From Sphingopyxis sp. JAI108 (GTDB taxonomy: Bacteria > Pseudomonadota > Alphaproteobacteria > Sphingomonadales > Sphingomonadaceae), in NCBI RefSeq assembly GCF_013410105.1, contig NZ_JACCCJ010000001.1, positions 1,488,001-1,552,000 on the forward strand: a stretch of DNA of 64,000 bases, written 5' to 3'. Shown piece by piece: positions 1 through 64,000 of the stretch. The first letter of the stretch is position 1, and the number at the start of each line of letters is the position of its first letter. A program made the position numbers and the translations under genes. The notes under the pieces are model-generated. The model was not told where the DNA came from. It ran no database searches and saw only the letters and a list, made by a program, of their open reading frames with translations.

Positions 1-647
1 AGCACCGCCGCGGCGCCCTGCCGCGCGGCTTCCTCATATTTATAGCTCCAGCGGCCGTAATAGGTCATCGCGCGGCCGTTGAACTCGCCCTTGGCTTCCT
101 TGGTCTGCCAGTCGGGATCGTTAACGAGGACGACGACGGTCTTCCCCTTCACATCAAGCCCGGCATAGTCGTTCCAGCCCTTTTCGGGGGCGTTGATGCC
201 ATAGCCGACGAACACGACGTCGCTGTCCTTGACCTCGGTCTTCGGCTGGACGCGATAGCTGAACGCGACATAGTCCTTCGCATATTGCGCGGTGACCGGC
301 GTCTTGCCGCCGGTGAAGGTGAGCGGTGTCGCATTTTTTGCGGTGATTTCGACCAGCGGCACATCCTGCGTCCAGCTGCCGTTGTTCCCGGGCTTCAGCC
401 CCGCTTCCTCATATTTCTTGATGATATAGGCGACGGTCTTTTCCTCGCCCGCGGTGCCGGGCGCGCGGCCCTCATAGGCGTCCGACGACAATTCCTTCGT
501 CACCTCCTGCAACGTCGCGAGCGGCAGTTCGGGGATCTCGACGTCGGGGATCGTAACGGTCGACGTGGCTGTCTTGTCCGACGCATTGCACGCGGCAACG
601 GTCAGAAGAACCGCAAGGGCTGCGGTCGAGCGGGGGAAGCGAAGCAT
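1..647 (-). CDS. M28-type zinc peptidase, lipoprotein (3' end outside window)
   Basis: The first 215 residues of a leftward gene that runs off the window. It opens with a lipoprotein signal peptide: a charged start, a hydrophobic stretch and the lipobox LTVAAC with Cys20 as the lipidation site. After a low-complexity linker comes a segment typical of the N-terminus of M28 aminopeptidases (SSDAYEGRAPGTAGEEKT, residues about 53-70) and then the start of a PA-like insert (VVFVGYGINAPEKGWNDY). The zinc ligands would lie in the missing part, so catalysis cannot be checked. Probably a periplasmic or outer-membrane-anchored aminopeptidase. It is divergent from the S9 peptidase at 798, which suggests a peptide-scavenging pair. 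Confidence 0.85.
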   Translation of the reverse strand, partial: MLRFPRSTAALAVLLTVAACNASDKTATSTVTIPDVEIPELPLATLQEVTKELSSDAYEGRAPGTAGEEKTVAYIIKKYEEAGLKPGNNGSWTQDVPLVEITAKNATPLTFTGGKTPVTAQYAKDYVAFSYRVQPKTEVKDSDVVFVGYGINAPEKGWNDYAGLDVKGKTVVVLVNDPDWQTKEAKGEFNGRAMTYYGRWSYKYEEAARQGAAAV

Positions 648-797
648 GGAAATTCCTCGGGTTTTCGTATTCGACCGCGGGCTTGTGCCAGCCCGGTGCG
701 GAGGGTGCAAGCGCCGCTTGTGGGACTTTCAGCGCTTGGAAAAGCGGACGCCGGCTTTTAGAGAAGCAAAAGGGGACCGAATAACAGGGGGATGGAT

Positions 798-2759
798 ATG
801 CGGGGGCGCTGGCTATATTTGCTGGGTTTGGGGATTGCCGCGGGGGCCGCGCACGCACAGGAGGGAGACGTCGCACGCCGCTTCGGTACGCTTGACGGCG
901 TCACGCAGGTCAGCTTGTCGCCTGACGGGCAGCGCCTTGCCTTTCTGGCCCCGAACAAGGGGCAGGCGAACGATCTGTTCGTCGTCGATATTGCCGACGG
1001 GGCCTTGCCCCGCCGCATCTTGCGCGCAAGCGGCGACCCCGAAATCCTGCGCTGGTGCAGATGGGCGACCGACGCGCGGCTGGTCTGCCAGATCGGCGGC
1101 CGGGAGAAGGTGGGCGAGTTCATCTATGGCTTTTCGTCGCTGCTGGGCGTCGATGCCGCGGGCGGCAACGTCAAGTCGCTGAGCATCCGGCGCGGCGACA
1201 ATGCGCTGGGGATCGATTTCCGCGGTGGCAGCGTCATCGACTGGCAGCCGGGACCGCCGGGCAGCGTATTGATGATGCGCAGCCATGTTCCCGAGGCGAA
1301 CCGCCGTACGGCTTCCCTGATCACCAAGGATGAGGAGGGGATGGGGGTCGACCTGGTGAATGTCGTCGAAGGCTCGGTGAAGGTCGTCGAGAAACCCCGG
1401 CGCGACACCATCGAATATATCACCGACGGCAAAGGCGAAGTGCGCATCATGGGCACCCAGCCGATGGAAGGACGGACGGACAACCTCAGCCGGATCGTGC
1501 GTTATTTCTACAAGCCTGCAGGTGGCGGTGACTGGCAGCAGTTATCGTCGATTGACACATTGTCGCGCGAGGGATTTGAGCCCTGGACGGTTGACGCGGC
1601 GACCGATCGTGCGATCGGCTTCGGCAAGATCGACGGGCGCCTTGCGGTCATGGCGGTGAAGCTTGATGGAACGGGGAAGGGCGAAACCCTCTATCGCCAT
1701 CCCGAAGTCGATGTCGATGCGCTGGTTCGTGTCGGCCGCGATCAGCGCGTGGTGGGTGCGACTTATGCCACCGATCGCCGCCAGATGGTGACGACCGACC
1801 CCCAGGTCGCGGCGATGGCCAACTCCTTGTCACGCGCGCTTGGTGGCCGCCAGGTTTATTTCGTCGATGCGTCGGCCGATGAATCGCATTGGTTGCTGTG
1901 GGCCGGATCGGACGTCGATCCGGGGCGCTATTATCGTTATACACCCGCGCTAAAACAGCTGCGCCCGCTGCTTGAAGACCGGCCCTTGTTGTCGGGACTG
2001 ACGCTCGCGCCGGTCAAGGCGGTACGCTATCCTGCGTCCGACGGTACGATGATCCCCGGTTATCTGACGCTCCCTCCGGGACGCAGCGATGCCAAGGGCC
2101 TGCCGGCGATCGTCATGCCGCATGGCGGGCCGTCTTCGCGCGACGAATGGGGGTTCGACTGGCTCGCGCAATATTTCGCCCAAGAAGGCTTCGCGGTCGT
2201 CCAGCCCAATTACCGCGGATCGTCGGGCTATGGCGACCAATGGTATCAGAACAATGGGTTCCAGTCGTGGAAGGTCGCGATCGGCGATGTGAGCGACGCC
2301 GGCCGGTGGATATTGGCCCAAGGGGCCGATCCCGCCAAATTGTCGATCGTCGGCTGGTCCTATGGCGGCTATGCCGCGTTGCAGTCGGGTGTCGTCGCGC
2401 CCGACCTGTTCCGTGCGATTGTCGCGATCGCACCGGTGACCGATCTCAGCAGATTTAAGACCGAAAGTGCCCGCTATACCAGCGGCGCGATCGTTCGCGA
2501 TTTCATCGGTTCGGGTCCCCACATCCGCGAGGGGTCGCCGGCCCAGAATGCCGGCCGCATCGTAGCGCCGGTGCTCATGTTCCACGGAACGCTGGACCAG
2601 AATGTCGATATCGACCAGTCGCGGATCATGCGCGGTGCGTTGGCCTCCGCCGGAAAGAAGGTTGAGCTGGTCGAATATCCCGGCCTTGCGCACGGCCTGA
2701 GCGACAGCGACACGCGCACAGCGATGCTCGCGCAGATTACGCGGTTCCTGCCACACTGA
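798..2759 (+). CDS. Exported S9 family prolyl oligopeptidase-like serine peptidase
   Basis: About 653 residues. An N-terminal signal peptide (RGRWLYLLGLGIAAGAAHAQ) is followed by a beta-propeller-like region and a C-terminal alpha/beta-hydrolase domain. The nucleophile motif GWSYGGYA puts Ser at about 521; Asp in HGTLDQNVD (about 600) and His in GLAHGLSD (about 632) complete the triad. Such enzymes cleave oligopeptides, many as acyl-aminoacyl or dipeptidyl peptidases; specificity cannot be read here. Two in-frame ATGs exist, at 792 and 798. The G-rich Shine-Dalgarno (786-791) touches the first and sits 6 nt from the second, so 798 is preferred. Confidence 0.92.
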   Translation: MRGRWLYLLGLGIAAGAAHAQEGDVARRFGTLDGVTQVSLSPDGQRLAFLAPNKGQANDLFVVDIADGALPRRILRASGDPEILRWCRWATDARLVCQIGGREKVGEFIYGFSSLLGVDAAGGNVKSLSIRRGDNALGIDFRGGSVIDWQPGPPGSVLMMRSHVPEANRRTASLITKDEEGMGVDLVNVVEGSVKVVEKPRRDTIEYITDGKGEVRIMGTQPMEGRTDNLSRIVRYFYKPAGGGDWQQLSSIDTLSREGFEPWTVDAATDRAIGFGKIDGRLAVMAVKLDGTGKGETLYRHPEVDVDALVRVGRDQRVVGATYATDRRQMVTTDPQVAAMANSLSRALGGRQVYFVDASADESHWLLWAGSDVDPGRYYRYTPALKQLRPLLEDRPLLSGLTLAPVKAVRYPASDGTMIPGYLTLPPGRSDAKGLPAIVMPHGGPSSRDEWGFDWLAQYFAQEGFAVVQPNYRGSSGYGDQWYQNNGFQSWKVAIGDVSDAGRWILAQGADPAKLSIVGWSYGGYAALQSGVVAPDLFRAIVAIAPVTDLSRFKTESARYTSGAIVRDFIGSGPHIREGSPAQNAGRIVAPVLMFHGTLDQNVDIDQSRIMRGALASAGKKVELVEYPGLAHGLSDSDTRTAMLAQITRFLPH

Positions 2760-2762
2760 ACG

Positions 2763-2793
2763 AAAAAGGGGCGGTCCGTTTCCGGACCGCCCC
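2763..2793 (-). terminator. Intrinsic terminator of rpsD
   Basis: A perfect 11-bp stem, GGGGCGGTCCG at 2768-2778 with CGGACCGCCCC at 2783-2793, around a 4-nt loop. Read leftward it is followed by five T (2767-2763), so it ends rpsD. Because it also sits just after the S9 peptidase stop codon it may end both convergent transcripts, although the rightward reading lacks a good T run. Confidence 0.85.
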
Positions 2794-2816
2794 TCGCAAT
2801 TTCGCAATCGAACCGA

Positions 2817-3428
2817 TCAGCGCGAATAGAATTCGACGACCAGGTTCGGTTCCATCTTCACCGGATAGGGCACTTCGTCGAGTGTCGGGACGCGGACATA
2901 GGTCGACTTGGTGCCGTCAACCGACAGATATTCGGGCAGGTCGCGCTCGGGCAGGCTCTGCGCTTCGGCGACCAGCGCCATTTCCTGCGCCTTCTTGCCG
3001 AGGGTGACTTCGTCGCCCGGCTTCACGAGGCGGCTCGCGACGTTGCACTTCACGCCGTTCACATAGACGTGACCATGGCTGACGAGCTGACGCGCCGAGA
3101 AGATCGTCGGGGTGAACTTCGAGCGATAGACCACGGCGTCGAGGCGGCGCTCGAGCAGGCCGATCAGGTTCTGGCCGGTGTCGCCCTTCATGCGCGATGC
3201 TTCGAAATAGTTCTTCTTGAACTGCTTTTCGGTGATGTCGCCGTAATAGCCCTTCAGCTTCTGCTTCGCGCGGAGCTGGATACCGAAGTCGGACATCTTG
3301 CCCTTGCGGCGCTGGCCGTGCTGGCCGGGGCCATATTCGCGGCGGTTGACCGGGCTTTTCGGACGCCCCCAGATGTTTTCGCCCATCCGGCGGTCGAGTT
3401 TATACTTGGCGCTCTGGCGCTTCGACAT
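2817..3428 (-). CDS. rpsD: 30S ribosomal protein S4
   Basis: 203 residues, the normal length for bacterial uS4, beginning [20 protein letters not shown]. The N-terminal part carries the conserved [15 protein letters not shown] block and the central S4 RNA-binding domain includes RRLDAVVYR and HGHVYVNG. S4 nucleates assembly of the 30S 5' domain. The frame is open upstream for another 72 codons, but homologous S4 proteins start here, and GGAGA lies a few nt before this ATG. Transcribed alone, ending at the hairpin at 2763-2793, rather than in the alpha ribosomal operon seen in enterobacteria. Confidence 0.97.
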
Positions 3429-3630
3429 ATGTCGTCTCCAATATGCTGTTTGCCGAAGGATTTCGGCGGTTCCCGGGTCGCACCATATGGACGGGATGCC
3501 ATATGCGACCGCCGCTTCACCGGGGTGCGGGGTCCATTGCGAAGGCGCGCGGTTAGACGGGGAGGGGCGGAAAGTCAAGCCGCAAGCCCGCCGCTCGACA
3601 GCGGCGAAAAAGCCGCTAAAGGCTGCGCGC

Positions 3631-3945
3631 ATGACGTCCGCCAAACTTCCCGAACGATGCGAAACGATGACCGAAGTCCGCGCCGGGGTCGATCAGGTCG
3701 ACCGCGAACTCGTCGCGCTGCTCGTCCGCCGCTTCGGCTATATGGACGCGGCCGCGCGCATCAAGGCCGACCGCAATGCCGTCCGCGACGAAGCGCGCAA
3801 GGCCGAGGTGCTGGCCAACGTGGCGCGTGAGGCCGAGGCCGCCGGACTGGAGCCCGAGCGGCTGCGCGCGGTGTGGAACGAGCTGGTCGAACAGTCGATC
3901 GCCTATGAGGCGACCGAATGGGATCGTCTGCGCGCCGGTCGCTGA
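3631..3945 (+). CDS. Chorismate mutase, AroQ family
   Basis: 104 residues, a single all-alpha chorismate mutase domain that converts chorismate to prephenate for Phe/Tyr synthesis. Signature pieces are [20 protein letters not shown], then [20 protein letters not shown], giving the Arg and Lys residues that hold the substrate in AroQ enzymes. An internal ATG at 3667 would remove 12 residues; the upstream start is preferred because relatives carry a comparable short Cys-containing leader, but its Shine-Dalgarno (AAGG) is weak. A second AroQ-type gene lies at 28435-28722, so the two may serve different complexes. Confidence 0.85.
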
Positions 3946-3947
3946 TC

Positions 3948-4172
3948 CTAGTTGGTGGCGCCGGCGGGCGGTGCGTCGGTCGCCGCCTGTTCTGTCTCTT
4001 CTTTGGGTTTCGCGGGCTCTGCCACGGTGCGGCACACGCGCTTCGGTACCGTGCTTCCGGTGACCTCGATCTTCGTACAGACCTTTTTGGGCTTTGCCGC
4101 TTTGGCCGGAGGGGTGTCGGTCCCGCTGGCGGCGGTCATGGCCAAGGCCAGGGAAAGTATTGCGGAAATCAT
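3948..4172 (-). CDS. Small exported protein of unknown function
   Basis: 74 residues: a clear signal peptide (MISAILSLALAMTAASG) then a short Lys/Pro-rich tail with two cysteines (KKVCTKIEVTG and KRVCRTVAE) and an Ala/Pro-rich acidic end. Several sphingomonad genomes carry such short two-Cys secreted proteins without assigned role; none is recognised with confidence. AAGGAG lies 11 nt before the ATG. The stop is 3 nt from that of the convergent chorismate mutase, so the two transcripts probably overlap. Confidence 0.7.
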   Translation of the reverse strand: MISAILSLALAMTAASGTDTPPAKAAKPKKVCTKIEVTGSTVPKRVCRTVAEPAKPKEETEQAATDAPPAGATN

Positions 4173-4239
4173 AAAGCTATTCGCTCCTTGAAGGACCGTG
4201 CCTTCTAAGAGCGCGATGCGCGATTGTCGAGGTCGATAC

Positions 4240-4965
4240 TCAACGCGCTCTTGGGGTGCGGCCAAGCGCCGTAATAATGCCGTGCATCATACGGACGTCA
4301 TTATACGACCAGCCCGCCTTGGTCAGCGCGGTGCGTAAGGTGCGCAGCGTCATTTCGCGTCGTTCGGGCGGAAAGAAATATCCGCTCTTGTCGAGGTCGC
4401 GGACCAGATGCTCGATGAATTCTTCCAGCACGCCATGTTCGGCCGGGGGATCGAGCGGGACCTCGGGCGGGCTCGCCAGCGCGACGCCCTTCGACCATTC
4501 ATAGGCGAGCAGAATCACCGCCTGCGCAAGATTGAGCGAGGCGAATTCTGGGTTGATCGGCACGGTGACGATCTTGTGCGCCAGCGTGACATCGTCGGTC
4601 TCGAGCCCCGAACGTTCGGGGCCGAAGACATAGGCCGAACGCCCCGCGCTGCCATGGACCTCGCGCGCCGCCGCCTCCGGGGTCAGCACCGGCTTGGTCA
4701 CGCCGCGCTTGCGAACCGTGGTGGCATAGATGGTCGTGCAGTCGGCGACGGCGTCGGCGAGCGTGTCGAAAACCTGCGCTTCGGCCAGCACGGTGTCGGC
4801 GCCCGACGCCGCGGGCCCCGCATCGGGATTGGGCCAGCCGTCGCGCGGGGCGACGAGGCGCATTTCGGTCAGCCCGAAATTGAGCATCGCGCGCGCCGCC
4901 TTGCCGATATTCTCACCAAGCTGCGGACGGACGAGGACGATGACGGGGGGCGGAGCCGCGGTCAT
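4240..4965 (-). CDS. trmJ: tRNA (Cm32/Um32) methyltransferase, TrmJ-like SPOUT enzyme
   Basis: 241 residues of the SpoU/TrmH class. The N-terminal motif is [20 protein letters not shown]; the SAM-binding trefoil-knot motifs are [13 protein letters not shown] and [14 protein letters not shown] near the middle; the C-terminal extension resembles TrmJ rather than TrmL. TrmJ 2'-O-methylates tRNA position 32 using SAM. It overlaps the upstream nrdR by 4 bp, so the two are translationally coupled. The exact methylation site is inferred from family resemblance. Confidence 0.85.
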
Positions 4966-5429
4966 TTGATCGGCCGGGCCGCCTCGGTGATCGTCGAGGC
5001 GAATTCCTCGAAATCCTTGGCTTCGGTGAAATCGCGATAGACGCTGGCGAAGCGGATATAGGCGACATTGTCGAAGCCCTTGAGCGCTTCCATCACCATC
5101 GCGCCGATTTGCGACGCCTGCACCTCATTCTCGCCCGAAGTTTCGAGCTGGCGCTGAATGCCCGACACGAGGCGCTCGATCCGCGCGCCGTCGATCGGGC
5201 GCTTGCGGCAAGCGATCTGGACGCTGCGCATCAATTTCTCGCGGTCAAAGGGTTCGCGCGTCCCACCCGCCTTGAGCACGGCGACCTCGCGGAGCTGGAT
5301 GCGCTCGAAGGTCGTGAAGCGCGCGCCGCAATCCTCGCACTGGCGGCGGCGGCGGATGGCGGCGCCGTCCTCGGTCGGACGGCTGTCCTTCACCTGGCTG
5401 TCTTCATGTCCGCAATAGGGGCAGCGCAT
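4962..5429 (-). CDS. nrdR: Transcriptional repressor NrdR
   Basis: 155 residues, typical length. The N-terminal zinc ribbon has Cys3-x2-Cys6 and Cys31-x2-Cys34 and is followed by the ATP-cone domain ([20 protein letters not shown], about residues 47-137). NrdR senses ATP/dATP and represses ribonucleotide reductase genes; no nrd gene is in the window. The placement next to glyA (one-carbon supply for dTMP) is a common arrangement in alphaproteobacteria. Confidence 0.96.
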
Positions 5430-5432
5430 GGG

Positions 5433-5651
5433 TCAGCGCTTCACCCGGCTGTAAAGCGCGATGGCGGCGCCCGCGAACAGGCCGACCGGCCATGTCACGA
5501 CGGGCAGCACCGCACCCGCGATCGCGCCGACGACGCCGCCGGTCAGGACGGGGCGTGTCGAGGGATGGTTCATCCCCTGCTTGCCCATCGCCTTGACCTC
5601 TTCGATCGAGAGTTCAACGAGCGTCGGTTCCTCGGGGTGCTGCCGCGCCAT
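5433..5651 (-). CDS. Small membrane protein, glycine-zipper-like hairpin
   Basis: 72 residues. A charged N-terminal half (EEPTLVELSIEEVKAMGKQGM) is followed by a Gly/Ala-rich double membrane-spanning hairpin (GGVVGAIAGAVLPVVTWPVG and LFAGAAIALY) and a basic end. No known family is assigned. It lies between glyA and nrdR in the same direction, 4 nt from the glyA stop and 3 nt from nrdR, so it is almost certainly part of the rpiB-glyA-nrdR-trmJ transcript. Confidence 0.75.
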   Translation of the reverse strand: MARQHPEEPTLVELSIEEVKAMGKQGMNHPSTRPVLTGGVVGAIAGAVLPVVTWPVGLFAGAAIALYSRVKR

Positions 5652-5655
5652 TGTT

Positions 5656-6963
5656 TTATCCCTGATAGATGGGGAAGCGCTCGCACAGCGCGCGCACGCG
5701 GCCGCGGACATTCGCTTCGACGTCGGCATCGCCATGCTCGCCCTTGTCGCGCAGCGCCTCGAGCACGTCGGCGACCATGTCGCCGATTTCCTCGAACTCG
5801 GCGATGCCGAAACCGCGCGTCGTGCCCGCGGGCGATCCAACGCGGATGCCGCTGGTCTTGACCGGCGGCAGCGGGTCGAAGGGGATGCCGTTCTTGTTGC
5901 AGGTGATCGCGCTGCGCTCGAGCGCCTCGTCGGCGTCGCGCCCGGTGACGCCGAGCGGGCGGAGGTCGATGAGGGCAAGGTGCGTGTCGGTGCCGCCCGC
6001 GACGATGTCGGCGCCGCGCGCCTTCAGCCGGTTCGCCAGCGCCTGCGCATTGGCGATCGTCGCCTTCGCATAATCCTTGAATTCGGGACGCAGCGCTTCG
6101 CCGAACGCCACGGCTTTCGCGGCGATGACGTGCATCAGCGGGCCGCCCTGAAGGCCGGGGAAGACCGCCGAGTTGATGCGCTTGGCGATCGCTTCGTCGT
6201 TGGTCAGGATCATGCCGCCGCGCGGGCCGCGCAGCGTCTTGTGCGTCGTCGTGGTGACGACATGCGCATGTTCCATCGGCGAGGGGTGCGCGCCACCGGC
6301 GACGAGGCCAGCGAAATGCGCCATGTCGACCATCAGCAGCGCGCCGACGTCATCGGCGATGGCTCGGAAGCGCGCGAAGTCGAGCGTGCGCGGATAGGCC
6401 GAACCGCCCGCGATGATCAGCGACGGGCGATGCTCCCTCGCCAGCGTCTCGACCTGGTCGAAATCGACGAGATGGTCGTCGGCACGCACGCCGTACTGAA
6501 CCGCGTTGAACCATTTGCCCGACATCGCAGGCGGCGCGCCGTGGGTCAGGTGGCCGCCGGCGTCGAGGCTCATGCCGAGGATCGTCGCGCCGGGCTTGGT
6601 CAGCGCGAGCATCACCGCGCCGTTCGCCTGCGCCCCCGAATGCGGCTGGACGTTCGCATAGCCGCAATCGAAAAGCTGCTTCGCGCGGTCGATCGCGAGG
6701 GTTTCGACCTCGTCCGACGGAGCGCAGCCCTGATAATAGCGGCGGCCGGGGTAGCCCTCGGCATATTTGTTGGTGAAGACGCTGCCCTGCGCTTCGAGCA
6801 CCGCTTTCGAAACGATATTCTCGCTCGCGATCAGTTCGATCTGATGTTGTTCGCGTTCGAGTTCGTGCTTCATTGCCGCGGCAACCGCAGGGTCTACCGT
6901 GCCGACACCATCGGTGAAATAGCCGGCCGATTTGATGGGCTTGGCGAGCGTTTCTGTGGTCAT
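5656..6963 (-). CDS. glyA: Serine hydroxymethyltransferase
   Basis: 435 residues. PLP enzyme that interconverts serine and glycine while charging tetrahydrofolate with a one-carbon unit. The motif [14 protein letters not shown] places the PLP lysine at about 242; other family segments are [18 protein letters not shown] and [15 protein letters not shown]-like. The frame extends 32 codons further upstream, but that stretch is the rpiB tail in another frame, and the ATG at 6963 overlaps the rpiB stop in an ATGA junction, marking the true start. Confidence 0.97.
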
Positions 6964-7412
6964 CGGCTGGTCTCCAGTTGAGGCGGATTCGAAAGCTTGT
7001 CGACGCGGCGCGCGTGGCGGTCGCCGGCGAAATCGGTGATCAGGAAGGCGTCGAGGCACGCCTTGGCCATGTCGATACCCGTCAGGCGTGCGCCCATCGC
7101 GATGACGTTCGCGTCATTATGCTCGCGCGCGAGCTTCGCCGACAGCGGTTCGGACACCAGCGCGCAGCGCGCGGCGGGGTTGCGGTTGACCGAGATAGAA
7201 ATGCCGATGCCCGATCCGCACAGCGCCACGCCGCGTTCCGCACGGCCATCGGCGATCGCTTCGGCGAGGCGATAGCCATAATCGGGATAATCGACGCTGT
7301 CGGGACCGTTGGTGCCGAGGTCTTCAACTTCATGCCCCTTTTCGCGCAGCCAGTCGGCAAGCAGGGCTTTCAGTTCGTAAGCGGCGTGGTCGGAGGCGAT
7401 GGCGATGCGCAT
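6960..7412 (-). CDS. rpiB: Ribose-5-phosphate isomerase B
   Basis: 150 residues. Converts ribulose 5-phosphate and ribose 5-phosphate in the pentose phosphate pathway. The start [15 protein letters not shown] is the classical RpiB/LacAB N-terminus; [16 protein letters not shown] contains the catalytic-base Cys and phosphate loop; [13 protein letters not shown] is also conserved. A farther ATG at 7433 is rejected because the family begins at the MRIAIASDH strand. First gene of the leftward rpiB-glyA block. Confidence 0.95.
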
Positions 7413-7524
7413 GGTGCGGCTCCCGCAGGGCATAAGGGAATCGATGTCGGCCCTTTAGGCCAAGCCATGCGGATTGGCCATAAGCGAGGTGGCAAATTTG
7501 TGACGGCGCCGATAAAGCCGCCCC

Positions 7525-7689
7525 ATGTCCGACACGATCATGTCCATCCTGATGCTGACCGGCGTGCTGCTGACTGGCGGTGCCGTCCTTGTTTTTCGCA
7601 AGGGCGACCGCCGCCGCGCGCTGCTGATGCTGGTCGCTGCGCTGGTGATGTTCGCGAATGTCGCGATCTGGCTGATGCCGGTGAAATAG
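7525..7689 (+). CDS. Short two-span membrane protein
   Basis: 54 residues, two hydrophobic helices (MSILMLTGVLLTGGAVLVF and ALLMLVAALVMFANVAIWLM) split by a basic turn RKGDRRRA. Small Sphingomonadales proteins of this shape occur but have no known function. The start is the ATG at 7525; there is no strong Shine-Dalgarno. The downstream palindromic repeat begins 5 nt after the stop. Confidence 0.6.
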   Translation: MSDTIMSILMLTGVLLTGGAVLVFRKGDRRRALLMLVAALVMFANVAIWLMPVK

Positions 7690-7693
7690 CACT

Positions 7694-7788
7694 TCGTCAT
7701 TACAAGCGCAGCGAAGCAATCTCCAGCCATCGGCGTGAACTGCCGCACGCTGGAGATCGCGTCGTCGCTTTGCTCCTCGCGATGACGG
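7694..7788. repeat. Family A palindromic repeat, copy 1
   Basis: About 95 bp with imperfect terminal inverted repeats (TTCGTCATTA... and ...GCGATGACG), enclosing a second inverted pair around CAATCTCCAG / CTGGAGATCG. Two further copies are seen at 32699-32793 and 55275-55368, all intergenic. The unit folds into a long hairpin, as expected of a non-autonomous palindromic element. Confidence 0.8.
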
Positions 7789-7790
7789 GT

Positions 7791-8447
7791 TTAACGGATC
7801 GGCGAATCGGGCGCGAGCCGCATATCCAGATAATTGTCGAGCGACTTCATCAACTGGTCGAGCTCATGCTCGAAGAAATGGTTGGCGCGCGGGATCTCGT
7901 CGTGATGGATCGTGATGCCCTTTTGCGTGCGCAGCTTGTCGACCAGCTTCTGCACCGCGCTCGGCGGCACGATCTCGTCCTGCCCGCCCGCGACGATGAT
8001 GCCCGACGAGGGGCAGGGGGCGAGGAAGCTGAAGTCGTACATGTTCGCCGGCGGCGCGACCGAAAGGAAGCCGCGGATTTCGGGACGGCGCATCAAAAGC
8101 TGCATGCCGATCCACGCGCCGAAGCTGAAGCCCGCGACCCAGGTCGTCTGCGCCTCGGGATGGATCGACTGGACCCAGTCGAGCGCCGATGCGGCGTCGC
8201 TAAGCTCGCCGATGCCGTTGTCGAACGTGCCCTGGCTGCGGCCGACGCCGCGGAAGTTGAAGCGCAGCACCGCGAAACCGCGCGCGACGAAGCTCTTGTA
8301 CATCGCCTGCGTGATGCGGTCGTTCATCGTGCCGCCGCCCTGCGGATGCGGGTGGAGAATCAGCGCGACCGGCGCGCGCGGGCGCGGCGGGGGCGAGAAA
8401 CGGCCTTCGATGCGGCCTTCGGGGCCGGGGAAAATAACGTCGGGCAT
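7791..8447 (-). CDS. Alpha/beta hydrolase, dienelactone-hydrolase-like
   Basis: 218 residues, a single alpha/beta-hydrolase domain. The oxyanion strand is LILHPHPQGGGTMND; the nucleophile elbow is AGFSFGAWIG (Ser); a likely acid is in VAGGQDEIVPP; the His is in EIPRANHFFEHE. Proteins with the HPHPxxGG start form a conserved proteobacterial family with no settled substrate. Divergent from the cysteine desulfurase gene, sharing a roughly 140-bp intergenic region. Confidence 0.85.
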   Translation of the reverse strand: MPDVIFPGPEGRIEGRFSPPPRPRAPVALILHPHPQGGGTMNDRITQAMYKSFVARGFAVLRFNFRGVGRSQGTFDNGIGELSDAASALDWVQSIHPEAQTTWVAGFSFGAWIGMQLLMRRPEIRGFLSVAPPANMYDFSFLAPCPSSGIIVAGGQDEIVPPSAVQKLVDKLRTQKGITIHHDEIPRANHFFEHELDQLMKSLDNYLDMRLAPDSPIR

Positions 8448-8552
8448 GGGAGCACCTCTTATCTTTTATGGCTGGCCGCCGAATCGCCGGGTTGGCAGGG
8501 TGGCGGAGCGAAGATGGCGCCTATATAGAAAATAGGTCGCAACTTGCAACTT

Positions 8553-8569
8553 TTGCGAATCGCTCGCAA
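8553..8569. promoter_or_regulatory. Palindrome before the cysteine desulfurase gene
   Basis: TTGCGA-N5-TCGCAA, a perfect 6+6 dyad ending 18 nt before the ATG at 8588, with two further GCAAC motifs just upstream (8540-8550). The position fits an operator for an Fe-S or iron-responsive regulator, but no known consensus was matched, so its role is inferred only from symmetry and place. Confidence 0.4.
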
Positions 8570-8587
8570 CAAGGATTTTCGCCCCGG

Positions 8588-9679
8588 ATGATTTACCTCG
8601 ACTATCAAGCCACTACGCCGCTCGCTCCTGAAGCGCGCGAGGCGATGCTGCGCTGGCTAGAGGGGCCGGACGGGGAGGATGGTTTTGCGAATCCATCGAG
8701 CACGCACAAGGCCGGCCGCGCCGCCGCCGCCGCGGTCGAGGTCGCGCGCGACCAGGTCGCGGCGCTGCTCCCCAAAGGCGGCCGCCTCTTCTTCACCTCG
8801 GGTGCGACCGAGGCGCTCAACTGGGCCCTGCTGCGCGGCGCCGAGTCGATGCCCGGCGGCGTCGCGGGGCTCAGCATCGAACATGCCGCCTCGCTGCAAT
8901 GTCTCGAGCGGTTGAACGCGGCGATCCTGCCGGTCGATGACAAGGGGCTGGCGCTGCCGCCTGATGATGCGATGATCCCCCATAACGGCATCGTCGCGAC
9001 GATGCTGGTGAACAACGAGGTCGGCACGATCCAGCCCGTCGCCGATTTCGCCGCCGCCGCCCATGCGAAAAACAGCCTGCTGCTCTGCGACGCGGTGCAG
9101 GGTTACGGCCGCGTCGCCATCCCCGACGGTGCCGACCTGATCGCGCTGTCGGCGCACAAGATCCACGGGCCCAAGGGTATCGGCGCGCTGTGGGTCAGGG
9201 ACGGCGTCGACCTGCCGCCGCTGATGTTCGGCGGCGCGCAGGAGCAGGGGATGCGATCGGGCACCGTGTCGCCTGCGCTCTGTGCCGGGTTCGGCGCTGC
9301 GGCGGCGCTCGCCGCCGAGCGGTTCGACAAGGACGCAAGCCATGTCGAGCGGCTCTGGTCGCTCGCGCTCGATATGCTCCCCGAATGGACGATCAATGGC
9401 GATGCCAACCGCCGCTACCACGGCAATCTCAACATCCGGCGCGAAGGCGTGAACGGCCTGCGCCTGATGTCCGACGCACGCGAAATCGCCTTCTCGCTCG
9501 GTAGCGCGTGCGGCAGCGGTTCGGGCAAGGTCAGCCATGTGCTGCGCGCGATGGGCGTCAGCGAAGCCGACGCCCGCGCCTCGATCCGCCTCGGCTGGGG
9601 GCGATACACCAGCGAGCAGGACTTGCGCGCGGGCCTGACAGCGATCAAGGCGGCGGCGCGGCTGCAGGGGGTGAACTGA
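8588..9679 (+). CDS. Cysteine desulfurase (NifS/IscS-like, class V aminotransferase fold)
   Basis: 363 residues. PLP enzyme that takes sulfur from cysteine for Fe-S clusters or thio-modification. The start MIYLDYQATTPLAPEARE is the classical NifS/IscS N-terminus, so the upstream open frame (40 codons) is not used. LSAHKIHGPKG gives PLP Lys191 and LGSACGSGSGKVSHVL the sulfur-carrying Cys308. It is slightly shorter than IscS and stands without suf/isc partners, but is coupled (ATGA) to a 2Fe-2S ferredoxin. Confidence 0.9.
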   Translation: MIYLDYQATTPLAPEAREAMLRWLEGPDGEDGFANPSSTHKAGRAAAAAVEVARDQVAALLPKGGRLFFTSGATEALNWALLRGAESMPGGVAGLSIEHAASLQCLERLNAAILPVDDKGLALPPDDAMIPHNGIVATMLVNNEVGTIQPVADFAAAAHAKNSLLLCDAVQGYGRVAIPDGADLIALSAHKIHGPKGIGALWVRDGVDLPPLMFGGAQEQGMRSGTVSPALCAGFGAAAALAAERFDKDASHVERLWSLALDMLPEWTINGDANRRYHGNLNIRREGVNGLRLMSDAREIAFSLGSACGSGSGKVSHVLRAMGVSEADARASIRLGWGRYTSEQDLRAGLTAIKAAARLQGVN

Positions 9680-10014
9680 TGCGCGTCACCTTCATCCACG
9701 CCGATGGCAAGCAGCGCACCGAGGCCGAGGCGCAGCCCGGCGATATCCTGCTCGACGTCGCGCAGGCGCATATGATGCCGCTCGAAGGGACATGCGAAGG
9801 CCAGATGGCCTGTTCGACCTGCCACGTCATCGTGGCGAAGGAGGATTTCGACCGCCTGCCGCCCGCGAGCGAGATGGAAGAGGATATGCTCGACCTCGCC
9901 GCGGGGGTGCGGCGGACCAGCCGGCTGTCGTGCCAGATCGTCCTGACGGCGGATATGGATGGGATGACCGTGCATATCCCGGCGGAAAGCCGCAACATGC
10001 AAGGGCCGCGCTGA
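9679..10014 (+). CDS. 2Fe-2S ferredoxin, adrenodoxin/Isc type
   Basis: 111 residues with the vertebrate-type cluster pattern Cys39-x5-Cys45-x2-Cys48 and Cys85, within GTCEGQMACSTCH and RLSCQI. Electron carrier, plausibly for Fe-S assembly given overlap with the cysteine desulfurase stop by one base (TGATG). It could also serve a cytochrome P450, but no P450 is present here. Confidence 0.92.
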   Translation: MRVTFIHADGKQRTEAEAQPGDILLDVAQAHMMPLEGTCEGQMACSTCHVIVAKEDFDRLPPASEMEEDMLDLAAGVRRTSRLSCQIVLTADMDGMTVHIPAESRNMQGPR

Positions 10015-10079
10015 CCGGTTTCTACCGGAGGCGGTCGCTCACCACCCCGAAGCGGAAACAGCCGCCGTCGCGGGCTCGG

Positions 10080-11375
10080 TCAGTCGCAGGCGCGGTGCAG
10101 CTTGACCGCGAGCCAGGCGGAGATGAGGCACATCGCGGCGCTCATCAACAGCTGATCGACGACCCCGACCCCGGCGAAACCGAGCCCCATCGCGAGCAGC
10201 GAACCCGCGACCATCGCGCCCGAATTGACGATATTGTTCGCGGCGACGGTGCGTGCGGTCTGGTCCTTGGGAACCGTGGTGGTGAGGAAGGCATAAAGCG
10301 GCACGACGAACATGCCGCCGCTGATCGCGATGCCGAGCAGCGCGGCGAGCAGCGGGATGACGTCGGCGTGCCCGAGGAAGCCTTCGATCCCGTACATCAC
10401 GCCCGACGGATCATGCTCCCAGTTGCGGCAAACCCAATAGAAGGCGAGGACGAAGACGCCCATGACGATGACGCTGGCGGGGCTGTAGCGCGCCGACACC
10501 TGCCCCTTGAGCAGTCGGTTGACCGCGACCGAGCCGATCGCGATGCCGATCGAGAAGATGGCGAGGAACAGGCTGGCGACGCTCTTGTCGGCATGGAGGA
10601 TGTTCTTCACCAGCGGCGGGAACTGGATGAACAGCACCGCGCCGATCGTCCAGAAGAAGCTGATCGAAAGGATCGCGAGATAGAGGCGCGGAATGTGCAT
10701 CGTGCCGCGGACGAGCGCGACCGACGAGCGGATGATGTGCCAGTCGATCCCCGTTTCCTCATGTTCGGGCGGCGCGGGCGGTACCTTGCGACCGGTCCAA
10801 TAGCCGAGGCCAGCCACCAGCACGACGCCGAGCGCCGCCCATTCGACGTCGATCACGCCGGCGAGGATCGTGCCCGCGAGGATCGCGATATAGGTGCCCG
10901 CCTCGACGAGCCCGGTGCCGGCGAGCACCTCGTCGCTTTCGAGGTGCTGCGGCAGGATCGCATATTTGATCGGGCCGAAGAAGGTCGAGTGGATGCCCAT
11001 CGCGAAGAGCGCGAGCATCATCAGCGGGATCGCGATCAGGTGGACTGCAAAGCCCATCCAGGCAAGGACGAGACCGAGCCCGCCGACGAACATGATGAGG
11101 ATTTCGCAGAATTTGACGATGCGGATGATCCGCGCCTTGTCGCGCGTATCGGCGAGCTGGCCCGCGAGCGCCGAAAGCAGGAAGAAGGGCAGGATGAACA
11201 GCCCCGTCGCGACCGCGCTGAACAGCGTTTCGGACGCCTCGTCGTTGAAAACGCCATAGACGACGAACAGCACCATCGCGTTCTTGAACAGATTGTCGTT
11301 GAACGCGCCGAGGAGCTGGGTGACGAAAAGAGGCAGGAACCGGCGTTGCTTCAATAGCGCAAAGGAGCCGGTCAT
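10080..11375 (-). CDS. MFS transporter, LplT-like
   Basis: 431 residues with about 12 predicted transmembrane helices. The opening FLPLFVTQLLGAFNDNLFKN is the hallmark of the LplT branch, which flips lysophospholipids inward and often works with an acyl-acyl-carrier-protein synthetase. That acyltransferase domain is absent from this protein and its neighbours, so lysophospholipid transport is an inference from resemblance. Convergent with the ferredoxin gene. Confidence 0.8.
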   Translation of the reverse strand: MTGSFALLKQRRFLPLFVTQLLGAFNDNLFKNAMVLFVVYGVFNDEASETLFSAVATGLFILPFFLLSALAGQLADTRDKARIIRIVKFCEILIMFVGGLGLVLAWMGFAVHLIAIPLMMLALFAMGIHSTFFGPIKYAILPQHLESDEVLAGTGLVEAGTYIAILAGTILAGVIDVEWAALGVVLVAGLGYWTGRKVPPAPPEHEETGIDWHIIRSSVALVRGTMHIPRLYLAILSISFFWTIGAVLFIQFPPLVKNILHADKSVASLFLAIFSIGIAIGSVAVNRLLKGQVSARYSPASVIVMGVFVLAFYWVCRNWEHDPSGVMYGIEGFLGHADVIPLLAALLGIAISGGMFVVPLYAFLTTTVPKDQTARTVAANNIVNSGAMVAGSLLAMGLGFAGVGVVDQLLMSAAMCLISAWLAVKLHRACD

Positions 11376-11508
11376 GCGTGGTCCAATCTCTTCAAACTTG
11401 TTCGGTCACCACGCAAATCGCGGGCAATTTGGTTGTCGCCCGGGGGACTTATCGGCTAGGGCGGATACGGTCAAAGGTCATTTTGGACCGCTTATATCGA
11501 CGGGGATC

Positions 11509-12081
11509 ATGCTCAGCCTTCCCAACATCCTGACCCTTTCGCGGATCCTGGCGGTTCCCATCCTGCTTTTCCTGCTGTGGCCGGGGGTGGTCGAGGGATC
11601 GCACCAGCCCAAGCCGATCGACTATGCGCTCGCCTTCGGTCTTTACTGCCTGATGGGCATTACCGACTATTTTGACGGCTATGTTGCACGCTCGCGCGGG
11701 ATCGTGTCGCGGCTGGGCGCCTTTCTCGATCCGATCGCCGACAAGATCATGATCGCGGCGGTCATTCTGTTGCTCGTCTTCACGCGCGACATTGCGGGTT
11801 ATCACGTCATTGCGGCGCTGATGATCCTGCTGCGCGAGATCATCGTGTCGGGGCTGCGCGAATTCCTGGCGACGCTGCAGGTGTCGATGCCGGTGACGCA
11901 GCTCGCGAAGTGGAAGACGACCTTTCAGCTCGTCGCATTCGGCGCGCTGATCCTGGCGGGCGCCTTGCCCGCGATGGTCTGGATCAAGAGCGTCGGGCTC
12001 GTCTCGCTGTGGGGCGCCGCGGTGCTGACGCTGATCACCGGCTGGGATTATCTGCGCGTCGGCCTGAAGCATATGGATTGA
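11509..12081 (+). CDS. pgsA: CDP-diacylglycerol-glycerol-3-phosphate 3-phosphatidyltransferase
   Basis: 190 residues with several membrane helices. The CDP-alcohol phosphotransferase motif DG-x2-AR-x8-G-x3-D-x3-D is intact in the segment starting DYFDGYVARSRG and ending FLDPIADK. It makes phosphatidylglycerol phosphate, the first step to PG and cardiolipin. The frame is open far upstream, but homologs start at MLSLPNILTLSRI; GGGGA precedes this ATG. Followed after 10 nt by moaD. Confidence 0.93.
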   Translation: MLSLPNILTLSRILAVPILLFLLWPGVVEGSHQPKPIDYALAFGLYCLMGITDYFDGYVARSRGIVSRLGAFLDPIADKIMIAAVILLLVFTRDIAGYHVIAALMILLREIIVSGLREFLATLQVSMPVTQLAKWKTTFQLVAFGALILAGALPAMVWIKSVGLVSLWGAAVLTLITGWDYLRVGLKHMD

Positions 12082-12091
12082 GGCCGGGCCG

Positions 12092-12349
12092 ATGGCGCTG
12101 AACATAGCCTATTTTTCGTGGGTCCGCGAACGGATGGGGGTGGCCGATGAAGTGGTCGACGTGCCGGCGGGCATCGGCGACGTCGGCGCGCTGATCGGAT
12201 GGCTGGCCGCGCGCGACGAGCGCGGCGCGCTGGCGTTTGCCGAGCCGCACCGCATCCGCGCCGCGATCGACGGCGTAATGATCGGCGCCGACGCTCCGCT
12301 GTTGGACGCGCGCGAGGTGGCACTGTTTCCGCCGGTCACCGGCGGATGA
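12092..12349 (+). CDS. moaD: Molybdopterin synthase sulfur carrier subunit
   Basis: 85 residues, a ubiquitin-like beta-grasp protein ending in the required Gly-Gly (PPVTGG), whose C-terminus is thiocarboxylated to donate sulfur to precursor Z. Typical MoaD features are the FSWVRERMGVADE opening and FPPVTGG end. It overlaps moaE (ATGA), so subunits are made together. Confidence 0.95.
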   Translation: MALNIAYFSWVRERMGVADEVVDVPAGIGDVGALIGWLAARDERGALAFAEPHRIRAAIDGVMIGADAPLLDAREVALFPPVTGG

Positions 12350-12786
12350 TCCGCGTGTCCGTGCAATCGGCGCCAATCGATGTGTCCGCCGAATTCGATG
12401 TGCACGATGCGGGGGAGCATGGCGCGAGCGCGAGTTTTGTCGGCCGGGTCCGCGGCGGCGACGGGCTGACCGAGCTGTTCCTCGAGCATCATCCGCACAT
12501 GACCGAAGCGGGGCTCGCCGCGCTCGCTCACGCAGCGTCCGATCGCTGGAAACTGTCGGCACTGACGCTGATCCACCGCGTCGGCGCGATGGCGTCGGGC
12601 GAGACGATCGTGCTCGTGCTCGCCAGCAGCCCGCATCGCGCCGAGGCGCTCGCGGCGGTCGAGTTTCTGATCGACCGGCTGAAGACCGACGTGATGCTGT
12701 GGAAGCGCGAGAGCTTTGCCGACGGGCGCGTTCGGTGGGTCGAGGAGCGTGATACGGATCAGACGCGGGCGGAGCGGTGGGATTGA
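12346..12786 (+). CDS. moaE: Molybdopterin synthase catalytic subunit
   Basis: 146 residues. Pairs with MoaD to turn cyclic pyranopterin monophosphate into molybdopterin. Family landmarks are FVGRVRGGDGLTELFLEHHP, the LIHRVGAM segment and VMLWKRESFADG, which carries the catalytic Lys. Start chosen at the ATG overlapping the moaD stop. No other moa/moe genes are in the window. Confidence 0.95.
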   Translation: MIRVSVQSAPIDVSAEFDVHDAGEHGASASFVGRVRGGDGLTELFLEHHPHMTEAGLAALAHAASDRWKLSALTLIHRVGAMASGETIVLVLASSPHRAEALAAVEFLIDRLKTDVMLWKRESFADGRVRWVEERDTDQTRAERWD

Positions 12787-12832
12787 CTGATCGGGCGAAA
12801 GCGGACGGCCGATATGGGGTGGGAAGCGGCCG

Positions 12833-13144
12833 TCAGTCCGTGACCAACGCCTCACCGATGAAGCGACCCTCCCACAGATAAAATCTACGTGCGCGACGCA
12901 TCTTCTCCGCACCTTCGGACGAGAGAAATACGAAGCCCACTTGCCGCTTGATTCCCAGCTCTAAAGGCTGATCGCCCAGTTGGAGCCGGGCATCCCAACC
13001 TCCAACGCGGGTCTGCTTTTCAGTGAAGCAGGGGCAACCATAGCCGGGCTGGATGGCAGTTGCTCTTCCGCCCTCCTCGGTTGGATAAATGAGCACGTCG
13101 GCAATGAGATCCGGCGCCCTTGTTTGCCAAGGTTCGGTTGTCAT
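12833..13144 (-). CDS. Orphan beta-barrel-like protein, EF-Tu domain III-like
   Basis: 103 residues beginning MTTEPWQTRAPDLIADVLIY. The pattern of strands (DVLIYPTEEGGR, a tract with GYGCPCF, VGFVFLSSEGAEKMRRARRFYLWEGRFIGEALV) resembles stand-alone relatives of the third domain of elongation factor Tu, known in many bacteria and without assigned role. Base composition looks lower in G+C than the neighbours. It sits alone, convergent with moaE and in line with oxyR. Confidence 0.6.
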   Translation of the reverse strand: MTTEPWQTRAPDLIADVLIYPTEEGGRATAIQPGYGCPCFTEKQTRVGGWDARLQLGDQPLELGIKRQVGFVFLSSEGAEKMRRARRFYLWEGRFIGEALVTD

Positions 13145-13212
13145 GATCTGGCGTATATGCAGCTATCTGGCAATGTCCGCAATCGGTCGTTTCCTGCCGA
13201 TGAAACGGACGG

Positions 13213-14118
13213 CTAATTCGCCTGATGCTTCCTGAAAATGTCCGCGAGCATGCGGAACTCCTCGGCGCGCGGGCTGCCCTTGCGCCAGACGAGCGCGATC
13301 GTGCGCCAGTCGTGCTCCGAGTCGAGCGGGCGCGTATCGATGTCGGTGTGATCGAGGATGCCCGCCTCGATCGCCATTTGCGGCAACATCGTGATGCCGA
13401 GGCCGTTATCGACCATCTGCACGAGCGTGTGGAGCGACGTGCCCATCATGCGTGCGCCCGCGCGCAGCTCGGGGCGGTTGCACGCGGCGAGGACATGGTC
13501 CTTCAGGCAATGCCCGTCTTCGAGCATCAGCATCTGCGCGGGGTCGAGCTGGTCGGCGCTGACCATCGCGGGCAGGTCTTCGCTCTGGTCGCCGGGAAAG
13601 GCGACGAACAGCGCGTCATCGAACAATTTCTCGCTCTCGACATCGCCGCACGCATAGGGGAGCGCGAGCAGCACGCAATCGACGGTGCCGTGGTGCAGCG
13701 ACTCGCACGCCTGCGCGCTCGGTTCTTCGCGCAGGAACAGCTTCAGCGCGGGGCGTTCCTTGCGAAGGCGCGGAAGCAGGCCTGGGAGGAGAAAGGGCGC
13801 GATCGTCGGGATGACGCTCATCCGCAGCTCGCCGACGAGCGGAGCCGAGGCGGCGGCCGCCATATCGGCGAGTTCCTCGGCCTCGCGGAGCACGCGGTGC
13901 GCCTTTTCGACAATGGCGTTGCCGAGCACGGTGAAGCGGACGACGCGGCGGGTGCGCTCGACGAGCGTCTGGCCGAGCAGGGTTTCGAGCTCGCGAATGC
14001 CGGCGGACAAGGTCGACTGGGTGACGTTGCAGGCGTCGGCGGCGCGGCCGAAATGCCCATGCTCGTGGAGCGCGACGAGATATTGCATCTGCTTCAGCGA
14101 GGGGAGGTAATTTTGCAT
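13213..14118 (-). CDS. oxyR: Peroxide-sensing LysR-type regulator OxyR
   Basis: 301 residues: an N-terminal winged helix (LPSLKQMQYLVALHEHGHFG) and a LysR substrate domain. The segment LEDGHCLKDHVLAAC places Cys204 and Cys213 nine residues apart, exactly the spacing of the redox pair Cys199/Cys208 of E. coli OxyR, with the flanking GHCL preserved. It would activate catalase and peroxiredoxin genes. Neither lies next to it, though an exported peroxiredoxin is 5 kb away. A 21-bp dyad lies just before the ATG. Confidence 0.92.
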   Translation of the reverse strand: MQNYLPSLKQMQYLVALHEHGHFGRAADACNVTQSTLSAGIRELETLLGQTLVERTRRVVRFTVLGNAIVEKAHRVLREAEELADMAAAASAPLVGELRMSVIPTIAPFLLPGLLPRLRKERPALKLFLREEPSAQACESLHHGTVDCVLLALPYACGDVESEKLFDDALFVAFPGDQSEDLPAMVSADQLDPAQMLMLEDGHCLKDHVLAACNRPELRAGARMMGTSLHTLVQMVDNGLGITMLPQMAIEAGILDHTDIDTRPLDSEHDWRTIALVWRKGSPRAEEFRMLADIFRKHQAN

Positions 14119-14121
14119 TGA

Positions 14122-14142
14122 TCGAATGTAGCAATCATTCGA
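14122..14142. promoter_or_regulatory. Candidate OxyR autoregulatory operator
   Basis: TCGAATG-N7-CATTCGA, a perfect 7-bp dyad ending 4 nt from the oxyR start codon. LysR regulators bind such interrupted palindromes and commonly repress their own genes; the spacing gives a T-N11-A-type core. It is a candidate site only. No Shine-Dalgarno is seen before oxyR, so the dyad occupies the place of the leader. Confidence 0.5.
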
Positions 14143-14250
14143 GCAATTTCGAGAGGGCCTTTCGATTATAATTCGTAACCATTATGGCGGCGTTTGTTGG
14201 CGCGCCGAAGGCGCCGTGATAGCGAGGGGGCGGTAACGGGGGAGATGCGT

Positions 14251-14718
14251 ATGGCGGTTTCGCGGTTCCTGATCGGCGGCGTTGCGAGCGCGCTGCTCCT
14301 CACCGGCGGGCTGTTCATGTGGAAGGGCTATACGCAGGTCGCCGAAGTGGAGGTGCTGCCGGACCCGCCCCCGGCCTTGCCCGCCATTCCCGTGGCGGCG
14401 GCGAATGCGCCGAAACGGGGGCCCGCGCCGCCCGCGCTGCCCGCCGCAAAGGAAGCTTCGCGCGAGGAGCGGCGGTTCAACCGCTTCGACCGCGACCGCA
14501 ATGACAGGATCAGCCGCGTCGAGCTGATGTCGTCGCGCACCGCGGCGTTTCGCAAGCTCGACCGGGACGGCAATAATCTGCTGACTTTCGAGGAATGGGC
14601 GGTGGCGACCGGCGATCGCTTCGCCGGAGCCGATAACGACAAGTCGGGCGATTTGACCCGCGCCGAGTTCGCGACGACGGCGCCGAAGCGGTCGGTGAAA
14701 GCGAAGTGCAGCTGTTGA
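14251..14718 (+). CDS. Membrane-anchored or exported EF-hand protein
   Basis: 155 residues. An N-terminal hydrophobic segment (FLIGGVASALLLTGGLFMW) acts as signal anchor, followed by a Pro/Ala linker and three EF-hand-like loops: DRDRNDRISRVE, DRDGNNLLTFEE and DNDKSGDLTRAE. A calcium-binding periplasmic protein is likely; the partner is unknown. ATG at 14251 is chosen over 14245 because the GGGGGAG tract then sits at normal distance. It ends in a Cys-Ser-Cys tail. Confidence 0.8.
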   Translation: MAVSRFLIGGVASALLLTGGLFMWKGYTQVAEVEVLPDPPPALPAIPVAAANAPKRGPAPPALPAAKEASREERRFNRFDRDRNDRISRVELMSSRTAAFRKLDRDGNNLLTFEEWAVATGDRFAGADNDKSGDLTRAEFATTAPKRSVKAKCSC

Positions 14719-14727
14719 TCCGAGGTT

Positions 14728-14788
14728 GGTGATCTCCGGCGAAAGCCGGGGCCCATGGGTATGAAACCAGGCTTTCGCCGGGGATCAC
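14728..14788. repeat. Short palindromic repeat between convergent genes
   Basis: An inverted repeat bounded by GGTGATC and GGATCAC with inner CCGGCGAAAGCC / GGCTTTCGCCGG arms. It could form a long hairpin between the convergent EF-hand and trmFO genes and may work as a two-way terminator. It looks like a diverged relative of the family B repeats. Confidence 0.6.
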
Positions 14789-14794
14789 ATCGGG

Positions 14795-16141
14795 TCAGGC
14801 TGCCACACCTTCGGCCTGCTTGATCCACTCCGCGAGCTTCGTCCCGGCGCGCTGCGTATAACCGAGCTTCCGATCCTTCTTGCGGACATCTTCCGCCAGC
14901 GGTGGGAAGAGGCCGAAATTGACGTTCATCGGCTGGTAGGATGCGGCGTCGGCGCCGCCGGTGATGTGGCCGAGCAGCGCGCCCAGAGCGGTTTCGGGCG
15001 GTGGCGGGAGCAAGCTCCGGCCGCCCAGCTCTGCGGCGGCAAAGCGCGCGGCGACGAGGCCGATCGCGGCGCTTTCGACATAGCCTTCGCAGCCGGTGAT
15101 CTGACCCGCAAAGCGGATATGCGGCGCCGATTTGAGGCGAAGCTGATCGTCGAGCAGCTCGGGTGAACGGATGAAGCTGTTGCGATGGAGGCCGCCGAGG
15201 CGCGCGAATTCGGCCTTTTCGAGCCCCGGAATGGTGCGGAACAGCTCGACTTGCGCCGAATGTTTGAGCTTGGTCTGGAATCCGACCATGTTCCAGAGCG
15301 TGCCGAGCGCATTATCCTGCCGCAGCTGGACGACCGCATAGGGCCAGCGTCCGGTGCGCGGATTGTCGAGCCCGACGCCCTTCATCGGACCGAAGCGCAG
15401 CGTTTCGACGCCGCGCTCGGCCATCACCTCGATCGGCATGCAGCCCTCGAAATAGGGGGTGTCCTTTTCCCAGTCCTTGAAGTCGGTCTTGTCGCCGTCG
15501 ATCAGCCCCTGGACGAAGGCGTAATACTGCTCCTTGTCCATCGGGCAGTTGATGTAATCCTTGCCGTCGCCGATCGGCCCGACCTTGTCCCAGCGGCTCG
15601 CCATCCAGGCGATATCCATGTCGACGCTGTCGCGATAAACGATCGGGGCGATCGCATCGAAAAAGGCGAGCGCGTCCTTTCCGGTCGCGACGCCGATGCT
15701 TTCCGCCAGCGATGCGGCGGTGAGCGGGCCGGTGGCAACGATGGTCGGGCCCTCGTTCGGCAGCGTGTCGATGCGTTCGCGGACGATGGTGACGTTGGGA
15801 TGCTCCGCCAGCGCCCTGGTCACGCCGCCCGAGAAGAGGTCGCGGTCGACCGCGAGAGCCGATCCGGCGGGAACTTTCGTCGCGTCGGCTTCGCGCATGA
15901 TGATCGAGCCCAGCTCCCGCATCTCGCGGTGGAGGAGACCGACCGCATTGCTGTCGCCGTCGTCGCTGCGAAAGCTGTTCGAGCAGACCATCTCGGCGAG
16001 CGTGTCGCCCTGATGCGCCGGGGTCATGTCGCCGCCGCCGCGCATTTCGGACAGGCGCACGCGATAGCCGGCCTCGGCGAGTTGCCATGTGGCTTCGGAA
16101 CCCGCGAGGCCGCCGCCGATGATGTGAATGTCGTGCGTCAT
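14795..16141 (-). CDS. trmFO: tRNA m5U54 methyltransferase, folate/FAD-dependent
   Basis: 448 residues. Methylates U54 in the T-loop of tRNA using methylenetetrahydrofolate and FAD. The N-terminal dinucleotide fold [18 protein letters not shown] is followed by the family-specific [11 protein letters not shown] block; [14 protein letters not shown] and [20 protein letters not shown] are further TrmFO segments. Full length. It begins at the ATG at 16141, 78 nt from the divergent YhhN gene. Confidence 0.96.
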
Positions 16142-16219
16142 TTACCGTGTCCGTTGACTTGCCGTTCGTTCGGCGCGCACTAGTCCGGTTGGACGCAAGA
16201 TGCAAAGGGGCGGCGGTTT

Positions 16220-16885
16220 ATGACGGGGGAACGGGGCTGGGATCGCGCGCGCTGGCTTTGGCTGCTGGCGCTGGCCGGGGGCGTCAGTTTCATGCTCGCG
16301 GTGGTGCAGCGGCTCGACGGGCCGGCGATCTGGGCCTGGAAGACGACGGGGGTCGGTTTTCTGGCGCTGTGGGCTGCAGCGAACGCGCGCGAGAGGCACG
16401 GCGGGCTGATCGCGGCGGCCCTCGCGTTCGGCGCGCTTGGCGATTATCTGCTCGATGCGAAGGGGCTTGTCGCGGGTGCGGCGGCCTTTGCGGTGGGGCA
16501 TGTCGTCGCCATCGCCCTGTATCTGATGAACCGGCGAACGCAGACGACGCCGTCGCAGCGCCTGCTCGGCTGGCTGACGATGCCCGCAACGCTCGCGATT
16601 GTCTGGGGCATGCTGAGCCCCGCGGCTGGCTGGTGGCACGCCGCCGTCTATTCGCTGTTCGTCGCGGCGATGGCGGCTGCGGCATGGACCAGCCGCTTTC
16701 CGCGCTATCGTACCGGCATCGGCGCGATGCTGTTTCTCGCGAGCGACCTGTTCATCTTCGCGGGCGAGGGCGGGGTGCTGGGCAAGGATGTCACCATGTG
16801 GCTCGTCTGGCCGCTCTATTTCGCGGGACAGGCGCTGATCGCGTGGGGCGTGGTGGGCACGCTCGCCAAGGAAGCGCGCGCCTGA
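16220..16885 (+). CDS. YhhN family membrane protein (lysoplasmalogenase-like)
   Basis: 221 residues with about eight membrane helices. FGALGDYLLDAKG and FLASDLFIFAGEGG match the two conserved acidic signature segments of the YhhN/TMEM86 family, some members of which hydrolyse lysoplasmalogens. Bacterial substrates are mostly unknown. Its stop directly abuts the stop of the convergent gene at 16886. Confidence 0.85.
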   Translation: MTGERGWDRARWLWLLALAGGVSFMLAVVQRLDGPAIWAWKTTGVGFLALWAAANARERHGGLIAAALAFGALGDYLLDAKGLVAGAAAFAVGHVVAIALYLMNRRTQTTPSQRLLGWLTMPATLAIVWGMLSPAAGWWHAAVYSLFVAAMAAAAWTSRFPRYRTGIGAMLFLASDLFIFAGEGGVLGKDVTMWLVWPLYFAGQALIAWGVVGTLAKEARA

Positions 16886-17347
16886 TCAGGAAGGCGGCGC
16901 GGCCTCGCCGACGAGCAACGCCTCGATATCGGGGATCGGGCGGTCGGTCATCTCCTTGACATGCTCGCCGACGAGGCGCGCGCCGACCTCCTTGTGCCAG
17001 AGCGGGCGAAGTTCGCCCATCGTGCGCGCGGGCGCGATCACCACGAGCGCGTCGAACTTGCCGGCGAGCGCCATCGCATTGACCTTTTCCGCCAGCTCGC
17101 GCGCGAAGCGATCCTCTTCCTGCTGGTGGAAATCGGGTTCCTCCATCGTATCCTGAAAGCCCCCGGCACCGGCCGGACGGCTCGATCGGCCCGCGGCGTC
17201 GGTCTTGATGTCGCTATCCTTGCGATCCTCGCGCTCCCGGTGCGAGGCCGTGCGCAGGTCGATCTGTTGCTCGTCACCCTGATTGCGCAGGAACAGCGCC
17301 TTGCGGCCATCGGCGACGAGGACGAGGGTGTTGTTGGGAAGAGTCAT
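16886..17347 (-). CDS. Host attachment family protein (AtsE-like)
   Basis: 153 residues. N-terminal strand LVLVADGRKALFLRNQG, a charged middle, EEDRFARELAEKVNAMALAG and FDALVVIAPARTMGELR. These are features of the family named after a plant-attachment gene of Agrobacterium, distantly related to archaeo-eukaryotic release-factor domains. The biochemical role is unknown; the attachment name should not be over-read in a free-living organism. Confidence 0.85.
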   Translation of the reverse strand: MTLPNNTLVLVADGRKALFLRNQGDEQQIDLRTASHREREDRKDSDIKTDAAGRSSRPAGAGGFQDTMEEPDFHQQEEDRFARELAEKVNAMALAGKFDALVVIAPARTMGELRPLWHKEVGARLVGEHVKEMTDRPIPDIEALLVGEAAPPS

Positions 17348-17398
17348 GTTTCTTGCTCCTTCTTCGGGAGCAACGCGCGGGTCCGGTGCGAAGTTTCG

Positions 17399-18241
17399 CT
17401 ATCCGTCGCACGCCGCGATCGTCGTGCGGTGGAGCAGGCGGTCGTGGCCGTCATAGCCGCCGGTCGCGCGATGAAGGACCGAGCGATTGTCCCACATCAC
17501 GAGCATGTCGGGTTCCCAGACGTGCGTATAGCGAAACTCCTCGCGCCCCTGCCACTGGATGAGTTCGTAGAGCAAGGGCAGGGCTTCGTCGTCGTCGAGC
17601 CCGTCGAAACCGATGATGTAGCCCGCGCAGCCGAACAGGCCGAGGCGGCCGGTCTCGGGATGCGCGCGGATGAAGGGATGAAGCTGCGTTTCGAGCGCCT
17701 CGTCCCCCGAGCGGATATCCATGCTGCGATTCTTGTCTTTCGCGCCGTACATCCCCTGCGGCGCATAGCCTGCACGCGCGCTGTGGATCGCCTGCAACTC
17801 CTCGACGCGAGCGCGGAGATCGACGGGCATCGCGTCGAGCGCGGCGTGCTGATTCGAAAATTCGGTGTTGCCGCCCACGGCCGGGATGGTGATGCCGAAA
17901 AGGCACGTGCCCGCAGGCGGGCGGGCCTGAAAGCTCCAGTCGCTGTGCCAGTTTTCGGCGAAGAGCGGCGCGGTCTCGTGGGCTCCGCGCTTCACCGCGA
18001 TGATGTGCTCGCGGCCCGGGATCGGCCGGATGAACGGATCATCGCCGAAGCCGCCGAAAGAAAAGGTGAAGCGCTCGAGGTCGTCGTCGTTCATTTTCTG
18101 GTTCGGAAAGGCGAGGACATGATGGTCGAGCCACGCCGAGCGAATTTCGGCGACGGTGTCGGGATCGAGCGGCCGCGTCAGGTCGACGCCGGTGACACGC
18201 GCGCCGCACGCCTGGCCGCTGGGAGTGATGGTGAGCGTCAT
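17399..18241 (-). CDS. TauD/TfdA-family Fe(II)/2-oxoglutarate dioxygenase
   Basis: 280 residues. The iron triad motif HxD is in NWHSDWSF and the distal His in LLHRTTI, close to the 2-oxoglutarate-binding Arg. These enzymes hydroxylate taurine, phenoxyacids, alkyl sulfates and similar small acids; the substrate cannot be read from sequence. The frame is open upstream for over 100 codons, but homologs start at MTLTITPSG. No sulfur-starvation genes adjoin it. Confidence 0.88.
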   Translation of the reverse strand: MTLTITPSGQACGARVTGVDLTRPLDPDTVAEIRSAWLDHHVLAFPNQKMNDDDLERFTFSFGGFGDDPFIRPIPGREHIIAVKRGAHETAPLFAENWHSDWSFQARPPAGTCLFGITIPAVGGNTEFSNQHAALDAMPVDLRARVEELQAIHSARAGYAPQGMYGAKDKNRSMDIRSGDEALETQLHPFIRAHPETGRLGLFGCAGYIIGFDGLDDDEALPLLYELIQWQGREEFRYTHVWEPDMLVMWDNRSVLHRATGGYDGHDRLLHRTTIAACDG

Positions 18242-18406
18242 GGCGCGATGCTGCGCCGATCGGCGCGCGGGGTCAATCGGGGGCGACGGAACGCCCCGAA
18301 AGATCGCCGAACCGATGCGCGCGGCACGCCGGGGTAACGGCAGTTCAGCGGGGCGCCATCTTTGCGGCCCTAATCTGATCCGCGGGGGACAAGACGGAGA
18401 AGACAG

Positions 18407-18784
18407 ATGGTCCTGTTCAAGAAACTGGCGTTGGCGGCGTTGATCGGCGCCAGCACCGTAGCGGCATTGCCCGCCGAGGCGGAGGCGCGCGACCGGCACC
18501 ACCGCCATGGCTATTATGGCGACCGCGGCGATTACCGCGATTACCGGCGCGACTATCGCCGCGACCATCGCCGCGATTACCGGCGCAACCATTATCGCGG
18601 GGACCGCCGCTATTATTGCCGGCGCGGCAGCGGAACCACCGGCCTGATCGTCGGGGGTGCCGCAGGCGCCCTGCTAGGCCGCGAGGTCGACCGTTATGGC
18701 GACCGCCTGCCCGGCACGATCATCGGCGGCGCCGCGGGCGCGCTGCTCGGCCGCGAGATCGATCGCGGCGGCCGCCGCTGCTGA
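18407..18784 (+). CDS. Exported glycine-zipper 2TM protein with Arg/Tyr/Asp-rich linker
   Basis: 125 residues: signal peptide (LALAALIGASTVAALPAEAEA), a strongly repetitive linker of RDYRRDY-type units (about 30-65), then two nearly identical glycine-zipper hairpins, GGAAGALLGREVDRYGDR and GGAAGALLGREIDRGGRR. Such proteins sit in the periplasm or outer membrane; function is unknown. The internal duplication is visible at DNA level as well. It ends with a Cys. Confidence 0.8.
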   Translation: MVLFKKLALAALIGASTVAALPAEAEARDRHHRHGYYGDRGDYRDYRRDYRRDHRRDYRRNHYRGDRRYYCRRGSGTTGLIVGGAAGALLGREVDRYGDRLPGTIIGGAAGALLGREIDRGGRRC

Positions 18785-18936
18785 TCGGCGATGACCACCG
18801 CCGGCTGGCGTGCGCCGCAGGGACCCGAGGGGTCGTGGCGGCGCGCGCCAGCCGGTCGGGCGATTGCGGTATGCGAATAAGGCAGTAGAATGGCTCCCGG
18901 CGGAAAATAGTCCCGCCGTTCGTGTGGAGGCCGCTG

Positions 18937-19497
18937 ATGAAATTCCCGGCAAAATTCGCGGTGGCGGCCGGCCTGGGCCTGTCGCTGGCCGTTATCGCGC
19001 CGCAGGGCATCGCCGCGCTCAAGCAAGGCGCGAAGGCGCCCGATTTTACGCTGAACGCCGCGCAGGGGGGCAAGCCGTTCAGCCTGTCGCTGAAGCAGAC
19101 GCTGAAGAAGGGGCCGGTCGTGCTCTATTTCTTCCCCGCCGCCTTCACCCCCGGCTGCACGATGGAGGCGCATCTGTTCGCCGAGGCGAGCGACGATTTC
19201 AACAGGCTGGGCGCGCGCGTCGTCGGCGTGACCGCGGGCAATATCGAGCGCGTCGCCGAATTTTCGAAATCCGAATGCCGCGACAAATTCGCCGTCGCCG
19301 CCGACCCGGGCGCGAAGGTCGCGGCGAAATATGATTCGACGATGCAGCGCCCCGACGGGTCGATGTTGTCGAACCGGACATCCTATGTCATCGCGCCGAA
19401 CGGGACGATCCTGCTCAGCTACACCGACAGCAAGCCGCAGGCCCATGTCGAAAAGACGATGGCGGCGGTCCGTGCGTGGAAGGCGCGGCGGCGCTGA
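18937..19497 (+). CDS. Exported peroxiredoxin (AhpC/TSA-BCP type)
   Basis: 186 residues with a signal peptide (FAVAAGLGLSLAVIAPQGIAA), so a periplasmic thiol peroxidase. FFPAAFTPGCTMEAH gives peroxidatic Cys74. The BCP-type Cys five residues later is replaced, while Cys114 in SECRDKF fits the resolving Cys of a related subfamily. GTGGAGG lies 6 nt before ATG 18937, deciding the start over a GTG at 18922. Likely protects the envelope from peroxides, possibly within the OxyR response. Confidence 0.88.
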   Translation: MKFPAKFAVAAGLGLSLAVIAPQGIAALKQGAKAPDFTLNAAQGGKPFSLSLKQTLKKGPVVLYFFPAAFTPGCTMEAHLFAEASDDFNRLGARVVGVTAGNIERVAEFSKSECRDKFAVAADPGAKVAAKYDSTMQRPDGSMLSNRTSYVIAPNGTILLSYTDSKPQAHVEKTMAAVRAWKARRR

Positions 19498-19624
19498 GCG
19501 TCCCGATACGATCGGAAACGGCCTCTCTTTCATCTATTTGCCGTGTCCGCTTCCCACCCCAAGCCGGCATCTTGGCGGTTGATCGCGTCGATCTTGCATT
19601 TGGACTCGTCTGCCGCCATATGCG

Positions 19625-19722
19625 CCGCGGGAGTCGGGCGGACGCAGTCTTCGCCAACCCGGTCAGGTCCGGAAGGAAGCAGCCGCAACGAATTCGCTGC
19701 GGGTCGTTCCGGCTCCCACCCA
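19625..19722 (+). ncRNA. ffs: Signal recognition particle RNA, small (4.5S) type
   Basis: The universally conserved domain IV core GGTCAGGTCCGGAAGGAAGC is present at about 19660-19680, with the GGAA tetraloop and asymmetric AGC bulge. The flanks close a long helix: GGGAGTCGG at 19629-19637 pairs with CCGGCTCCC at 19709-19717 with one G-U pair. Ends are estimated. Position just before dnaX is common in alphaproteobacteria. It binds Ffh to target membrane proteins. Confidence 0.93.
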
Positions 19723-19766
19723 TTTCCCCCTTCGACAAGACAGCGGCGCGCCCCTAAGACGGGGCC

Positions 19767-21470
19767 ATGGATGATTCCGCCGACGACGATACCCCGATGC
19801 TGGGAATGGACTTGCCCGAGGTGACGCCGCAGGCATCGAGCGGCCCTTACCGCGTTCTCGCCCGCAAATATCGCCCGCAAACCTTCGCCGAACTGATCGG
19901 TCAGGATGCGATGGTCCGCACGCTCGGCAATGCAATCGCGCGCGACCGGCTGGCGCATGCTTTCCTGATGACCGGGGTGCGCGGGGTCGGCAAGACATCG
20001 ACCGCGCGCCTGATCGCCAAGGCATTGAACTGTATCGGTCCCGACGGGCAGGGCGGGCCGACGATCGACCCGTGCGGGGTGTGCGAACCGTGCCGCGCGA
20101 TCACCGAGGGGCGCCATATCGATGTGATCGAGATGGACGCCGCCTCGAACACCGGCGTCGACGATGTGCGCGAGATCATCGAGGCGGTGCGCTATGCCGC
20201 AGTGTCCGCGCGCTACAAGATCTACATCATCGACGAAGTGCATATGTTGTCGCGTAATGCCTTCAATGCGCTGCTGAAAACGCTCGAAGAACCGCCGCCG
20301 CACGTCAAATTCCTGTTCGCGACGACCGAGGTCAACAAGGTGCCGGTAACGGTGCTGTCGCGCTGCCAGCGCTTCGACCTTCGCCGCATCACCCCCGACA
20401 TGCTGTTCGCGCATTTCAGCTCGATTTTGCAGAAAGAGGGCGTCGAGGCCGAGGCGCCCGCGATCTGGCTGATCGCCAATGCCGCCGAAGGCTCGGTGCG
20501 CGACGGCCTGTCGATTCTCGATCAGGCGATCGCGCACGCCGACCTCGACGGCGGCGGCAAGATCAGCGCCGATCAGGTGCGCGTCATGCTCGGCCTCTCC
20601 GACCGCAGTTCGATCGCGCAGTTGATGGCGACGATCCTCGATGGTGACGCGGGCGGCGCGATCGACTTGGCGCGGGCGCAATATGCGCTCGGGATCGAGC
20701 CCGTCGCGATGGTGCGCGGCCTCATGGACCTGACCCATGCGATCACGCTTGCCAAGGTATCGCGCCACGACGACCCCGCGCTCGCCGCATCGGATCGCGA
20801 ACGCATCGGCGACTGGGCGCAGAAACTCGGTTTTGCGCCGTTGAACCGCCTCTGGCAGCTCTTGCTCAAGGGGCATGACGAGGTGCTGCGCGCGAACAAC
20901 CCGCTCGAACATCTCGAAATGCTGCTGCTGCGCGTCATCTATGCCGCGTCGATGCCCGATCCGGGCGAGCTTGCGAAGCTGCTCGAAAAGGGTGGCCTGC
21001 CGACGACGCCGATGGTCGCTCCCGCAGCGCCCGCGGCGCAGGGCGACACCGCCGCCGCGCCGCCGGTCGACGCGCCAGCAGCCGAAACCCCCGCTTCGGC
21101 GCTGACGATCGCGCAGATCCATCAGCTTCTCGAAAGCTCGGGTAATCATCAGCTTGCGCTGCAAGTTTATGATCATCTCCAGCTTCTCGAACTCGAACCC
21201 GGCTTGATCGTTTATGCGCCGGCGCCCGCGCTCGACGGCGATTTTGCGCGCAAGCTGGGCGAGGTGCTGCTCAAGGAGACGGGAAGCCGCTGGCAGGTTC
21301 GCGTCGGCGAAGGCGATGCGCGCCCGAGTCTCGGGCAAATGAAGGCTGCGAAGCTCGCCGACAATGACGCGCGGATTCGCGAATTGCCCGTCGTAAAGGC
21401 CGCCCTGGCCGCTTTTCCCGATGCAAGGCTTGTCGAGGACGACGACAACCGCCATAGGTCGAACCCATGA
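19767..21470 (+). CDS. dnaX: DNA polymerase III subunit gamma/tau
   Basis: 567 residues, the clamp-loader ATPase. Walker A GVRGVGKTSTAR (Lys76), zinc module with Cys residues in CGVCEPCR, the DEVHMLSRNAFNALLKTLEEPP Walker B region and the sensor SRCQRF. After a Pro/Ala-rich linker (about 410-440) comes the tau-specific C-terminal domain. No convincing frameshift heptamer for making a separate gamma form was found. It overlaps ybaB by 4 bp. Confidence 0.96.
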   Translation: MDDSADDDTPMLGMDLPEVTPQASSGPYRVLARKYRPQTFAELIGQDAMVRTLGNAIARDRLAHAFLMTGVRGVGKTSTARLIAKALNCIGPDGQGGPTIDPCGVCEPCRAITEGRHIDVIEMDAASNTGVDDVREIIEAVRYAAVSARYKIYIIDEVHMLSRNAFNALLKTLEEPPPHVKFLFATTEVNKVPVTVLSRCQRFDLRRITPDMLFAHFSSILQKEGVEAEAPAIWLIANAAEGSVRDGLSILDQAIAHADLDGGGKISADQVRVMLGLSDRSSIAQLMATILDGDAGGAIDLARAQYALGIEPVAMVRGLMDLTHAITLAKVSRHDDPALAASDRERIGDWAQKLGFAPLNRLWQLLLKGHDEVLRANNPLEHLEMLLLRVIYAASMPDPGELAKLLEKGGLPTTPMVAPAAPAAQGDTAAAPPVDAPAAETPASALTIAQIHQLLESSGNHQLALQVYDHLQLLELEPGLIVYAPAPALDGDFARKLGEVLLKETGSRWQVRVGEGDARPSLGQMKAAKLADNDARIRELPVVKAALAAFPDARLVEDDDNRHRSNP

Positions 21471-21802
21471 AATCGATCGAAGAAATGATGAAGGCGGCGC
21501 AGGAGGCGGCCGCCACCGTGCAGGCTCAGATGCAGGAGGCGCAGGCGAAGCTCGACAGCGTCGAGGTCGAAGGCGTCTCGGGCGGCGGGCTCGTCAAGAT
21601 CACCGCGACCGCCAAAGGCCGCATCAAGGCGATCCACATCGATGACAGCCTGATCGTTCCCGCCGACAAGCAGATGCTCGAGGATTTGCTTGCCGCCGCG
21701 TTCAACGACGCGCGCGAAAAGGCCGATGCCGCGAGCAACGAAGAAATGGGCAAGATGACAAGCGGCCTGCCGCTCCCCCCGGGTTTCAAGCTGCCGTTCT
21801 GA
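21467..21802 (+). CDS. YbaB/EbfC family nucleoid-associated protein
   Basis: 111 residues. MKSIEEMMKAAQEAAATVQA and the strand segment GGGLVKITATAKGRIKAIHI are typical of this small dimeric DNA-binding family. Like most members it follows dnaX directly (ATGA overlap), usually before recR; here recR is absent and lon follows after 124 nt. Confidence 0.93.
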   Translation: MKSIEEMMKAAQEAAATVQAQMQEAQAKLDSVEVEGVSGGGLVKITATAKGRIKAIHIDDSLIVPADKQMLEDLLAAAFNDAREKADAASNEEMGKMTSGLPLPPGFKLPF

Positions 21803-21836
21803 GCGGGCTTTGACCACGCTGTTCAGCGCAGCGACA

Positions 21837-21863
21837 TTGAATGCGTGCGAAGTTACGCCATAT
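21837..21863 (+). promoter_or_regulatory. Candidate heat-shock (sigma-32-type) promoter of lon
   Basis: TTGAA at 21837-21841 and CCATAT at 21858-21863 with 16 nt between, resembling the sigma-32 pattern CTTGAA-N-CCCCATNT, about 64 nt before the lon ATG. Lon is a classical heat-shock protease, which supports the reading, but the match is partial. Confidence 0.4.
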
Positions 21864-21926
21864 TAGCGACGAACCACCTATAAGAAGGGCGGTGCGCCCG
21901 GTCGCGGGGCCCGTCCAGGAGCCGTA

Positions 21927-24323
21927 ATGACGCAATCTTATCCCCTTCTTCCGCTGCGTGACATCGTCGTTTTCCCGCACATGATCGTGCCGCTGTTCGT
22001 CGGCCGCGACCGTTCGGTCGCCGCGCTCGAAGCCGCGATGGAAAGCGACAAGGAAATCTTCCTCGTCGCCCAGCTCGATCCGGGCGAAGACGATCCGCAG
22101 CGCGACGATCTCTACGACGTCGGCGTGATCGCGACGGTGCTTCAGCTGCTGAAGCTGCCCGACGGCACCGTCCGCGTGCTGGTCGAGGGCAAGGAGCGCG
22201 CGAAGCTGCTCGGCCTCGCCACCGAAGACAAGGCCGTGATGGCGAGCGTCAAGCCGATCGCCGACACCGCCGACGACAGCGTCGACACCGCCGCGCTGAT
22301 GCGCTCCGTCGTCGACCAGTTCGAAAATTACGCCAAGCTCAACAAGAAGATGCCCGCCGAAACCGCGGTGCAGCTGTCGCAGATCGAGGACGCCTCGCGT
22401 CTCGCCGATTCGGTTGCGGGCAATCTCAACATCAAGGTCTCGGACAAGCAGGCCTTGCTCGTCGAGGATGCGCCGTCGAAGCGGCTCGAAATGGTTTTCG
22501 CCTTCATGGAGGGCGAGCTTGGCGTGCTGCAGGTCGAAAAGAAGATCCGCGGCCGCGTGAAGCGCCAGATGGAAAAGAGCCAGCGCGAATATTATCTCAA
22601 CGAACAGTTGAAGGCGATCCAGCGCGAGCTCGGCAACGACAATGGCGAGGGCGGCGACGACCTCGCCGAGTTGCAGCTCAAGATCGACAGCCTCAAAATG
22701 TCGAAGGAAGCCAAGGCGAAGGCGCAGGCGGAGCTCAAGAAGCTGCGCGCGATGGCGCCGATGTCGGCCGAAGCCACCGTCGTGCGCAACTATCTCGACA
22801 CGCTGATCGGCCTGCCGTGGGGCAAGAAGTCGAAGCTCAAAAAGGATATCGCCAAGGCGCAGGCTGTCCTCGACGACGACCATTATGCGCTCGAAAAGGT
22901 CAAGGACCGGATCGTCGAATATCTCGCCGTGCAGGCGCGCACCAACAAGCTGAAGGGCCCGATCCTTTGCCTCGTCGGCCCTCCGGGCGTCGGCAAGACC
23001 TCGCTCGGCCGCAGCATCGCGAAGGCGACGGGCCGCGAATTCGTGCGCCAGTCGCTGGGCGGCGTGCGTGACGAGGCCGAAATCCGCGGCCACCGCCGTA
23101 CCTACATTGGCTCGCTGCCGGGCAAGATCGTGACCAACCTCAAAAAGGCCGGCACGATGAACCCGCTGTTCCTGCTCGACGAAATCGACAAGCTTGGCCA
23201 GGATTTCCGCGGCGATCCCGCCTCGGCGCTGCTCGAGGTGCTCGACCCAGAACAGAATGGCAAGTTCCAGGATCATTATCTGGAGGTCGACGTCGATCTG
23301 TCGGACGTGATGTTCGTGACCACGGCCAACTCGCTCAACCTGCCGCAGCCGCTGCTCGACCGCATGGAGATCATCCGGCTCGAAGGCTATACCGAGGACG
23401 AGAAGGTCGAGATCGCCAAGCTTCACCTGATCGCCAAGCAGGTCGAGGCACACGGCCTGAAAGACGGCGAGTTCGAGCTGACCGAAGAGGGACTGCGCGA
23501 CCTGATCCGCTATTACACCCGCGAAGCGGGCGTTCGTACGCTCGAGCGCGAGATTGCGCGGCTGGCGCGCAAGGCGCTGCGCCGTATCCTCGAAGGCAAG
23601 GCGACCAGCGTCACTGTTACGCCGGAAAACCTCTCTGAATTCGCGGGCGTGCGCAAGTTCCGCCACGGCATGGGCGACCTCGAGGATCAGGTCGGTGCTG
23701 TCACCGGGCTCGCGTGGACCGAGGTCGGCGGCGAATTGCTGACGATCGAGGCGGTCACCGCGTCGGGCAAGGGCCAGGTGCGCACCACCGGCAAGCTCGG
23801 CGAAGTAATGACCGAGTCGGTTCAGGCGGCGCTGTCGTTCGTGAAGGCGCGCGCGCCCGCCTATGGCATCAAGCCCAGCCTGTTCGCGCGCAAGGACATC
23901 CACATCCATTTGCCCGAAGGCGCGGTGCCCAAGGACGGCCCGTCGGCGGGCGTCGGCATGGTCACAGCGATGATCTCGACGCTGACCGGGATCGCGGTCC
24001 GCCGCGATGTCGCGATGACCGGCGAAGTCACGCTACGCGGGCGCGTGCTCGCGATCGGGGGCCTCAAGGAAAAGCTGCTCGCCGCGCTGCGCGGTGGCAT
24101 CAAGACGGTGCTGATCCCCGAGGAAAATGAAAAGGACCTCGTTGAAATCCCGGCGAATATCACGAGCGGGCTGAAGATCATCCCCGTCAGCCATGTCGAT
24201 CAGGTGCTGGCCGAGGCGCTGGTGTCGCCGGTCGTGCCCATCGAATGGACCGAGGCCGACGAGCTCGCCGCGTCGCCGCCGGTACACCCTGGAAGCGACC
24301 CCGAAACGGCGATTCGGCACTAA
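21927..24323 (+). CDS. lon: ATP-dependent protease La (Lon)
   Basis: 798 residues, normal length. N-terminal substrate domain ([20 protein letters not shown]), AAA+ module with Walker [14 protein letters not shown] (about 354-366), and the C-terminal protease with catalytic Ser673 in [10 protein letters not shown] and Lys716 in [10 protein letters not shown], 43 residues apart as in E. coli Lon. Degrades misfolded and regulatory proteins in the cytosol. Precedes hup, as in many proteobacteria. Confidence 0.98.
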
Positions 24324-24402
24324 GGGGCCGCCGCTTGATGGCGTTTCACCCCAAATTCGTCGCAAAATCGATGTTTTGGGACGTTTTTCGCCCTTTTTTG
24401 CT

Positions 24403-24431
24403 TTGACAAGACAGGGGCAAACATCGTTAGT
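24403..24431 (+). promoter_or_regulatory. Housekeeping promoter of hup
   Basis: A consensus -35 TTGACA at 24403-24408 and, after 17 nt, a weaker -10 GTTAGT at 24426-24431, about 60 nt before the HU start codon. This gives hup its own strong promoter apart from lon. Confidence 0.55.
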
Positions 24432-24491
24432 GGCGCGCCATGGCTTCGGGCCATGAGAATCATTCAACCATAATGCAGGGGTTCCTTAGGC

Positions 24492-24764
24492 ATGAACAAA
24501 CAAGACCTGATCGCCGCCGTCGCCGATTCGAGCGGCCTGACCAAGGGTGATGCCAGCAAGGCCGTGGAAGCCGTCTTCGACGCGATCACGGGTTCGCTGA
24601 AGAAGGGCGGCGAAGTCCGTCTCGTCGGCTTCGGCACCTTCGCGGTCAGCAAGCGCAAGGCATCGACCGGTCGCAACCCGCGCACCGGCGAAACGATGAC
24701 CATCGCGGCGTCGAACCAGCCGAAGTTCAAGGCCGGCAAGGCCCTCAAGGACGCCGTCAACTAA
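24492..24764 (+). CDS. hup: DNA-binding protein HU
   Basis: 90 residues. Begins MNKQDLIAAVADSSGLTKGD and carries the DNA-binding arm signature around GFGTFAVSKRKASTGRNPRT. HU homodimers compact and bend DNA. No second HU subunit gene is in the window. Its own promoter and a strong terminator make it monocistronic, fitting an abundant protein. Confidence 0.97.
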   Translation: MNKQDLIAAVADSSGLTKGDASKAVEAVFDAITGSLKKGGEVRLVGFGTFAVSKRKASTGRNPRTGETMTIAASNQPKFKAGKALKDAVN

Positions 24765-24793
24765 GTTGGCCCGCGCCTTTTGGTAAAAACATC

Positions 24794-24831
24794 TCGGGCC
24801 GCGGCGCAAGCTGCGGCCCGATTTGTATTTG
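24794..24831 (+). terminator. Intrinsic terminator of hup
   Basis: Stem TCGGGCCGC (24794-24802) with GCGGCCCGA (24813-24821), extended inward to a GCAA tetraloop, then the T-rich tract TTTGTATTTG. 29 nt after the HU stop. Confidence 0.88.
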
Positions 24832-24925
24832 TGCGTGAAGATCGAGCAAATGCCCGTTGCAATCATCGCCGCAGCGGCTATGGACGTCCGGCTTTCGAAG
24901 CTTGGACCCCGGTTCAGGTCGGAAC

Positions 24926-25000
24926 GGGCGCGTAGCTCAGCGGTAGAGCACACCCTTCACACGGGTGGGGTCACAGGTTCAATCCCTGTCGCGCCCACCA
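24926..25000 (+). tRNA. tRNA-Val (anticodon CAC)
   Basis: 75 nt including encoded CCA. The acceptor stem GGGCGCG pairs with CGCGCCC, the D-arm is GCTCAGCGGTAGAGC, the anticodon stem CACCC/GGGTG encloses loop TTCACAC with anticodon CAC, and the T-arm contains GGTTCAATCC. It reads the Val codon GUG, heavily used in this genome. Confidence 0.97.
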
Positions 25001-25087
25001 TGGCCCCACGGGCCGTGGCGGAACCAATACCGGGGCTGACCCGCCCATTCATCGCCTATTCAATGCTTTCGCGTTAGAGAAACGGCC

Positions 25088-25396
25088 ATGACCCGCACCC
25101 TGACCCTTTCGATGATCTCCGCCCTGCTCCTGTCGGCAGGGTCGCCCGCGATCGCCCGCGGCGATCGCGACCAGGACCATCTGCGTCAGGCGGCCGCACA
25201 GGGACAGGTGGTGCCGCTGGGCAAGCTGATCGCCGACATCCGTTCGCGCCCGCCCTATGACGACATGACCTATCTTGGCGGACCGCAGTTCGATGCCGGG
25301 CGGATGATCTACAAGCTCAAGTTCATGGACGGCAGCCAGGTCGTCGTCGTCTATGTCGATGCCCGCACCGGCCGGATCGTCGGCCGCAAACCCTGA
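25088..25396 (+). CDS. Exported PepSY-domain-like protein
   Basis: 102 residues: a signal peptide (LTLSMISALLLSAGSPAIA) and a single PepSY-like domain (VPLGKLIADIRSRPPYDD... IYKLKFMDGSQVVVVYVDARTGRIVGRK). Such small periplasmic domains often lie next to two-component systems, as here (response regulator 117 nt downstream), and may tune the sensor. The role is inferred from context. Confidence 0.8.
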   Translation: MTRTLTLSMISALLLSAGSPAIARGDRDQDHLRQAAAQGQVVPLGKLIADIRSRPPYDDMTYLGGPQFDAGRMIYKLKFMDGSQVVVVYVDARTGRIVGRKP

Positions 25397-25512
25397 CAAT
25401 TCCAGAGCCCGCACGTTTCGTCGCAACGAGATTTTGCGATGAACGTTCGGACTTGATACACAGTCGAAACATGCGGCCGTCCTGTTCGGTTTCGCAAAGG
25501 AAAGGCGCCTGA

Positions 25513-26175
25513 ATGCGGATTTTGATTGTCGAGGACGAACCCACGCTGGGCCCGCAGCTCAAGGCGACGCTGGAGGGGGCGGGTTATGCCGTCGATCTCG
25601 CGACCGATGGCGAGGACGGGCATTTCCTGGGTTCGACCGAAACCTATGACGCGGCGATCCTCGATCTCGGCCTCCCCGAAATCGACGGGCTGACCGTGCT
25701 CGACCGCTGGCGCCGCGAAAAGCGGAATTTTCCGGTGCTCGTCCTGACCGCGCGCGACAGCTGGTCCGACAAGGTGGCCGGGCTGGATGCGGGTGCCGAC
25801 GACTATCTGGCAAAGCCCTTCCAGACCGAGGAATTGATCGCGCGGCTGCGCGCGCTGATCCGCCGCGCTTCGGGCAACGCGTCGAGCGAGTTGATCGCGG
25901 GCGACGTTCGCCTCGACACGCGGTCGGGCCGCGTCACGCTCGCCGGAGAGCCGGTGAAGCTGACCGCGCAGGAATATAAATTGCTGTCCTATCTGCTCCA
26001 CCACAAGGGCAAGGTCGTGTCGCGCACCGAACTGATCGAGCATATCTACGATCAGGATTTCGACCGCGATTCGAATACGATCGAGGTGTTCGTCACGCGC
26101 ATTCGCAAAAAGCTCGGCGCCGATATCATCACGACGATCCGCGGGCTGGGCTACCAACTCGACGATCCGCAATAG
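25513..26175 (+). CDS. OmpR/PhoP-family response regulator
   Basis: 220 residues. Receiver with acidic pair VEDEP, phospho-acceptor Asp in AILDLGLPE (about 51) and Lys in YLAKPF; C-terminal winged helix (TAQEYKLLSYLLHHKGKVVSR... TIEVFVTRIRKKLG). Closest in style to PhoP/QseB-like regulators of envelope and divalent-cation response. Three nt before the partner kinase. Confidence 0.9.
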   Translation: MRILIVEDEPTLGPQLKATLEGAGYAVDLATDGEDGHFLGSTETYDAAILDLGLPEIDGLTVLDRWRREKRNFPVLVLTARDSWSDKVAGLDAGADDYLAKPFQTEELIARLRALIRRASGNASSELIAGDVRLDTRSGRVTLAGEPVKLTAQEYKLLSYLLHHKGKVVSRTELIEHIYDQDFDRDSNTIEVFVTRIRKKLGADIITTIRGLGYQLDDPQ

Positions 26176-26178
26176 ACC

Positions 26179-27585
26179 ATGTCAAAGGCCGACGTCGCCC
26201 CGGCGGTCGAAACCGGCCCGGACGCGGCAACCAAGCCCCTAGCCACGCCGAACCGGATCACGGGCTCGCTGGCGCGGCGCATGATCGCGATTGCGGCGCT
26301 CTGGATTTCGGTGCTGCTGATCGGCGGCGGTTTTGCGCTCGATCAGGTGCTGAAGACCGCGATCACGCGCAATTTCGATTCAGGCCTCGAATATGTGCTG
26401 ATCGCGATGATCCGCTCGTCGGAGATCGGGCCCGACGGCGAGGTGCGGCTGATCGAGCCGCTCGGCGACCAGCGTTTCCTCGAACCGTACAGCGGCCTCT
26501 ATTGGCAGATCAGCGGCGGCAACCAGGAACCCTATCGCTCGCGTTCGCTGTGGGAACGGACGCTGAAGGCGCCGGCGCCGCATATCGATAACCAGATCCA
26601 CACCTATGACAGCAACCAGTTTCCCGACGAGGAATTGCGGGTGCTCGAACGCAATGTCATCCTGCCGGGAAGCAGGACCAACTGGCGGTACCAGATCGCG
26701 CAGTCGCGCGAGGCGCTCGATGCACAGGTCAGCGCGGTCCGGCAGACGCTGATCCCCAGCCTCGCGCTGCTCGGGCTCGGCCTCATCATCCTCGCGGCGC
26801 TCCAGACCTTCTACGGCCTCTGGCCGCTGCGCCATATCCGCCGCGCGATCGCGGCGATGCGCGGCGGGCAGAACCGCCGGGTCGATGCGCCCCTGCCGCT
26901 TGAGGTGCAGCCCATGGTCGACGAACTCAACGCGCTGCTCGCGCATAACGAGAAACAGGCCGAGGAGGCGCGGCTTCACGCAGGCAACCTCGCCCACGCG
27001 CTGAAGACGCCGCTCACCGTCCTCGTCAACAGCGCAACCAGTTCGAATAGCGAGCTTGCCGAAACGGTGCGGCGTGAGGCGGCGACGATGCAGCGGCAGG
27101 TCGACCATCACCTTGCGCGCGCGCGCGCCGTCGGACGACGCGGCGCGGCGCAGGCGCGCGCGGTGGTGCGCGACAGCGTCGAAAGCGTCTCGCGCGCGGT
27201 CGCCGCGCTCTACCCCGACGTGCGGCTCGATGCCGCGGGTGACAAGGACCTCATCGCGCGCGTCGAGCGGCAGGACCTCGACGAACTCATCGGCAATCTG
27301 CTCGAAAATGCCGCGAAATATGGCGGCGGCAGCATCTTCGTCACGATCGGGCGCGCAGGCGATATGGCCGAGATACTGGTCGAGGACGATGGCGCCGGCA
27401 TCTCGCCCGCCGACCGGTCGCGAATCTTCGACCGCGGCGTGCGGCTCGACAGCGGCAAGCCCGGCACCGGACTCGGACTTGCGATCGTGCGCGACGTCGC
27501 GGAGATTTACGGTGGCAATATTGTGCTGGAAGAGAGCGAGGATCTGGGCGGATTGCTCGTCCGGCTGCGGCTACCGGCGGGGTAG
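26179..27585 (+). CDS. Sensor histidine kinase, PhoQ-like
   Basis: 468 residues. First transmembrane helix about 37-57, a periplasmic sensor region, second helix about 195-215, HAMP-like linker, then the dimerisation helix with phospho-His in GNLAHALKTPLTVL and the ATPase boxes LIGNLLENAAKYGG (N), VEDDGAGISPADRSRIF (G1) and KPGTGLGLAIVRD (G2). Pairs with the regulator upstream; PhoQ-like from overall layout, signal unknown. Confidence 0.9.
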   Translation: MSKADVAPAVETGPDAATKPLATPNRITGSLARRMIAIAALWISVLLIGGGFALDQVLKTAITRNFDSGLEYVLIAMIRSSEIGPDGEVRLIEPLGDQRFLEPYSGLYWQISGGNQEPYRSRSLWERTLKAPAPHIDNQIHTYDSNQFPDEELRVLERNVILPGSRTNWRYQIAQSREALDAQVSAVRQTLIPSLALLGLGLIILAALQTFYGLWPLRHIRRAIAAMRGGQNRRVDAPLPLEVQPMVDELNALLAHNEKQAEEARLHAGNLAHALKTPLTVLVNSATSSNSELAETVRREAATMQRQVDHHLARARAVGRRGAAQARAVVRDSVESVSRAVAALYPDVRLDAAGDKDLIARVERQDLDELIGNLLENAAKYGGGSIFVTIGRAGDMAEILVEDDGAGISPADRSRIFDRGVRLDSGKPGTGLGLAIVRDVAEIYGGNIVLEESEDLGGLLVRLRLPAG

Positions 27586-27632
27586 GGGCCGGTTGCTTTG
27601 GGGTGGGGAGCGGACGGTGCGTAACTCACCTT

Positions 27633-27706
27633 CGTCACCCCGGACTTGATCCGGGGTCCACAGCTACCGTTGCGTCCATGGATCCCGGATCAAGTCCGGG
27701 ATGACG
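27633..27706. repeat. Family B palindromic repeat, copy 1
   Basis: 74 bp with near-perfect inverted ends, CGTCACCCCGGACTTGATCC and its complement. Preceded by a conserved leader (GGGGTGGGGAGCGGACGGTG at 27600-27619) that also precedes copy 2 at 50133. Located after the kinase gene and before the convergent GST gene. Confidence 0.85.
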
Positions 27707-27742
27707 ATGATAGATCGGGCAGCCTTAGGTCGAAACCCGACG

Positions 27743-28438
27743 TCAGGCCGCCGTCACGTCCAATCCGCGCTGCACGCCTGACCGTGCGAGCCCCGCATCC
27801 AGCCAGCGCTGGACATGCGCAAAGCGATCGAACCCGACGATCTCGCGTGCTTCGTAAAAACCGATCAGGTTGCGAACCCAGCCGAGCAGGGAGATGTCGG
27901 CGATGCTGTAATCATCGCCCATGATCCATGCCAGGTCCTCGAGCCGCGCGTCGAGCACGCCGAGCAACCGCGCCGATTCGGCCGCGTAGCGGTCGCGCGG
28001 GCGCTTGTCCTCATATTCACGGCCGGCGAATTTGTGGAAGAAGCCGAGCTGGCCGAACATCGGGCCGACGCCGCCCATCTGCCACATCACCCACTGGATC
28101 GTCTCATAACGCATCGCGGGATCGGCCGAAAGGAACCGTCCGCTCTTGTCGGCGAGATAGATCAGGATCGCGCCCGATTCGAACAGGGCGAGCGGCTTTC
28201 CGCCGGGCCCCGCGGGGTCGTAGATCGCCGGGATCTTGCCGTTCGGATTGAGCGCGAGGAACGCCGGGTCATGGCTTTCGTTCGCCATGATATCGATCCG
28301 GTGCGGTTCATAGGGAAGGCCCGTCTCTTCGAGCATGATCCCCACCTTCACGCCGTTCGGCGTCGGCGCCGAAAAAAGCTGGAGCCGGTCCGGATGCTGT
28401 GCGGGCCAGCGCGCGAAGATCGGGTGATCGAGGGTCAT
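27743..28438 (-). CDS. Glutathione S-transferase, YghU/YfcG-like
   Basis: 231 residues: an N-terminal thioredoxin-fold domain (LQLFSAPTPNGVKVGIMLEE, with TPNG typical of the Nu-class active site; LFESGAILIYLADK binds the gamma-glutamyl group) and an all-helical C-terminal domain. Nu-class enzymes reduce disulfides and organic peroxides with glutathione. Its start codon overlaps the chorismate mutase stop by 4 bp. Confidence 0.88.
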   Translation of the reverse strand: MTLDHPIFARWPAQHPDRLQLFSAPTPNGVKVGIMLEETGLPYEPHRIDIMANESHDPAFLALNPNGKIPAIYDPAGPGGKPLALFESGAILIYLADKSGRFLSADPAMRYETIQWVMWQMGGVGPMFGQLGFFHKFAGREYEDKRPRDRYAAESARLLGVLDARLEDLAWIMGDDYSIADISLLGWVRNLIGFYEAREIVGFDRFAHVQRWLDAGLARSGVQRGLDVTAA

Positions 28439-28722
28439 GCGCTCTGCTCGCGCTTTGCCTGCTGGTGATGGCGGATCACCTCGTCGATGATGAAGCGCAG
28501 GAACTTCTCGGTGAAATCGGGGTCGAGGTCGGCGTCGCGGGCCAGCGCACGCAGCCGTTCGATCTGGCGCTCCTCGCGGCCGGGGTCGGCGGGGGGCAGG
28601 CCTTCGCGTGCCTTCAGTTCGCCGACCGCCTTGGTCACCTTGAACCGCTCGGCGAGCATATAGACGAGCGCCGCGTCGATATTGTCGATGCTCTGACGGT
28701 AACGGCTCAGCTGATCGTCCAT
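28435..28722 (-). CDS. Second chorismate mutase, AroQ family
   Basis: 95 residues starting MDDQLSRYRQSIDNIDAALV. Helix 1 (SIDNIDAALVYMLAERFKVT) and the following KAVGELKAREGLPPADPGRE hold the Arg/Lys residues of the AroQ site. A more distant ATG at 28776 is in frame but unlike homologs; GAGGAG precedes this one. Coupled to the GST gene, an odd partner. Distinct in sequence from the mutase at 3631. Confidence 0.85.
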   Translation of the reverse strand: MDDQLSRYRQSIDNIDAALVYMLAERFKVTKAVGELKAREGLPPADPGREERQIERLRALARDADLDPDFTEKFLRFIIDEVIRHHQQAKREQSA

Positions 28723-28830
28723 GGGTACGCGGCTCCTCTTAGCTCCGGCACGCTTGGCACCGGCGGGGGGCGTCATGCAAGCCGAAAGTCGTTGCAAATT
28801 TGTGGCCCTCCAGCCAAGGGTCGCCCCGTC

Positions 28831-29844
28831 ATGACTGCCGAAATCCACCAGCTGCACGGCGACCGTCCGCCCTCGCTCGACCCGATGATGGCGCTCGTCG
28901 CCGCCGACATGAACGAGGTGAATTCGGTCATTCTCGACCGGATGCAGTCCGAAGTGCCATTGATCCCCGAACTTGCGGGGCATCTGATCGCAGGCGGCGG
29001 CAAGCGGATGCGCCCGATGCTGACATTGGCGTGCGGCAAGCTGCTCGACTATCCGGGGCGGCGGCATTGCAAGCTCGCCGCAGCGGTCGAGTTCATCCAC
29101 ACTGCGACCCTGCTCCACGACGATGTCGTCGACAAGTCGGACCTGCGTCGCGGCCGCAAGACCGCGAACATGATCTGGGGCAACAGCGCCTCGGTGCTCG
29201 TCGGCGACTTCCTGTTCAGCCGCGCGTTCGAGGTGATGGTCGAGGACGGTTCGCTCAAGGTGCTCAAGATCCTGTCGCGCGCGTCGGCGGTGATCGCCGA
29301 GGGCGAGGTCAACCAGCTCTCGGCGCAGCGACGGATCGAGACGAGCGAGGATCAGTATCTCGCAATCATCAACGCGAAGACCGCCGAACTGTTCGCCGCC
29401 GCGTGCAAGATCGCCGCGGTGGTTGCCGAGCGCGACGAGGCGACCGAAGCCGCGCTCGACGCTTATGGGCGCAATCTCGGCATAGCCTTCCAGCTCGTCG
29501 ACGATGCGATCGATTATGTTTCGGACGCCGAAACGATGGGGAAGGGCGTCGGCGACGATTTTCGCGACGGCAAGGTCACCTTGCCTGTCATCCTCGCATA
29601 CGCCCGCGGCAGTGCCGAGGAACGTGAATTCTGGAAGCAGGCGATCGTCGGCCACCGGACCTCGGATGAAGATCTCGCCTACGCGACGTCGCTGCTCCAC
29701 AAACATGATACGATCATCGACACGCTCGCACGCGCGCGTCATTATGGACAGCGCGCGGTTGACGCGATCGGCGGCTTCCGCGCCAGCCAGGCGAAATCGG
29801 CGCTGACCGAAGCGGTCGCATTCGCGGTCGCGCGCGCTTATTGA
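28831..29844 (+). CDS. Polyprenyl diphosphate synthase (octaprenyl/decaprenyl type)
   Basis: 337 residues. Trans-prenyltransferase that builds the long side chain of ubiquinone. The first Asp-rich motif is LLHDDVVDKSDLRRG, the second is FQLVDDAIDY, and GGGKRMRPML binds isopentenyl diphosphate. Small residues before the first motif fit long-chain products. Start at ATG 28831; the frame is open far upstream without resemblance to the family. Sphingomonads make Q-10, so decaprenyl is likely. Confidence 0.92.
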   Translation: MTAEIHQLHGDRPPSLDPMMALVAADMNEVNSVILDRMQSEVPLIPELAGHLIAGGGKRMRPMLTLACGKLLDYPGRRHCKLAAAVEFIHTATLLHDDVVDKSDLRRGRKTANMIWGNSASVLVGDFLFSRAFEVMVEDGSLKVLKILSRASAVIAEGEVNQLSAQRRIETSEDQYLAIINAKTAELFAAACKIAAVVAERDEATEAALDAYGRNLGIAFQLVDDAIDYVSDAETMGKGVGDDFRDGKVTLPVILAYARGSAEEREFWKQAIVGHRTSDEDLAYATSLLHKHDTIIDTLARARHYGQRAVDAIGGFRASQAKSALTEAVAFAVARAY

Positions 29845-29869
29845 GCGTTCCGGGGACAGAAGCGATCCG

Positions 29870-32335
29870 ATGACCGTTTCGCTGCCGATCGATGCCGTGC
29901 TGCCCGATATCATGGCGGCGCTGGTGCTCAAGCCCAACGCCGTCGTCGTCGCGCCGCCGGGCGCAGGCAAGACGACGCGTGTCGCCCCCGCGCTGCTCGA
30001 CCAGCCTTGGTGCACGGGGGCGGTGTGGCTGCTCTCGCCGCGCCGCCTCGCGGCGCGCGGTGCGGCCGAACGGATCGCCGAGGAGATGGGCGAGGCGGTC
30101 GGCGGGCGCGTCGGCTATGCGACGCGGCTCGACAGCAAGCAGTCGGCGGCGACGCGGCTGCTGGTGATGACGCCGGGGCTCTTCCGCAACCGCATCCTCG
30201 CCGACCCGGAGCTTCAGGGCGTGTCGGCGGTCTTGTTCGACGAGGTCCACGAACGCAGTCTCGACGGCGATTTCGCGCTGGCGCTGGCGATCGACGCGCA
30301 GCAGGGGCTCCGCGACGACCTCCGCATCGTTGCCATGTCGGCAACGCTCGACGGCGCGCGTTTCGGGGCCTTGCTGGGCAATGCGCCGGTGGTGAAGAGC
30401 GAAGGCAAGATCTGGCCGCTCGATCTCCGCCATATCGGCCGGCGCGCCGAAGACCGGCTCGAAGCGTCGGTGCTCGCGGCGGTGCGGCAGGCGCTCGCCG
30501 ACGAAGCCGAAGGCGACATCCTCGCCTTCCTGCCCGGCGCGGCCGACATCGAACGCGCGGCGACGGCGGTCGAGGACGCACGCCTGCCGCTCGCCCTCCA
30601 TCGCCTCCACGGCCAGATCGATCCGGCGCTCCAGCGCAAGGCGCTCCTCCGCGATGAGGAGGGGCGGCGCAAGTTGATCCTCGCGACGAGCATCGCCGAA
30701 ACCAGCCTGACGATCGACGGCGTGCGCATCGTCATCGACGCCGGCCTGTCGCGGCGCCCGCGCTTCGACAAGGCGGCCGGCATCGCCCGCCTCGTGACCG
30801 AACGCGCGAGCCAGGCGTCGGCGACGCAGCGCGCGGGCCGCGCGGCGCGGCAGGGGCCGGGCGTCGCCTATCGCCTGTGGGAAGCGGCGGCGACCGCGGG
30901 CATGCCGCCGTTCGATCCGCCCGAAATCCACGAGAATGACCTGATGCCGGTGGTGCTCGACTGCGCGAGCTGGGGGATCGTCGATCCGCGCCAATTGGGC
31001 TGGCTCGACCCGCCGTCACCCGCCGCGATTGCCGAAGCGAAGACGCGGTTGCAGGCGATCGGCGCGCTCGCCGACGATGGCCGGATCACCGCGCACGGCA
31101 AGGCACTCGCCGCGATCCCGCTGCCGGTGCCGCTCGCGCACATGCTGCTCGACGCGGCGCGTGCGGGCGAGGGCGAGATGGCCGGTCGGCTCGCGGTACT
31201 GCTCACCGAGCCCGGACTCGGCGGCCGCGGGGTCGATGTCGAGGCGCGGCTTGGGCGCTGGCGCGGGCAGCGCAATGAACGCTCGGAGGGCGCGTGGCGC
31301 CTTGCGCGGCGGTTCGCAACGATCGGCGAGAAACTGGCGTCGGGGGCGGGCGACATGCTGCCGCGCTCGATCGGCGGCTGGATCGCGACCGCATGGCCCG
31401 ACCGCGTCGCGCGGCAGCGCGCGGGACAGCGCGGCGAATATCTGAGCGTCGGCGGCCGCGCCTATCGCATCGACCCGGTCGATCCGCTTGCGGGCAGCGA
31501 ATGGCTCGCGATAGCCGATGCGCAGGGACATGCGGCGGGGGTGCGTATCCTATCCGCGGCGCCGATCGCGGGGGCCGAGGTCGAGGCGCTGTTCGCCGAT
31601 CGCATCGTCCAGCATTCGGCGAGCAGCTATGACGCCGCGAACGACCGCGTCGATCATCGCCGCGAGCGGCGGCTCGGCGCGATCGCGCTGACGAGCGGGC
31701 AGGCGGGCCGCGGCGAAAATGCCGAGGACGATGTTGCGGTGCGGATGGAAGCGGTGCGGGGCAAGGGGCTCGGGCTGATCGGCTGGGGGCCGGTGTCGCA
31801 GGCGCTGCGCCAGCGGGCATCCTTCGCCGGGCTCGATGCGCTGTCGACCAGCGCGCTCGGCGATAGCCTCGAAATCTGGCTCGAACCGTTGCTCGCCGGC
31901 TGCCGCGGACTGCGCGACATCGGCGACCGCAGGCTCGCCGACGCGCTGATGGGCCTGCTCGACTGGCCCGCCCGGAAATTGCTCGAAAAACATGCCCCCG
32001 CCGATTATGCGACCCCGGCGGGCAGCCGGCACCCGATCGACTATGGCGCCGATGGCGGGCCGACGGTCAGCGTGCGCGTGCAGGAACTTTTCGGGCTCGC
32101 GCGCCATCCGGCGGTCGGTGACCCGCCGGTGCCGCTGGTCCTTGCGCTCACCTCGCCCGCGCACCGGCCGATCCAGACGACGCGCGACATCGAATCCTTC
32201 TGGAGCGGGAGCTGGCACGATGTCGCGCGCGAGATGCGCGGGCGCTATCCCAAGCATAGCTGGCCCGACGATCCCGCGGCGGCGCGCCCGACCCTGCTCA
32301 CCAAAGCGGCGCAGGCGCGGCGCGATGCGCAATAG
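29870..32335 (+). CDS. hrpB: ATP-dependent RNA helicase HrpB
   Basis: 821 residues, DEAH-box helicase. Walker A APPGAGKTTRV (about 24-34), DEVHERSLDGD as the DEAH-like box, VAMSATLDG, and QRAGRAARQGPG as motif VI; the C-terminal HrpB-specific domain ends with a conserved basic DDPAAARPT-like region. Probably acts in rRNA or mRNA processing, but its targets are not defined in alphaproteobacteria. Confidence 0.95.
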   Translation: MTVSLPIDAVLPDIMAALVLKPNAVVVAPPGAGKTTRVAPALLDQPWCTGAVWLLSPRRLAARGAAERIAEEMGEAVGGRVGYATRLDSKQSAATRLLVMTPGLFRNRILADPELQGVSAVLFDEVHERSLDGDFALALAIDAQQGLRDDLRIVAMSATLDGARFGALLGNAPVVKSEGKIWPLDLRHIGRRAEDRLEASVLAAVRQALADEAEGDILAFLPGAADIERAATAVEDARLPLALHRLHGQIDPALQRKALLRDEEGRRKLILATSIAETSLTIDGVRIVIDAGLSRRPRFDKAAGIARLVTERASQASATQRAGRAARQGPGVAYRLWEAAATAGMPPFDPPEIHENDLMPVVLDCASWGIVDPRQLGWLDPPSPAAIAEAKTRLQAIGALADDGRITAHGKALAAIPLPVPLAHMLLDAARAGEGEMAGRLAVLLTEPGLGGRGVDVEARLGRWRGQRNERSEGAWRLARRFATIGEKLASGAGDMLPRSIGGWIATAWPDRVARQRAGQRGEYLSVGGRAYRIDPVDPLAGSEWLAIADAQGHAAGVRILSAAPIAGAEVEALFADRIVQHSASSYDAANDRVDHRRERRLGAIALTSGQAGRGENAEDDVAVRMEAVRGKGLGLIGWGPVSQALRQRASFAGLDALSTSALGDSLEIWLEPLLAGCRGLRDIGDRRLADALMGLLDWPARKLLEKHAPADYATPAGSRHPIDYGADGGPTVSVRVQELFGLARHPAVGDPPVPLVLALTSPAHRPIQTTRDIESFWSGSWHDVAREMRGRYPKHSWPDDPAAARPTLLTKAAQARRDAQ

Positions 32336-32403
32336 GCCCCTTTTCGCGGACGCCGCTTGCCGCTAAGGCGGCGGCACAGGCACCAGTTGACAGGACGACC
32401 CCG

Positions 32404-32682
32404 ATGAAAGCGCGTATCTTCCAGAAGCCCAAGAATGCCATGCAGTCGGGCCGCGCCGGGACGCAGCGCTGGATGCTGGAATTCGCGCCTGCCGAAGCGC
32501 GCAAGGCCGACCCGCTGATGGGCTGGGCGGGTAGCGGCGATACGCAGCGCCAGCTGCGCCTGGGTTTTGCGAGCCGCGAAGCGGCGGTCGCTTATGCTCA
32601 AAAGAACGGGATCGAGGTCGAGGTGATGCCGACCCCCGAGCGCCGCCTGAAAATTCAGGCCTACGCCGACAATTTCCGCTAA
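32404..32682 (+). CDS. NADH dehydrogenase accessory subunit, NDUFS4-like
   Basis: 92 residues of the ETC complex I conserved-region family (the 18-kDa/AQDQ subunit of mitochondria). Landmarks are MKARIFQKPKNAMQSGRAGT, WMLEFAP, PLMGWAGSGDT and the end YADNFR. Restricted to alphaproteobacteria and mitochondria. Stabilises the NADH-oxidising arm of complex I. Stands apart from the nuo genes, as is usual. Confidence 0.93.
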   Translation: MKARIFQKPKNAMQSGRAGTQRWMLEFAPAEARKADPLMGWAGSGDTQRQLRLGFASREAAVAYAQKNGIEVEVMPTPERRLKIQAYADNFR

Positions 32683-32698
32683 GTTTTAGGCAAAAGCT

Positions 32699-32793
32699 TC
32701 GTCATTACGACCCCGGCGAAAGACGGGGGAAGCAATCCAGGGCGGTTTAAGCTACTCTGGATTGCCGCGTCGCTGCGCTTCTCGCAATGACGG
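32699..32793. repeat. Family A palindromic repeat, copy 2
   Basis: About 95 bp, CGTCATTACGA at one end and CGCAATGACGG at the other, with the inner AGCAATCCAG / CTGGATTGC pair. Between the NDUFS4-like gene and the convergent DUF4170 gene. Confidence 0.85.
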
Positions 32794-32799
32794 GATTGG

Positions 32800-33015
32800 T
32801 TACTCGGCGTCCGGCTGCAACAGCTTGTGCAGATGGACGACGACATATTTCATTTCGGCATCGTCGACCGTGCGCTGTGCGGCGCTGCGCCACGCCTTTT
32901 CGGCCGATTTATAGTCGGGATAGAGGCCGACGACATCGAGGTTGGCGAGGTCGACGAAATCGAGACCCTGCGGATCGCTGACGCGTCCGCCGAACACGAG
33001 GTGCAATTTGCTCAT
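32800..33015 (-). CDS. DUF4170 protein
   Basis: 71 residues. LHLVFGGRVSDPQGLDFVDL and VVGLYPDYKSAEKAWRSAAQ are the recognisable parts of the small alphaproteobacterial DUF4170 family, always near this length and of unknown function. Ends with a conserved HLHKLLQPD. Standalone gene. Confidence 0.88.
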   Translation of the reverse strand: MSKLHLVFGGRVSDPQGLDFVDLANLDVVGLYPDYKSAEKAWRSAAQRTVDDAEMKYVVVHLHKLLQPDAE

Positions 33016-33097
33016 GGCTGCTTTCCTTGCGGGTTAGCGCGGGGAGGGGAGAATGGCGCGCGCCCTACCAGTGCTTTGCCCTAACGGCAAGTACAGC

Positions 33098-33460
33098 TCA
33101 CTCCTCGTCCTTGCGAACGCCCTTGGGCAGCAGCGAACCGAGAAGGGCGCCGATCGCGACGGCCCCGGCGACGAGCGCGAGCGGCTGCTTTTCGGCTACG
33201 TCCTTCAGCTTGCTGTTCGCACGCTTGGCCTGAACCTTGCCCTTTTCATACGCTTCGCCGGCGGCTTCGCGCGCGATGCCGGCCTGTTCGCCAGCCTTTG
33301 CAGCGAATTCCTCGGTCGCAGCGCGGGCACGGCCATAGCCGTCCTGGATGCGTGCCTTCGCCGCTTCGGCGGTCAGGCGCGCGTTTTCGGCGGTTTTCTC
33401 CGCAAGTTCACTCGCTTTTGCACGCGTTTCGCGCGCGGTTTCACCGAACGGCTTCATCAT
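33098..33460 (-). CDS. Coiled/amphipathic helical protein with C-terminal membrane span
   Basis: 120 residues from MMKPFGETARETRAKASELA. A long Ala/Lys/Glu-rich amphipathic helix (residues about 8-90) resembles YtxH/apolipoprotein-like stress proteins; a C-terminal hydrophobic segment (LALVAGAVAIGALLGSLLP) precedes a charged end. GGAGG just before the paired ATGs at 33460/33457 sets the start; the longer frame to 33502 is rejected. It overlaps the end of the preceding gene by 20 nt. Last of four co-directional small genes. Confidence 0.72.
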   Translation of the reverse strand: MMKPFGETARETRAKASELAEKTAENARLTAEAAKARIQDGYGRARAATEEFAAKAGEQAGIAREAAGEAYEKGKVQAKRANSKLKDVAEKQPLALVAGAVAIGALLGSLLPKGVRKDEE

Positions 33461-33830
33461 CTTCCTCCACATTTTCGATGTCATTCTCGTCCGCCGGTTC
33501 ATCGGCAGAGCGAAAATGATCGGCGACGTCTGTCGCCAGGTCCTGGATCTTCTTCACCAGGCGCGGCGCATGTTCCCTGATCGGCTCGCGCAGCATCCAC
33601 GCGAGGCCCGCCGCGGCGGCGATCGCGATCGGCAGGCGGTTGTCGCGAAATTGCTGCTGCACCGCATGCGCGGCGTCATCGACCTTTTCGCCGATGCGAT
33701 ATTTGCCGCGATCGACGAGCGCGGCGGGTCGGAGCGCGGCTTTCGCGACGTCGAGCCGCCGGTACAGTTCGCCGCGCTGGAGCATCGAGCGTCGCGCCGC
33801 CGCGATCAGGCGATTACGCATCCGCGCCAT
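33441..33830 (-). CDS. Small helical membrane-associated protein of unknown family
   Basis: 129 residues. Basic N-terminus (MARMRNRLIAAARRSMLQRG), a helix with one short hydrophobic span (LPIAIAAAAGLAWMLREPI), and a strongly acidic tail (DEPADENDIENVEEDD). GAGGGG lies 7 nt before ATG 33830. The layout recalls proteins that accompany YqjD/YqjE but no family is assigned. Overlaps both neighbours, so translation is coupled through the cluster. Confidence 0.65.
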   Translation of the reverse strand: MARMRNRLIAAARRSMLQRGELYRRLDVAKAALRPAALVDRGKYRIGEKVDDAAHAVQQQFRDNRLPIAIAAAAGLAWMLREPIREHAPRLVKKIQDLATDVADHFRSADEPADENDIENVEEDDEAVR

Positions 33831-34275
33831 CGTCGATCCCCTCATTGGTCAGGTCGCGACGGAGCGCGGTCCGAATGTCGCCATAGCTGCGATGGGCGCG
33901 CCAGCCGGCGAAGCCCGCCACGACCAGCAGAACGGCCACCACGATCAAGGTCGCGGCGAACGGCCCGACATGTGGTGCGAGCGCGAGGATTGCGCCAAAG
34001 GCGAGTGCCAGCATCGCGATGCCCAAGGCGCATGCGGCGATCGTGCCCCATGCTGCGGTCCATGTCGTTCCATGCAGCGCCAGTTCGCCGCGTGCCTCGA
34101 GCAGGGCAAGCTCTGCCTTCGCCGTCGCCGAGAGATTGTCGACGACATCGCCGACAATCTTTTCCAGCGGAACGGGAGGCGGCGCAACGGGGCGTCCATC
34201 CGGCGCATAGCCGTGACTTATGCCGTCAAAGCGATGCTCATCGGGCGACGGGATGTTTGGATCGGAAGATGCCAA
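33814..34275 (-). CDS. Phage-holin-family / YqjE-like membrane protein
   Basis: 153 residues. A hydrophilic N-terminus, then a long helix (VGDVVDNLSATAKAELALLEARGELA) and two membrane spans (AAWGTIAACALGIAMLALAFG and FAATLIVVAVLLVVAGFAGW), then a short basic/acidic tail. This is the pattern of YqjE/DUF1469. Despite the holin name it is a chromosomal membrane protein usually next to a YqjD-like gene, as here (34283). Confidence 0.78.
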   Translation of the reverse strand: MASSDPNIPSPDEHRFDGISHGYAPDGRPVAPPPVPLEKIVGDVVDNLSATAKAELALLEARGELALHGTTWTAAWGTIAACALGIAMLALAFGAILALAPHVGPFAATLIVVAVLLVVAGFAGWRAHRSYGDIRTALRRDLTNEGIDDGADA

Positions 34276-34282
34276 GGTCCTG

Positions 34283-34831
34283 TCAATCGTTGGAGTTGCC
34301 CTTGAGCATGCGGGCGAGCACGAAGCCGATCATCGTGGCAGCGCCGACGGCGATCGCAGGGTTCTTCTTGACCATGTCGCGGGTCGATGCGGCGAGCTCG
34401 TCGAGATCCTTCTTGTCGAGTGTGGTGGCGAGGCCGGCGACGGTCGAAGCCGCCGATCGGGCATAGTCGCCATATTGCTTGCCGAATTTGCTGTCGACGG
34501 TGCCGGCGCTGTCCTCGAGCAACTTGGCGAGGCTGCCGACGGCTTCGGCCGCCTTGTCCTTGCCCTTGGTCGCGGCGTCGCGCGCCTTAGTCGAGGCCTG
34601 GTTCTTGAGCGTCGTCGCTTCCTGCTTCAGCGACGCCGCCTTCTTGGAGGCTTCGGATTTGATGGTCTCGCGCGTCGCGGCGAGCTGGTCGCGGATCGGA
34701 TGGTCCTTGGCGGCCTTCACGGTGGCGGGCTTGCGGGCGGGCGCGGCCTTGGTGGCTGCCGGCTTCGCGGGTGCCTTGGGACGGGGAGCTGCGGCTTTCT
34801 TCGTCGCGGGAGTAGCGGCTTTGGCCATCAT
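34283..34831 (-). CDS. YqjD/ElaB-like (DUF883-type) inner-membrane-anchored protein
   Basis: 182 residues. A histone-like Lys/Ala/Pro-rich N-terminus (about 1-60), a long amphipathic helix, and one C-terminal membrane span (NPAIAVGAATMIGFVLARML). E. coli YqjD and ElaB, of the same build, tie ribosomes to the membrane in stationary phase. The basic N-terminus is much longer than in E. coli and could bind RNA or DNA. First gene of the four-gene leftward cluster; start at 34831 or 34828. Confidence 0.72.
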   Translation of the reverse strand: MMAKAATPATKKAAAPRPKAPAKPAATKAAPARKPATVKAAKDHPIRDQLAATRETIKSEASKKAASLKQEATTLKNQASTKARDAATKGKDKAAEAVGSLAKLLEDSAGTVDSKFGKQYGDYARSAASTVAGLATTLDKKDLDELAASTRDMVKKNPAIAVGAATMIGFVLARMLKGNSND

Positions 34832-34958
34832 TTAGTCCTCTTCTGTCGTGTCGGGCGCCGCGCGGGCGGGCAACCTCTCTTGGTCCTGCTAGATATATAG
34901 CAAGGCGCGCCTAATGGTTCCATCCCCGCGCAAAATTCCTATGCAGCGGTTGCACTAA

Positions 34959-36305
<1,347 letters not shown>

Positions 36306-36374
36306 TCGCAAAGCTGAGGAAAACTGCGTGCTGACGGCTTGACGCCACGAATCAACTCTGATTCAAGGGCCGGA

Positions 36375-36701
36375 ATGACGCAGCGCCACAAATTCCGCAA
36401 ATCGATGAGCCGGGCCACCGGCCCGGCCATTGCGGTGATGGTCGTGCTGGCGATGATCGGCTACATCATCTTCGGTCCGACCGGGCTTTATGCCTGGGGC
36501 GATTACGGCCAGTCGGTCGAAAAGAAGCGCGTCATATTGAGCGAGCTGACGAGGAAGCAGAACGAGCTTCAGAACCGCGTCAACCTGCTCGACCGGCGGC
36601 GCGTCGACCCCGACCTTGCCGAGGAATATGTGCGCGAGAAACTGGGCGCCTATCACCCCGACGAGGTGATCATTCCGATGGAACCCGAGGCGAAGCGCTG
36701 A
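36375..36701 (+). CDS. ftsB: Cell division protein FtsB (septum formation initiator)
   Basis: 108 residues: a short cytoplasmic N-terminus, one membrane span (GPAIAVMVVLAMIGYIIFG), and a periplasmic coiled coil (VEKKRVILSELTRKQNELQN) with the DivIC/FtsB family end. Bridges FtsQ and FtsL at the division site. ATG at 36375 with AAGGG just upstream. Lies between eno and the pdh genes as in many alphaproteobacteria. Confidence 0.9.
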   Translation: MTQRHKFRKSMSRATGPAIAVMVVLAMIGYIIFGPTGLYAWGDYGQSVEKKRVILSELTRKQNELQNRVNLLDRRRVDPDLAEEYVREKLGAYHPDEVIIPMEPEAKR

Positions 36702-36841
36702 GGCTCTTTTCGGCGGCTTAGCCGCGTTTATGCTGCATACGTAGGTTGGTGCCGTCCCCTGCCATGGTGGGCGTTGCCAAGTGCGGCGCCGCTCTCCTAT
36801 AGGGAGCCTTGCCGTAACGGCTAAATGCAAAGGAACCCGTC

Positions 36842-37912
36842 TTGGCCAAAGCACCTGCGCGCACCTCCCCCGCGCCGAAAAAGACCGCCTCCACCCCGGC
36901 CCCCGCGACCAATCGCGAGATGCCCCGCGACCCCGCGCCCTATGACGCGACGCCGGAGGAACTCGAGAAATTCTACCGCGAAATGCTGCTGATCCGCCGC
37001 TTCGAGGAAAAGGCGGGGCAGCTCTACGGTCTCGGACTGATCGGCGGTTTCTGCCACCTCTACATCGGCCAGGAAGCCGTTGCGGTCGGCTTGCAGTCGG
37101 CGCTCGACGGCGACAAGGACAGCGTGATCACGGGCTACCGCGACCACGGCCATATGCTCGCCTATGGCATCGATCCCAAGGTGATCATGGCCGAGCTCAC
37201 GGGACGCCAGGCCGGCATCTCGAAGGGCAAGGGCGGCTCGATGCACATGTTCAGCGTCGAGCATAAATTCTATGGCGGCCACGGTATCGTCGGCGCGCAG
37301 GTGTCGCTCGGCACCGGCCTTGCCTTCGCGCACAAATATCGCGGCGATGGCGGGGTGGCGATGGCCTATTTCGGCGATGGCGCCGCGAACCAGGGCCAGG
37401 TCTATGAAAGCTTCAACATGGCCGAGCTGTGGAAGCTGCCGATCATCTTCGTGATCGAGAACAACCAGTATGCGATGGGCACCTCGGTCAACCGCGCGTC
37501 GGCCGAGGACCAGCTCTATCGTCGCGGCGAAAGCTTCCGCATCCCCGGCATGCAGGTCGACGGCATGGACGTGCTCGCGGTGCGCGGCGCGGCCGAAGCG
37601 GCGCTCGAATGGGTGCGCGCGGGCAAGGGCCCCGTGCTCATGGAGCTCAAGACCTATCGCTATCGCGGTCACTCGATGTCCGACCCCGCCAAATATCGCA
37701 GCCGCGAGGAAGTGCAGGCGGTGCGCGACAAGTCGGACGCGATCGAGCACCTCAAGAAATTGATGACCGACGCCGGTGTCAGCGAGGACAAGATCAAGGA
37801 TATCGACAAGGAGATTCGCCAGGTCGTTGCGGAATCGGCCGACTTCGCCGAAAGCGCGCCCGAACCCGAACTTTCCGAACTTTATACCGACGTGCTGGTG
37901 GAGCAATATTGA
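36842..37912 (+). CDS. pdhA: Pyruvate dehydrogenase E1 component, alpha subunit
   Basis: 356 residues starting at TTG; AAAGGA lies about 8 nt upstream, and the next in-frame ATG (36920) would drop a Pro/Ala-rich leader that is common in this group. The thiamine diphosphate motif is [16 protein letters not shown] ending ENNQYAM, and the phosphorylation-loop-like region [13 protein letters not shown] is conserved. Decarboxylates pyruvate with PdhB. One base separates it from pdhB. Confidence 0.95.
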
Positions 37913-37913
37913 G

Positions 37914-39290
37914 ATGGCCATCGAATTGAAGATGCCGGCGCTGTCGCCGACGATGGAAGAGGGCACGCTCGCCAAGTGGCTCGTCAAGGAAGGCGACACG
38001 GTGAAGTCGGGCGACATCCTCGCGGAGATCGAGACCGACAAGGCGACGATGGAATTCGAAGCGATCGACGAAGGCACGATCGGCCAGATTCTGGTCGCCG
38101 AGGGCACCGACAATGTGAAGGTCGGCACCGTGATCGCGACGATCGCGGGCGAGGGCGAAGCGGCTGCCGCTCCGGCGCCCGCGCCTGCTGCCGCGCCCGA
38201 GCCCAAGGTTGAAGCCCCGGCTCCCGCATCCGCTCCGGCTGCGGCGGCGGAAAAGCCCGCAGCTACCGAGCGTGCCTCGGATCCCGCGATCCCCGAAGGC
38301 ACCGCGATGGTGAAACTCACCGTCCGCGAAGCGCTGCGCGACGCGATGGCCGAGGAAATGCGCGCCGACGACCGCGTCTTCGTGATGGGCGAGGAAGTCG
38401 CCGAATATCAGGGCGCGTACAAGGTCACGCAGGGGCTGCTCCAGGAATTCGGCGCGAGCCGCGTCGTCGATACCCCGATCACCGAATATGGCTTCGCCGG
38501 GCTCGGCGCGGGGGCGGCGATGGGCGGCCTCAAGCCCATCATCGAGTTCATGACCTTCAACTTCGCGATGCAGGCGATCGACCACATCATCAACTCGGCG
38601 GCGAAGACCAACTATATGTCGGGCGGCCAGATGCGCTGTCCGATCGTCTTCCGCGGCCCCAACGGCGCCGCAGCGCGCGTCGGCGCGCAGCACAGCCAGA
38701 ACTACGGACCGTGGTACGCCAGCGTCCCCGGCCTGATCGTGATCGCGCCCTATGACGCCGCCGATGCCAAGGGGCTGATGAAGGCGGCGATCCGCACCGA
38801 GGATCCCGTCGTCTTCCTCGAAAACGAACTGCTCTACGGTCGCAGCTTCGAGGTTCCAGACGTCGAGGATTTCGTCCTGCCGATCGGCAAGGCGCGGATC
38901 ATGCGTCAGGGCAGCGACGTCACCATCGTCAGCTATTCGATCGGCGTCGGTCTCGCGCTCGAAGCCGCCGACCAGCTCGCTGGCGAGGGGATCGATGCCG
39001 AGGTGATCGACCTGCGCACGCTGCGTCCGCTCGATACCGCCACGGTGCTCGCCAGCCTCAAGAAGACGAACCATCTCGTCGTCGTCGAGGAAGGCTGGCC
39101 GGTCTGCTCGATCGCCAGCGAACTCGCGATGGTCGCGATGGAGCATGGCTTCGACGATCTCGACGCGCCCGTCATGCGCGTGTGCAACGAGGACGTGCCG
39201 CTGCCCTATGCGAACAATCTCGAAAAGGCCGCGCTCGTCGACACGCCGCGCGTCGTGAAGGCGGTCAAGGCGGTCCTCAATCGCGCCTGA
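37914..39290 (+). CDS. pdhB: Pyruvate dehydrogenase E1 beta subunit with N-terminal lipoyl domain
   Basis: 458 residues. Residues 1-80 are a complete lipoyl domain with the lipoylated lysine at 43 ([13 protein letters not shown]), then an Ala/Pro-rich swinging linker (about 80-125), then the E1-beta transketolase domain ([40 protein letters not shown]). The lipoyl fusion is characteristic of alphaproteobacteria. The E2 gene (pdhC) does not follow, so it must be elsewhere. Confidence 0.96.
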
Positions 39291-39318
39291 CGATCCGGAG
39301 ACGGCGTTCTACCCCGAC

Positions 39319-39918
39319 ATGCGCGATCCGCGCGTCATGGTCGCCGTGCCGCACCCGCGGCGCGCGGTCATGGCGGCGCTGTGGGCGCTCGCCGCGCGGC
39401 TGACGAAGCTGCTCATCGACGCGCGTGAACCGCTGATCGGCCAGATCAAACTCGCCTGGTGGCGCGACATGATGGTGATGCTCGCGAATGACCCCGCCGC
39501 GCTGCCCAAGGGCGAGCCTTTGCTTGCCGAGCTTCAGACGAGCTGGGCGGGGCAGGGGGGGCTCGCCGCGCTCGTCGATGCTGCCGAAGCGATGTTGCTG
39601 GCCGAGAGCGATGCCGAGCGGCACACCGCGGCCGAAAGCTTCGGCACGCACCTCTTCGCGCTTTCCGGCGGTACGGAGGCGGGCGCTCGCCGCTGGGGCC
39701 TTCTTTGGGGTGCCGGCATCGTCGAGGCCGAAACGGACGCGCGGCGCCTTTTGGACGAGGCCAAAAACTGCGCGGCGCCGGCACCGCGCCACTTCGGCGG
39801 CAACCGCGCGCTGCTGATGCTCGATCGCTGGGCCGGATCGATCGCGCGCCACGATGGCAAGCGGGATTTGCGCGGCGAAGGGCTCCTGCTCCTGCGCATC
39901 GGGCTTTTCGGCCGCTGA
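39319..39918 (+). CDS. Squalene/phytoene synthase-like protein
   Basis: 199 residues. REPLIGQIKLAWWRDMM matches the helix of the squalene/phytoene synthase superfamily seen in the divergent NDUFAF6-like branch. The Asp-rich catalytic motifs of true synthases are not evident, so enzyme activity is doubtful; the NDUFAF6 relation suggests a respiratory-complex assembly role. No Shine-Dalgarno lies before the ATG, and the frame is open upstream with homologous-looking residues but no start codon, so the true N-terminus may be longer or use a rare start. Confidence 0.65.
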   Translation: MRDPRVMVAVPHPRRAVMAALWALAARLTKLLIDAREPLIGQIKLAWWRDMMVMLANDPAALPKGEPLLAELQTSWAGQGGLAALVDAAEAMLLAESDAERHTAAESFGTHLFALSGGTEAGARRWGLLWGAGIVEAETDARRLLDEAKNCAAPAPRHFGGNRALLMLDRWAGSIARHDGKRDLRGEGLLLLRIGLFGR

Positions 39919-40002
39919 TCACTAAAAATGCGGCGGGGGTGGAAATGACGTCGCCGACCATCTATCTTGGGCAGAACAAATAGGGTCGCAGGGGACATCT
40001 GC

Positions 40003-40716
40003 ATGTTCAACGGGCTGGTCGCCTATCTCGATTCGATCAAGGCACGCGATCCGGCGCCGCGGTCGCGCTGGGAAATTCTCCTCTATCCGGGCCTGCTCGC
40101 GGTGGGCCTGCACCGCATCGCGCACTGGTTGTTCGAGGCGCGGCTGTTTTTCCTCGCGCGTTTCGTCAATCACCTCTCGCGCTTCCTGACCGCGATCGAT
40201 ATCCATCCGGGTGCGACGATCGGTCGACATCTGTTCATCGACCATGGTTTCGGCGTCGTGATCGGCGAGACTGCCGAGATCGGCGATAATGTCTCAATCT
40301 ATCAGGGCGTGACGCTCGGCGGCACCGATCCCGCCAATGGCATCGGTGGCAAGCGCCACCCGACGCTCGCCGACGATGTCATCGTCGGTTCGGGCGCGCA
40401 GATCCTCGGCCCCGTCACCGTCAGCGCGCGTGCGCGCGTCGGCGCCAATGCGGTGGTGACGAAGGATGTGCCCGAGGGCGCGGTGATGGTCGGCATCCCG
40501 GCGCGCTCGACTTTGCTCGACGCGACCGAATATGCGCGCGAATTCGTGCCCTATGGCACGCCATGCAGCGAAACCTTCGACCCCGCGACGCAAAAGGTCG
40601 AACTGCTGCAATGCCAGCTCGACCTGATGCAGAAGCAGCTCAAGGCGCTGCTCGAAGATCGCCACATTGCAGAGGATGAAGCGCCGCGGCGCAAGGGGAC
40701 CCGGAATCGCGCCTGA
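40003..40716 (+). CDS. cysE: Serine O-acetyltransferase
   Basis: 237 residues, the short (EpsC-like) form. Acetylates serine with acetyl-CoA for cysteine synthesis. N-terminal helical domain, then left-handed beta-helix with IDIHPGATIGRHLFIDHGFG, VVIGETAEIGDNVSIYQGVT and GGKRHPTL; a C-terminal coiled tail follows. AGGGGA precedes the ATG at 40003. Overlaps the DUF2794 gene by one base. Confidence 0.94.
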   Translation: MFNGLVAYLDSIKARDPAPRSRWEILLYPGLLAVGLHRIAHWLFEARLFFLARFVNHLSRFLTAIDIHPGATIGRHLFIDHGFGVVIGETAEIGDNVSIYQGVTLGGTDPANGIGGKRHPTLADDVIVGSGAQILGPVTVSARARVGANAVVTKDVPEGAVMVGIPARSTLLDATEYAREFVPYGTPCSETFDPATQKVELLQCQLDLMQKQLKALLEDRHIAEDEAPRRKGTRNRA

Positions 40717-41063
40717 TGGGGACGGTGACGCCCCTGCCGTTCCATAATCGGACGGTACCGCTTCAGACCGGCTTCGAGCGTCCCGAGCTCATGCGCATCC
40801 TCGACCTTTACGGCCGCATGGTCGCCGCCGGGCATTGGCGCGACTATGCGATGGATTTCCACCGTGACGCCGCGATCTTCTCGGCCTTTCGCCGCGCCGC
40901 CGAACGCCCCGAATATCGCATCGAAAAACGCCCCGCCTTGCGGAGCCGGCAGGGCATGTGGGCCCTTGTCTCCGAAGCGGGGGCGATATTGAAACGCGGC
41001 GACGAGCTGGCCAATGTGCTCGCGCCCGTCGAACGCAAGCTGATGAAGCTGGTCGGGGACTGA
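40716..41063 (+). CDS. DUF2794 protein
   Basis: 115 residues. LYGRMVAAGHWRDYAMDF and AAIFSAFRRAAERPEYRIEK are the recognisable parts of this alphaproteobacterial family of unknown function. It often sits near cysE, as here, with stop and start sharing one base. Confidence 0.88.
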   Translation: MGTVTPLPFHNRTVPLQTGFERPELMRILDLYGRMVAAGHWRDYAMDFHRDAAIFSAFRRAAERPEYRIEKRPALRSRQGMWALVSEAGAILKRGDELANVLAPVERKLMKLVGD

Positions 41064-41075
41064 CGCCGACGACCC

Positions 41076-41129
41076 GGAACGGTGAGTGTGGATCAGGTCT
41101 TTTTTCCTGGCCTGACCCACACCCGTTCC
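41076..41129. repeat. Inverted repeat between convergent genes
   Basis: GGAACGG (41076-41082), TGTGG and TCAGG pair with CCTGA, CCACA and CCGTTCC (to 41129), around a T-rich loop. Sits between the convergent DUF2794 and SulP genes and could end both transcripts as a hairpin, although the T run lies in the loop rather than after the stem. Confidence 0.45.
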
Positions 41130-41152
41130 TCCGCCCGCAGGGGAGCTCTTGA

Positions 41153-42667
41153 TCAGGCCGCCGCGAGGCGCCTGAGCCTTTTGTCGTCGCCCAGCAGCAC
41201 TGTCGGGCTGCCGTGCGCCTTGCGGCGTTCGACCCAGTCGCGCAGCAATTCGGCGCAGCTGTGGTCGAGCCCCGACAGCTGGCCGCAGTCGATCGTCACC
41301 GGCTTGTCGCGCGGGATCGCGCCCAGCGTGTCTTCCAGCTTGGGAAGCTGGACAAAGGTCGCCGCGCCCGACAGGCGAACGCGCGCGCCTTCCGCATTGT
41401 CCGAATGATCCACCTTGAGCCGCAGGCGGCGCACATGGGGGATGAGTTCGACGAGCGAGAAGAGGATGCCGACGATCACGCCGGTGAGCAGGTCGACCGC
41501 CACCACGAGCACCAGCGTCGTCGCCCAGATCACCACCGGCAGCACGCCATGGTGCTTGAGCAGTTCGCGCGCATGGTCGAGCTTGACCAGCCGCCAGCCG
41601 GTCACGACGAGCACCGCGCCCAGCGTCGCCATCGGCATGGCGCGCATCACCGACGGCAGCAGCGCGACGAACGCGAGGATCCAGACGCCGTGCAGGATCG
41701 TCGAGCGGCGCGACACCGCACCGGCCTGGACGTTGGCCGAGCTGCGGACGATGACGCCCGTCATCGGCAGCGCGCCCGCGCCGCCGCACAGCATGTTGCC
41801 GACACCTTGCGCGCGCAGTTCCTTGTTGAAGTCGCTGCGCGGACCGTCGTGCATCTTGTCGACCGCCGCTGCCGACAGCAGCGTCTCGGCGCTGGCGATG
41901 AAGGCGACCGCGACGGCGGCGGCGATGATTTCGGGCGTCAGCCAGCCGGCGAAGGACGCCGGCGGGGTGATCGCGGCGAGGATCGAATCCGGCACCTCGA
42001 CGCGCGCGACATTCATGTTCAGCACCAGCGATACGACCGTGCCCGCGACGACACCCAGCAGGGCGCCGGGAACGAGGCGCAGCGATTCGGGGCGCCATTT
42101 TTCCCATGCGATCATGACGCCGATCGTGATGCCGGCGATCAGCAGCGCGAGCTCGGCGCCGCCGGGGCTGGCGGGATCGAGCCCGAGCAGGCGTCCCGGC
42201 ATGGCGGCGATATTTTCAAGCCCGCTGGCCAGCGGTTTGGCGTCGAACAGGACGTGGAACTGGCCGATAACGATCAGCACGCCGATGCCCGCGAGCATCC
42301 CGTGCACGACGGCGGGCGAAATCGCGCGGAACCAGCCGCCCAGTTTCATCACGCCGGCAATCAGCTGGACCGCCCCCGCGATGAGCAGGATGGGGCCGAG
42401 TGCCTCGACCCCTTGCGTACGGATCAATTCGAAAACGATCACCGCAAGGCCGGCGGCAGGGCCGCTGACCTGGAGCGGCGATCCGGCGATCGCACCGACG
42501 ACGATTCCGCCGATAATGCCCGTTATCAGGCCTTTTTCGGGCGGGAGGCCGGATGCGACGGCGATGCCCATGCACAGCGGCATCGCGACGAGAAACACGA
42601 CGATCGACGCCGCGAAATCGCGCGAAAAGCCGCTGGCCGAGCTGGCGGGGAGAGCCTGGCTTGCCAT
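41153..42667 (-). CDS. SulP-family anion transporter with STAS domain
   Basis: 504 residues, 10-12 membrane spans and a short C-terminal STAS-like domain (about 400-495). The pairing with a beta carbonic anhydrase 2 nt upstream is a known signature of bicarbonate transporters of this superfamily (BicA-like), so bicarbonate is the likeliest substrate; sulfate cannot be excluded. N-terminal signature segments include PLCMGIAVASGLPPEKGLI. Confidence 0.87.
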   Translation of the reverse strand: MASQALPASSASGFSRDFAASIVVFLVAMPLCMGIAVASGLPPEKGLITGIIGGIVVGAIAGSPLQVSGPAAGLAVIVFELIRTQGVEALGPILLIAGAVQLIAGVMKLGGWFRAISPAVVHGMLAGIGVLIVIGQFHVLFDAKPLASGLENIAAMPGRLLGLDPASPGGAELALLIAGITIGVMIAWEKWRPESLRLVPGALLGVVAGTVVSLVLNMNVARVEVPDSILAAITPPASFAGWLTPEIIAAAVAVAFIASAETLLSAAAVDKMHDGPRSDFNKELRAQGVGNMLCGGAGALPMTGVIVRSSANVQAGAVSRRSTILHGVWILAFVALLPSVMRAMPMATLGAVLVVTGWRLVKLDHARELLKHHGVLPVVIWATTLVLVVAVDLLTGVIVGILFSLVELIPHVRRLRLKVDHSDNAEGARVRLSGAATFVQLPKLEDTLGAIPRDKPVTIDCGQLSGLDHSCAELLRDWVERRKAHGSPTVLLGDDKRLRRLAAA

Positions 42668-42669
42668 GA

Positions 42670-43362
42670 TCAGGCGGCCTTCGCCTGACCTGCGTGCATC
42701 GCAAGGCGCTGGCCCGCTGCAAGCGCCACGGGCAACGGATCCTCGTCGCGGATCGGCACGAACTGGCCGCTGGCGCCATCAAGCCCCATCACCGCGCCGA
42801 GGTGGATGTCCACGAACCAGCCGTGCAGCGAAATCTCGCCGCGCGCGATGCCGGCGGCGACCGACGGGTGGGTGCGCAGGTGGGCGAGTTGGACGACGAT
42901 ATTTTCCAGGCTTGCGGCGCGGACAAGGCCCGCATCGTCAAGGTCGGAATAGCCGGTTCGCACGACATGCTCGGCGGCGTGGCTGTGGCGCAGCCAGGCC
43001 GCGACATTGGGCATGCCTTCGGTCATGTGCGGGTTCATCAGCGCCTTCATCGCGCCGCAGTCCGAATGGCCGCAGACGATGATGTCGCGCACGCCGAGCG
43101 CGGCGACGGCATATTCGACCGTCGACGACACGCCGCCGTTCTGCGTCGCAAAGGGCGGGACGATGTTGCCGGCGTTACGGCAGACGAACAGGTCGCCGGG
43201 TTCGGCCTGCATGATATGTTCGGGCACGATGCGGCTGTCGGCGCAGGAGATCATCAGCGCCTTGGGGCTCTGGCCGTCGGCGACGAGCTTGGCGAACAGG
43301 TCGTTGCGGCTGGGGAAGACGCGCTTTTCGAAATCGAACACGCGTCCGATAAGGTCGTTCAT
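42670..43362 (-). CDS. Beta carbonic anhydrase
   Basis: 230 residues. Zinc ligands Cys40 (SCADSR, with Asp42), His99 and Cys102 (VCGHSDCGAM) are all present. Interconverts carbon dioxide and bicarbonate in the cytosol, supplying carboxylases such as those of fatty-acid synthesis. First gene of a two-gene unit with the SulP transporter. Confidence 0.95.
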   Translation of the reverse strand: MNDLIGRVFDFEKRVFPSRNDLFAKLVADGQSPKALMISCADSRIVPEHIMQAEPGDLFVCRNAGNIVPPFATQNGGVSSTVEYAVAALGVRDIIVCGHSDCGAMKALMNPHMTEGMPNVAAWLRHSHAAEHVVRTGYSDLDDAGLVRAASLENIVVQLAHLRTHPSVAAGIARGEISLHGWFVDIHLGAVMGLDGASGQFVPIRDEDPLPVALAAGQRLAMHAGQAKAA

Positions 43363-43444
43363 GAAACCACTCCTTGCTGGTTGGTTTCACGCACATGGCG
43401 ATCGAACTTTGCTGCGGTGCAGCGTTAATGTAACGAAATGTTTC

Positions 43445-44764
43445 TCAGGCGGCGGGAAGACGCAGGCGTGCGGCCAAACCGCCGAGATGGCTCTGGCCAA
43501 GCTCGAGCGAGCCGCCGTGCATCCGCGCGATGCGCTCGACGATTGACAGGCCGAGCCCGAAACCGCCGGTGTCGCGCGTCCGAGCGCTGTCGAGCCGGGC
43601 AAAGGGCTGGACGGCTTCTTCGCGCAGATGTTCGGGAATGCCGGGGCCGTCGTCGGCCACTTCTATTTCGATCGTCCGGCCGCCGCTACGCAGCCGCACC
43701 TCGATTTCGTCCCCGAAGCGCAGTGCATTGCCGAGCAGGTTGAGGAGCGCGCGCTTGATCGCGATACCGTGCACCGACAGCACCAGATGGTCGGGCCCGG
43801 CATAGCGGACGCGATGTCCCCGGTCGCTCGCCTCGTCGGCGGCGGTCGCGCACAGGACCGCGATGTCGGTCGGCGCCACGGGCTCGGTCGGATTGTCGAT
43901 GTCGCCCGAAAGATAAGCGAGCAGCGAGTCGATCATCCGCTCCATCTCGCCGATATCCTGCTCCATCGCCGCTTCGACGGCCGGGTCCGCGATGCTGTCG
44001 GCGCGCAGCCTGAGCCGGGCGAGCGGGGTGCGAAAATCGTGCCCCACCGCCGCGAGCGCCTGCGTCCGGTCGGCGATCATCGCCGTGATGCGGTGCTGCA
44101 TGTCGTTGAAGGCGCCGATGACGCTCCGCACCTCGGCCGGGCCGCGCATCGGGACATCGACGAAATCGCGCTGGCCGATCGTTTCGGCCGCGCGCTGGAG
44201 GTCGCGGAGCGGGCGCAGCGTGTGCCGGATCAACAGGCTGGCAAGCAGCACGAGCGCGACGGCCGGGACCAGCGTCTGGAGCGTTCGGCCGAGCGTCAGG
44301 TCGAGTTGGCGGATATGGTCGCGCGCGCTGAAACTGACCCAGCTGCCGTCATTCAGCCGGATCGCGCCCGATATCGTGCTGTGGAGCCCCGGCGACTGGA
44401 GATAGAGGCGCAGGTCGCGTTCCTGTATATCAGGTTCCCAGGCAAGGATCTGGCGCGTGATCTGGTTCAGTTTCGGCGACACCGGCGGCGGATTGACCAG
44501 CCGGTCCTGCCAGACGAGATGATAGCGCGTCGTCGTGAGTTCCGACGCCACCGTATCGCGCTCGGATCGCGGTGCTTCCTCGATCAGCTTGCCCGACAGG
44601 ACGAGATGCTCGGCAAGCCGCCGCGCCTTGTCGCCGTTGATCGAAAACTGGCTCGCGCGCTCATAGAGAAAGATGCTTGCGGCGCTTTCGAGCAGCACCG
44701 CGGCGAACAGGATCGCGACGATCTGCCCGAACAGGCCGAAGCCCCGCTTTTCGAACAGGCTCAA
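43445..44764 (-). CDS. Sensor histidine kinase (EnvZ-like layout)
   Basis: 439 residues, starting at TTG 44764 inside the stop of the response regulator (sequence TTTGA), with GGAG 5 nt upstream. Two spans (about 8-28 and 165-185), a periplasmic sensor, HAMP, phospho-His in LAAVGHDFRTPLARLRL, then N (LLNLLGNALRFGD), G1 (VADDGPGIPEHLREE) and G2 (GGFGLGLSIVERI) boxes. Signal unknown. Confidence 0.9.
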   Translation of the reverse strand: MSLFEKRGFGLFGQIVAILFAAVLLESAASIFLYERASQFSINGDKARRLAEHLVLSGKLIEEAPRSERDTVASELTTTRYHLVWQDRLVNPPPVSPKLNQITRQILAWEPDIQERDLRLYLQSPGLHSTISGAIRLNDGSWVSFSARDHIRQLDLTLGRTLQTLVPAVALVLLASLLIRHTLRPLRDLQRAAETIGQRDFVDVPMRGPAEVRSVIGAFNDMQHRITAMIADRTQALAAVGHDFRTPLARLRLRADSIADPAVEAAMEQDIGEMERMIDSLLAYLSGDIDNPTEPVAPTDIAVLCATAADEASDRGHRVRYAGPDHLVLSVHGIAIKRALLNLLGNALRFGDEIEVRLRSGGRTIEIEVADDGPGIPEHLREEAVQPFARLDSARTRDTGGFGLGLSIVERIARMHGGSLELGQSHLGGLAARLRLPAA

Positions 44765-45471
44765 AGCCGCTCCACCGGGACGTTCAGCATATAGCCGATG
44801 CCGCGAACGGTCACGATCGGCGCGGGCTGTCCGGGGCTCGACAATTTGCGTCGCAGGCGGCTGATCAGAACGTCGATGCTGCGGTCCGAACTGTCGCCGA
44901 GGCGGGTGCGCGACAGTTCGATCAATCGCTCGCGCGCGATCACGCGCTGGGCGTTGTCGCACAGGCTGACCAGCAGGTCGAATTCGGCGCCCGTCAGTTC
45001 GACCGCGGCGCCGCCGGGCGAGGTCAGCTGGCGCCGCGGCAGGTCGGCGGTCCAGCCGTCGAAGCGGATCTGGCCGCGCTCGCGGTCCGCCTGCGGCCGC
45101 TCGATCGCGTGGCGCCGCAGCACCGCGCGGACGCGCGCGACCAGTTCCCGGACGCCGAAGGGTTTGGCGAGATAGTCGTCGGCGCCGAGTTCGAGGCCGA
45201 CGATCCGGTCGGTCTCGGTCCCTTTCGCAGACAGGAAGATGATCGGGACGTCGCTCGTCCGCCGCACTTCGCGGCAGATGTCGATTCCCGACGTGCCGGG
45301 CAGCATGATGTCGAGCAGCAGCAGGTCGGCGGGGGCCGCGCGCAGCGCGTCCCACATCTGCGGCGCGGTGCCGGCGGTGCGAACGATATAACCATGTTCC
45401 TGCAGCGCGCGCGCGGTCAGGGTTCGGATCGGAGGATCATCCTCCACCATCAATATGTTCGGCGGTGTCAT
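44761..45471 (-). CDS. OmpR-family response regulator
   Basis: 236 residues: receiver with VEDDPP, Asp in LLLDIMLPG and Lys in DYLAKPFG; winged helix with ELTGAEFDLLVSLCDNAQRV and DVLISRLRRKL. Begins at ATG 45471 after AGGTGA; the frame upstream is not homologous. Translationally coupled to the kinase by the TTTGA overlap. Confidence 0.92.
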   Translation of the reverse strand: MTPPNILMVEDDPPIRTLTARALQEHGYIVRTAGTAPQMWDALRAAPADLLLLDIMLPGTSGIDICREVRRTSDVPIIFLSAKGTETDRIVGLELGADDYLAKPFGVRELVARVRAVLRRHAIERPQADRERGQIRFDGWTADLPRRQLTSPGGAAVELTGAEFDLLVSLCDNAQRVIARERLIELSRTRLGDSSDRSIDVLISRLRRKLSSPGQPAPIVTVRGIGYMLNVPVERL

Positions 45472-45689
45472 TGCTTCACCTGGGAGAGGGGCTTCAAATT
45501 CCTTGGCCCGGACCCGCCCGTCCGTGCCGGTTTGCGAAAGTGCAGCGACGCCTTGCCGTTCGGGCCTGGCGAATACGCGGTCCACAGGATGCACGGCCCT
45601 GCGGATCCGCGCCTCTCTTATCGTGCCTCACCGTTCAGGCAAGGGGGCGAATCGTTTCCCCGCGCCCGGCGCTTGGCGCGGGCGCAACG

Positions 45690-45720
45690 AAAGGGGCCCC
45701 GACCATCCGGCCGGGGCCCC
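45690..45720 (-). terminator. Terminator of the 45768 gene
   Basis: Perfect 9-bp stem GGGGCCCCG (45693-45701) and CGGGGCCCC (45712-45720). Read leftward it is followed by TTTCG, so a moderate intrinsic terminator 48 nt after the stop of the membrane-protein gene. The rest of 45472-45767 holds no gene. Confidence 0.65.
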
Positions 45721-45767
45721 CGAAAACCGGCTTCCAGGTAAGGAAACCGGCGTGCCGTTCGGATCGC

Positions 45768-46841
45768 CTATCCGTGTGCGGCCGCACCCGCCGTGCGAAG
45801 GGTCGCCGGCAACTGGTTCGCCAGATGGTCGGGCAGCAGGCCGACAACCACCGCGCGCGCGTTCTGCCAGAAGGCCGAAAGCAGCAGCAGCGCCGACCCG
45901 ATCACGAATGCCGTCAGCGCGACATTCAGCTCGACCGCGCCAAAGGTGCGGAACAGCTCGGTCAGCGCGAAGAGCACATAGGCGAGGGCGGAGACGAGCA
46001 GCGCGCGGCGGTCGATCGCCAGCGCGATCAGGCCGAAGAGAATATAGACGCCGATCACCAGAACCGCTGCACCGCTGCCGATATTGCCCCCGTCGGTAAC
46101 GCCGAGCAGATGGAAGATCGGGTGCGCGATCATCGGCGCCGCGAGCAGGTGGAGCCAGAAGGCGACGTCGCTGCGGCGCGTCTGGCGCACGCGGTCGCTG
46201 CGGTCCCACCACATGGCGAGCGTGAAGACGCCGATCCCGGCGATCAGCACCAGCACCATCGGCAGCGTGCCGTCGGGGCTGGGCATTCCGGTGATCGCGA
46301 GCACGAGCGCCACCGCGGTCGCGGCGAGCGCGGCGGTCCCGGCGGCGACGGTGATCGGCACCATGAAGCGCTTCCAGTGCGCCCAGGCCGCTCCGGCGGT
46401 GACCATCGCCATCGCGCCGATCAGGATCGCGCCGACGGTTTCGCTGGGACTGTGCCCGAAAATATCCTCGCCATGACGGACGAGGAAGCCCACCATCGTC
46501 GCGAAGACACCGCCGGCAAAGGCGAGGACGAGAACGATGCTGGGGAGTGCCATGCGGCGTTTGCGGGTGAAATATTCGGCGAGGAACCACGCTGACGCGG
46601 CGACGAAGGCGCCACCGAGCGCAGTATGGATCGACGCGCCGATCCAGCCCACCGCGACGAGCAGGATGACAGCCGCGATGCTGACGAAAATATCGTTGAA
46701 GCCGGTGATGAGGCGGAATGATTCCTCATCCGCTCCGGGGGCGGCGCGCACCGATGCGATATGCGAGCGGAATGCCAATGCGGCCTCCGGCGTCAATACC
46801 TTTGCATCGACCGCAGCTTGCAGGTCGCTTTCACTATACAT
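45768..46841 (-). CDS. Multi-span membrane protein of unknown family
   Basis: 357 residues. A short soluble N-terminus (MYSESDLQAAVDAKVLTPEA) precedes about ten membrane helices, among them FVSIAAVILLVAVGWIGASI and LVLVLAFAGGVFATMVGFLV. The soluble opening recalls DUF2157-type proteins, but no confident family assignment is made. Conserved-looking polar loops (EYFTRKRRMALPS and DRSDRVRQTRRSD) face the cytosol. Single gene with its own terminator. Confidence 0.7.
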   Translation of the reverse strand: MYSESDLQAAVDAKVLTPEAALAFRSHIASVRAAPGADEESFRLITGFNDIFVSIAAVILLVAVGWIGASIHTALGGAFVAASAWFLAEYFTRKRRMALPSIVLVLAFAGGVFATMVGFLVRHGEDIFGHSPSETVGAILIGAMAMVTAGAAWAHWKRFMVPITVAAGTAALAATAVALVLAITGMPSPDGTLPMVLVLIAGIGVFTLAMWWDRSDRVRQTRRSDVAFWLHLLAAPMIAHPIFHLLGVTDGGNIGSGAAVLVIGVYILFGLIALAIDRRALLVSALAYVLFALTELFRTFGAVELNVALTAFVIGSALLLLSAFWQNARAVVVGLLPDHLANQLPATLRTAGAAAHG

Positions 46842-46918
46842 CGGGGTCGTCCTTCTGTCCGATCCCCTTGCCCCAAGGCGCTTCTAGCAGAACTGTATTA
46901 GTGTCGCAACACAATAAA

Positions 46919-47572
46919 TCAGGCAAAGATCTGCGCCGAGGTCAGCCGCTCTTTCTGCGCGGCGGTAATCCGCTTCACCAGCAGATAGGCAAGCGGGTAA
47001 AGGACGAGGCCGGTGGCGGTGGAAGCTGCATCGATTTCCAGCGCCGTCCGGACCTCTTCGGGCGTGTCGGCACGCAGGCTCAACCGGAAGGAAATGTTGC
47101 CGGCGATGCTCATGACCAGCCAGGCGGCCCACCACGCGCGGAGCAGCCAGTTGCCTTCGTCGATGGAATTGGCGTCGCGGCCATGGCTGGCGTTGTAGAT
47201 CTGCCGCATCGCGCCATAGGGTTTGAACAGGTTGGCGATCGGTACGAACAGCCATCCCACCGCCCAGCCCGGGCTATAATCGAAGCCCACGGTTTGGGCG
47301 GCGACGATGTTCGCTGCGGCGCGGTAAATCCACAGGCTGAAGACGACATAGGTCGCGATCAGCAACAGCATGTAGCTGAGGATGACCAGGCCATAAAGCA
47401 TCTCGGCCTGTGTCAGTTGTTCGCTTTCGAGGCTTATGATGCCATTGCGTTCGGCGATCTGGCCGGCGAGCGTCGCAACGCTCACCAACAGTCCGCCGAT
47501 CAGCATCACCTCGACGATCCTCGCCCGCCGCTGAAGCAGGTCGATCCCGTCACCGAGGCTCATCTCCGCCAT
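46919..47572 (-). CDS. DUF4328 membrane protein
   Basis: 217 residues, four to five spans. The motif SPGWAVGWLFVPIANLFKPYGAMRQI (split: PGWAVGWLFVPIANL and FKPYGAMRQIY) is the hallmark of DUF4328, a family of unknown function common in actinobacteria and found in sphingomonads. Starts at ATG 47572. Separate from the gene at 45768 by 77 nt, same direction. Confidence 0.85.
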   Translation of the reverse strand: MAEMSLGDGIDLLQRRARIVEVMLIGGLLVSVATLAGQIAERNGIISLESEQLTQAEMLYGLVILSYMLLLIATYVVFSLWIYRAAANIVAAQTVGFDYSPGWAVGWLFVPIANLFKPYGAMRQIYNASHGRDANSIDEGNWLLRAWWAAWLVMSIAGNISFRLSLRADTPEEVRTALEIDAASTATGLVLYPLAYLLVKRITAAQKERLTSAQIFA

Positions 47573-47633
47573 ATATCAATCCCCCGCACGGGACGCGCCG
47601 CTCCGGCGCCCCATGCGGAAAGACGTATAAGCG

Positions 47634-48536
47634 TCAGCCCAGCGCCATCAATGCCTTCATGACATTCATCGACTGCTCGCTGCCCGATTGCGGGACGGTT
47701 TCGCCATTGCGGTCGATGATCTTCTCCCACGCCGCGGCGACGCCTTCGGGCGTGCGTTCGCCTTCGGGCAGCGCGACGCCGGGGGTCATGGTGACATAGG
47801 CGGCGTGGAACGCGCCCGCGCCCGCGCCGACGATCATGTTGGTCGGCGCATCCTCGCTGACGAGATAAAGCGCGGCCGGGACGACGTTCTCGGGCGTGAA
47901 TTTCTCGAACAGTTCGGCAGGGAAGATGTCCTCGGTCATCCGCGTGCCCGCGACCGGCGCGATCGTGTTGCAGCGGATATTATATTTCGCGCCTTCGAGG
48001 TGGAGCGTCTTGGTCAGCCCCGCGAGGCCCAGCTTCGCCGCGCCGTAATTGGCCTGGCCGAAATTGCCGTAAAGGCCCGTCGACGAAGCGGTCATCAGGA
48101 TGCGGCCATAGGCCTGCTCGCGCATCGTTTCCCAGCACGCCTTGGTGACATTGGCGCTGCCCGACACATGAACCTTCAGCACCAGGTCGAAATCGGCGGG
48201 CTCCATCTTGGCGAAGCTCTTGTCGCGCAGGATGCCGGCGTTGTTGATCAGGACATGGACGCCGCCCCATTCTTCCTTCGCGCGTGCGACCATCTCGACC
48301 ATCTGCTCATATTCGGTGACGCTGCCGCCGTTCGAGATCGCGGTGCCGCCCTCGCTACGGATTTCCTCGACGACCTGAAGCGCGGCATCCGAATGACCCG
48401 TCCCGTCGCGCGAACCGCCGAGATCGTTGACCACCACTTTCGCGCCGCGCCGCGCAAGTTCCAGCGCATAGGCGCGGCCCAGGCCGCCGCCGGCGCCTGT
48501 GACAATGGCAACGCGGCCGTCAAATTTGATCGTCAT
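47634..48536 (-). CDS. Short-chain dehydrogenase, (3R)-hydroxyacyl-CoA dehydrogenase-like
   Basis: 300 residues. Rossmann motif TGAGGGLGRAYALELARRG, NNAG in VLINNAGILRDKS, Ser in MTASSTGLYG and the YGAAK active-site Tyr/Lys. The N-terminus and VVNDLGGSRDG resemble the dehydrogenase part of peroxisomal multifunctional enzyme 2, so a beta-oxidation role is likely; the C-terminal tail after about 250 is family-specific. Confidence 0.88.
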   Translation of the reverse strand: MTIKFDGRVAIVTGAGGGLGRAYALELARRGAKVVVNDLGGSRDGTGHSDAALQVVEEIRSEGGTAISNGGSVTEYEQMVEMVARAKEEWGGVHVLINNAGILRDKSFAKMEPADFDLVLKVHVSGSANVTKACWETMREQAYGRILMTASSTGLYGNFGQANYGAAKLGLAGLTKTLHLEGAKYNIRCNTIAPVAGTRMTEDIFPAELFEKFTPENVVPAALYLVSEDAPTNMIVGAGAGAFHAAYVTMTPGVALPEGERTPEGVAAAWEKIIDRNGETVPQSGSEQSMNVMKALMALG

Positions 48537-48652
48537 GATGGTCTCCCGGAATAGGCTGAAAAGTTGCCAATAAAAACGCGACCGTCCTTAGCTGTTCATC
48601 ACGGACAGGCAAGGGGGATGCGCGCCACGGAAAAACATCGTTTGCAACCAAA

Positions 48653-48692
48653 TTGTCATGTCAGTGACGCTGGATTGTCATATATCAGCAAT
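48653..48692 (+). promoter_or_regulatory. Tandem PhoB boxes before the porin gene
   Basis: Four half-sites at exact 11-bp steps: TTGTCAT (48653), GTGACGC (48664), TTGTCAT (48675) and CAGCAAT (48686), matching the PhoB pattern of 7-bp repeats with 4-bp AT-rich gaps, two strong and two weak. An AATAAT -10-like run follows. 46 nt before the porin ATG. The first and third half-sites are identical. Confidence 0.7.
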
Positions 48693-48738
48693 AATAGCGC
48701 CATCGGACAGTCACCTTTTCGCAATGGAGCTTTCGTTC

Positions 48739-50088
48739 ATGCGCCACGCCCTTGTCGCCGCCCTGTTGGCGACGTCGATGTTCAGCCTGCCGGCGACGGC
48801 GCATGCCCAGGCGATGAGCGCCGAGGAGGCGGCCGCGTTGCGCGCCGAGCTGGCGGCGCTTCGCGCCAAGGTCGAAACGCTCGAAACGCGCCTCGACCAG
48901 ACATCGCCTCCGCCCGTCGCGACATCGGCTCCGGCACCGGCTTCGACGCCCGCCCCCCAAGCTTCGGCGACGCAGATCAAATGGAAGGGCGCGCCCGAGA
49001 TCAAGACCGCCGACGGCTGGAGCTTCAAGCCGCGCGGGCGGGTCCAGGTCGATGCCGTGCACGTCGGCGCACCGGGCGCGATCGCCGACCCCGCGCTCGG
49101 CTTTTCCAGCGAATTGCGCCGCATCCGCATGGGCTTCGGCGGGACGATCCCCGGCGGCTTCGGTTATAAGGTCGAGGCCGATTTCGCCGAAAGCGATGTC
49201 GTGCTGCTCGACGCGTTCATGACTTATCAGGACGGGCCGCTGAAGCTGACCGTGGGGCAGCACAACACCTTCCAGGGGCTCGAGGAATTGTCGAGCAGCA
49301 ACGACACCAGCTTCATCGAGCGCGCCGCCTTTACCGACGCCTTCAACTTCATCCGGCGTGCGGGTGTTTCGGCCGAATATTCGACCGGCGCGCTGCTGTT
49401 GCAGGGCGGCGTCTTCACCGACAATTTCACCGCGCTCGATAGCGGGAACGACGGCTACAGCTTCGACGGCCGCGTCGTCTACGCGCCCAAGGCGGGCAAG
49501 ACCCAGCTGCACTTCGGCGGCTCGGCGCACTGGCGCAAGCTCGGCGATACCGTGCCCACGGTGCGTTACCGCCAGCGGCCGCTGGTCCACAGCGCCGACA
49601 TTCGCTTCATCGCTACCCCCAATATGGACGCCGAGGCGGAAACCGGCTTCGGCGCCGAGGCGGCGTTCATCCGCGGGCGCCTGCACGGCGCGGCGGAAGC
49701 CTTCTGGCAGTCGGTCGATCGTCCGGGCCTGGCAGATCCGCAATTCTTCGGCGGTTCGGTGGAGGCCGGGCTGTTCCTGACCGACGACACGCGCGCCTAC
49801 AAGGACGGCATGTTCAAGGAAATCCACGTCAAGAACCCGGTCAGCGACGGCGGGATGGGTGCGTGGCAGATCAACCTGCGCTACGACCATCTCGACCTCA
49901 ACGACGCGGGTATCGTCGGCGGGCAGCAGGACGGCTATATGGCGTCGCTGATCTGGACGCCGATCGATTATGTGCGTTTCATGGTCAATTATGCACGGCT
50001 GCAATATCACGATGCGGTCATCCCCGCCGGCGGCGACCGCGATTATGGCGTCGACAGCGTCGGCGCGCGCGCGCAGATCGTGTTCTGA
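48739..50088 (+). CDS. Phosphate-selective porin, OprO/OprP family
   Basis: 449 residues. Signal peptide (LVAALLATSMFSLPATAHAQ), a short coiled-coil (EEAAALRAELAALRAKVETL), a Pro/Ala linker, then a beta-barrel of the OprP family (RRIRMGFGGTIPGGFGYKVE; terminal Phe). Starts at ATG 48739, 9 nt after GGAG; an upstream in-frame ATG (48724) is less likely. Phosphate or polyphosphate uptake across the outer membrane, under PhoB as the boxes upstream suggest. Confidence 0.9.
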   Translation: MRHALVAALLATSMFSLPATAHAQAMSAEEAAALRAELAALRAKVETLETRLDQTSPPPVATSAPAPASTPAPQASATQIKWKGAPEIKTADGWSFKPRGRVQVDAVHVGAPGAIADPALGFSSELRRIRMGFGGTIPGGFGYKVEADFAESDVVLLDAFMTYQDGPLKLTVGQHNTFQGLEELSSSNDTSFIERAAFTDAFNFIRRAGVSAEYSTGALLLQGGVFTDNFTALDSGNDGYSFDGRVVYAPKAGKTQLHFGGSAHWRKLGDTVPTVRYRQRPLVHSADIRFIATPNMDAEAETGFGAEAAFIRGRLHGAAEAFWQSVDRPGLADPQFFGGSVEAGLFLTDDTRAYKDGMFKEIHVKNPVSDGGMGAWQINLRYDHLDLNDAGIVGGQQDGYMASLIWTPIDYVRFMVNYARLQYHDAVIPAGGDRDYGVDSVGARAQIVF

Positions 50089-50383
50089 AGAGGTCGGTTT
50101 GGGGTGGAAGCGGACGGTCGCTCACCCCACTTCGTCATCCCGGACTTGATCCGGGATCCACGGCGGCGCTGAAGTCATGGACCCCGGATCAAGTCCGGGG
50201 TGACGCGGAAGGCAATATCCTCCCTGTCGTGCAGCGATGGGAAGGGGAGTGGTGGAGGGGCAGCGACGTCGCGCCATCAGCCGCCTCCGTCAGCGCTTCG
50301 CGCTGCCACCTCCCCATGGCTTCGCCACCGGGAGGATCAATGTCGGCAATCGGTCGAAACCGCCCATACCGATCGCCCGCAGC
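50089..50383. other. Intergenic region with hairpin repeats
   Basis: No gene. Holds the conserved leader GGGGTGGAAGCGGACGGTCG (50101-50120), the family B repeat at 50133-50205, and a further imperfect hairpin at about 50236-50338 (GGAGTGGTGGAGGGG arm and CCACCTCCCC arm). It separates the convergent porin and phoB genes. Confidence 0.75.
50133..50205. repeat. Family B palindromic repeat, copy 2
   Basis: 73 bp. Begins CGTCATCCCGGACTTGAT and ends with its near-complement; the centre differs from copy 1 while the arms are conserved, as expected of a hairpin-forming unit. Confidence 0.88.
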
Positions 50384-51082
50384 TTAAACGCTCTTCCCCG
50401 CATCCAGCGCGTAACCCGCCGAGCGCACGGTACGAATGATATCGCTGGTGCCGGGCAGGTTGATCGCCTTGCGCAAACGCCGGATATGGACGTCGACCGT
50501 GCGCAGTTCGATGTCGCTGTCCTGCCCCCACACGCTGTCGAGCAATTGCCCGCGCGAAAAGACGCGGCCCGGATGCTCCATGAAATGGCGCAGCAGGCGG
50601 AACTCGGTCGGCCCCATCGCGACGATCTGCCCCGCGCGCACCACCTTGTGCGCGACAGAGTCGAGTTCGATGTCGGCATAGGTCAGCATCTCGCCCGCGA
50701 GCGCGGGGCGCAGGCGGCGGAGCACCGCCGACACGCGTGCGACCAGTTCGCGCGGGCTGAACGGCTTGGTGACATAATCGTCGGCGCCGGTCTCGAGCCC
50801 GCGAATGCGATCCTCTTCCTCGCCGCGCGCGGTGAGCATGATGATCGGGACGTTCGCCGATTTCGGGTTGCGGCGCAGGCGCCGGCAAACCTCGATGCCG
50901 GGCAGGCTTTCGATCATCCAGTCGAGCAAGACGATGTCGGGCACGCGTTCCTCGACCAGGACGAGCGCCTGTTCGCCGTCGGGCGTCTGCCGGACCGAAA
51001 AACCTTCGCGTGCGAAATGCCAGACGATGAGCTCGGCGATTGCCTCGTCATCCTCGATGAGCAGCAGGTCGGGCTGCGGCAT
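50384..51082 (-). CDS. phoB: Phosphate regulon response regulator PhoB
   Basis: 232 residues. Receiver (IEDDEA, Asp in IVLLDWMIESLPGIE, Lys in YVTKPF) and winged helix (MGPTEFRLLRHFMEHPGRVF, TVDVHIRRLRKAIN). The LLDWM and AINxPGxxDIIRTVRSAGYAL segments are typical of PhoB. Last gene of the leftward pst operon, sharing one base with phoU. PhoR is not adjacent. Confidence 0.95.
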   Translation of the reverse strand: MPQPDLLLIEDDEAIAELIVWHFAREGFSVRQTPDGEQALVLVEERVPDIVLLDWMIESLPGIEVCRRLRRNPKSANVPIIMLTARGEEEDRIRGLETGADDYVTKPFSPRELVARVSAVLRRLRPALAGEMLTYADIELDSVAHKVVRAGQIVAMGPTEFRLLRHFMEHPGRVFSRGQLLDSVWGQDSDIELRTVDVHIRRLRKAINLPGTSDIIRTVRSAGYALDAGKSV

Positions 51083-51807
51083 CAGCCTTGCTCCTGCTCC
51101 GCGGCGCCATCTTCGGGCTGTTCGCCGCGCTCGCGTTCCTCCATCCGCTCGCCGGTCACGACATAATAGACCATCTCGGCGATGTTCGTCGCATGGTCGC
51201 CCATGCGCTCGAGGTTCTTGGCGACGAACAGCAGGTGCGCGCTTTCCGAAATATATTTCGGATTTTCCATCATGAAGGTGACGAGCGTGCGAAAGATGCT
51301 GTTGTAGAAATCGTCGACATTCTTGTCGCGGACGGTCACGCGGATCGCCAGCTCGGCGTCGCGCGCCGCGAAGCTGTCGAGCGCGTCGTGGATCAGTTCG
51401 GCGACGATGTTCGACATCGACATCAGCAGCGGGATCGCCTCGATCGCCCGCGTCTGGTCCATCAGCGCGACGCGCTTGGCAATGTTCTTGCCATAGTCGC
51501 CGATCCGTTCGACCACCGACACGATTTTCAGTGCCGCGATCATTTCGCGCAGGTCATCGGCCATCGGCGCGCGCAGCGCGATCGTCTGCACCGCCAGCTG
51601 TTCGACCTCGGCCTCCAGCGCGTCGATCTTCTTGTCGTCGCGCACCACCTGGGCAGCGAGGTCGAGGTCGCCCTTGTGGAGCGCCGCCATCGCCTGCAGC
51701 AGCGCCTGTTCGGCACGGCCGCCCATTTCGCTGATCAGCCCGCGCAGGCGGTTGAGGTCTTCGTCGAAGGCTTTGACCGTATGATCGTTCGTTAGTGCCA
51801 TCTTCAC
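51082..51807 (-). CDS. phoU: Phosphate signalling protein PhoU
   Basis: 241 residues in two repeated three-helix bundles, each with a metal-binding E/D-x3-D-like segment (VERIGDYGKNIAKR and LERMGDHATNIAE). Links Pst transport to PhoR/PhoB, holding the regulon off when phosphate is plentiful. 19 nt after pstB. Confidence 0.96.
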   Translation of the reverse strand: MKMALTNDHTVKAFDEDLNRLRGLISEMGGRAEQALLQAMAALHKGDLDLAAQVVRDDKKIDALEAEVEQLAVQTIALRAPMADDLREMIAALKIVSVVERIGDYGKNIAKRVALMDQTRAIEAIPLLMSMSNIVAELIHDALDSFAARDAELAIRVTVRDKNVDDFYNSIFRTLVTFMMENPKYISESAHLLFVAKNLERMGDHATNIAEMVYYVVTGERMEERERGEQPEDGAAEQEQG

Positions 51808-51826
51808 TGTCCTGTTGCGCTACGGA

Positions 51827-52609
51827 TCAACCGTAACGGCCGGTGATATAGTCCTTGGTGCGTTCCTGCTTCGGGTTGGTGAAGATGTCGGTGGTCTTGC
51901 CATATTCGACCAACGTCCCGAGGTGGAAAAAGGCGGTGCGCTGCGACACGCGGGCCGCCTGCTGCATGTTGTGCGTCACGATCACGATAGCATATTTGCC
52001 GCGCAGTTCGTGGATCAGCTCCTCGATCTTTGCCGTCGCGATCGGGTCGAGCGCCGAGCAGGGCTCGTCCATCAGGATGACTTCGGGATCGACCGCGATC
52101 GCGCGCGCGATGCACAGGCGCTGCTGCTGGCCGCCCGACAAGGCGGTGCCGCTTTCCTGGAGGCGATCCTTGACCTCGTCCCACAGGCCGGCGCGCACCA
52201 GCGCGCGTTCGACGATGACATCGAGGTCGGCTTTCGACGGCGCAAGGCCATGGATGCGCGGGCCGTAACCGACATTGTCATAGATCGACTTGGGGAAGGG
52301 GTTCGGTTTCTGGAACACCATGCCGACGCGCGCGCGCAGCTGGACGACGTCCATCGACGGCGCATAGATATCCTCGCCGTCGAGTTCGATCCGGCCGGTC
52401 ACCTTCGCGCTCGCAACCGTGTCGTTCATGCGGTTCAGCGACCGCAGGAAGGTAGATTTGCCGCAGCCCGAGGGGCCGATGAAGGCGGTGACGAGGTCGG
52501 TGCCGACGTCGATCGACACGTCGTTGATCGCCTGTTTCTCGCCATAGAAGACGTTGACGCCGTGCGCCTTCATCTTCGGGTCGGTAATGGTCAGGTCTTC
52601 TTGGGTCAT
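51827..52609 (-). CDS. pstB: Phosphate ABC transporter ATPase
   Basis: 260 residues. Walker [12 protein letters not shown]-loop FQKPNPFP, signature [13 protein letters not shown], Walker [14 protein letters not shown], switch His in [10 protein letters not shown]. Powers phosphate import by PstC/PstA. Of two in-frame ATGs, 52609 has the better Shine-Dalgarno spacing; 52615 adds two residues. Confidence 0.97.
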
Positions 52610-52626
52610 GATCATGCCTGTCAGCT

Positions 52627-53883
52627 TCACCAGCGTTTTTCGAATTTGTTGCGAAGATAGATCGCAAAGGCGTTCATCGACAGCAGCACGATAAGCAGCA
52701 CGATGATCGCGGCGGAGGTTTTCTCGACAAAGCCCCGGTCGACTTCGTCCGACCAGAGGAAGATCTGCATCGGCAGCACGGTCGAGGGCGAACAGATGCC
52801 GCCCGGAACGTCGCCGATAAAGGCGCGCATCCCGACGAGGAGCAGCGGCGCGGTCTCGCCCAGCGCGCGCGCCATGCCGATGATCGTGCCGGTCAGAATG
52901 CCGGGCAACGCGAGCGGCAGGACATGGTGGAACACCACCTGCACGGGGCTGGCGCCGACGCCCAGCGCGGCGTCGCGGATCGACGGCGGCACCGACTTGA
53001 TCGCGTTGCGGCTGGCGATCACGATCACCGGCATCGTCATCAGCGCGAGCGTCAGCCCGCCGACGAGCGGGCTCGCCTGGCAAAGCCCGAACCAGTTGAT
53101 GAACACCGCGAGCGCGAGCAGGCCGAAGATGATCGAGGGCACCGCGGCCAGATTGTTGATCGACACTTCGATCAGGTCGGTCCAGCGGTTCTTCGGCGCA
53201 TATTCTTCGAGATACAGCGCCGCGAGCACCCCCGTGGGAAAGGCGATCAGGAAGGCGATGAAGATCGTCAGCACCGACCCCTTGAGCGCGCCCCATATGC
53301 CCGCGACCGCGGGGTCGGTGGCGTCGGCGTTCTTGAAGAAGGGCCAGTGGATGCCGGTCCCCAGCTTGCCGTCACGCTCCAGCGCATCGACCCGCGCGCC
53401 CAGTTCGCCGCGCGCGCCGTCTTTCGCCATGATGTCGACCGCCGAAGACGCGGGCAGTTCGAACACCGTCTTGCCGTTCAGGAGTTCGGGGTCGGCCTTG
53501 ATCTCGCTGCGCACTTCCTTCCACGCATTCTCCGAAATCAGCTCGGCCCCGCCGTCGCCCAGCGCCTCGTCGGCGGCAAAGGCGACGATGTCGGCCAGCC
53601 CCGCATTCGCGATCACCTGATCGGCGTCGGCATCGCCAAGCCGCGACGTGTCGACGGTCAGCGGCGTCGCCTTGAAATCGATCGGCACTGCGACATGCGT
53701 ATAGGTAAAGCCGCGCGCGCCATTGCCGACCATCACGAACAGCAGGAAGGCGAGGAAGGCGCCCGAGAGCAGCACCGCTCCCAGCCCCATCAGCTTGAAG
53801 CGGCGTTCGGCGGCGTAGCGGCCCGCGATGCGCTTTTGCATCACGGTGCCTTTCCAGTCGGTGGGGGCGGTTTCCCTATTCAT
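52627..53883 (-). CDS. pstA: Phosphate ABC transporter permease
   Basis: 418 residues, longer than typical PstA because of an N-terminal extension and a periplasmic insert of about 150 residues after the first span. The permease core ([20 protein letters not shown], and the EAA-like loop [20 protein letters not shown]) is intact. Overlaps pstC by 8 nt. Confidence 0.93.
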
Positions 53884-55252
53884 AAGCTTCGCGATACTTT
53901 TTGACGATGCGCAGGGCGACGATGTTGAGCAGCAGCGTCACGACGAACAGCACGAGCCCCAGCGCGAAGGCGGCGAGCGTCTTGGCGCTGTCGAACTCCT
54001 GATCGCCGGTCAGCAATTTCACGATCTGCGCGGTCACCGTGGTGACGCTGGCGAAGGGGTTGGCGGTCATGTTGGCGGAGAGGCCCGCCGCCATCACCAC
54101 GATCATCGTCTCGCCGATCGCGCGGCTGACCGCGAGCAGGATGCCGCCCATCACGCCCGGCAGCGCGGCGGGGATCAGCACCTGGCGGATCGTCTCGTTC
54201 GGCGTCGCGCCCAGTGCGAGGCTGCCGTCGCGCATCGCCTGCGGCACCGCGTTGATGCTGTCGTCGGCCATCGAGGAGACGAAGGGGATGATCATCACCC
54301 CCATCACGATACCCGCAGCCAGCGCGCTTTCGGTCGAGGCGTTGGGGATGCCGATCATCACCGCGAAATTGCGCAAGGCCGGAGCAACAGTCAGCGCGGC
54401 GAAATAGCCGTAAACGACGGTGGGCACGCCCGCGAGGATCTCGAGGATCGGCTTCACCCACTGGCGCACCCGCGGGGCGGCATATTGGGTGAGGTAGACC
54501 GCGGTCATCATCCCGATCGGGATCGCGACGATCATCGCGATGATCGCACCGATCAGCACCGTGCCCCAGAACAGCGGGATGCCGCCGAACGTATCGGGCT
54601 GCGGCGCCCCGCTCTGCGGCGCCCAGGTCGTCCCGAACAAGAGTTCGGCGGGCGAGACGAGCCGGAAGAAGCGGATCGATTCAAACAGCAGCGACAGCAC
54701 GATGCCGAATGTCGTCAGGATCGCGACGAGCGACGCGAGCAGCAGGAACGCCATCACGATCCGCTCGACCCGCGTTCGCGCGCGGAAATCGGGGCGGATG
54801 CGCGTGAAGGCGTAGAGCCCGCCCGCGAGCGCCAGCGCCAGCATCGCGGCGATGCCGATCCACGCATATTTGTGGCTCGCGTCGGCATAGGGCTTCACCA
54901 GCGGCGCCGCGGCGGGCAGCCGCACCGCATCCTGCCGCCCCTGCGCGACCGAACGGGCATCCGACAGGATCGCGCCGCGCTCGAAGCCAAAGCTCGGCAG
55001 GCTCTGCGCCGCCTCGCTCGTCAGCACCTGGTCGGTGATCAGCGCGGGCGAGACCGACGACCAGACGGCGAGGAACAGTGCGGCGGGCGCGAACAGCCAC
55101 AGCGCGACATACCAGCCATGATATTGCGGACGCGAATGGAGCTTGGTGCCCGCGCGGCTCGCCAGCAGGTTCGACCGCTGGCGACCGGCCAGCCAGCCGA
55201 TCAGCGCGAGGCCCGCGATCAAAAGCAAAAGGGCGGCGGCGTTAAAGGTCAC
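53876..55252 (-). CDS. pstC: Phosphate ABC transporter permease
   Basis: 458 residues with an N-terminal domain of three extra spans and a periplasmic region before the core, as in many alphaproteobacteria. EAA loop AMRDGSLALGATPNETIRQV. Forms the channel with PstA. Its start is 172 nt after pstS; that gap holds a terminator and a repeat. Confidence 0.94.
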   Translation of the reverse strand: MTFNAAALLLLIAGLALIGWLAGRQRSNLLASRAGTKLHSRPQYHGWYVALWLFAPAALFLAVWSSVSPALITDQVLTSEAAQSLPSFGFERGAILSDARSVAQGRQDAVRLPAAAPLVKPYADASHKYAWIGIAAMLALALAGGLYAFTRIRPDFRARTRVERIVMAFLLLASLVAILTTFGIVLSLLFESIRFFRLVSPAELLFGTTWAPQSGAPQPDTFGGIPLFWGTVLIGAIIAMIVAIPIGMMTAVYLTQYAAPRVRQWVKPILEILAGVPTVVYGYFAALTVAPALRNFAVMIGIPNASTESALAAGIVMGVMIIPFVSSMADDSINAVPQAMRDGSLALGATPNETIRQVLIPAALPGVMGGILLAVSRAIGETMIVVMAAGLSANMTANPFASVTTVTAQIVKLLTGDQEFDSAKTLAAFALGLVLFVVTLLLNIVALRIVKKYREAYE

Positions 55253-55274
55253 ATGGTCCTCGTCAAACCATCCC

Positions 55275-55368
55275 CGTCATTGCGAGGAGCGAAGCGACGA
55301 AGCAATCTCCAGCTATCGAAATGGCTGGACGCTTGCTGGAGATTGCTTCGCTTCGCTCGCAATGACGA
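55275..55368. repeat. Family A palindromic repeat, copy 3
   Basis: 94 bp with perfect 12-bp ends CGTCATTGCGAG and CTCGCAATGACG, plus inner AGCAATCTCCAG / CTGGAGATTGCT arms. Inside the pst operon between pstS and pstC. Confidence 0.92.
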
Positions 55369-55369
55369 T

Positions 55370-55411
55370 AAAAAAGACGGTGGCCGGACGGGCGAACCCG
55401 CCGCAGCCACC
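55370..55411 (-). terminator. Attenuator/terminator between pstS and pstC
   Basis: Stem GGTGGC... (55379-55411, closing with GCCACC) with inner GCGGG/CCCG pairs, then read leftward a run of six T (55375-55370). 14 nt after the pstS stop. Likely makes pstS mRNA more abundant than the transporter genes. Confidence 0.8.
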
Positions 55412-55424
55412 AGCGGGAGGAAAC

Positions 55425-56486
55425 TTATTTCAGCTCGGCGCCGTTCAGCGCGGTCATGCCCGTGCCGTTCGCCGCCGCCTTGTCGGCGACATCCTTCGGC
55501 GACACGATCAGGCCCTTGGCGGCCAGATAGCCGCCTTCGCCCGCGCCCTTCAGGAACTCGGCGACATATTCGGCCAGGCCGGGGACGACGCCGACATGCG
55601 CCTTCTTCACATAGATGAACAGCGGGCGCGAACCGGGATAGCTGCCGTCGGCGATCGCCGCATAGGTCGGCGCGACGCCCTGGATCGGCACCGCCTTGAT
55701 CTTGTCCTTGTTCGCATCGAGGTACGAAAAGCCAAAGATGCCAAGGCTGGTCGGGTTCTTGTCGAGCTTCGAGATGATGAGGTTATCATTCTCGCCCTGC
55801 TCGACATAATAGGGCGAACCGCGCAGCGTCGTGCAGGTCGCCTCATGCTTGTCCTTGTCGCTGGCCTTCAGCGCCTTCATCTCGGGATTGGCGTCGCAGC
55901 CGGTGCCGAGGATCAGCTCCTTGAATGCGTCGTAAGTGCCGCTGGTCGACGGCGGGCCGAAAACCGAGATCGCGACGGCGGGGAGGGCGGGGTTCACGTC
56001 CTTCCACGTCTTTGCGGTGTTCGGCTTGCCATAGGGGTTCGCGGCGAGCGCCTTGTAGACATCTTCCTCGGACAGCTTGAAGCCGGGGCCGCGCTGCGCT
56101 TCGCCCAGCGCGATGCCGTCGATGCCGATCTGGATTTCGACGATGTCCTTGACGCCATTCGCCTGGCAGGTGTCGAATTCCGACTTTTTCATGCGGCGCG
56201 ATGCGTTCGAAATGTCCGCGGTGTCGCCGCCGACGCCGGCGCAGAAACGCTCGAAACCGCCGCCGGTGCCCGTGCTGTCGATCTTCGGCGTCTTGTTGCC
56301 CGTCGCTTCGGCGAACTTCTCGCCGACCGCGGTGGCAAAAGGATAGACGGTCGACGACCCGACCGCGCTGATATAATCGCGCGCCCCGCCGCCCGAGGAG
56401 GCCTGATCCTGACACGCGGAAAGCGCCAGCGCGCACACGGCGGCGCCGGCGACGCCAAGAACGCGGGGGGCGAATTTCTGAGCCAT
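55425..56486 (-). CDS. pstS: Phosphate-binding protein PstS (lipoprotein)
   Basis: 353 residues. Lipobox ALSAC (Cys about 25). Phosphate-contact segments are AVGSSTVYPFATAVGEKF and the later SASRRM-like ISNASRRMKKSE plus GPPSTSGTYDAFKE. Captures phosphate in the periplasm for PstCAB. First gene of the operon, with Pho-box-like repeats 84-122 nt upstream. Confidence 0.95.
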   Translation of the reverse strand: MAQKFAPRVLGVAGAAVCALALSACQDQASSGGGARDYISAVGSSTVYPFATAVGEKFAEATGNKTPKIDSTGTGGGFERFCAGVGGDTADISNASRRMKKSEFDTCQANGVKDIVEIQIGIDGIALGEAQRGPGFKLSEEDVYKALAANPYGKPNTAKTWKDVNPALPAVAISVFGPPSTSGTYDAFKELILGTGCDANPEMKALKASDKDKHEATCTTLRGSPYYVEQGENDNLIISKLDKNPTSLGIFGFSYLDANKDKIKAVPIQGVAPTYAAIADGSYPGSRPLFIYVKKAHVGVVPGLAEYVAEFLKGAGEGGYLAAKGLIVSPKDVADKAAANGTGMTALNGAELK

Positions 56487-56569
56487 GGAATATGTCCTGT
56501 AGAGGGGTCGTTACCGAACCAAGCCGCCACCCCTGCAGCGACTCGCTGAGGGCCATTTGGGCGCGTTGT

Positions 56570-56608
56570 GTGACGTGTATGTGACAGAAAGTGTCATATA
56601 AGTGTCAT
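56570..56608 (-). promoter_or_regulatory. Pho boxes of the pst operon
   Basis: On the leftward strand CTGTCAC-N4-ACGTCAC (56587-56570), the half-sites 11 bp apart. Beside it on the other strand lies a perfect direct repeat GTGTCAT-ATAA-GTGTCAT (56591-56608), also 11-bp period. The two pairs face each other. PhoB control of pstS is well known; orientation of the second pair is unusual. Confidence 0.65.
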
Positions 56609-56636
56609 GGGAGTTGGCGGATGAGATCTCGATTTT

Positions 56637-59084
56637 CTACCGCAACCATCCTGTAACTTCAGCGGCGAGGGCAATTATGTCATTATCACGCGGGAACTTC
56701 CGGGTTGCTTCAGCCAAATGGGTCTTCACCATTGATGCATCGCTGTCCTTTAGGGTGGCGTTGCTCGGGAGTGACCGAATACCTTGAAATAGTACGGCAT
56801 AGGGGTGAACGCTCGACCGATTGCGCTGAGCTTCCATCGATATAGCCTCGCGAATGCTAGCGATCGCTTCCGAAACGATAGATTGATCGCCGTCCATCGA
56901 TATCGCTTGATAAAAAAGAATTTTTGCTAATGTTGTTAGCGTTAGAGGATGGTATTCGATCGAAACAGCATGACGGGCATGGCCAACTGCCAAATTTAAG
57001 TACCCCAAAGATTCTTCTGAAATTTCTTCAGTGGATTGATATTTGTAAAGATTAAGCAAGGCAACTTGTTCCCAATAGCGGGAGTTCCATCGCCACTCTT
57101 CCTCAACTGATTCGTAAAAATCTATAGATTTTTCATTGAGAAACTTTTCAACTACTTGATCAAGATCGAATAGCCTTGCGGCCAGCCTCGCTTCTGGCGT
57201 CCGCTGAACGATAGTGCGCCTGTTAACGCGGGGTGCTACTGCTTTCCCGAGGTTAATAAACACGTTCAACATCTCGTCTTGATTTTCCTGTGATGCCACT
57301 TCCAGCATCCGAGTTGCGAGTGTGCCATTGAGTGGAATTACGTAATTTCTTGCTTTGTCTTCAGCGTGGGTGAGCGGAAAGGGGTGGGCATTATTGAACT
57401 GCTGGTTGATACCTGCACCCGAAGACGAGGCGATCAGCAAATCAAATTTCACGCCGCTCTTTGTGCAATACTGTGCCAAGGCGGCCGTCAAATACCTTAC
57501 ACGATCAACCTTATTTCCAAACTGAAAAAGGGATTCAACAATCCGATCAAGCGGCCTCAAATCGTTCATTATACGACAGCAAGCGATTGCGATCGGATCG
57601 TCCTTCAATGCAGCCACTGATGACGCTTCATCATCAATAAACGTGCTGTCTCCAACGAGTCCGGCTTGAACATAAGTTTGAATTAATTGCCGCATTTCTC
57701 GATCACTTAGTTTTTCTGACTGTTTTACTGAGTAATCTTTTCCCGTTAGTACTTCTGTAACAAATTTCCGTCTATAAGACCGTTCTGCAGCCAGGAAAAC
57801 CAAATCCTTTTTTTCTGCAAGGGACAAAACTGCCTCAATTGAATAGACCTGATCTGCAAAGTCATCGACTATGACGAGGCACCGACCTGCGATATTGTTC
57901 AGCATGGAAGCGGTCAGCCGAGGCTCTAAGCGGCTCAGTGCTGAACAAGACAGGACGGTGGTGCCTTGACGCGCGAAGTCAAATCCCACGCGACGAAGTG
58001 CCGTGGATTTCCCGACCCCAACATGGTCGGATAAGAATATCAATCGCGAATCTGAGCGGCCGGAGAAGGCGTCCTCAACGGCCCTGACTAACGTGCTATT
58101 GACTGGACGAGAGATATCATACTGGAGGGTTAGATCGCTCCAACTTGGAACGTGCCCGAAAAAGAATCTGGGATCGTTGGCATTCGCCTCCGTCGCAGCG
58201 GGGACTTTTTCGAAATCTGAATAGAAGCTGCTGATATCGTGAGCGGTTGGCTCTTCGATAAAAATACTCTTTTCATCTTCCGTTACTAGATCTTGAGGTC
58301 TTGGTCTATTTATAACACTCGAGCTTATGAACTCTATAAAGTCTTCTGATGTACCGGAATATCGTAACAAATCCAAGCGTTCGCATTCTGTATCTGTTAC
58401 AATATCCCCGAACGGTTCAATAAGAATAGAAGGTCCTCGATCCAACCGGGATGTTGACTGTGATCTTAAGGAAAGGAAATAGTCCAAATCTGTTTCATCT
58501 AACGACGACCCCATAATTATAAAGGGTTCAGACGAGAGAAAATGGGATAGATTGACCATCCACGGATTCGAAGTTTTGATTATGTTGAAATAGGCGTCCC
58601 TCGAGAAGATGTATCCATCTTGGGGTCTTTGAGTGTGCCCATGAAGATGAACTATCTGGACGTTCGATCGATCGCCATTTTCCTCATATGTATCTCGATA
58701 ATTGTATATTTTTGGTATCTGATATCTATCAGCATTAGCGTATGCTGCCTCCAGCGCATCATCAATGTTTAAAGTGAATATTCGCTTCCAAAGGAATAGG
58801 GGAAGAGCTCGAAGCGCGGGGCCAGGTGTGCAGCCAGAGAATCTTGCTGTGACGTGCTGATCGACTTCGTCGGCTGTAAGAGTTTGATAAATTCTCTGAA
58901 GAGAATGACCTTCCTTTGCGCCCTTTAGCTTGCAAAGTTCGACGCGATACGCGTCAGCCAGCGGCAGCGTTTTCCCGTCGGCATTTGTCGAGCCAAGACT
59001 CGCGGCCGCTCCCAACAACAGATTATATTCTCCGGCCCTTAGGCTCGCGGCAAGTCGATCAAGTTGCTCGGGTGTCAATTTCAT
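56637..59084 (-). CDS. SIR2-like / P-loop NTPase fusion protein, putative anti-phage effector
   Basis: 815 residues in three parts. (1) Residues 1 to about 270: SIR2-like NADase fold with LLLGAAASLGS (22-32), TLNIDD with Asn106, HLHG with His148, and IIMGSSLDETDLDYF, the layout of defence-type SIR2 domains. (2) About 310-560: a STAND/AAA-like NTPase, Walker A HVGVGKST (Lys359), Walker B CLVIVDDF (Asp407/408). (3) About 560-815: helical, possibly TPR-like sensor. Known relatives degrade NAD+ on phage sensing; which signal is unknown. The DNA is far richer in A+T than its neighbours, codons are atypical, and no partner gene is present: a transferred, single-gene module. GGGGAG precedes ATG 59084. 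Confidence 0.78.
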   Translation of the reverse strand: MKLTPEQLDRLAASLRAGEYNLLLGAAASLGSTNADGKTLPLADAYRVELCKLKGAKEGHSLQRIYQTLTADEVDQHVTARFSGCTPGPALRALPLFLWKRIFTLNIDDALEAAYANADRYQIPKIYNYRDTYEENGDRSNVQIVHLHGHTQRPQDGYIFSRDAYFNIIKTSNPWMVNLSHFLSSEPFIIMGSSLDETDLDYFLSLRSQSTSRLDRGPSILIEPFGDIVTDTECERLDLLRYSGTSEDFIEFISSSVINRPRPQDLVTEDEKSIFIEEPTAHDISSFYSDFEKVPAATEANANDPRFFFGHVPSWSDLTLQYDISRPVNSTLVRAVEDAFSGRSDSRLIFLSDHVGVGKSTALRRVGFDFARQGTTVLSCSALSRLEPRLTASMLNNIAGRCLVIVDDFADQVYSIEAVLSLAEKKDLVFLAAERSYRRKFVTEVLTGKDYSVKQSEKLSDREMRQLIQTYVQAGLVGDSTFIDDEASSVAALKDDPIAIACCRIMNDLRPLDRIVESLFQFGNKVDRVRYLTAALAQYCTKSGVKFDLLIASSSGAGINQQFNNAHPFPLTHAEDKARNYVIPLNGTLATRMLEVASQENQDEMLNVFINLGKAVAPRVNRRTIVQRTPEARLAARLFDLDQVVEKFLNEKSIDFYESVEEEWRWNSRYWEQVALLNLYKYQSTEEISEESLGYLNLAVGHARHAVSIEYHPLTLTTLAKILFYQAISMDGDQSIVSEAIASIREAISMEAQRNRSSVHPYAVLFQGIRSLPSNATLKDSDASMVKTHLAEATRKFPRDNDIIALAAEVTGWLR

Positions 59085-59177
59085 GTTCTCCCCACATTAA
59101 TATATGAGCATAGCAGCGGTGGGACCCGAGCGAAAATCTAAAATTGGCGTCTCAAGGCTAAGTGCGAGGAAACCAGC

Positions 59178-59508
59178 ATGATCCTCATCACCGGCCACGT
59201 CATCCTGACCCCCGAGCATCGCGAGCGCAGGATCGCGCTCGGCGCCGAGCATAGCGCGCGGTCGCGCGGCGAGGCGGGGTGTCTGACGCATCGCTGCCAT
59301 GTCGATGTCGAGCAGCCCGACCGCCTCGTCTTTGTCGAGGAGTGGGCGGATATCGCCGCGGTGCGCACCCACGTCATCCCGGACTTGATCCGGGATCGCG
59401 GTGCCCGCATCCGCCGCCTTCGTCGCCGAAATACACGCCCTCTCGCCGCAGCCGCCGGTGATCCGGATTTATGCCGCCGAGGATATCACCGCGAAGCTGA
59501 TGGGGTGA
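59178..59508 (+). pseudogene. Antibiotic biosynthesis monooxygenase-domain gene, broken by a repeat
   Basis: Begins MILITGHVILTPEHRERRIA and reads as a small ABM-fold enzyme for about 65 residues (ending DIAAVRTH). Then about 25 nt of the family B repeat (59372-59396) shift the frame by one base. After it a different frame continues the protein (PASAAFVAEIHALSPQPPVI, then RIYAAEDITAKLMG) to a stop at 59508. The net insertion is about 22 nt. The intact gene would encode about 103 residues. Confidence 0.8.
59372..59396. repeat. Family B half-unit inserted in a gene
   Basis: CGTCATCCCGGACTTGATCC and five more bases, the same arm as in copy 2 at 50133. Contains its own inner dyad ATCCCGG/CCGGGAT. 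It lies inside the monooxygenase-like reading frame. Confidence 0.85.
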
Positions 59509-59893
59509 TATACCCCTCGCGCTTGCGGGACGGGCTTTTCCGCACCCCGGACCTGATCCGGGGTCCATCGACGTCGCGGCAGTGGATGCCGGATCGAGAC
59601 CGGCATGACCACAGGTCGGGCTTCCGCAAAAAAACGCTGTCCTACATTATCGCGCCGTGCCAGCGTCGCCGCCGCTCTTTCGCATAGTCGGCTTCCTCAC
59701 ACCGTTTTTCGTCCACGCGTCGTGCGGCGGGTATCATTATACCCGAGGGGAGCGTGAACTTTGTAAACTTTGGAATATTGTTGCGCGGGCGGCCCCCCCC
59801 GGCGCGGGCTTGATGGGGGGCGCGGGATCGTGAGGGCAGGGTGATCGGCCGCGGATCGCACCGGGCACGACAACAGCTTGATTGCGGGGGCAT
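59509..59893. other. Gene-free region with repeats and a promoter-like block
   Basis: No intact gene. Holds a diverged family B repeat (59543-59609), a hairpin GGGTAT-CATT-ATACCC (59729-59744), and tandem 9-mers GTGAACTTT and GTAAACTTT (59754-59771). The block resembles an operator/promoter for the truncated gene at 59894. Confidence 0.55.
59543..59609. repeat. Family B palindromic repeat, diverged copy
   Basis: Begins CACCCCGGACCTGATCCGG and ends GGATCGAGACCGGCATGACC; arms less well matched than in copies 1 and 2, so probably older. Confidence 0.65.
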
Positions 59894-60046
59894 ATGAGCG
59901 GGTTCGAATTCATCTTTTCGCTGTTCGGGCTGATCCTCGGCCTCACGCTCGCCGAGGGGCTGGGCGGGCTGGCGAAGGCGCTGAAGGCGAGCCACAAGGT
60001 GCGGATCGGCTGGCGCGCGCCTTCGCGCAAATCGCCGGAATATTGA
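59894..60046 (+). pseudogene. Truncated membrane-protein gene (5' fragment)
   Basis: 50 codons: MSGFEFIFSLFGLILGLTLA followed by EGLGGLAKALKASHKVRIGW, then a change of style (RAPSRKSPEY) and stop. The first 40 residues look like the start of a longer multi-span protein of sphingomonads, lost after HKVRIGW. Read as a deletion remnant. It might instead be a tiny real gene. Confidence 0.5.
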
Positions 60047-60097
60047 CAAGAACCTGCGACTGGTGCTGACTTGCCGCCTACGGGGAAGGGGGTTTTC

Positions 60098-60673
60098 ATG
60101 ATCGATCATCGCGGGGTTTCGGGCGGGGAAGGGGCGCCGCGCGGCAGCTCCCTTCGCCCATATGACCCATCCGGACCGTGGCAGGGGCTGATCTTCATCG
60201 CGCCGGCCGCGGGGCTGGTCGCCGCGCTGTGGGCGGCCCGACTGCTCGCCCTCTCGGCGATCGCGACCATCGCGGTCACGGTGGTGCTGCTCGGCGGCGC
60301 GCTGCTCGCGGGTGGCGCGCGGGTCGACTGGCTGGCGCTGCTGCGCCGGACGCTGATCGGCTGGGGCCTGTTCCTGCTCGTCGCGTTTGCGGTCGGATAT
60401 GGCGCGTGGACCCTTGCGGAGGCGGGCGGCCCCGACCTGATCCCGGCGCGCGAGACGCTGTTTTCAGAGGTCGGGGGGATATGGAACCCCGCCATGTCGG
60501 CTATCGCGCTGCCGCTGGTGGCGGGGGTCGCGGCCGCGACATGGTGGCTGCACGCGCGCCTCCCCGCGACGCCGTTCCCGGTGCCCGTGCGTTGCGCCGC
60601 GATCATATTGATTCTGCTCGCCGCGCCCGTCGCGGGCGCCCGGCTCGCGCGCACCTTGCTGGCCCTGGCCTGA
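60098..60673 (+). CDS. Four-to-five-span membrane protein of unknown function
   Basis: 191 residues from ATG 60098 (GGGGAAGGGGG just upstream; a TTG at 60071 is possible). Spans near LIFIAPAAGLVAALWAARLL, LSAIATIAVTVVLLGGALLA, TLIGWGLFLLVAFAVGYGAW and AIALPLVAGVAAATWWLHA. Hydrophilic opening with no signal peptide. No family recognised. Alone between the broken genes and uvrA. Confidence 0.6.
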   Translation: MIDHRGVSGGEGAPRGSSLRPYDPSGPWQGLIFIAPAAGLVAALWAARLLALSAIATIAVTVVLLGGALLAGGARVDWLALLRRTLIGWGLFLLVAFAVGYGAWTLAEAGGPDLIPARETLFSEVGGIWNPAMSAIALPLVAGVAAATWWLHARLPATPFPVPVRCAAIILILLAAPVAGARLARTLLALA

Positions 60674-60882
60674 TCGGCGCTGCGCGCGCCGCGCCCGATG
60701 CGCGGTGCCGGCGAAAAAGCGCGGTCCCGCCACACCGGCCACACCGGCTCGATCGGCTGTTGCCGATGGGGCATCGATCGAGTTCCCCGCCCGCCTGCGG
60801 GAGGGGTTAGGAAAGGGCATGTTTGGGCGCGGGACGGCGACGGACGCTCCCAACCCCTCGCTGACGGGAGGGGGTTTCGGCT
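60674..60882. repeat. Palindromic intergenic repeat before uvrA stop
   Basis: Gene-free. Contains GAGGGGTT (60801-60808) and AACCCCTC (60852-60859) as inverted arms flanked by GCGGGAG and ACGGGAG, a pattern widespread in sphingomonads. Could end the uvrA and 60098 transcripts. Confidence 0.55.
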
Positions 60883-63777
60883 CTACTTCCCCAAGAGCGG
60901 CGCCAGATACTGGCCGGTGAAGCTGCGCTTCTCCTTCACCACCTGCTCGGGCGTGCCCGCGGCGACGATCTCGCCGCCCTTGACCCCGCCCTCGGGGCCG
61001 AGGTCGAGGATATAGTCGGCGGTCTTGATGACATCCAGATTATGCTCGATCACCACGACGCTGTTGCCCTGGTCGACAAGCTGTTGCAGCACTTCGAGCA
61101 GCTTGCGCACATCCTCGAAATGCAGCCCGGTGGTCGGCTCGTCGAGGATATAGAGCGTCTGCCCGGTCGAGCGGCGCGACAATTCCTTGGCCAGCTTGAC
61201 GCGCTGCGCCTCGCCCCCCGACAGCGTCGTCGCCTGCTGCCCGACCTTGATATAGCCAAGGCCGACGCGCACCAGCATCGCCATCTTCTCGCGGATCGAC
61301 GGCACCGCCTTGAAGAATTCGGCCGCATCCTCGACCGTCATGTCGAGCACGTCGGCGATGCTGTGGCCCTTGAACTTCACCTCCAGCGTTTCGCGGTTGT
61401 AGCGTTTGCCGTGGCACGTCTCGCACGTCACATAAACGTCGGGCAGGAAGTGCATCTCGATCTTGATCAGCCCGTCGCCGGTGCAGGTCTCGCACCGCCC
61501 GCCCTTGACGTTGAAGCTGAAGCGCCCCGGCTTGTAGCCGCGCGCCTGGCTTTCGGGCAGCCCCGCGAACCAGTCGCGGATGATCGTGAAGGCGCCCGTG
61601 TAGGTCGCGGGGTTCGATCGCGGGGTGCGGCCGATCGGCGACTGGTCGATGTCGATCACCTTGTCGCAATGCTCCAGCCCCTTCAGGCTGTCGTGCGGCC
61701 CCGCGATCATGCGCGCGCCGTTGAGCACGCGCGCGGCGCTGGCATAGAGCGTGTCGATGATCAGGCTCGACTTGCCGCTGCCCGACAGGCCGGTGACGCA
61801 GGTGAAGGTGCCGAGCGGGATCTTGGCGGTGACATTGTTGAGGTTGTTCGCGCGCGCGCCCTTGAGCACGAGGTCGAAGCCATTGCCCTTGCGGCGGTGC
61901 TTGGGCACCTCGATCTTCTTCGCGCCGGTCAGATACGCCGCGGTCAGGCTGTTCTTGTTCGCGAGCACCTGTTCAAGCGTGCCCTCGGCAACGATCTCGC
62001 CGCCGTGGAGGCCCGCGCCGGGGCCCATGTCGACGACATAATCGGCGTGGCGGATCGCATCCTCGTCATGCTCGACGACGATCACGGTGTTGCCGAGGTC
62101 GCGAAGGCGCTTCAATGTCGCGAGCAGCCGGTCGTTGTCGCGCTGGTGGAGGCCGATGCTCGGCTCGTCGAGGACGTAGAGCACGCCCGACAGGCCGCTG
62201 CCGATCTGGCTGGCGAGACGGATGCGCTGGCTCTCGCCGCCGCTCAATGTGCCGCTGGTGCGGTTGAGGTTGAGGTAATCGAGCCCGACATTGTTGAGGA
62301 AGCCGAGCCGTTCGTTGATCTCTTTCAGGATCGCCTTGGCGATCTGGCGCTGCGTGTCATTGAGCTTTTCGTCGAGCGTGCTGAACCAGCCGAGCGCGTC
62401 GGCGACGCTGCGCTGCGCCGACATGCTGATATTCTCGCCCGCGATCTTCACCGCGAGCGGTTCGGGGCGCAGGCGCGCGCCGTGGCACGTCTCGCACGGG
62501 TGCGGCGCCTGATATTTGCTCAGCTCCTCGCGCATCCACGCGCTTTCGGTCTGGAGCAGGCGGCGGTTGAGGTTGCCGATCACACCCTCGAACGCCTTGT
62601 GCGTCGTGTAACTGCGCCTGCCGTCCTTGAAGGTCAGCTCGACGGGTTTGCCGCCGCTCCCATAGAGGATCACCAGTTGCACCTCGCCCGGTAGGTCCTG
62701 CCACGGCGTCGTCAGGTCGAATCCATAGGCTTTGCCCAGGCTTTCGAGCACCTGCATATAATAAGGCGAGGGCGGGTTCGATTTGGCCCACGGCACGATC
62801 GCGCCCTTCTTCAGGGACAGCGCATGGTTGGGCACGACCAGGTCGGGGTCGAACTCCTGCCGCTCGCCGAGCCCGTCACACGCCGGGCACGCACCCTGCG
62901 GCGCGTTGAAGCTGAACAGCCGCGGTTCTATCTCGGCGATCGTGAATCCGCTGACCGGGCAGGCGAATTTCTCGGAGAAGATCAGGCGGTTCGGGGGGAT
63001 GCCCGCGCCCTTCATCGCGCCGCCGGTATCTTCTTCCTCGCGCCCCGGCACCGGGCCGTCGGCGAGGTCGACATAGGCGAGCCCTTCGGCCAGCTTCAAC
63101 GCGGTCTCGAAGCTGTCGGCGAGCCGCGTTTCGAGGCCTTCACGGACGGCAACGCGGTCGACGACCACCTCGATGTCATGCTTGTATTTCTTGTCGAGCG
63201 CCGGCGCCTCGCCGATCTCGTAGAATTCGCCGTCGATGCGGACGCGCGTGAAGCCGTCCTTCTGCCACTGCGCGAGTTCCTTCTTATACTCGCCCTTGCG
63301 GCCGCGCACGACGGGGGCGAGCAGATAGGCGCGGGTGCCCTCGGGCAACGCCATCACGCGGTCGATCATGTCGGTCACGGTCTGCGCGCTGATCGGCTCG
63401 CCGGTCGTCGGCGAATAGGGAATGCCGACGCGCGCCCAGAGCAGGCGCATATAGTCGTAGATCTCGGTCACCGTCGCGACGGTCGAGCGCGGGTTGCGCG
63501 ACGTCGTCTTCTGCTCGATGCTGATCGCCGGCGAGAGGCCGTCGATATGCTCGACATCGGGCTTTTGCATCATCTCGAGGAACTGGCGCGCATAGGCCGA
63601 CAGGCTCTCGACATAGCGCCGTTGGCCTTCGGCATAGATGGTGTCGAAGGCGAGCGAGGATTTGCCCGATCCCGACAGGCCGGTGATGACGATCAGCGCA
63701 TCGCGCGGCAGGTCGACGTCGACGCCCTTCAAATTGTGCTCGCGCGCGCCGCGCACCGAAATATGGGTAAGACTCAT
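60883..63777 (-). CDS. uvrA: Excinuclease ABC subunit A
   Basis: 964 residues, two ABC ATPase modules. Walker A motifs [14 protein letters not shown] (N-terminal) and [14 protein letters not shown] (C-terminal), two signature motifs ([12 protein letters not shown] and [12 protein letters not shown]), and the Cys-rich zinc sites CPACDG and CETCTG...CETCHG. Recognises DNA lesions and loads UvrB in nucleotide excision repair. LexA-controlled, as the box 11 nt before the ATG shows. The 197 bp beyond that box hold no gene I can support. Confidence 0.98.
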
Positions 63778-63788
63778 GGGAGGGGTTT

Positions 63789-63803
63789 GTTCCAGATTTG
63801 TTC
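63789..63803 (-). promoter_or_regulatory. LexA (SOS) box of uvrA
   Basis: GTTC-N7-GTTC, the exact alphaproteobacterial LexA pattern, 11 nt before the uvrA start codon. LexA bound there would block the promoter or early transcription until DNA damage. Confidence 0.85.
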
Positions 63804-64000
63804 TAGGGGCGCAAGAGCGGTTCGCGCCTGTTCACAGCATAAATAGGCGGTCGGGTGCGCCGCTGCAATGCGGTCGCTTTCCACCAACCCCACAAAGACT
63901 TCGACCAGCGTCGGGTCACTCGCTTGACCCTCTGGCGCGACAGGCGGACAAGAATGATCATGCGCGCCGTCTCGACCCGGCGGCGCCGGGGAACGGGAGA

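Follow-up and report, generated by a model that had tools for sequence, protein, structure and literature searches.

A single 24-nt arm of a CGTC-type REP, without a CCA tail, has likely been copied into a functional and dispensable gene of the antibiotic biosynthesis monooxygenase (ABM) family in Sphingopyxis sp. JAI108, inactivating the gene by frameshift, and the copying would have been carried out by an activity that acts in trans and uses TCG as its target. The arm lies in a 64,000-nt stretch of the genome (hereafter the window, and its source the window strain, G000). The preliminary description of this DNA had read a repeat as inserted in, and breaking, a gene; this reading is supported, and the stronger result is that the same gene and the same sites are used recurrently by single arms. 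CGTC REPs and intragenic REPs are already known, and what is new is the recurrent, site-specific insertion of single arms.

The broken ABM gene and its empty allele

The features of the window that bear on the insertion are the following:

59178..59371, plus strand: 5′ part of the broken ABM-domain gene (PF03992), codons 1 to ~65; Pfam E 3.4e-9, 92% identity to the intact G003 gene over 65 aa
59372..59395, plus strand: single inserted CGTC-type REP arm, 24 nt, CGTC head leftward; exact family match, absent in the G003 and G005 alleles
59396..59508, plus strand: frame-shifted 3′ part of the ABM gene, with 36 codons starting at 59398 and a terminal TGA; residues 64–102, 85% identity
27633..27706, no strand assigned: head-to-head REP dimer of the same family, intergenic form, common to G003
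50133..50205, no strand assigned: head-to-head REP dimer of the same family, intergenic form, common to G003
59538..59610, no strand assigned: diverged ordinary head-to-head REP dimer just 3′ of the ABM gene, also in G003; arms unlike the intragenic arm

The ABM match runs in a single frame up to the repeat (Pfam residues 1–66, E 3.4e-9); from the repeat onward, a second frame takes over the match (residues 64–102, 85% identity), in agreement with the earlier statement that the protein resumes in a different frame, and the frame of the 5′ part continues as a 169-aa ORF without the ABM C-terminus. An intact 102-codon gene, corresponding to the empty site, is present in G003, which belongs to the same species as the window strain, and in the congener G005. 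The empty G003 allele reads CCCATTTCGCG, versus CCCA-CGTCATCCCGGACTTGATCCGGGA-TCGCG in the window, a net gain of 22 nt. The uninterrupted allele that the preliminary description had proposed seeking in relatives thus exists in G003 and in many congeners, with readable boundaries; an extra segment conserved in frame among relatives had been named as an outcome that would speak against insertion, and the +22 nt segment shifts the frame and is absent from G003 and G005. An assembly or sequencing error, the latter already raised at that stage, can practically be dismissed: the window genome is a 7-contig assembly, but the insert reproduces 26 nt of a known repeat without a mismatch, and comparable insertions are found in other genomes, including named public records.

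Over 400 kb, 12 REP arms of the window strain could be compared with G003, and the ABM arm is the sole one missing there (the comparison omitted one G003 dimer, 2345559–2345629, whose flank fell outside). As one of 12 arms differs, REP movement appears to be rare. The flanks of the intergenic REP dimers in the window strain and G005 are too diverged for their junctions to be read. In the window strain, identity to G003 falls to 88–96% in the ABM region (local matches, 400-nt flanks), versus 98–100% at the other REP sites compared. A gene of defense-type architecture, encoding a SIR2-like and nSTAND NTPase protein, lies directly upstream of the broken ABM gene (56637–59084, minus strand); it was not found beside the G003 ABM copy, and divergence around the SIR2/nSTAND gene is raised. 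Because the ABM region is unusually divergent from that of the conspecific, the window insertion may have arrived with an ABM allele imported by recombination, and was not necessarily made in this lineage.

Structure and class of the inserted arm

The repeat arm of about 25 nt that had been recognized inside the ABM frame corresponds to a perfect 26-mer, CGTCATCCCGGACTTGATCCGGGATC, at the exact position 59372–59397. The arms at 27681–27706 and 50133–50158 match it perfectly, whereas no match is expected in shuffles of the window, and the whole 4.05-Mb genome holds 14 exact copies of the 26-mer and 40 copies within two mismatches. The insertion itself most plausibly comprises the 24-mer 59372–59395, because the TC at 59396–59397 is also present in the empty allele (TTTCG).

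Folded as DNA, the intragenic arm forms an 8-bp stem with a 5-nt loop (−8.4 kcal/mol, z −3.2), and the stem closes with the T of the host TCG directly 3′ of it. The arm has the unpaired CGTC head (59372–59375) that characterizes the CGTC REP superfamily, and its 8-bp stem and 5-nt loop fall within the 8–9 bp, starting with A/T pairs, and the 4–5 nt of that class. The short unpaired tail of the superfamily, usually CCA, is missing from the intragenic arm and from the other ABM arms read; the other arms in the window carry it, so that the family possesses the tail and the intragenic copy is truncated. The adjacent dimer at 59538–59610 was considered as the source of the copy and rejected, since its arms differ from the intragenic arm. 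A second repeat family, of the CGTCATTGCGAG...GAAGCAATC type, is also present in the window, at 7694–7789, 32760–32801, and 55266–55368.

The ABM gene in Sphingopyxis

The ABM N-terminus was matched in 64 of 80 Sphingopyxis genomes, and 61 orthologous copies remain when G058, G075, and G078 are left out as too distant for orthology. These comprise 42 open full-length copies, five copies with an in-frame insert at V44, ten copies broken by CGTC REPs, and four copies that are otherwise altered or cut by a contig end (G019, G063, G007, and G068). A short ABM remnant with a REP, recognized by eye in G009, is additional to the ten broken copies and brings the number of affected genomes to 11. Intact copies are under purifying selection, with a median dN/dS of 0.25 over 666 pairs drawn from 37 of the 42 open full-length copies. 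The gene nonetheless seems dispensable, because 16 of the 80 genomes, including 12 of 70 near-complete ones, gave no match to its N-terminus. Among the close ABM relatives, 32 of 37 named genome loci belong to Sphingopyxis, and uvrA lies within ~2 kb of the gene in the window and in at least 13 loci read. Six ABM homologues from other genera, read by eye, contain no REP, and the stop codons present in two of the six are not REP-related.

Two inserts other than CGTC REPs occur in the gene. The V44 insert differs from the REP, adds 24 nt in frame, and is found in five species that form one group in the ABM tree (L056/G061, L057/G041, L059/G039, L060/G076, and L062/G077); it may be a tolerated protein insert. 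The C40 insert carries a stop codon and is common to two related species (L052/G019 and L069/G040). The idea that C40 and V44 represent other repeat families was dropped, as the core strings searched among 265 loci are confined to ABM copies.

A REP could in principle be tolerated in the same manner, as a repeat-encoded segment of the protein. The available portion of a survey of the CGTC superfamily describes RPE-4 (CGTC-4) and RPE-6 (CGTC-1), palindromic elements of Rickettsia that belong to this superfamily, as lying inside genes, where they encode amino acids within ORFs (Di Nocera et al., 2013, PMC3733652). For the ABM arms this explanation is very improbable: whereas the Rickettsia inserts keep the frame open, the ABM gene is broken by frameshift (+22 nt in the window) or by a stop codon that the REP itself supplies (G069), and the frame is kept only by the different insert at V44.

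Insertion positions across species

CGTC REPs occupy five codon positions of the ABM gene, with one orientation per position:

A23, reverse: G018, G067, and G040; also at the left border of the G060 and G045 deletions
E54, reverse: G040
H65, forward: G000, G018, G016, G038, G010, and G040
V74, reverse: G069, G040, and the second ABM remnant in G041
R16, reverse: the G009 remnant only, by eye and tentative

The most heavily affected copy is that of G040 (Sphingopyxis sp. L1A2A), in which four CGTC REPs and one further insert lie inside a stretch of ~400 bp. With 159 REP arms in its 3.7-Mb genome, simple arithmetic gives ~0.02 arms expected per 0.4-kb stretch, versus the four observed. The middle of the gene is gone in G060, where one hybrid REP is left, a state that would fit recombination between copies at A23 and V74. 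Two REPs within one ABM gene would expose it to erosion, by recombination or deletion between them.

Search for other target genes

Across the 80 genomes, 46 exact REPs are followed by TCG, and all of them were inspected. Seven lie in the ABM gene or its remnants, and the other 39 have the ordinary intergenic form, with a TC head in 37 and a partner arm 29–65 nt away in 34. The five single arms among these 39 (L151, L159, L267, L270, and L274) and 14 further loci showed no coding on both sides in a strict ORF test. Among the matches listed, 11 REPs with odd heads or odd tails look intergenic, frames having been translated for two of them. When 184 distinct arms, including 39 single ones, were screened by an ORF criterion, two ABM copies alone were flagged; the screen is strict and missed other ABM copies. 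Among the loci covered in the 80 genomes, a second gene with recurrent single-arm insertion was not found. The earlier proposal that the repeat is copied into genes, and is not just an intergenic relic, is strengthened by the separate-looking insertions in the same gene of other species, but its plural has to be narrowed, the ABM gene being so far the single instance.

These data also bear on the idea that a dead, unselected gene simply gathers REPs at the background rate. More than one insert is present in G018 and G040, as expected if a broken gene is without selection against more, and the lack of an N-terminal match in part of the genus points in the same direction. Such passive accumulation is nonetheless improbable, given the density in G040 far above background, the re-use of sites, the purifying selection on intact copies, and the uniformly intergenic form of the 39 TCG-followed REPs outside ABM.

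Independence of the insertions

In a 58-gene ABM tree, from which G060, G045, and G068 are omitted as too short together with three distant copies, REP-broken copies group with intact ones: G000 with G003 and G005, G018 with G030, and G067 with G001. In the same tree G040 groups with G019, which is broken by another insert but is intact at the four REP sites. At H65, the host flanks of G000, G018, and G040 (60 + 60 nt) are 93–94% identical to those of their best relatives, which are intact there, versus 68–84% to other REP alleles at H65. The H65 flanks of G016 are 95% identical to intact alleles and 90% to G038 and G010, and these three genomes were counted as one event at this position. The margins are small at A23 (92–94% to best relatives versus 87–90% to other REP alleles), and at V74 the flanks of G069 and G040 are 94% and 87% identical, respectively, to best relatives versus 85% to other REP alleles. 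The resulting minimum is four events at H65 and three at A23; E54 adds one, V74 one or two, and R16 tentatively one. Judged by tree position and flank comparison, at least nine insertions thus appear to be separate, with R16 excluded and V74 counted once. Precise excision would not readily account for the intact alleles, since these keep, as conserved codons, host bases that the insertions remove.

The insertions at A23 have identical boundaries in three lineages, with the same 5 nt lost; G018 and G040, besides both being filled at A23, have the same unusual loop, ACCCCGAT, at H65. These common features could reflect shared alleles, not repeated insertion, and in its general form this explanation holds that one or a few ancient REP-bearing ABM alleles, made once per site, have spread between species by recombination. 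The ABM region does turn over, as indicated by the absence of the SIR2/nSTAND gene beside the G003 copy and by the raised local divergence; G041 has both an ABM copy with the in-frame insert and a REP-bearing remnant; and the small flank margins at A23 and V74 point in the same direction as the common boundaries and loop. Spread of old alleles is nevertheless an unlikely account of the whole pattern, since the H65 flanks are, over 60 nt on both sides, far closer to intact relatives than to other REP alleles, the H65 insertions differ in their head boundaries and loop sequences, and the host background of the G040 insertion at A23 is GCCGC, as in the clade to which G040 belongs.

Junctions and site choice

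The tail junction has a constant location at each of the five positions. The host sequence there is TCG in most intact alleles, a motif that covers ~4% of intact-gene positions, both strands considered. TCG stands directly after 11 of the 16 ABM arms read; the five exceptions are G038 and G010 at H65 (TTG), G018 at H65 and G040 at A23 (GCG), and the G041 remnant (CCG). The clade of G040 reads GC for TC at A23, and the G040 arm ends in ...GGGG followed by that GC; the unit is therefore a 24-mer, CGTC...GGG(A/G), and the TC that follows comes from the host. The head junction is ragged, most insertions having lost 1–5 host bases, and ~9 at R16 by reading. The preliminary description had also called for a check for target duplication; comparison of the empty and filled alleles revealed no target-site duplication of the kind expected for IS-derived MITEs, and host bases are lost instead. 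The sites are re-used more than expected, with P = 0.003 for five or fewer distinct sites, given 10 events (R16 included) and 24 TCGs. Targeting of hairpin loops was rejected as unsupported, the stems at the sites (2–5 bp) being not clearly above the gene mean of ~3.4.

The tail junction could represent a 2-nt microhomology (TC), not a recognized target. This bears on an enzyme-free origin, in which the arms would be copied in when replication forks stall on palindromes, through template switching or microhomology-based repair, the GC-rich ABM gene being a fragile spot. Tail-end TC microhomology in 11 of the 16 arms, the small host deletions at the head end without target duplication, the lack of a Y1_Tnp match in most affected genomes (see below), and the presence of two other, unrelated inserts in the gene all agree with such an origin, which we consider possible but rather unlikely. 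Against it, site and orientation are fixed in separate lineages, insertion occurs at the same position where the background is without TC, and the stems formed locally at the sites are no stronger than the average for the ABM gene.

A putative activity acting in trans

Y1_Tnp, the domain of the RAYT/IS200 transposase family, was searched for in all 80 genomes and matched in 15, whereas REPs are present in 78, a distribution that fits the statement, in the portion of the superfamily survey at hand, that CGTC REPs have no dedicated transposase (PMC3733652). The number of REP arms per genome, counted at two or fewer mismatches to the pattern, ranges from 0 (G024 and G079) to 441 (G016), the latter genome having no Y1_Tnp match. 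Nine of the 11 affected genomes gave no match (G000, G069, G040, G018, G016, G010, G067, G060, and G045), among which G067 is 73% complete, and G038 and G009 gave one weak match each. Mobilization by a resident RAYT/IS200 enzyme was rejected on the basis of these nine genomes, and the enzyme responsible is probably not a RAYT encoded in the affected genomes.

In the favored reading, copying of a single tailless arm into the ABM gene, an activity acting in trans would recognize a short target consisting of TCG and its upstream context; the tail end of the arm would be joined precisely at TCG, and the head end would be sealed imprecisely. Seen from the other strand, the element would enter just 3′ of CGA. 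The polarity of IS200/IS605-type insertion is likewise target first, then element. Target-primed copying would also yield identical junctions, and the combination of a precise tail and a ragged head could arise by IS200/IS605-like insertion 3′ of CGA, by target-primed copying, or by template switching.

A more specific proposal, which is put forward tentatively and with some doubt, is that a so far undescribed, non-RAYT activity in Sphingopyxis inserts single CGTC arms target-specifically, 3′ of CGA and in a preferred upstream context, and that the ABM gene is its preferred coding landing site, hit at least nine separate times in the genus. If true, CGTC REPs would be active, singlet-based mobile DNA and not relics of a lost transposase.

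Relation to known REP systems

The Sphingopyxis REPs resemble the CGTC superfamily, as characterized in the accessible text of Di Nocera et al. (2013, PMC3733652), in their CGTC head, 8-bp stem, 5-nt loop, and alphaproteobacterial host, and further in the CCA tail of most intergenic copies, the predominance of head-to-head dimers, and, within a search for the Y1_Tnp family, the lack of a dedicated transposase; whether new copies still form is left there as a question. The same text records intragenic CGTC REPs, including some in genes of S. alaskensis, a Sphingopyxis, as well as REPs whose sites in recB nearly coincide between two Xanthomonas species, and considers it plausible that REP-inactivated genes are purged from the population (PMC3733652). 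The ABM insertions differ from the intragenic REPs covered in that text, which come without empty and filled alleles and without repeated single-arm insertion at the same nucleotides of one gene (PMC3733652). A literature search of limited depth returned no report of repeated site-specific REP insertion into one gene.

Like REPINs and the GTAG REPs mobilized by RAYTs, the CGTC REPs are short palindromic and probably non-autonomous mobile DNA, and the RAYT work, as far as its available text goes, describes recognition of the hairpin as single-stranded DNA (Bertels and Rainey, 2011, PMC3116915; Corneloup et al., 2021, PMC8266576). In the REPIN model, as given in the consulted part of that paper, movement is ascribed to the doublet, and singlets are regarded as defunct (PMC3116915). 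Unlike REPINs, the ABM insertions are single arms, and Y1_Tnp is unmatched in most of the affected genomes; in the window strain in particular, the cognate RAYT that accompanies RAYT-mobilized GTAG REPs was not detected by this search. The facing arms at H65 and V74 of G040 occupy sites that are filled singly in other lineages. Single-arm insertion argues against extending to CGTC REPs the REPIN view of lone REP arms as leftovers that do not move.

The ABM locus offers a concrete assay for the spread of CGTC REPs, since its alleles occur both intact and filled, its insertion sites recur across species, and its junctions can be read. It may be asked which feature of the genome correlates with insertion and what makes the cut at CGA.

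Further variation at the ABM locus

Second, truncated ABM copies lie 3′ of the full-length gene in four genomes (L057/G041, from ~+680 after the ABM start, L033, L028, and L117), suggesting replacement or cassette turnover. In L031 (G071), the uvrA frame is interrupted, ~760–860 nt after the ABM start, by what looks like a partial duplication or a misjoin, with no REP present.
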